Virus record (IMG/VR): IMGVR_UViG_3300006802_000607
Coordinates: 1-23,114 of that record
Origin: a virus
Length of the DNA: 23,114 nucleotides
Direction: 5' to 3' (one strand)
Below are positions 1 to 23,114 of the stretch, piece by piece. The translations under genes and the position numbers were made by a program. Positions within the stretch are counted from its first letter, which is position 1; the number at the start of each line of letters is the position of its first letter. The notes under the pieces are model-generated. The model searched no databases and was not told the DNA's origin. It worked only from the letters and a program-made list of their open reading frames with translations.

Positions 1-1
1 G

Positions 2-1252
2 CAGAATAAAGAGGCAAAACAAAATCAACTTAAGCAGTTCATACCAAAAATTATGACTGCTCTCACCATTGCTGGTGGAGTGTTATTGGCTATTCAGGTC
101 GGTATTCCTATTATTTTGGGAACACTTTCTGCTATTGTCACAACGTTACCTATTTTGATGGGAGCACTTTTGAATCCCGTAACTTGGGTTACTCTTTTGG
201 GTGTTGGTACTGGTATTCTTTTGTTTGAAGGTGGTGAAGCCGCTTTAGAAGGTCTTCGGCCAGGACAAAGGGCAAGGGCAAGAGTCAGAAAGACTGCTGT
301 ACAAGGATTAACTCCTCTAGATGAGTTAAGCACAGAGAGAGGTAGAATTTATAAAAAAGATAACCCTATGGAACAAGTCATAGGGTTGAGAGGAGTTCAG
401 AATTTTGTCAAACTGAACAACAGTTATATTTCAAAAGATGATTATAGACGTATTGAAAATGGTGAATTTGATTTTCTTGCTACGAAGTATGAAAAGAAAG
501 GACCAGAAAAATTTGTAATGGCTGGTCAAACTAGACTAAATGCTCAAACTCTGGCTAGTGGCTCTGACGATACTTCTAAAAATGCCCTTATAAGAGTTCA
601 GGCAAATAAACTAGGATCATTTTATGAAAATTATGTTAGAGATAGAGATGCTCTTGCTTCAGCAAAGACTAAAAGAGATTATGATGCTAATGAATATAAG
701 AAATATCTTGATAATCAAATGCGAGGTGGAAAAACTGCTGAGGAATTGCTTAAAAATGACCCATCTTTAAGAAGACTTAAAACGAATGCAGATGCATCTG
801 AAAGACAATATACGAATGTTTTAAACACATTTAATAGAACTCAAAATACAATGAAAGCTTTGTATGATAAGTTGCCAGAGCAATCAAGAAGATATCTTGA
901 AAATGACCTTGGAATAACGAGACAAAACATCTACGATCCAAAGATGTTGGAAACAGGTCAAGCAGATTATTCTTTTAATAGATTTGGAAGAGCTCTTATT
1001 AATACAGTTGCTAATTCGGAAATATTTACAACAATCGAAGGGCAAATCGATTCATTAAGAACAAATATATCTCAAATCGTTGATAGTGGTGTTGACATTA
1101 TTGCTAATATTCAGATTAAACCAGATTATCAAGAAGGAAGTGGGAATGATCCTGTAGATCTTGGTCCACCAGTAGGAATCAGTCCATTTAATATGGAAGA
1201 TCCATTCTTACAATACTCTAAGAAAATGTACAATGCTTGGGGAGTAATCTAA
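2..1252 (+). CDS. Virion-associated membrane-segment protein, possible tape-measure/tail-core component (5' partial)
   Basis: The reading frame is open to the left edge of the window. The first internal ATG is at 53, but at least 17 sense codons rich in Q and K precede it, so this is the C-terminal part of a longer protein. From the ATG at 53, residues about 5-60 form two or three long hydrophobic stretches that could span a membrane. They are followed by a polar, mostly helical region with likely coiled coil (about residues 185-275). There are no catalytic motifs. The gene ends one base before the next ATG and leads into the hub/spike genes. That position, with membrane segments followed by coiled coil, would suit a tape-measure or hub-associated protein delivered to the cell envelope. 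This role is inferred from context; I do not recognise the family. Confidence 0.7.
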   Translation, partial: QNKEAKQNQLKQFIPKIMTALTIAGGVLLAIQVGIPIILGTLSAIVTTLPILMGALLNPVTWVTLLGVGTGILLFEGGEAALEGLRPGQRARARVRKTAVQGLTPLDELSTERGRIYKKDNPMEQVIGLRGVQNFVKLNNSYISKDDYRRIENGEFDFLATKYEKKGPEKFVMAGQTRLNAQTLASGSDDTSKNALIRVQANKLGSFYENYVRDRDALASAKTKRDYDANEYKKYLDNQMRGGKTAEELLKNDPSLRRLKTNADASERQYTNVLNTFNRTQNTMKALYDKLPEQSRRYLENDLGITRQNIYDPKMLETGQADYSFNRFGRALINTVANSEIFTTIEGQIDSLRTNISQIVDSGVDIIANIQIKPDYQEGSGNDPVDLGPPVGISPFNMEDPFLQYSKKMYNAWGVI

Positions 1253-1253
1253 A

Positions 1254-2723
1254 ATGATGTTAATAGACTCCAAACATTTTACTAGCCTGAACAGTGGCAT
1301 TATTTCCATGCGAAAAAATGTCGGTGCTATTAGAAAAACATTATTAAAGAATAGGACGTTAAACTTTCGTCTACAAACAAAACAAAAACTCTATGATCAG
1401 CAATTAAAAGAAAGTGAGGAAAGACGACAGCAAGAATCGAAAAGAGAACAGTCAAGACGTGGTGGTGGAATAAATTTATCACTTGGAAACTTCTTGAACA
1501 AACCAGGTGATATATTCAAAGGTGGTGGGGGAATATCAGATGTTCTCCAAAGAGTAGTTTTGTTCTTTAGTTTTGCCTTAATTGGATGGATGCTCAAAGC
1601 ATTACCATCTATCATAAAATCTGTCCAGGCTTTTATTAAGTCGGCACAAACTTTCATACAGAGTTTGTCTGAATTTTGGGGTGCCATAACAGGATTCTTT
1701 ACGGTCTTGTGGAATGGTATCGAGGGTCTTTACAAGAAATTGGGTCTTGGTGGAACTGATGGTTTGGATGAAACATCAGAGAAAAAGACCCGTGATATGT
1801 TGGCAGATATTGCCACAGAGTTGGGTAAATTCCTGAAGAAGTTGCCTGGGTTAGTTTTGAATCTCGTCAAATCTCTTGTTGGGCAGCATAGAAAGGCAAG
1901 AAAAATTAGAGATGATGCTAAAGCTAAAGGTGAAGATATTTCTCTGGAAGAGGCAGCAAGACGAGCTAGAGAGAGTACAGATGATGTTTCTCCAACGAGT
2001 CCATTAGTTCCTTCAAGAAGAGTTAATCTTCAGTACCTTGGTAAAGGTAAAGCAATGTTTGGATCAACTGGTAATGTTTCAAACGCTCAGGGTTGGGTTC
2101 ACGGTCACTTCCAACTTACACCAGGTGGAAATATAAATGATCTTGTTTCTGATGTTTCTAATATGGTAGAAGCTTTGTTACAGCAGGGAGTTCCTGTTGA
2201 ATTGAGTGGTGGACAAGGATTTACTGGAGATATGAATAGGAAAAAGATAGAAGAAATGGTAAGACTAGGAATCAATCAACATACACACAGTAATTACAAA
2301 AGATCTGTTGATATTTTTGTGCCAAAAGGCACAAGGGTTCCATTTCCAGTAAGTGACCTTCAAGCACCAAAAGGAAATTTTGGTGGTTATGATAGAGGTG
2401 GAATTTCTGCTATGATTCCTGGGTCTGGTAAAACTTGGGTTGGTCACTTAGATCCAAGATCTGGAGCAGGAATCAATGATGGGTCAACATACGTGGCACC
2501 AGTAAATTTGGAATCTGGTGCACCAAGAACATATGAAGCAATTACTAGTTCTGGGGGTCCAAAAGTTGTTGAGATAAATGAAACGGTAGTGGTTAAACTC
2601 CCACCATCTATAAGTAAAGAAAGACAGCAGAGATACAATGCTGTCTTTAGTGGAGATCGCAAGATTGAAGTTATTTCTATTGATGGTGAGTCGGCATCTT
2701 CTAACCCACTCTTCGAGAATTAA
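1254..2723 (+). CDS. Tail-core structural protein with coiled coil, membrane segment and degenerate M23-like C-terminal domain
   Basis: 489 aa. Residues about 40-70 are a charged Q/E/R-rich coiled coil, 95-130 contain a strong hydrophobic segment, and 130-220 are amphipathic helices. The C-terminal third (about 260-450) resembles an M23 (lysostaphin-like) endopeptidase fold. It has a G-W-V-H-G-H stretch, a motif ending in SVDIFVPKGT where M23 enzymes have HxxxD-x-x-x-P-x-G-T, and later VGHLDP (His398) where M23 has its HxH. The canonical first-motif histidine is Lys, although His343 and His345 lie just upstream, so activity is doubtful. Two start codons (1254 and 1257) follow the previous stop by one base. 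The next gene has its SD sequence immediately after this stop. A role in peptidoglycan passage during injection is an inference; tape-measure function is the alternative. Confidence 0.75.
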   Translation: MMLIDSKHFTSLNSGIISMRKNVGAIRKTLLKNRTLNFRLQTKQKLYDQQLKESEERRQQESKREQSRRGGGINLSLGNFLNKPGDIFKGGGGISDVLQRVVLFFSFALIGWMLKALPSIIKSVQAFIKSAQTFIQSLSEFWGAITGFFTVLWNGIEGLYKKLGLGGTDGLDETSEKKTRDMLADIATELGKFLKKLPGLVLNLVKSLVGQHRKARKIRDDAKAKGEDISLEEAARRARESTDDVSPTSPLVPSRRVNLQYLGKGKAMFGSTGNVSNAQGWVHGHFQLTPGGNINDLVSDVSNMVEALLQQGVPVELSGGQGFTGDMNRKKIEEMVRLGINQHTHSNYKRSVDIFVPKGTRVPFPVSDLQAPKGNFGGYDRGGISAMIPGSGKTWVGHLDPRSGAGINDGSTYVAPVNLESGAPRTYEAITSSGGPKVVEINETVVVKLPPSISKERQQRYNAVFSGDRKIEVISIDGESASSNPLFEN

Positions 2724-2734
2724 GGAGAATATAA

Positions 2735-4072
2735 ATGGAAAATCCAGTTTTTAGTAATAAAATTACAAAGGTTGTAATTACACCAAGAAGATCAGCTAAC
2801 GGTGAGGAGGCTAGAGGGTTTGATCCTGTCAGGATTGATAATGTCGTTGGTGAGATTTTATATTACGAAACCCTTTTCTCCCCAACTACAACTGCTACCA
2901 TTATCATTGCCAATCCAAATGCCAAGCAGAAAATAACAGATGCGTTTCAGATTCAGGGTGGTGAGAAGATTGAATTTGAACTGATGGATTATGTCAGTAA
3001 GAATAATAAGGATACTGGATATGGAATAAAACAAACAATGTATGTGGACCAAGTGACCGCATATACCAGTAATCAATTTGTTGAGGTTTTCAAACTGAAT
3101 TGTAGTAGCACTTGGAATGATACACTAGATAATATTCAAGTCACAGGAACTTTATCTGGAACGGCAAGTAACATTGCAAATCAAATTTATAAGACCAACT
3201 TTAATAAAGACATTCCTTATAGAGATCAGTCTACAGAGCAAATCAGTGCTACCTTTGGACTGACGAAGAAAGATGAACCTTTCCCAGCAATTATTGAACT
3301 TGCTTCTAAAGCATCAACCAAAAATAATGCTGGGTTCTTCTTCTATCAGACAAAGTTTGGTCATCACTTTAAATCTCTTGATGGTCTGATACAAGAAGGT
3401 AAAGCTAAGAAAAATCAGCAAACTGGAGCTGCCTATGAATATACCTATACTGGTGTGAACCCAGGTGTAGAAAATCCAAATGTTTCGGCAGTAACAATCT
3501 TACATTTAGATCAGAGGTTTAATAACTGGACGTTCAAAAAAGCTGCTAGATATGATCAAGGCATCAAAGCATCTTTTGATCCTATCACTGGGCAACCTTT
3601 TTATCTGCCAATCGGTGGTGGTCAAGCACCAGAAAACTATTACAAGTATGAAGGACTTGACTTAAAAACTGTCTTTGAGAATCCAGAAGCTTTCCAAAAA
3701 GCTATTGAGGCATCTAACTTTAAATTCAGTGGAAAACCTGAAATGATTTTTAGGAACCCAGATGATTTCTGTATCCTATCTGAGAATCCATATAAAACAA
3801 AAGTTCCAGCAACAGCCCGTTATACCAATTTCTTTGCTAGAATGATAACGATGGTTGTGCCAGCAAATACCTCTCTCATTGCTGGTAGTGCCGTTAAATT
3901 GAATATCAAAAAAGTTAAAGAGGGGGTCAACTGCTCAACTGAAGATGAGATTGTTGACACTGATGCTGCTGGACTATATATTGTAGCAGCAGTTTGTCAT
4001 GCATTTGACCAACAGAAAGCATACTCTTCGGTATTCTTAGTCAGAGATTTACCTTTCAGGACGGAGAACTAA
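2735..4072 (+). CDS. Baseplate hub subunit, gp27-like
   Basis: 445 aa. A clear SD (AGGAG at 2723-2727) precedes the ATG. The protein is beta-rich with no membrane segment. It begins with N-terminal strands around an FDPVRIDNVVGEILYYE stretch and closes with a pattern of the type LYIVAAVCHAF...YSSVFLVRDL. That closing pattern resembles the final strand pair (G-x-Y-x-V-x-x-V-x-H) of hub proteins of the T4 gp27 / VgrG-hub class. T4 gp27 is 391 aa, forms a trimeric ring at the tail tip and carries the gp5 spike. The gp5-like OB-fold gene lies two genes downstream, which supports the call. The gene ends directly against the ATG of the next gene with no gap. Assignment rests on fold pattern and gene order, so other hub-class proteins remain possible. 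Confidence 0.7.
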   Translation: MENPVFSNKITKVVITPRRSANGEEARGFDPVRIDNVVGEILYYETLFSPTTTATIIIANPNAKQKITDAFQIQGGEKIEFELMDYVSKNNKDTGYGIKQTMYVDQVTAYTSNQFVEVFKLNCSSTWNDTLDNIQVTGTLSGTASNIANQIYKTNFNKDIPYRDQSTEQISATFGLTKKDEPFPAIIELASKASTKNNAGFFFYQTKFGHHFKSLDGLIQEGKAKKNQQTGAAYEYTYTGVNPGVENPNVSAVTILHLDQRFNNWTFKKAARYDQGIKASFDPITGQPFYLPIGGGQAPENYYKYEGLDLKTVFENPEAFQKAIEASNFKFSGKPEMIFRNPDDFCILSENPYKTKVPATARYTNFFARMITMVVPANTSLIAGSAVKLNIKKVKEGVNCSTEDEIVDTDAAGLYIVAAVCHAFDQQKAYSSVFLVRDLPFRTEN

Positions 4073-4285
4073 ATGGAAAACATTGATCAGCACATTCAGA
4101 AGGATGAAGATCTTCTGAGTGACCCAACTATTTCCCCTCAGTCTAGACGACACACTGAGGAAGAATTGGAAGCATTGAAGGCATATAAAGAACATCATCC
4201 AGAAGATGCTCATGATCCAACCCCATTAGAATTGTATTGTGACACACACCCAGAAGCACTGGAATGTAGAGTTTACGACGATTAA
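4073..4285 (+). CDS. 70-aa protein with CP12-like C-terminal GAPDH-binding tail
   Basis: The ATG directly follows the stop of the hub gene, with GGAG about 7 nt upstream, and the stop overlaps the next start (TAATG). The N-terminal 30 residues are acidic and unrecognised. Residues 29-37 (TEEELEALK) sit where CP12 has its AWDxVEEL helix. Residues 50-70 contain C56 and C65 with exactly eight residues between them and end in ECRVYDD. This matches the C-terminal module of cyanobacterial CP12, where a disulfide closes the loop and the acidic tail enters the GAPDH active site to shut down the Calvin cycle. The N-terminal Cys pair of full CP12 is absent. Free CP12 genes are known auxiliary metabolic genes of cyanophages, but this one lies between hub and spike genes. 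It may be an inhibitor, or a baseplate protein that re-uses the module. Confidence 0.75.
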   Translation: MENIDQHIQKDEDLLSDPTISPQSRRHTEEELEALKAYKEHHPEDAHDPTPLELYCDTHPEALECRVYDD

Positions 4286-4959
4286 TGGACTCAGTTGTCG
4301 GCTTCATTGTAGAACTTGATTCTAATCAAAACATCAAACAAACTGGATATGGTGTTAGATACCGTGTTCGTAGACTTGGTATAGATTCACCAGCTACACC
4401 AGCAAACAAACTGCCTTGGTTTGATGTCTTGCTTCCACCAACAGAAGGATCTGGTGATGGTTTGAAAGCCAGATCCGTCAACTATTCTGTTGGTGATATG
4501 GTTGTCGTTGAACACATGGATTCATCCAAACAACGTGGATGGATTAAAGGACATTTTGCCAGAACATCACTGATTCAATATAGTGGTGATGTAAAGACAG
4601 CAGATCAAACTACAGCATCTGGTGGTGATCAGGGTGGTGAAATTACTTTACCAACAAAAGTAAACAAGGGTAGGGGAAAACCAGGAGAATCAAAAACAGC
4701 AGATTCTGAAGAAGAGAAGAACGCAATAGAAGCAGTAAAGAAAGGAACTGGTGCCACTGATTCCACAAAGAAGGAAGATCCTAATGCTGATGTTCCCATT
4801 GCTCTAAAAGTTGGTCGTGAAGCTCCATTTGTTGTTATTGGTGATGATGGAAAAACTGAATTCCAAAGAAGTCTTGAAAGGGTTGGAGCAACGGAAGAGG
4901 AAGCAGCACTACAAGCAGCAGAAGTACGAAAGGAAACATTAGATCTATTACGTCAATAA
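4285..4959 (+). CDS. Baseplate spike protein with gp5-like N-terminal OB fold
   Basis: 224 aa, starting in a TAATG overlap with the CP12-like gene. Residues 1 to about 95 read as the OB-fold domain of T4 gp5 and related spike proteins: a V-V-G-F-I-V-E strand, a GYGVRYRVRRLGI strand, a P-W-F-D-V-L-L-P-P motif, a Gly-rich turn, then YSVGDMVVVE and GWIKGHF. In gp5 this domain docks onto the gp27 ring. The rest (about 100-224) is hydrophilic, rich in K, E, T and Gly, probably disordered with a terminal helix. There is no lysozyme domain and no beta-helix, unlike T4 gp5 (575 aa). The beta-helical needle seems to be supplied by the gene at 6481-6987. The neighbouring gp27-like hub fits. The family call is fairly secure from the OB motif and gene order. 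Confidence 0.75.
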   Translation: MDSVVGFIVELDSNQNIKQTGYGVRYRVRRLGIDSPATPANKLPWFDVLLPPTEGSGDGLKARSVNYSVGDMVVVEHMDSSKQRGWIKGHFARTSLIQYSGDVKTADQTTASGGDQGGEITLPTKVNKGRGKPGESKTADSEEEKNAIEAVKKGTGATDSTKKEDPNADVPIALKVGREAPFVVIGDDGKTEFQRSLERVGATEEEAALQAAEVRKETLDLLRQ

Positions 4960-4962
4960 ATA
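4954..4962 (+). promoter_or_regulatory. Late promoter motif CAATAAATA
   Basis: The nonamer CAATAAATA overlaps the stop codon of the OB-fold gene and ends 22 nt before the ATG at 4985. The same nonamer occurs before the genes starting at 17163 and (minus strand) 11853 at nearly the same distance. It resembles the T4 late promoter (TATAAATA), which has no -35 element. Confidence 0.6.
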
Positions 4963-4984
4963 ATGACAAGGAGGTAACCTTATA

Positions 4985-6481
4985 ATGGCAACTGCTGCGG
5001 CACTATCAATTTGTCCTACTGGGTCTTATATTCCTGGTAATGATCCTAGTAGAGATAGGGATGACAATGCTTCTAATGGGTATTGCGTACAGCTTGCTAA
5101 GTGTGAGACTGATCCTGTCAACAAAATTACTAACACTATCAGGAACTTTCTGAGAGACGTAAAGAAAGTTCTTGCTTTTGCTGGTAATCTGAGAAGTGAG
5201 ATATACGCAGCAGCAGGCATTTTGAAAGAGGTTGGAGGTCTATTAGTAGGATCTCTGATGAATGCCTTGACAGAGAAGTTAAAGAAGTTAATAGAAGAAG
5301 GAATTAAAGCACTTTTAGCATCAACTGGTGGATTAGCATTACCATCTATCATTGCACTTCAACCAGCAATGAAAGCCCTTATCGAGGGTATGGTATGTTT
5401 GATGAACAAAATTATTGATGGTCTGTTTGACACTGCTGTTGATCTTCTTTCTAACGTAGTAGGTCAAGTCCAAAACATGGCTGCCTGTGCTGCTGAGCAG
5501 TTCTGTGGTGCTTTTATAAACCCAATCATTGATAAGATTGCTGATGGTGTAGGTGCTCTTCTTGGACCATTAGAGAAGATTATTTCCCCTGCCTTTAAGA
5601 TTGTAGATTTTCTCCTCGGTGCTCTTGATGCTATTAGTGCTATCAAGGGTCTTTTCCAGTGTAATGAAAAGTCTAAGTGTCCTACTGTTAATGGATACTT
5701 TGTTGGTGGTGGATTCTGTCAAGGTGATGAGCAAGAAGAACCATCAAAGGTAGATAAAGTTTTATCCAAGTTAAGTATTGCCAGAGGTGCAGCAAATCTT
5801 GCCAATGATTTCCAAGGACAATATGGTAATTGGGATATCTTTGGTGATGGGACTACTCTAAATGATAGTGGAATTGTAAATGCCAATGGCAGTTGCTACA
5901 CTGGCAATCCTCTTGCTTGTGGTGCTCCTAAGGTATCAATCTTCGGTGGTGGAGGTGCTGGTGCTGCTGGTAAAGCTATTCTTGGCAACATCGTTCAGAA
6001 CACAGAAGGACTGACTGACGTTGTTGACAAAGTTGGTAGTGTTGTTGGTGTAGAACTTCTCAGTGGTGGATCTGGTTATCAAACAACACCATTTGTTACC
6101 ATTAGTGATAGTTGTGGTATGGGATATGGTGGTTTTGCCAAGGCAAATATTAATGCTAAAGGGGAAGTAGAATCTATTACGGTTGTTTCTAGTGGAACAA
6201 TGTATCCAGTTGGAGAAGAAGTTCCACTTGGTATTGTTGATGCTGTAATTGAAGATCCTGGTTCCAACTACTCACCTACTGATACGATTGATGGATTTGA
6301 TATTGTCGTTAAAGATGGTAAGATCATCTCTGCCAGGATCAATAAGGTTACACCTGTAGATGGTCTTCCAACATTAAAGGTAAATACTAATACTGGTAGT
6401 GGTGCTATAATTAGACCTATTATCAATTCTCTTCCTGTGGTTGAGAAGAAACTCCAACAAGTTATTGACTGTATCGAATAA
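4985..6481 (+). CDS. Cys-containing baseplate/tail structural protein with GGSGY module
   Basis: 498 aa. This start is supported by a strong SD (AGGAGGT at 4969-4975), the best in the window, and by the late-promoter motif upstream. The N-terminus (about 1-40) is polar with several Cys. Residues about 45-230 are long amphipathic and hydrophobic helices rich in Leu, Ile, Ala and Gly that could insert in a membrane or pack in a bundle. After a Cys pair (CNEKSKC) comes a Gly-rich stretch (about 315-330). The C-terminal part (about 345-490) has the module LLSGGSGYxxxPxVxIxD followed by strand repeats, and a similar GSGY pattern occurs in the 1737-aa fibre protein. The stop overlaps the next ATG. 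Position between the OB-fold and beta-helix spike genes points to a baseplate role. The molecular function is unknown. Confidence 0.7.
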   Translation: MATAAALSICPTGSYIPGNDPSRDRDDNASNGYCVQLAKCETDPVNKITNTIRNFLRDVKKVLAFAGNLRSEIYAAAGILKEVGGLLVGSLMNALTEKLKKLIEEGIKALLASTGGLALPSIIALQPAMKALIEGMVCLMNKIIDGLFDTAVDLLSNVVGQVQNMAACAAEQFCGAFINPIIDKIADGVGALLGPLEKIISPAFKIVDFLLGALDAISAIKGLFQCNEKSKCPTVNGYFVGGGFCQGDEQEEPSKVDKVLSKLSIARGAANLANDFQGQYGNWDIFGDGTTLNDSGIVNANGSCYTGNPLACGAPKVSIFGGGGAGAAGKAILGNIVQNTEGLTDVVDKVGSVVGVELLSGGSGYQTTPFVTISDSCGMGYGGFAKANINAKGEVESITVVSSGTMYPVGEEVPLGIVDAVIEDPGSNYSPTDTIDGFDIVVKDGKIISARINKVTPVDGLPTLKVNTNTGSGAIIRPIINSLPVVEKKLQQVIDCIE

Positions 6482-6987
6482 TGGCAGAAAAGGAAAAGGA
6501 TTACAGTAAAAGGGATTTTGATTGTAGGACAAAATCTTTTAAGATTGATGTAAACAATCCACAGGAAGGTCAGTGTGGACCTGAGATGTTTAAGATTATT
6601 GGTGAAACACCAGATGGTAAGATCTTCACCCAAAGTCTTGCCACTAATGGAATGTTGAGAATTACCAATGAAGGAACCACTGAAATTGTAGCTGGTTCTA
6701 AGAACGAACCAGATGGTGTGGACATTAGAATTTTCGCAGCCAAAGGTGGTATTGGTATTAATGCTGATAAGGGAGATCTTCGTATCTATGGTAAGAATAT
6801 CTTTTTCGAGACTCCTGGTACGTTTAATGTTCTAGCACAGAAGATCCAACTTGGTAACTCTATGACTAGATCTGTCAACGTTGAGGGTTTTGATACTCAA
6901 CTTAAGGCACAGACAGGAAACATCAAGGTAAAGGGTGCTCTTGGTCTGTTAGATTTCTTCAAATCCCTCCTGGGTCTTGACTTCTGA
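6481..6987 (+). CDS. Beta-helical spike/needle protein, gp5 C-terminal-like
   Basis: 168 aa, starting in a TAATG overlap. Residues about 45-145 are a run of short alternating strands (IFAAKGGIGINADKGDLRIY, then KNIFFE, FNVLAQKIQLG, QTGNIKVKG) separated by Gly/Asp turns. This is the look of the intertwined triple beta-helix in T4 gp5 C-terminal domains and VgrG needles. The N-terminal 40 residues contain two Cys and an NPQEGQ stretch. The last residues are hydrophobic (LLDFFKSLLGLDF). Together with the OB-fold gene at 4285-4959, it appears to make a spike in two polypeptides. It is the last gene of the baseplate run; its stop lies inside the promoter for the next cassette. The fold call is inferred from pattern only. 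Confidence 0.65.
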   Translation: MAEKEKDYSKRDFDCRTKSFKIDVNNPQEGQCGPEMFKIIGETPDGKIFTQSLATNGMLRITNEGTTEIVAGSKNEPDGVDIRIFAAKGGIGINADKGDLRIYGKNIFFETPGTFNVLAQKIQLGNSMTRSVNVEGFDTQLKAQTGNIKVKGALGLLDFFKSLLGLDF

Positions 6988-6992
6988 CCCAG
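6970..6992 (+). terminator. 7-bp hairpin at the end of the baseplate operon, enclosing the next -35 box
   Basis: CTGGGTC (6970-6976) and GACCCAG (6986-6992) pair perfectly around a 9-nt loop. The loop contains TTGACT, the -35 box of the next promoter. No U-tract follows, so intrinsic termination would be weak at best; the transcript could instead be protected or attenuated here. Confidence 0.4.
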
Positions 6993-7006
6993 ACCCTTGC
7001 TATAAT
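6977..7006 (+). promoter_or_regulatory. Sigma70-type (early) promoter
   Basis: TTGACT at 6977-6982, an 18-nt spacer and a perfect TATAAT at 7001-7006 make the clearest host-type promoter in the window. It sits across the last codons of the spike gene and would drive the small ORFs, tRNAs and pebS. Confidence 0.75.
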
Positions 7007-7029
7007 ATGTGGGTAACCGAGACAAGCAC

Positions 7030-7236
7030 ATGACCCAGGAAACTGAAGAGTATGTCGAAAGTGTTCTGGTGGATGTGTGCTCTCGGTCCTTCAAGTTGTT
7101 CAGCAACTTTGGTGATGAACAAAAAATGAGTTGTGAAACCCCAGATCAGTTCATGGAAGTTCTTTCTTTCGTCAAGTGGATGCTTGAAGATTATGAAGCA
7201 GACCTTTATTTCTTAGATCCAGTAACTGTAGAATGA
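7030..7236 (+). CDS. Small acidic conserved-type phage protein, function unknown
   Basis: 68 aa from the ATG at 7030. An in-frame GTG at 7009 is rejected as start because it lies only three bases after the -10 box and could not be in the mRNA with a leader. The protein is acidic and probably helical, with two Cys (18 and 35, counted from the ATG) and aromatic residues near the C-terminus (WMLEDYEADLYFLD). No domain is recognised. It is the first gene after the sigma70 promoter and its stop overlaps the next start as ATGA, so it is translationally coupled to that gene. Expression early in infection is inferred from the promoter. Confidence 0.65.
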   Translation: MTQETEEYVESVLVDVCSRSFKLFSNFGDEQKMSCETPDQFMEVLSFVKWMLEDYEADLYFLDPVTVE

Positions 7237-7388
7237 GACCAGAAACTAGGCAAGCAATGGAGATGTTGTTCTCTGCTAAATGGAACTTACCTAAAGCAGC
7301 ACAATATTGTGGACTAACGAACAAAGAAATGAAGATTACTTTCAATGAATACTGTCACTTCCACCCACCCACCTATCACCATCAGTAG
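7233..7388 (+). CDS. 51-aa protein with possible helix-turn-helix
   Basis: It starts within an ATGA overlap with the preceding stop. The pattern NLPKAAQYCGLTNKEMKITF looks like a helix-turn-helix of the Fis/bacteriophage type (N-L-x-K-A-A-x-x-x-G-L-T-x-x-x-x-x). The C-terminus is rich in His, Pro and Tyr. It overlaps the next ORF in another frame by 44 nt. The tight coupling to the previous gene and the coherent composition argue that it is real, although it is short. A DNA-binding role is only a suggestion. Confidence 0.6.
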   Translation: MRPETRQAMEMLFSAKWNLPKAAQYCGLTNKEMKITFNEYCHFHPPTYHHQ

Positions 7389-7521
7389 GGAAGAACTCGA
7401 AGAACACTTTGAGTTCATCGTTGATCTTTGTCATCGTGAAAACATCACATTCATGTTTGAACACAATAAGAAATGGATGTGTCTTGTTCCTTACGAGGAA
7501 TACTTAAGTTACGGGGTGTAG
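7345..7521 (+). CDS. 58-aa Phd/YefM antitoxin-like protein
   Basis: The ATG at 7345 opens a 58-aa frame that overlaps the previous ORF and ends 10 bases inside the tRNA-Pro gene. The order of features is that of the Phd/YefM fold: an ITISREELEEHFEFIVDL helix, a short turn, strands ITFMFEHNKKWMCLVP, then the YEEYL signature. Family proteins typically read I-S-x-x-x-L-x-x-x...I-T-x-x-G-K-x-V-A-V-L-V-P-x-E-E-Y. Phd proteins bind DNA and neutralise a partner toxin. No toxin gene is visible next to it; the C-terminal toxin-binding tail of usual 70-90-aa Phd proteins is missing. A solitary antitoxin or a DNA-binding regulator is plausible. Recognition is by pattern only. Confidence 0.6.
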   Translation: MNTVTSTHPPITISREELEEHFEFIVDLCHRENITFMFEHNKKWMCLVPYEEYLSYGV

Positions 7522-7585
7522 CGCAGTTTGGTAGCGCATCCGCTTTGGGAGCGGGAGGTCGCAGGTTCGAATCCTGTCACCCCGA
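7512..7585 (+). tRNA. trnP-UGG: tRNA-Pro(UGG)
   Basis: A complete cloverleaf can be drawn. The acceptor CGGGGTG pairs with CACCCCG, and the D arm is GCGC...GCGC. The anticodon arm has loop TTTGGGA with anticodon TGG at 7546-7548, and the T arm is CAGG-TTCGAAT-CCTG. The discriminator base is A at 7585. The 3' CCA is not encoded and must be added by the host. The anticodon reads CCA and CCG/CCT by wobble, matching the Pro-rich late proteins. The first 10 bases overlap the end of the Phd-like ORF. Confidence 0.95.
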
Positions 7586-7588
7586 TAT

Positions 7589-7672
7589 GGGACGGTGGTG
7601 GAAGTGGTAGACACACCAGACTTAAAATCTGTTGAGAGCAATCTCGTGAGGGTTCAAGTCCCTCTCGTCCTA
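7589..7672 (+). tRNA. trnL-UAA: tRNA-Leu(UAA)
   Basis: An 84-nt class II tRNA lies three bases after tRNA-Pro. Acceptor GGGACGG pairs with TCGTCCT, with G-T wobbles at both ends of the stem. There is a D arm, an anticodon loop CTTAAAA with anticodon TAA at 7623-7625, a short variable arm (GAGAGCAATCTC) and a T arm GAGGG-TTCAAGT-CCCTC. The top anticodon-stem pair is a C/T mismatch. CCA is not encoded. It reads TTA and TTG codons. Confidence 0.93.
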
Positions 7673-7687
7673 TTAAACACAAAAACT

Positions 7688-8329
7688 ATGTGGTCAGACT
7701 ATTCCGATTATCTCTATCACACATTAAACTTAAATGTCGTTGATGTAGGACATGCGTTAGGTAAGAACGACGCAGTATTAGGTTCTGCTGTATATTCTGG
7801 TGACCATATTATAAAGTCAAGGGCAACCGTTATTGAGGATGGTGACACTCACATCTACAATAACATTGTCTATCCAAAGACAGGTCAGAATCTTCCATGC
7901 TTGGGTATGGATCTGATGTGTTTCTTTGAGAAGAAAGTTATCATCGTATTTGATTTTCAGCACCCAACACCACACTTTGATTGGTACAATCCTTTCATGA
8001 CTTGTCATCTTGGTGAGATGCTTGATAATACTTCAAAGGACATTAGATTCTTTGAACCTGGTAATCACTTCTCCAGGTACATCTATGTTCGTAAGTGTAC
8101 TGCTAGTGAGGTTCCCGACCATTTGGAATACTTCAAAAAGTATGTTGATGTCTATAAAAGGTTGTTAGATACAACAAAACCTACTGGTGAAGATACCAGT
8201 GTTTACAAGGAGTTTGACAAATATATGCTAGATCTTGATCCCGTTGGTGGATTTATGGAGAGTAAGTTTGGTAAAGAGTTTTCTCATGATTATGTCAGGA
8301 ACTTCTTATTTTCATATTGCGATTTGTAA
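7688..8329 (+). CDS. pebS: Phycoerythrobilin synthase PebS (ferredoxin-dependent bilin reductase)
   Basis: 213 aa. The frame stays open upstream through tRNA-Leu, so the ATG at 7688, 15 nt after the tRNA, is taken as start; there is no obvious SD. It is a ferredoxin-dependent bilin reductase: YPKTG-x-x-LPC-x-GMDLM, VIIVFDFQHP, RFFE-x-GNHFS, KP-x-GEDT and LDPVGG follow in the order found in cyanophage P-SSM2 PebS. The acids required for catalysis there (Asp105 and Asp206) correspond to Asp75 (GMD) and Asp184 (LDP) here. PebS carries out a four-electron reduction of biliverdin IXalpha to phycoerythrobilin, replacing host PebA plus PebB. The N-terminus begins at the conserved core, about 22 residues shorter than P-SSM2 PebS. 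PcyX or PcyA are less likely given the motif match. It is the last gene of the sigma70 cassette. Confidence 0.88.
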   Translation: MWSDYSDYLYHTLNLNVVDVGHALGKNDAVLGSAVYSGDHIIKSRATVIEDGDTHIYNNIVYPKTGQNLPCLGMDLMCFFEKKVIIVFDFQHPTPHFDWYNPFMTCHLGEMLDNTSKDIRFFEPGNHFSRYIYVRKCTASEVPDHLEYFKKYVDVYKRLLDTTKPTGEDTSVYKEFDKYMLDLDPVGGFMESKFGKEFSHDYVRNFLFSYCDL

Positions 8330-8332
8330 GAA

Positions 8333-8343
8333 CTAAATAAATA
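8333..8343 (+). promoter_or_regulatory. Late promoter motif CTAAATAAATA
   Basis: The AT-rich motif starts just after the pebS stop. CTAAATA ends at 8339, leaving 22 nt to the ATG at 8362, the same distance as in the other late-type motifs. It separates the early pebS cassette from the exported-protein genes. Confidence 0.6.
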
Positions 8344-8361
8344 CAGGTTCACTTTTAGAGC

Positions 8362-8850
8362 ATGAAAAAGTTAGCATTGCTCTTTGGTATGGTATTGATG
8401 GCGGCACCAGCACATGCCGATCTTATTACAAAACATAGTTCTAGTGTTCAACTGACTGTTGATGCTGCTGCATCTCAGGCAACTCGTCTTGGTTCTACCT
8501 ATTCGGTAAGTGGTAATAATGTATCTGCTACTCTTGGGGGTCTTACTGCTCCTGCTTCGGCAACTGATGCGGCGACCATGAACTCTGGGACATACACCCA
8601 GACAACAGCAGGTAGTGCCTTTTCTTTTACTGAGACATTCAACGGCGGAGACGCAATCCCAACAGGAACGACCGTTTCTAGCGGTGTGGTTGGATCCTTA
8701 CCCGCATTTGGAAGTGTCACCACGACTTCTGGCGGGGTGGCTGGGTCTCTCGGTGGTAGCATCGATTCTGCTGGCACGATGTCGTTGACTGCTGGTGGTG
8801 CTGGTACAAGTGCAACTGGACAATTCGTTTCTGAGATTACAATTAGATAG
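8362..8850 (+). CDS. Exported Ser/Thr/Gly-rich protein, paralogue of the next gene
   Basis: 162 aa. A typical Sec signal peptide (MKK, hydrophobic core, cleavage after AHA at residue 19) precedes a low-charge beta-type region rich in Ser, Thr, Gly and Ala. The segments TYSVSG-x-x-VSATL and TYTQTTAGSAFSFTETFNGG recur in altered form in the next gene (QYSVTGSGITASG and SFTQTTPGAAFQFTETYQG), so the two are paralogues. There are no Cys and no catalytic motif. Export to the periplasm or outer membrane of the cyanobacterium is expected. The gene follows a late-type promoter, so it is probably made with virion proteins. I cannot assign a function; an envelope modifier, or an exported virion component, would fit. 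Confidence 0.7.
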   Translation: MKKLALLFGMVLMAAPAHADLITKHSSSVQLTVDAAASQATRLGSTYSVSGNNVSATLGGLTAPASATDAATMNSGTYTQTTAGSAFSFTETFNGGDAIPTGTTVSSGVVGSLPAFGSVTTTSGGVAGSLGGSIDSAGTMSLTAGGAGTSATGQFVSEITIR

Positions 8851-8862
8851 TAATGGAAGATA

Positions 8863-9297
8863 ATGAAGAATATCATCGGTGCCCTAAGTGTGGGTTTGTT
8901 TTGTGTGCTTGTTCCGAGGACTTCACTGGCAGTTCCTGTAGTGCCAAATTTTACACAGGGCTCGATGACTTCCCATACAGAAACAACGAGTACAGTAACA
9001 GAGACTATAAATTCAATAGACTATAACACAGGGTATCAATATTCTGTAACTGGGAGTGGTATTACAGCATCAGGAAACTTATCACCTGGCACTGGGGCAA
9101 ACAATGTAACTATTAATGGGGTGACTTCATCATGGACTGGATTAACAAGCAAACCATCATTCACTCAGACAACACCAGGAGCAGCGTTTCAGTTCACAGA
9201 AACGTATCAAGGTCCTGGTTTAAGTCAGCAAACGATTATTCAAAGAACCACAGAAATCAAAAGTGTCACAGACACCACAAGTATCTTCACGCAGTAA
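8863..9297 (+). CDS. Exported protein, paralogue of the 8362-8850 product
   Basis: 144 aa with a signal peptide (MKN, hydrophobic stretch 4-18, probable cleavage after SLA at residue 23). The mature part is Ser/Thr/Gln-rich beta-type sequence sharing the T-Q-T-T-x-G-x-A-F-x-F-T-E-T motif with the preceding gene. GGAAG lies 5 nt upstream of the start. Two other ATGs and small Cys-rich frames overlap this region (see findings), but the signal peptide and paralogy strongly support this frame. The C-terminus (TTEIKSVTDTTSIFTQ) is polar. It is part of the late plus-strand export cluster. Confidence 0.7.
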   Translation: MKNIIGALSVGLFCVLVPRTSLAVPVVPNFTQGSMTSHTETTSTVTETINSIDYNTGYQYSVTGSGITASGNLSPGTGANNVTINGVTSSWTGLTSKPSFTQTTPGAAFQFTETYQGPGLSQQTIIQRTTEIKSVTDTTSIFTQ

Positions 9298-10025
9298 TCT
9301 TATGTCTAACCAACCTTGCGATTGCCCCTGCCACTCTGGCGGAAACTGTAGGGGGTGTAAGTGCAACGGCAAGTCCGATTGCAAATAGTTCTGGCTCAGT
9401 AACTAACCAAGCGATCCAAGTCCTCCAAGGTCCTTATATCACCAACCAGTATGGTGATGGTATTTCGTGTCAAGGTTCTACATTAAACGTCACCCCATTT
9501 GTGACTGGCAGTGGTTCATTCCAGAAACCATATGAACCCTGGTACAATGATCCTGTCTATGATATGAGAGACTTGAATGAAGATGGTTCTTTAGACAATC
9601 CAGGTGGTATTTTATACCATGTTCCCACTAGAACTGGTCAGAAGGACAACTATAATCTATCTGTAGGTGTGTCTGCTACATGGTCCAAACCATTAGACAA
9701 AGAAGCACAAGAACTCTGCCGAAAAGCAGCAGAGAAACATAATGCTTTGAGAGATCAAATCCTTGCTAACCGTAGATTGGAGTTTGAACTCACAAGATTA
9801 ACCAAATGTGGTGAGTTGGCACAGAAGGGTATTACTTTCCATCCCAGATCACCTTACTATAAGATCTGTGCTGATGTTAGGTTACAGAACCCTCCTGGTG
9901 TTATTCCACCACACAGACATTCTATTCCTTCCCCTTCAACTTCCGTATCGCATGTGAGCGGATCCGCTGCTGCTCTCGGCGCTCCATTACAGATTCAACC
10001 TTCACCTTCTTCCCCCTCAAAGTAG
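9132..10025 (+). CDS. Exported structural-type protein, function unknown (start uncertain)
   Basis: The only ATG in this frame is at 9132, 166 nt inside the preceding gene. Residues about 1-52 from it look like out-of-frame sequence. A signal-peptide-like segment (KYLHAVILCLTNLAIAPATLA) begins near 9288, with mature protein from AETVGG at about 9350, so the true start may be a non-standard codon or a frameshift from the previous gene. The mature part has a Gly/Ser/Thr region, a YEPWYNDPVYDMRDLNEDG stretch, a helical segment rich in charged residues (KEAQELCRKAAEKHNALRDQ) and a second pair of Cys around YYKICADVR. The tail is Pro/Ser-rich and overlaps the convergent minus-strand gene by 104 bp. 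Membrane or virion role unknown. Confidence 0.55.
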   Translation: MDWINKQTIIHSDNTRSSVSVHRNVSRSWFKSANDYSKNHRNQKCHRHHKYLHAVILCLTNLAIAPATLAETVGGVSATASPIANSSGSVTNQAIQVLQGPYITNQYGDGISCQGSTLNVTPFVTGSGSFQKPYEPWYNDPVYDMRDLNEDGSLDNPGGILYHVPTRTGQKDNYNLSVGVSATWSKPLDKEAQELCRKAAEKHNALRDQILANRRLEFELTRLTKCGELAQKGITFHPRSPYYKICADVRLQNPPGVIPPHRHSIPSPSTSVSHVSGSAAALGAPLQIQPSPSSPSK

Positions 10026-10638
10026 CAATCTTCTTGACTACTTTCTTGACAGTTGGTTTAACTACTTTCAAAAGCAAATCGGCAACAGGTTTAGCAAAGA
10101 TAGCAGTAGAAGTTGCTACTACAGCGATGCTTGCTGTAGTTGTCACCATATCTAATGGTGGTAAATACTTCTCGGTAAATGTTGGTTCTATACAACGTGG
10201 ATCACTTACTAACAGTTCTTTGTACCACTGACACTGCTGCTCAGGTTCCCCCTCCACTTTGGTTCCAGGCACTGATGATGGCAGTGGCACCTGCGGTGGT
10301 GGTTGGGGTGCCTCTGGTTGCTTTTTTACTGGTGTTTTTGGCGTCTCTTTGGGACTAGTAAGAATAATCTCTTCTGGATTATACTCAATAGGATTAAAAG
10401 AGGGAGCAGTGCCATCACAGAATGTCACTGTCCCATTAGGATCATCTGCTATTAGATTCTTATTCTTTTTCGCATCAGGATGTGCCTCTACGCAACCAGG
10501 CAGTTGAATGATTGGTGTGCCTATGGTTGTTGTCGTATGAGGTATGGTTGGAACCACTGGAGGTGGTAGAGATTGGTTCCAGTTGCTTATATCTGGGATT
10601 CTAACATCTTGAATCCTGATATCTTCAATCATTATCAA
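9922..10638 (-). CDS. Proline-rich membrane-anchored protein with basic C-terminal tail
   Basis: 238 aa, minus strand. It starts at ATG 10638 (or the second Met at 10632) and overlaps the end of the upstream peptidase gene by 14 nt. The N-terminal 45 residues are Ile/Pro-rich, then comes a segment with three Cys around PGCVEAHP and TFCDGTAPSFNP. A Pro/Lys linker (about 95-125) follows, with two further Cys (about 135 and 148). One hydrophobic stretch (about 164-182) is followed by a strongly basic tail (KKVVKKIATLRGKKVKVE and beyond). This suits an envelope protein with one membrane anchor. The last 104 bp overlap the convergent plus-strand gene. I do not recognise a characterised family. Confidence 0.7.
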   Translation of the reverse strand: MIMIEDIRIQDVRIPDISNWNQSLPPPVVPTIPHTTTTIGTPIIQLPGCVEAHPDAKKNKNLIADDPNGTVTFCDGTAPSFNPIEYNPEEIILTSPKETPKTPVKKQPEAPQPPPQVPLPSSVPGTKVEGEPEQQCQWYKELLVSDPRCIEPTFTEKYLPPLDMVTTTASIAVVATSTAIFAKPVADLLLKVVKPTVKKVVKKIATLRGKKVKVESVMERREQQRIRSHAIRKLKGKE

Positions 10639-11323
10639 TAAAACCTTCCTCTACCAACCACTTCATCGTAAGTGGTGTGGGTTCATAAACTTCCCACATA
10701 TTACCAGCAGCACATGCTTCAAGTGCTTTCATTGTCATACCTTCAGTTCTACCTGCCCATCCTGCTTCTGCTTCCCAAGGTACAGCAGATTTGGGATAAG
10801 TACGTTCTGCCATCTCACGCCACATGGCAGGAACTTCTTCCTCTGGTTTAATAATAGCAATGATAGAGTTCTTGATGCTGCCTGCCATACAATCTTGGGC
10901 AGCGTGCCATCCTTCGTGACGCATTACTGACATTAGAACACCAGGACGATGCATAAAAGCATCATTCAGAAAGAAGTTATTGCTTACAGTATGGTAGACA
11001 CCACGGTGTCCAGGAGGGAAATACTTCTCATCTGCTAGAAAAACCATAACTCCGACTTTATCAAGGGATACCAGCATCGAGTTAAACTCATCAGCAATGA
11101 TATCAAAATCAGAGTTAGGAAACTCTTTACGAATATCGTCGATATTCTTGATTTGTCGGACATTCTCGGTGCATTCTTGAACAATCATGCAACCAAGGGC
11201 ATCCATAGTATAGTAACCCTTTTTCAGTTTAGATTCATTTGCCCAGGTTGATGCAGCAGTGACTCCTAGAATAGCAGTGTTAATGACACTAATACCTAGG
11301 AGTCCAAACAAAAACTTTTTCAT
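10625..11323 (-). CDS. Secreted HExxH zinc metallopeptidase-like protein
   Basis: 232 aa, minus strand. The signal peptide (MKK, hydrophobic 4-24, likely cleavage after TWA at residue 28) predicts export. HEGWH at residues 136-140 is an HExxH zinc motif within a helix (MSVMRHEGWHAAQDCMAG). About 45 residues later WEAEAGWAGR supplies Glu184 or Glu186 as a possible third ligand, as in gluzincin-type enzymes. Six or so Cys would suit the oxidising periplasm. It lies between two membrane-protein genes in an overlapping operon, so a role in opening or remodelling the host envelope at lysis, or processing a partner protein, is plausible. The substrate is unknown. Confidence 0.7.
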   Translation of the reverse strand: MKKFLFGLLGISVINTAILGVTAASTWANESKLKKGYYTMDALGCMIVQECTENVRQIKNIDDIRKEFPNSDFDIIADEFNSMLVSLDKVGVMVFLADEKYFPPGHRGVYHTVSNNFFLNDAFMHRPGVLMSVMRHEGWHAAQDCMAGSIKNSIIAIIKPEEEVPAMWREMAERTYPKSAVPWEAEAGWAGRTEGMTMKALEACAAGNMWEVYEPTPLTMKWLVEEGFIDND

Positions 11324-11327
11324 TATT

Positions 11328-11552
11328 TTATGGAAGTGGGATTACACCACCAGTTGCTTTGGGAAGTTCTGGGGGTTTGGGCAGAAGTTCTTCTACAAGA
11401 CCAGGAAGGATAGTTTTTACCTCCCCAATAGCTTGCTCTTTAACTCCTTCCATTATAGCATCTTTTTGGAGAAGCACATAAGCACCACCACCAATCAGAG
11501 CAACAGAAGTTAATCCAGATAGCAGTGCTACCACATTAATTAGTTTTTGCAT
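11328..11552 (-). CDS. 74-aa small membrane protein
   Basis: The frame is open to 11621, but the sensible start is the Met at 11552 (MQKLIN), which gives a short N-terminus and a hydrophobic segment at residues 5-28. This start overlaps the end of the upstream gene by 17 nt. The remainder (VKEQAIGEVKTILPGLVEELL) is amphipathic, followed by a Pro-rich end (KPPELPKATGG). No motif is recognised. With one membrane segment and its place in the minus-strand envelope operon, it could be a signal-anchored envelope protein or part of a lysis set. Confidence 0.65.
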   Translation of the reverse strand: MQKLINVVALLSGLTSVALIGGGAYVLLQKDAIMEGVKEQAIGEVKTILPGLVEELLPKPPELPKATGGVIPLP

Positions 11553-11853
11553 CTTTCTTAGGTTCAATAGCAGAAACGACTTCTGGTTCTTTCTTTGCTG
11601 GTGCTTTTTGTGGAGCACCACCAGATTTAGCAGGACTTAATCCGAAGGCAGCGAGAGATCCAGAGAATACTGAAGCAATAAAAGTTGGATCAAAATCAAG
11701 AATCTTTTGACCGTTAGGAAGTCTAACGTAACTAAAAGTGAGAAGAGAAGCAGACCAGATAAGTACAACGACTTTCACCAGATTACCAAGGACTTCACTT
11801 TTATCAACATCGTGGTCTTTCTCTTCTACAACTGCTGGTTTAGTATCAGACAT
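11536..11853 (-). CDS. 105-aa two-segment membrane protein (possible holin-like)
   Basis: The first gene of the minus-strand operon, 21 nt after a divergent CAATAAATA motif. The N-terminal 24 residues are charged; a hydrophobic segment runs about 26-43 (VVVLIWSASLLTFSYV), a second weaker one about 57-72 (FIASVFSGSLAAFGL), and the C-terminus is Lys/Pro/Ala-rich. Two hydrophobic segments with a charged tail match the size and topology of class II holins, and it is followed by another small membrane protein and a secreted peptidase. Holin function is speculation; no holin family is recognised. The start has no SD. Confidence 0.65.
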   Translation of the reverse strand: MSDTKPAVVEEKDHDVDKSEVLGNLVKVVVLIWSASLLTFSYVRLPNGQKILDFDPTFIASVFSGSLAAFGLSPAKSGGAPQKAPAKKEPEVVSAIEPKKDAKTN

Positions 11854-11874
11854 TTGTAGAGAGTAAGGCAGCTC

Positions 11875-11883
11875 TATTTATTG
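11875..11883 (-). promoter_or_regulatory. Late promoter motif CAATAAATA (minus strand)
   Basis: On the minus strand this reads CAATAAATA and lies 21 nt before the ATG at 11853. It is the same nonamer as at 4954 and 17131. It is immediately next to, and divergent from, the plus-strand CTAAATA at 11885. Confidence 0.55.
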
Positions 11884-11884
11884 T

Positions 11885-11891
11885 CTAAATA
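11885..11891 (+). promoter_or_regulatory. Late promoter motif CTAAATA
   Basis: CTAAATA in the 69-nt divergent intergenic region, 31 nt upstream of the ATG at 11923. It matches the CTAAATA late motif commonly reported for T4-like cyanophages. It would drive the 1737-aa fibre gene and perhaps the two genes after it. Confidence 0.6.
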
Positions 11892-11922
11892 GGTCAGAAC
11901 ACAATATCTATGAAGCAGAAAG

Positions 11923-14900
11923 ATGCCTCTTAGTAAGTTAGATAATTTTATCAAGAACACCCAGGGTCGTATTTTATATGTGAACCCAAACGATCTTGAT
12001 GCTACTGATAGTATTGAGAATCAGGGTAACTCTCTGACGCAACCCTTCAAGACTATTCAGAGAGCACTGCTGGAATCTGCCAGATTCTCTTATGTAAGAG
12101 GTAAAGATAATGACCTCTTTAACAGGACAACCATTATGTTGTATCCTGGTGATCACATTGTTGATAACAGACCAGGATTCGCAATCAAGAATGTAGGTGG
12201 TGTTGGTAAGGTAGTAAGTCCATCTGGATCTGAGACAGATGCTACAACCACACTTAATCTCACTCTTACATCCAACTTTGATTTAACTCAAGAAGACAAT
12301 ATACTCTATAAGTTTAATAGTGTCAACGGTGGTGTTATTGTTCCCCGTGGTACATCTATTGTTGGTCTTGATCTTAGAAAGACAAGAATCAGACCTAAGT
12401 ATGTTCCCAACCCCACTGATAATAATGTAGGACAGTCTGCTATCCTGAGATTGACTGGTGGTTGTTACTTCTGGCAGTTTACTTTCCTTGATGGTCAAGA
12501 TAATGAGTTGGTTTATACCGACCCTGCCACTTTCGATACCACTAATAGATCTCTTCCCACATTCTCTCACCACAAACTCTCTGCTTTTGAGTTTGCTGAT
12601 GGTGTAAATGATGTCCCAGGATACAGTGGTCTGACTGACCTCAGCATGTATTATTACAAGCTGACACATGCTTTCCAGTCCGCATCTGGTCGTCCTGTTT
12701 CATTCCAATGGCCAACTGAGCAGGGTGATTTTGATAAGGTAAGACCTGAATATGAGATTGTTGGTGCTCTTGGTGTAGATGCTGCTGTTGTAACATCTAT
12801 GTTTGCTGGTGATGGTGCAACACCTACTGCACAGGTCACTGTTACTACTCAGAATCCTCATGGATTCACCGCAGGAACTCCTGTTAAGATTCGTGGTGTT
12901 AATATTTCCAACTATAACATCTCTGCGTTTGTTACATCCGTAATCAGTGCTACATCCTTCACTTATCAGTTGCCAAGTTTCCCAGCAAACTTGATCGCAA
13001 CTCCAGACTCTTCTAATGCTACTGTAACTATTGAGTCTGATACGGTTAGTGGTGCTTCTCCATATATCTTTAACGTATCCCTTAGATCTGTCTGGGGTAT
13101 GCAGGGTCTACATGGTGATGGTGGTAAGTGTACTGGTTTCAGATCTATCGTTCTGGCACAGTTCACTGCTATCTCTCTCCAGAAAGACGATAGAGCATTT
13201 GTAAAGTATAACGAAAGCTCCAGACTGTATGATGGTATCGTTTATACCAAGGTAACTGGTGGTGATCTGTCTTCTGGATCTAGTTCTACCAACAGTGCTA
13301 CTGTCTATCACTTAGACTCTGATGCTGTCTATAGAAGTGGATGGGAAACTACTCACGTTAAGTTGAGCAACGATGCTGTATTCCAGATCGTTTCGGTGTT
13401 TGCTATCGGTTTCAATAAGCACTTCGAAGCATTAAGTGGTGCCGACGCATCTATCACCAACTCTAACTCTAACTTCGGTCAGATTGCTCTGGTTGCTGAT
13501 GGATTTAAGGCAGCAGCATTTAACCGTGACGACCAAGGTTTCATCACTAATGTCATCACACCAAAAGAAATTTCTGCTACTGAAAAGCAAGTAAACTGGT
13601 TACAACTTGATGTCAATCTTACTACGTCTGTAGGTATTTCCAGTCAGTTGTATCTCTATGGATACTCTGACCAGGATATTACTCCAACATATCTGACACA
13701 AGGATTTAAGATTGGTGCCAGACATGGTGAGACACTGTATCTCCCAGGCACAAGTGGTATTGGTACTCTGACTGCTACGATTCAGATGCCTGATAATGAG
13801 GTATCTTCTGGTTCTACTATTGCTTATGGTAGCAAGTCTGGTATTAAAGAAGCATTTGTTATTTCTGGTCCAACTGATAATGAACTGACTCTTGCCAGTG
13901 ACATTGGTTTAGTAACTGGTGAGTCCATTAAAGTTGTCAGTCAGACTGGTGATCTTCCAGAAGGATTAGAACCACATAGAACTTACTATGCTATCAGAGT
14001 TTCTGCCACAGAGATTAAGATTGCTTCTTCCTTCTCTGATGCCCTGAATGATAATGAAGTATCTATCGATGGTGGAGCTGCTCTGCTTATCCGTAGTAGA
14101 GTAAGTGACAAAAATGCTGGTGAGATTGGTCACCCAGTTCAGTTTGATACTGTCAACAATAACTGGTTTGTCCATGTAAATGCTGGTAACGATATTTACA
14201 CTGGTCTGTCCACATTCACTAGTGCTTCTACTGCTAGACCTTACGTTAAGAGACGTGATGATACTAGAGGTCTTGACTCCAAGATCTATCGTGTTGGTTA
14301 TGTCATTCCTAAGGAATCTCAAGATGCTAGAGATCCTGGTCAGGGATATGTTCTCCAACTCTCTAGTCAGACAGGATTTGCACAAACTGATTATGCTACT
14401 GCCACGACATTACAGAGATCTGATGTTCTCTACGGCAGAAACAATAGTTTCATCTCTACCTGCTCCGCATCTGGAACGACAGTAACATTCAGATCTGATC
14501 TTCCTCACGGATTAGATGTAGGTGATAAAGTTATCTTTACTAACATCAAGAGTAGCACAAACTCTGTAGGTGCTGCTAATAGTGGTTATAATGGTAAGTT
14601 TGCTGTAACTGGTGTAACTGAAGACCTTACATTCACCACTGGCATTATTGATGTTGATGGTGTAACACATAACCCTGGTACATTTACGGATACAACTGGT
14701 TCTAGAAACCTCTCTCTGCCTAGGTTCGAGAGAAATGATCTCCAATCTAACTTATTCATTTACAGAAACACCACGGTTCAGTCTTACGAGAAGGACAAGT
14801 CCGATGGTCTTTATATTCTCGAACTGTTAGATGCTGACTATGCTCCAGAGGTAGAGTTCACCAGTCAGAAGTATAAGCCCAACGTTGCGGATTACTACCC

Positions 14901-17136
14901 ACAGTTTGACAGAGATAATACCTCTGCTAACCCACCTGCTGCTGCCTCTTATGCTAAGAGAGCACCTGTCGGTGAAGTTGTAACAAACGATCAGAAGAAT
15001 AGTCTCACTAGAAATACCATTGATAGTCTCTTCAAGAAGACTAAAGTTGGTAAAGAAATCAGTTCTGTTGATGCCACTGCTGGAATTACAACATTAACAT
15101 TTGACAGAAGGCACGGATTCAATGGTGCTCTGGGTATTACCACCATCACTGATAATACTACATCTTATGCTGATGGCACATATTATAATGTAAAACTGCT
15201 GAATGATGGCACATCTACATGGCAAGGTGCTACTGCTAAGGTATTCGTATCTGGTGGTGTTATTGCTGATGTTGACATCATGAACCCTGGTTCTGGTTAT
15301 GCTTCGGCACAGAACCTTGATATTGAGAGCATCGGTGGTGAAATTGGTATCGGAACTACAACAATCGCAGTTAATGTTGGTGATGTCGTTCAGGTAACTG
15401 GTCTTGGAACAACTGCTAGCACTCACTATAGAATTGATAGCATTGTAAGTGATACTGAAATTGCTATTGCCAGAACTTCTACAGACCCAGTAATCCTACC
15501 AAACTCTTACGTTTATAACGTTGGTGTTGCTGTTACTATCTCTAGCACAACCTATGATGCTCCAAGTGGTATTACTACCTTTGTCTGTAGCAATCCACAT
15601 AACTTGATTGCTGGTAATAAGTTTGAACTTCTGAATAAGAGTAATGGCAGACTTGGATCTTTCACTGTTCGTGAAAGAGTTGGTATCAATACATTCAGTG
15701 CTATTACTACCGATGAGATTACTTCTCCACACTATATCTACAAGCATGGATTAGAGGCAAATGAGCAATCTACTTCCATCACTGAAGAGTTTGGTGGTAG
15801 ATTCTTCGCAGTCTACGGTGGTGTAAGTGATCAGATTGTTGATGCTCTTACTGCTACAGGAACTGCAATCAAACTGCCTAACGTTAATCTGGCAACCACT
15901 AAGAAGTTTGCTCTGGGTGATTACATCCAGGTCAATCGTGAGATCATGAGAGTCGTAAGTTCTGCTCTTGGTGGTGTCGGTAGTGATGAGATTACTGTTG
16001 TTCGTGCTATGTTTGGCACAAGAGCAGTTACACATGATGCTGGTTCTAGAATCCAGAAGATTGTTCCTCTGCCTGTAGAACTGAGAAGAAACTCTATCAT
16101 GAGAGTTTCTGGTCATACATTTGAATATCTTGGTTATGGTCCTGGTAACTATTCCACAGGTCTGCCACAAGTTCAGACAAGAACTCTCTCTGATTTGGAA
16201 GAGTATCTGTCTCAAGCACAAGATAGAAGTGGTGGCATCGTTGTTTATACTGGTCTGAACAATGATGGTGACTTCTACATTGGTAACAAGAAGATTAACT
16301 CCTTCACTGGTACTGAAGAAACATTTAACGTTCCCGTTCCTACCGTAACTGGTTCTGATTCCACTGCTTCGAGTCAGAGATTTGATGAACTGGTTATCAC
16401 CAACAGCATCTCTGTTGAGGGTGGTGAGAATAACAATATTCTCAGTAGTTTCGATGGTCCAGTCAACTTTGGTAATGAAGTTTCTACCGATGGCAATGTA
16501 ACGATCAATGGTAATCTTACCCTTGCTGGTGGATTAACCATTGACCCAACTGCCACTGCGTTGGCAACACCAACCTTTGGTAACATTCGTATTGCTCAGA
16601 CTGATTTAAGCACCATTGATGTTGCTAGTGGTGATATCACAATCAACGCAGGAATGGGTGCCTCTGTTGGTATCAATACCATCACAACTATCGATGGTGA
16701 CCTGTATGTAACTGGTAACATCACTGCCTACTTCCCATCTGATAGAAATCTGAAGGATCAAATCCAGATCATTGCCGATCCAGATGAGAAGATTAAGAAA
16801 CTGAGTGGTAATAGCTTTATCTGGAATGAAAAGGCAGGTAAGGGTAAGCAAGGTCAGATTGATTATGGTGTAATCGCACAAGAAGTCGAGAAAGATTTCC
16901 CCGAACTGGTTGTCACCGATAAGAATGGTGTCAAGAAAGTACGTTATGAGGGTCTGACTCCTGTGATGATTGAAGCAATCAAGGACTTGATTGGTAGGGT
17001 TGAGGCTATTGAAGGTGGAAGACCAAATGGTCCTAAACCAGGAGCACAAATGCAGATTCCACCTTATCCATATCCTTATCCCCCATATCCATATCCTTAT
17101 CCCCCACAACAACCACCCCAGGAACCACAACAATAA
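11923..17136 (+). CDS. Giant tail-fibre/virion structural protein with S74 intramolecular chaperone domain
   Basis: 1737 aa. The N-terminal part (about 1-300) has the repeated strand-turn pattern of a beta-helix. Modules of the form T-V-x-x-x-x-P-H-G-x-x-x-G-x-x-V recur near residues 305, 853, 1056 and 1218. A PGSGY segment near 1125 resembles the 4985-6481 product. From Ser1606 (SDRNLK) to about 1700 is a peptidase S74 / endosialidase-type intramolecular chaperone: FIWNEK, DYGVIAQEVEKDFPELV and VRYEGLTPVMIEAIKDLI are typical. In that family the domain assists trimer folding and cuts itself off just before the Ser. After it comes a (YPYPYPP)x2 tail. The gene follows a late promoter, has only a weak SD, and is adjacent to two further fibre genes. 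Specific host receptor unknown. Confidence 0.85.
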   Translation: MPLSKLDNFIKNTQGRILYVNPNDLDATDSIENQGNSLTQPFKTIQRALLESARFSYVRGKDNDLFNRTTIMLYPGDHIVDNRPGFAIKNVGGVGKVVSPSGSETDATTTLNLTLTSNFDLTQEDNILYKFNSVNGGVIVPRGTSIVGLDLRKTRIRPKYVPNPTDNNVGQSAILRLTGGCYFWQFTFLDGQDNELVYTDPATFDTTNRSLPTFSHHKLSAFEFADGVNDVPGYSGLTDLSMYYYKLTHAFQSASGRPVSFQWPTEQGDFDKVRPEYEIVGALGVDAAVVTSMFAGDGATPTAQVTVTTQNPHGFTAGTPVKIRGVNISNYNISAFVTSVISATSFTYQLPSFPANLIATPDSSNATVTIESDTVSGASPYIFNVSLRSVWGMQGLHGDGGKCTGFRSIVLAQFTAISLQKDDRAFVKYNESSRLYDGIVYTKVTGGDLSSGSSSTNSATVYHLDSDAVYRSGWETTHVKLSNDAVFQIVSVFAIGFNKHFEALSGADASITNSNSNFGQIALVADGFKAAAFNRDDQGFITNVITPKEISATEKQVNWLQLDVNLTTSVGISSQLYLYGYSDQDITPTYLTQGFKIGARHGETLYLPGTSGIGTLTATIQMPDNEVSSGSTIAYGSKSGIKEAFVISGPTDNELTLASDIGLVTGESIKVVSQTGDLPEGLEPHRTYYAIRVSATEIKIASSFSDALNDNEVSIDGGAALLIRSRVSDKNAGEIGHPVQFDTVNNNWFVHVNAGNDIYTGLSTFTSASTARPYVKRRDDTRGLDSKIYRVGYVIPKESQDARDPGQGYVLQLSSQTGFAQTDYATATTLQRSDVLYGRNNSFISTCSASGTTVTFRSDLPHGLDVGDKVIFTNIKSSTNSVGAANSGYNGKFAVTGVTEDLTFTTGIIDVDGVTHNPGTFTDTTGSRNLSLPRFERNDLQSNLFIYRNTTVQSYEKDKSDGLYILELLDADYAPEVEFTSQKYKPNVADYYPQFDRDNTSANPPAAASYAKRAPVGEVVTNDQKNSLTRNTIDSLFKKTKVGKEISSVDATAGITTLTFDRRHGFNGALGITTITDNTTSYADGTYYNVKLLNDGTSTWQGATAKVFVSGGVIADVDIMNPGSGYASAQNLDIESIGGEIGIGTTTIAVNVGDVVQVTGLGTTASTHYRIDSIVSDTEIAIARTSTDPVILPNSYVYNVGVAVTISSTTYDAPSGITTFVCSNPHNLIAGNKFELLNKSNGRLGSFTVRERVGINTFSAITTDEITSPHYIYKHGLEANEQSTSITEEFGGRFFAVYGGVSDQIVDALTATGTAIKLPNVNLATTKKFALGDYIQVNREIMRVVSSALGGVGSDEITVVRAMFGTRAVTHDAGSRIQKIVPLPVELRRNSIMRVSGHTFEYLGYGPGNYSTGLPQVQTRTLSDLEEYLSQAQDRSGGIVVYTGLNNDGDFYIGNKKINSFTGTEETFNVPVPTVTGSDSTASSQRFDELVITNSISVEGGENNNILSSFDGPVNFGNEVSTDGNVTINGNLTLAGGLTIDPTATALATPTFGNIRIAQTDLSTIDVASGDITINAGMGASVGINTITTIDGDLYVTGNITAYFPSDRNLKDQIQIIADPDEKIKKLSGNSFIWNEKAGKGKQGQIDYGVIAQEVEKDFPELVVTDKNGVKKVRYEGLTPVMIEAIKDLIGRVEAIEGGRPNGPKPGAQMQIPPYPYPYPPYPYPYPPQQPPQEPQQ
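17065..17106 (+). repeat. Perfect 21-bp tandem repeat x2 (Tyr-Pro codons)
   Basis: Positions 17065-17085 and 17086-17106 are identical 21-bp units, in frame, each encoding YPYPYPP near the C-terminus of the 1737-aa protein. The identity at third codon positions suggests recent duplication or slippage. Confidence 0.9.
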
Positions 17137-17139
17137 ATA
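17131..17139 (+). promoter_or_regulatory. Late promoter motif CAATAAATA
   Basis: The nonamer overlaps the stop codon of the 1737-aa gene and ends 23 nt before the ATG at 17163, matching the arrangement at 4954-4985. Confidence 0.6.
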
Positions 17140-17162
17140 GATAAAAAGGGTCTGTGTAGACG

Positions 17163-18716
17163 ATGCCTAGTAATTTTAAGACCGTTGTTAATTTTAGAGA
17201 CGGTATTCAGGTAGATACAGATGATATCGTTTCTTCGAATGGATTGGTGGGCATTGGTTCCACCCTTCCAAGAGAAACTCTGGATGTAAGAGGACATACT
17301 ATTGTTGATGGTACGGTTACAGCAAACGCATTTAACGTTTCTGGTTTCTCTACCATCACTAGTGGTCTTACTGTTGGTCTTGGTTATTCCGTTGGCATCG
17401 GAACTGCCGTACCTGAAGCAACTTTCCAAGTTGGTGTTGGCACCACTGGTGTAAAGATTAGTGCTGCTGGAAGTGTAACTGCCGTAACCTATTATGGTGA
17501 TGGTGGTTCACTTCTTAACCTGCCAACATCTCAGTGGGTTGATACTGATGTAGGTCTTGGATTTACTAGCATCTATGCTGCTGGAAATGTTGGCATGGGT
17601 ACAACAGATCCCCGTGCTACTGTTCAGATTGGTCAAAACATTCAGGCAGATGGTCCTAGTGGTATTATTACGGCATCTGCTTTTAATGGACCTCTACAAG
17701 GTACAGCATCTTACGCTACAACATCGGTAAATGCTCAGCAGTTAATCGGAACTCCAGACATTACTGTCGGTAGTATTGTCGGAGCATCGGCATCTATCAC
17801 TGGGTTTATTACAGCAACCACAAGTCTGAAAGTAGGAACATTCCAGGCTAATGCTGGTGGTATTGTTACTGCCACCACTGTATATGCTGCTCTTGAAGGA
17901 ACAGCATCCAGATCGAATGTTGCTGCTGGATTAACAGACAATCCCAACATTGTCGTTACTAGTATTGGTTCTTCTGCGGCATCTCTGAAACCATTCTATC
18001 TCTACAGTGCTGGTATTTCTACGTTCGAGGGTGATCTTGCCATTCTTGATCAGTTAGGTATCGGAACTCCTCAACCTGCTGGTGCTTATAGATTGGATGT
18101 ATATGGTAACTCTAACTTGAGAGGAACCGTTGCCATCAATACACTTACAGTCGATACATTTACCTTTGGCAATAGTGTTATTGGTGGTGGTAACATTAAT
18201 GCTACTTCTGGTGTCAGCACCTTCATTGTAGTCAACTCTCCAACTGTTTATGCTTCTGATCAACTGAAGGCAGGATCTAGTTCTGCTCCAGTTCAGGCAC
18301 TTGACGTAGATGGTACTGCTATTGTTACCACTTCTATTGGTATTGGTAACACATTCCCTCAGTCTGAACTACATATTTCAACTGTAAATCTTTCCTCTCA
18401 GCAGGGTAACGCACTGATCGAAGGAACAGTTGCTATCGGAACCGACAATGTTCCTACTGGTGGAGCATCTATCGGTCCTGTCTCTATCTATAGAGATACT
18501 TGTCTATATGGTAGTGGTGTTGGTATTGAAAGTGGATCTCCTCGTGGATCTATTGATGCTCAATACGCACCAACTCCATTCATTCTTCCAACATTTACTA
18601 CGACACAGAGAAATAACATTTCTCCTGTATATGAGGGTTCTGTTCTCTACAACTCAACGTTAAAGAGAATGGAATTTTATAATGGTTCTTCGTGGGTAGG
18701 ACTCGCAACTAGCTAA
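17163..18716 (+). CDS. Tail-fibre protein with VGIGT-x-x-P repeats
   Basis: 517 aa, wholly beta-type and poor in charged residues. A repeat of the form (V/I/L)G(I/M)G(S/T/N)xxP followed by a short LDV- or VQI-type strand and Gly occurs at least five times (near residues 29, 79, 139, 299 and 394), interspersed with GT-A-S and YGDGGSLLNLP segments. The C-terminus ends with GSVLYNSTLKRMEFYNGSSW, a closing motif common to phage tail fibres and to the shafts of S74-containing fibres. It has no S74 domain of its own, although it follows directly after the S74 gene. A late-type promoter overlaps the previous stop. It is probably a shaft or distal fibre in a trimeric fibre. Exact position in the virion is unknown. 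Confidence 0.8.
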   Translation: MPSNFKTVVNFRDGIQVDTDDIVSSNGLVGIGSTLPRETLDVRGHTIVDGTVTANAFNVSGFSTITSGLTVGLGYSVGIGTAVPEATFQVGVGTTGVKISAAGSVTAVTYYGDGGSLLNLPTSQWVDTDVGLGFTSIYAAGNVGMGTTDPRATVQIGQNIQADGPSGIITASAFNGPLQGTASYATTSVNAQQLIGTPDITVGSIVGASASITGFITATTSLKVGTFQANAGGIVTATTVYAALEGTASRSNVAAGLTDNPNIVVTSIGSSAASLKPFYLYSAGISTFEGDLAILDQLGIGTPQPAGAYRLDVYGNSNLRGTVAINTLTVDTFTFGNSVIGGGNINATSGVSTFIVVNSPTVYASDQLKAGSSSAPVQALDVDGTAIVTTSIGIGNTFPQSELHISTVNLSSQQGNALIEGTVAIGTDNVPTGGASIGPVSIYRDTCLYGSGVGIESGSPRGSIDAQYAPTPFILPTFTTTQRNNISPVYEGSVLYNSTLKRMEFYNGSSWVGLATS

Positions 18717-18719
18717 TCC

Positions 18720-20618
18720 ATGGCACTAACTATTGTATCCAATGCTAATCAGTTATTCACTGGTGTATCTACTGCTGGAGGATTTTCTTTTGCTGATTTA
18801 AGAAACTTAGGATTTTTTGAATCAACAGAACCAGTTTCTCTCGGTTCTTGTTTCTTAGATTATAATGTCGGTGTTGGATCTGATCCTTTTGATCCTGTTA
18901 TTGGGGTATCTACCTATAATGTTGGTGTCCCATCAACGGGATCAATCTCACCGACAGATTTAGTCGGTGTTGTGAGAGAACTTAGGTTAGATATTAGTGG
19001 TTCTGGAAGTAAGGTTGACTTAAAGAACCTAGCATTTGGTTCAGAGCAATCAAATAATATTCGTAAGAATGTATTCATTAGTACGGATTGTGTCATCTCT
19101 TCCGATGATCCCAATACTGCTGCGTTAAGTTTAACTGGTGGATATAACAATCTTAGATTAACCATCAGTGGGCAACTTCTTGGTGCTGGTGGTATAGGTG
19201 CGGCACAGAATAGTGCTGCCAATGGTGGTAAAGGTGGTGATGCTCTGAATATTGTTAATAACTTAGGTATTGGTGCTAGAATTCAAATCACTGAAACTGG
19301 TCAACTTAAAGCAGGTGGAGGTGGTGGAGGAGCAGGACAAAACGGTGTTCAGGGATCTTCTGCCCAATATGTTTGCGGTAGTGGATGTAACGGATGCCAG
19401 AGAAGTTGTCGTCCTGGTTGTTGCTATGACTGTGGTGGTGGATTTAATTGTTGCTTTGATCCTTGCTGTAGCACTTATACTAACTACTGTACTGCTGCTG
19501 GTGGTGCTGCTGGACAAGGTGGTGTTGGTGGATTAGGTAGAGGTGGAAACTATCCCTCTGGAACTTTAGATGGTGGCAGTGGAACTGCTGGTGGTTCTGG
19601 TAGTAATGGATCTGGAAGTGGCACTGCTGGTGGTAATGGAGGTGCTGGTGGTGATTATGGAAAACCTGGCAATCCTGGCAGTGCTGCTCCTTCTACTGGT
19701 GGAGGTGGTCCTGGTCAAGGTGGATCACCTGGATATGCGATCACTGGCGCATACGGACTGGCAGGATTTATTGCTGGTATTGTAACTGGAATCCTCCCAG
19801 AACCCACATATGGATTCACAACGTCCGCAAATGCTACCGTTGGATTTGCTGGATCCCAGCAAGTTTGGGAGTTCGTTAGCACTGGCAGCACAGAAATGTC
19901 TATTGCCAAGACACAAAACGTCGATCTACTTGTTGTCGGTGGTGGTAGTAATGTAGTTTCAGGTGGTAGAGGTGGTGGAGGTGGTGCCGTTCAGTATAGG
20001 CAACTGCTTACACTTCAGGGTGGTAGATATAATATCTCCGTAGGAAGTGCGGGTCAGGCATCTTCTATCTCTCACGTTGATGGAACTACGTTTAGTCTTA
20101 CTGCCAACGGTGCTAACTCTTCTAGTTCTCAAGGTGGTCAGACTATTGTATATGATGGTGCTGGTAATGAGGTAACCAATACTGTATATCCATCTAGAGG
20201 ATCTGGTGGCAATTCCATAGTCACACACGGTCCAGAAGCATATGGAGGTGGTGGTGGTGCTACCCAAGGTGGTAGCAGTGGTTCTACTCAATCTGGTGGA
20301 CCTTGCTGGAAGGCATATAACGGAACTGGAAATGAGTGTCTTGGTCCCTATAGTGCCAATGGTGGTAAAGGTGGAAATGGATTACAAGTTAATGTGAGAA
20401 TCAGTGGAACCAATGAATACTTTGGTTCTGGTGGAGGTGGTGCCGCTGGTGAATCTTCCAACTGTAATGGACCTGATTGTGGTGTATCTGTCTCCCAAGG
20501 TGCTATGGGACCAGGACAATATGGTAGAGGAAGAAGACCTTCTGGACAGAATCATGGAAGTCCAATTAACGCAACTCAGGGCATTCTTGTTCTCAAGTTC
20601 CTTGACTTTGTGCCATAA
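18720..20618 (+). CDS. Gly-rich, Cys-rich tail adhesin-type protein
   Basis: 632 aa, starting 3 nt after the previous stop. The first 180 residues are beta-type. Residues about 199-345 are Gly-rich with a 12-Cys cluster between residues 219 and 257 (spacing C-x3-C-x2-C-x3-C-x3-CC-x2-C-x5-CC-x3-CC-x6-C). More Gly-rich loops (GGGGG, GGKGG, GGGGAAG) occur near 410-420, 515-530 and 545-590. Such Gly-rich motifs are known from gp38-type adhesins of T-even phages, where poly-Gly II helices pack at the fibre tip and hypervariable loops recognise the receptor. The last residues (GILVLKF) form a strand. It is the last gene of the fibre module and a sigma70 promoter overlaps its end. The adhesin role is inferred. 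Confidence 0.7.
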   Translation: MALTIVSNANQLFTGVSTAGGFSFADLRNLGFFESTEPVSLGSCFLDYNVGVGSDPFDPVIGVSTYNVGVPSTGSISPTDLVGVVRELRLDISGSGSKVDLKNLAFGSEQSNNIRKNVFISTDCVISSDDPNTAALSLTGGYNNLRLTISGQLLGAGGIGAAQNSAANGGKGGDALNIVNNLGIGARIQITETGQLKAGGGGGGAGQNGVQGSSAQYVCGSGCNGCQRSCRPGCCYDCGGGFNCCFDPCCSTYTNYCTAAGGAAGQGGVGGLGRGGNYPSGTLDGGSGTAGGSGSNGSGSGTAGGNGGAGGDYGKPGNPGSAAPSTGGGGPGQGGSPGYAITGAYGLAGFIAGIVTGILPEPTYGFTTSANATVGFAGSQQVWEFVSTGSTEMSIAKTQNVDLLVVGGGSNVVSGGRGGGGGAVQYRQLLTLQGGRYNISVGSAGQASSISHVDGTTFSLTANGANSSSSQGGQTIVYDGAGNEVTNTVYPSRGSGGNSIVTHGPEAYGGGGGATQGGSSGSTQSGGPCWKAYNGTGNECLGPYSANGGKGGNGLQVNVRISGTNEYFGSGGGGAAGESSNCNGPDCGVSVSQGAMGPGQYGRGRRPSGQNHGSPINATQGILVLKFLDFVP

Positions 20619-20631
20619 TACATAATATACA
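20602..20631 (+). promoter_or_regulatory. Probable sigma70-type promoter
   Basis: TTGACT (20602-20607), 18-nt spacer, TATACA (20626-20631). The -35 box is in the final codons of the adhesin gene. The arrangement and -35 sequence repeat those at 6977. A TAATAT hexamer at 15-nt spacing is an alternative -10. Confidence 0.5.
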
Positions 20632-20642
20632 CGCACTTTGTT

Positions 20643-21275
20643 ATGAACATATTCAATCTCTTCCCCACACCAGTAGGGTTTATTCCTGGTGTGATTACGC
20701 AGGAAGAGTGTAATGACTTGATTGATCTTGTGGTGAACTGTGATAAGTTAGTTCCCAACAATAATACAGACAAACTTACTCACACTGCTGCGGGAGATAG
20801 CATCAGAGGTCCGCAGATTGAACATCTTTGTGAGAAGTTAGCACCGCACATCCGTGACTTTGGTTACCAGTTACTTGGTGATGATAGTCTTGATTGGCAT
20901 ATGGTAGGACTGTGGGGGAATATAATGAACCCTGGTGGATGGCAGTTTAAGCATAATCATGGCAACTCAGTCATCTCTGGTGTGATATATCTACAGATGC
21001 CTGAAGGTGCTGGTGCTACTAGATTCTGGAGGAAAGATCGTGGTGATACTTACTTCCTAGCACATGACGGAACGGGTGATACAACTGACTACAACTGTGG
21101 GCACATTGATCTAAACAATGTCAAAGCAACTGATATGGTTTTGTTCCCAAGTTATTTGAACCACAGTGTAGAACAAAGTGGTGTGGGTGAGGATAGAATC
21201 AGCATCGCATTTAACGTTGTACCGAGTCGTCTCAACATCCTAGATACATATTATTTGAAACTGTCTTTTGATTGA
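20643..21275 (+). CDS. 2OG-Fe(II) oxygenase-like protein
   Basis: 210 aa. It opens with LFPTPVGFIPG, typical of the phage 2OG-Fe(II) oxygenase family (2OG-FeII_Oxy_5 type). The core contains KHNHGNSVISGVIYLQMP (His104 and His106), then VLFPSYLNHSVEQS (His174) and EDRISIAFNV (Arg185), which would supply the iron ligands and the 2-oxoglutarate-binding Arg. The usual HxD acid of the motif is not obvious here (H-N-H), so ligand assignment is uncertain. Such proteins are frequent in cyanophages and may hydroxylate a phage or host protein or modify nucleotides; the substrate is unknown. The next gene starts 2 nt after its stop, so they are probably co-transcribed. The upstream promoter suggests early or middle expression. 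Confidence 0.8.
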   Translation: MNIFNLFPTPVGFIPGVITQEECNDLIDLVVNCDKLVPNNNTDKLTHTAAGDSIRGPQIEHLCEKLAPHIRDFGYQLLGDDSLDWHMVGLWGNIMNPGGWQFKHNHGNSVISGVIYLQMPEGAGATRFWRKDRGDTYFLAHDGTGDTTDYNCGHIDLNNVKATDMVLFPSYLNHSVEQSGVGEDRISIAFNVVPSRLNILDTYYLKLSFD

Positions 21276-21277
21276 TT

Positions 21278-21706
21278 ATGACTGACGAGAACATTCAATA
21301 TCCTCCTATTGCTGAGCAGGCAAAGAATCTGGGTACATCTTTACATGATTTGATGACCAGAGCTATGCAGGGAAATAGACTTCTTGCTCCTAGAGATACA
21401 CAACTGAAGAGACTTGAAGAGTGTAAAGCATGTGAGTTCTATGATGAACCTCAAGGCAGATGTACTAAATGCGGATGCTTTATGAAGTTCAAAGTATCCA
21501 TGAGTTATGAGAAATGCCCTGTAGATAAGTGGGGTCCAGATGATAGTGCGTTTAATGAATGGATTGAGGAAGGTGCTCCTGCTGAACCTAATCAAGAACT
21601 CCCACATTACATGAAGAGACTACCTAATGGTCATGTAGTTCCTGAAGAAGAATATGAACAAAGACTAAAAGATTATGAAGAGTTCGGTGATACCTTGACA
21701 GAATGA
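21278..21706 (+). CDS. Zinc-ribbon protein, function unknown
   Basis: 142 aa from the ATG at 21278, two bases after the oxygenase stop (an upstream TTG at 21272 is less likely). Cys residues C49, C52, C62, C65, C67 and C80 in the pattern C-x2-C-x9-C-x2-C-x-C-x12-C form a rubredoxin- or ribbon-like zinc site (KACEFYDEPQGRCTKCGC). The N-terminal 45 residues are helical; the C-terminal part is acidic (EEGAPAEPNQ, EEEYEQRLKDYEEFG). Cyanophages commonly carry such a small zinc-binding protein beside structural genes. The final codons contain the -35 box of the next promoter. Possibly a partner of the oxygenase, but nothing here shows its activity. Confidence 0.7.
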   Translation: MTDENIQYPPIAEQAKNLGTSLHDLMTRAMQGNRLLAPRDTQLKRLEECKACEFYDEPQGRCTKCGCFMKFKVSMSYEKCPVDKWGPDDSAFNEWIEEGAPAEPNQELPHYMKRLPNGHVVPEEEYEQRLKDYEEFGDTLTE

Positions 21707-21723
21707 TCAAATCTCTGTAGACT
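21695..21723 (+). promoter_or_regulatory. Sigma70-type promoter for the helicase
   Basis: Consensus TTGACA (21695-21700), exact 17-nt spacer, TAGACT (21718-21723). It lies across the stop of the zinc-ribbon gene and leaves a leader of about 110 nt before the helicase ATG. Confidence 0.6.
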
Positions 21724-21761
21724 ATCCTTGTCAAGGTTGAAGAGAAATAATATACCTATGT

Positions 21762-21780
21762 GACAGTTGATTAAACTGTC
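21762..21780 (+). other. Leader hairpin 1 (7-bp stem)
   Basis: GACAGTT (21762-21768) pairs perfectly with AACTGTC (21774-21780) around a 5-nt loop. It is the first of two hairpins in the helicase leader. As DNA it is also a palindrome that could be an operator. Confidence 0.5.
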
Positions 21781-21786
21781 CACCAG

Positions 21787-21813
21787 ACCCGTCCAGGATG
21801 CCCTGAGACGGGT
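21787..21813 (+). other. Leader hairpin 2 (11-bp stem with one bulge)
   Basis: ACCCGTC (21787-21793) pairs with GACGGGT (21807-21813), and inside it CAGG (21794-21797) pairs with CCTG (21802-21805) around the tetraloop ATGC. A21806 is the only unpaired base in the stem. No U-tract follows, and the ATG is 30 nt downstream, so a regulatory leader or RNA-protection role is more likely than termination. Confidence 0.55.
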
Positions 21814-21843
21814 TATACTGTATTCAACAAGGCAAGACACCTA

Positions 21844-23022
21844 ATGCTACTTCGTCCCCACCAACAACGTGCTCTGGATGCCATGTCGGTGAACGATAAA
21901 GGTCAGATCATTGTTCCTACTGGTGGTGGTAAGACCATCTGTATGATCCAAGATTGCCGCATGTTGATGAACGCACTGTACGGCAAGAATCCTACCTTTA
22001 TTGTTGTTGCTCCTCGCATTATGCTTGCTGAGCAACTCTCTTCTGAGTTTCTTGAGTTTATCACTGATGCCAACGTGATGCACGTTCACTCTGGTGAAAC
22101 TCATCACTTCTCTTCTACCAAACCCCATGAGATTCGTGGTTGGTGGAAGAAGAACAACGATGCTCCCCGTATTATCTTCACCACCTACAACTCTCTGCGT
22201 CGTGTAGTCGATGCTCATATTGATGTGGATACTATCTACTTCGATGAGGCACACAATAGTGTGAAGAAGAACTTCTTCCCTGCTGTTGAGCATTACAGTG
22301 CTGAGGCAGATCGTTGCTTCTTCTTTACTGCTACTCCCAAGCACTCTGCCACGTTTGCTAAACCTGGCATGAATGATGCTGAGGTTTATGGTCAGGTGAT
22401 TGAGCAAGTTCCTGCTCCTGAACTTGTCGAAGGTGGGTTCATTCTTCCCCCTAAAGTTGTTGTTCAGGAGATGCAGAATGTCGGCATTGGGCAAACTGTT
22501 CCCGAACGTGATTGCGATCACCTGCTAGAGTCTATCGACGGCAATGAGAACATGCAAAAGGTTCTTATTTGTGCCAAGAAGACTAAAGACATCATCAATG
22601 TTGTCGGTGATTCTCCTTTCATCGGCAAGATGCATGAGAAAGGTTACTCTGTGATGTGGATTACTTCCAAGCACGGTGCTTTCATCGATGGCATCAAAGT
22701 TGACCGTGAGAAGTTCTTCGACACCATGAATGAGTGGGGTCGTGATAAGGATAAGAAGTTTGTTGTCATGCACCACTCTATCCTGTCCGAAGGAATCAAC
22801 GTCCACGGTCTCTCTGCCTGCATCATGTTGCGTGGCATGGATTACATCGAGATCGCACAAACTGTCGGTCGTGTGATCCGTCTGGGTGAAGGTAAGACCT
22901 TCGGGCTTGTCAATGTCCCTGTCTTTGGCAAGGTTGGCATCAACACTGCTGCTAAAGTTCAGAAGGTCGTTGACATCATCTTCGAGCAGGGTGATGCTGC
23001 TATCTCCACTATTCGTCGTTGA
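21844..23022 (+). CDS. DEAH-box superfamily 2 helicase
   Basis: 392 aa with the full set of SF2 motifs: RPHQQRALDAM (Q-type start), Walker A PTGGGKT (25-31), DEAH (134-137), motif III TAT (162-164), LSEGINVHGL (motif V, 314-323) and motif VI QTVGRVIR (339-346). This is the UvsW / type III restriction-like (ResIII) branch. UvsW of T4 unwinds branched DNA and is linked to recombination-dependent replication. This protein is shorter than UvsW (T4 about 500 aa), so the name is not used. Arg is encoded only by CGT or CGC (no AGA or AGG), unlike the fibre genes. A sigma70-type promoter and two hairpins precede it. The next ORF begins 2 nt after its stop. Confidence 0.85.
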   Translation: MLLRPHQQRALDAMSVNDKGQIIVPTGGGKTICMIQDCRMLMNALYGKNPTFIVVAPRIMLAEQLSSEFLEFITDANVMHVHSGETHHFSSTKPHEIRGWWKKNNDAPRIIFTTYNSLRRVVDAHIDVDTIYFDEAHNSVKKNFFPAVEHYSAEADRCFFFTATPKHSATFAKPGMNDAEVYGQVIEQVPAPELVEGGFILPPKVVVQEMQNVGIGQTVPERDCDHLLESIDGNENMQKVLICAKKTKDIINVVGDSPFIGKMHEKGYSVMWITSKHGAFIDGIKVDREKFFDTMNEWGRDKDKKFVVMHHSILSEGINVHGLSACIMLRGMDYIEIAQTVGRVIRLGEGKTFGLVNVPVFGKVGINTAAKVQKVVDIIFEQGDAAISTIRR

Positions 23023-23024
23023 TT

Positions 23025-23114
23025 ATGTACACTCTCAAGATTCTTGGTCCTGCTTTACTCTCTCTGTGTGGTGCTAACTTTGTAGAGGGACAGGGACAAC
23101 TTTGTAATGTTGAC
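23025..23114 (+). CDS. ORF start, truncated by window end (signal-peptide-like N-terminus)
   Basis: ATG at 23025 begins two bases after the helicase stop and the frame is open for 30 codons to the edge. The start MYTLKILGPALLSLCGANF is hydrophobic with a Cys, and is followed by a polar sequence. Too little is present to assign a function. Confidence 0.5.
   Translation, partial: MYTLKILGPALLSLCGANFVEGQGQLCNVD

Follow-up and report, generated by a model that had tools for sequence, protein, structure and literature searches.

The canonical CP12 of cyanobacteria and plants (PF02672; PDB 6gfo, 3qv1, 6kez) has an N-terminal cysteine pair, an AWD_VEE core and, within its C-terminal 40 residues, a disulfide loop and the tail that binds GAPDH. 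The diversity of the family, which includes cyanophage forms with a CP12-like C-terminus, has been reviewed (PMC3906501; PMC9406205). In cyanophages, cp12 (PHROG 627; T4-GC337/63 of Sullivan et al. 2010) is known as an auxiliary metabolic gene encoding a Calvin-cycle inhibitor, and its variable position and that of talC, including locations 'near gp5', have already been noted (Sullivan et al. 2010, PMC3037559). The late-promoter motif of cyanophages, NATAAATA, has also been described (PMC2984593).

We have analysed a 23,114-nucleotide stretch of viral DNA (IMG/VR record IMGVR_UViG_3300006802_000607; hereafter the window), in which an earlier note had picked out a small gene with a CP12-like tail inside a baseplate operon. 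With a probability of roughly 0.93, we consider this gene to be the auxiliary metabolic gene cp12 of a T4-like picocyanobacterial cyanomyovirus, lying in one of its usual places, between the hub gene and gp5 and acting on GAPDH as the host CP12 does.

The window encodes a complete short CP12

The features of the gene itself are the following:

4073–4285, plus strand: cp12, ATG start, encoding a 70-residue short (C-type) CP12 (Pfam, PHROG 627, identity to host CP12)
4238–4267, plus strand: C56-x8-C65, the predicted redox disulfide loop of CP12 (translation; 132 of 133 phage homologues)
4262–4282, plus strand: C-terminal ECRVYDD, corresponding to the tail segment bound to GAPDH in solved complexes (alignment with PDB CP12 chains, including the GAPDH complexes 6gfo and 3qv1)

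The translation of 4073–4285 is MENIDQHIQKDEDLLSDPTISPQSRRHTEEELEALKAYKEHHPEDAHDPTPLELYCDTHPEALECRVYDD. Residues 3–69 match positions 4–70 of the 70-position Pfam CP12 profile PF02672 with an E-value of 8e-15 and a score of 55.8 bits, some 33 bits above the curated cut-off of 22.7 bits, and the protein matches PHROG 627 at 8.6e-29. A tblastn search retrieved homologues from 372 phage records, every one of them a cyanophage, and several already carry the annotation "CP12 carbon metabolic regulator". In a sequence comparison with the PDB, CP12 chains were the sole significant matches, GAPDH-CP12 complexes among them; the C-terminal 40 residues are aligned, and the acidic ECRVYDD end falls on the ECRIYDD ends of the PDB chains. 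The CxxxPxxxxC pattern is present as C56 DTHP EALE C65, with its central proline. In the AlphaFold model (mean pLDDT 90.5) a helical hairpin is joined by a C-terminal helix and tail; the model's best fold match in the PDB is 6gfo_F, CP12 bound to cyanobacterial GAPDH, and the match is weak (E 0.14) because the fold is small and flexible.

The earlier note had based its CP12 call on the C-x8-C spacing and the ECRVYDD end. Both are indeed present and far beyond chance, and the Pfam search that it proposed was positive; since the profile match spans nearly the whole protein and not the tail alone, the call was right and stands on firmer ground than claimed. Judged by its sequence, 4073–4285 encodes a real, complete short CP12. 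Because CP12 extends over the entire protein, it cannot be read as a structural protein to which a CP12 tail is attached.

Whether the N-terminal half resembles CP12 depends on the CP12 chosen for comparison. The window protein shares with canonical CP12 the C-terminal 40 residues, with the disulfide loop and the GAPDH-binding tail, but it has just two cysteines, both C-terminal, and thus no N-terminal cysteine pair; its translation is free of tryptophan, and the AWD_VEE core is absent. To this extent the earlier description of the N-terminal half as unlike CP12 is accurate. It does not apply to the CP12 of marine Synechococcus hosts (L099–L104), which is 59% identical to the window protein from end to end, the shared letters being MKSIDEHIKKD...RH..EELE.L..YKKEHPEDSHDPTPLELYC... 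These host proteins likewise have only two cysteines and end in ECRVYDD, and they probably correspond to the CP12-C(M) class (Stanley et al. 2013; reviewed in PMC3906501). One difference lies in the linker, where phage CP12 has DPTISPQSRRH and the marine Synechococcus linker is two residues longer. Lacking the N-terminal cysteine pair, the window CP12 is not placed in the canonical (N/C) class; a C-terminal pair only, no AWD_VEE and full-length similarity to marine Synechococcus CP12 place it in the short C class. Its N-terminal half is ordinary for the short picocyanobacterial and phage form.

In other cyanophages (for example S-T4, DSL-LC03, S-SCSM1 and P-HM2) the protein, its length, the C-x8-C spacing and the YDD/YED tail are the same as in the window. 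When the phage homologues were checked for loss of the cysteines and the tail, a possibility raised by the earlier note, 132 of 133 had exactly two cysteines in the C-x8-C arrangement, which leaves the CP12 identity unrefuted; tryptophan is missing from 131 of the 133. Among cp12 homologues pairwise dN is about 0.04–0.08, with dS above 1.2 or saturated, a pattern that indicates strong purifying selection. A phage-type CP12 with a YED end and 54% identity is also found on a contig binned as a Euryarchaeota MAG (L105), most likely a misbinned cyanophage contig.

cp12 lies between a tail hub gene and a split spike gene

The neighbouring genes and the junctions between them are as follows:

2735–4072, plus strand: gp27-like baseplate hub protein, of the family of the T4-GC15 'tail protein' (PHROG 350, 3.6e-46; AlphaFold/Foldseek)
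4070–4075, plus strand: hub stop TAA (4070–4072) abutting the cp12 ATG (4073), with GGAG about 7 bases upstream
4283–4287, plus strand: TAATG, in which the stop codon of cp12 and the start codon of the spike gene share one base, read from the sequence
4285–4959, plus strand: gp5-like spike, N-terminal part with the OB-fold region (PHROG 1922, 4.5e-14, profile 32–183)
4956–4962, plus strand: ATAAATA late-promoter-like box before the second spike gene, overlapping the stop codon of the first spike part
4985–6481, plus strand: remaining part of the gp5-like spike as a separate gene (PHROG 1922, 2.9e-62, profile 199–654)

The AlphaFold model of the hub (pLDDT 65, with residues 264–361 low) matches T4 gp27 (1k28, 2z6b) and VgrG-type hubs with Foldseek E-values of about 1e-12. 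The gp27-like hub upstream and the OB-fold spike gene downstream are therefore as the earlier note had named them. Its statement that the gene is fused by overlaps to both holds for the one-base overlap with the spike gene, which likely couples the translation of the two; the hub stop merely abuts the cp12 start codon. No ATAAATA box was found within 60 bases upstream of the window cp12.

Two traits set the locus apart from other cyanophage cp12 loci: the window and 14 further loci have cp12 at most 10 bases from the hub stop and without an ATAAATA box of its own, and the next gene in the window, the spike, is in two pieces. The two pieces (4285–6481) are 224 residues, with the OB fold, and 498 residues long, and the second is preceded by a strong AAGGAGGT site in addition to the box. 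The same split and box are seen in six other loci (L020, L031, L033, L070, L071 and L074), a recurrence on which we reject an assembly error as its cause; in other relatives gp5 is a single open reading frame. T4 gp5 undergoes cleavage at the protein level, which the split gene in the window recalls.

Elsewhere in the window, positions 7512–8329 of the gp5-tRNA region contain a further auxiliary metabolic gene, for a ferredoxin-dependent bilin reductase (PF05996, 1.2e-18), behind the genes for tRNA-Pro and tRNA-Leu. Its reading frame is listed as starting at 7595, a position within the tRNA-Leu gene, and probably begins further downstream in reality. A tail fibre protein of 1737 residues, encoded at 11923–17136, carries an endosialidase-type chaperone domain at its C-terminus (Peptidase_S74, 1.6e-10).

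cp12 behaves like an insert in the hub operon

Most of the T4-like cyanophages examined have cp12 behind this same hub gene and ahead of gp5. The hub-cp12-gp5 order of the window is shared by S-T4, DSL-LC02, DSL-LC03 and S-SCSM1, and is also found in S-WAM2 and S-RSM4; cpeT, tRNAs or other small genes lie between cp12 and gp5 in S-RIM8, S-SSM5, Syn10, P-SSM4, S-RIM2, S-H25, S-CREM1, S-SZBM1 and others. Other positions occur: cp12 adjoins talC in P-HM2, lies in a talC/gnd/zwf region in S-TIM5 and is found among small genes in S-SRM01. Close relatives of the window CP12 are encoded by 220 stretches in IMG/VR, the best 80 of the 220 having 86–94% protein identity, and further ones came from a second scan. 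In most related contigs a near-identical CP12 is found on its own; overall, 103 of the 133 phage cp12 loci are located away from the hub genes.

We checked nine genomes with a stand-alone cp12 for the empty site, and in all nine gp5 directly follows the hub gene. Hub and gp5 can thus do without cp12, which behaves as a single-gene insert in the hub operon. No sequence difference was seen between nested and stand-alone CP12s. The cp12 DNA tree requires at least four changes between nested and stand-alone positions, and hence the position has shifted repeatedly; with an alignment of 210 columns, the exact number and direction of these changes are unsure.

Nested and stand-alone copies differ in their promoter box

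We sorted the loci according to how far cp12 lies from the hub gene and whether the late-promoter motif is present, counting as nested those with cp12 at most 10 bases from the hub stop, the window included. Stand-alone cp12 has ATAAATA 26–33 bases before the ATG in 102 of 103 loci (71 distinct 40-base leaders), whereas the box is found in none of the 15 nested loci (12 distinct leaders); where cp12 lies 11–200 bases after the hub, 6 of 15 loci have it. About four copies of this 7-mer are expected by chance per 23 kb window on both strands. Near-copies inflate the box counts; nonetheless, the contrast between nested and stand-alone loci is complete. In three loci (L045, L058 and L085, around 5970–6250) cp12 lies 23–28 bases after the hub behind a degenerate box, TTAAATAG, and gp5 has its own ATAAATA box just after cp12, which suggests intermediate steps between a stand-alone and a fully nested cp12.

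For nested IMG/VR loci the nearest upstream box is usually found at a distance of 4.5–5.7 kb, close to where the hub operon begins. The equivalent distance in the window would reach beyond its left end, placing the hub promoter outside the 23 kb record. Nested CP12 is probably made from the hub transcript and coupled to translation of the tail proteins. From the nested position one would predict that CP12 is produced along with the hub proteins, perhaps at a later time or a lower level than when driven by a stand-alone box. This prediction of timing is a tentative one because a box does not always go with one timing class: the cp12 of P-HM2, despite its box at -31, belongs to the middle expression cluster. 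The contrast in promoter box and the empty site are a small, modestly new detail.

Metabolic inhibitor or virion protein

The earlier note had offered two alternatives, a Calvin-cycle inhibitor gene in a late operon and a virion protein whose CP12 mimic is delivered into the host. The former agrees with our results. The latter would have CP12 incorporated into the tail hub, or accompanying it, and injected, inhibiting carbon fixation at the moment of infection; were nested CP12 loaded with the hub and to enter with the DNA, GAPDH would be inhibited before any phage gene is expressed. What speaks for this is position only: cp12 sits between hub and spike with one abutting and one overlapping junction, and this placement recurs in many cyanophages. 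However, CP12 is the same protein whether nested or stand-alone (86–94% identical among close relatives), with no added structural domain, hub and gp5 are directly adjacent in the nine genomes with a stand-alone cp12, and with 103 of 133 phage loci elsewhere there is no permanent linkage to the hub genes. In S-SZBM1, cp12 (SSZBM1_64) lies 24 bases after the hub gene SSZBM1_65 and upstream of gp5 (SSZBM1_61). The 30 proteins of its CsCl-purified particles include SSZBM1_65, and CP12, a small protein subject to the detection limit, is absent from them (PMC9146016, Table 1). The hub was detected with only three peptides, and gp5, which the text names as detected, is not listed in Table 1 (PMC9146016); low-copy hub proteins are therefore near the detection limit, and the absence of CP12 is moderate evidence only. 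The part of the S-SM1 virion account available to us names gp5 and T4-GC15 and makes no mention of CP12 (PMC3037559). Taken together, a delivered virion protein is very unlikely, and the window CP12 is probably not a virion part.

The window protein could also be a CP12-derived regulator with a new host target in place of GAPDH, given that the half of canonical CP12 that binds phosphoribulokinase is missing together with the N-terminal cysteine pair and AWD_VEE. However, the marine CP12 of the host itself is reduced in the same way, and what is retained and conserved is exactly the GAPDH-binding tail, which makes a new target very unlikely. That the last 20 residues resemble CP12 by chance has a vanishingly small probability, refuted as it is by the Pfam match across the whole protein, the 372 cyanophage records and the very low dN.

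A probable host-like role in the infected cell

As an auxiliary metabolic gene, the window cp12 would most likely share a long transcript with the hub gene, whose promoter lies upstream of the window, and its translation would keep pace with that of the adjacent genes. The CP12 made in the infected cell would act like that of the host: the oxidised C56-C65 loop and the acidic tail would block host GAPDH by entering its active site, carbon fixation would stop, and ATP and NADPH from the pentose phosphate pathway would be left for phage nucleotide synthesis. We infer this GAPDH inhibition from the family and from published work. Without an N-terminal cysteine pair or AWD_VEE core, binding of phosphoribulokinase is likely weaker or different.

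We regard the window cp12 as one more ordinary representative of a known family of auxiliary metabolic genes, found at a site that the literature has mentioned before. It illustrates that a metabolic gene can be stably housed in a tail operon and remain an ordinary auxiliary metabolic gene instead of turning structural. Nested and stand-alone copies constitute a natural experiment, in which the same Calvin-cycle inhibitor is placed either on its own late-type promoter or on the hub transcript, and the promoter setting may determine the time and the strength of the shut-off of carbon fixation.
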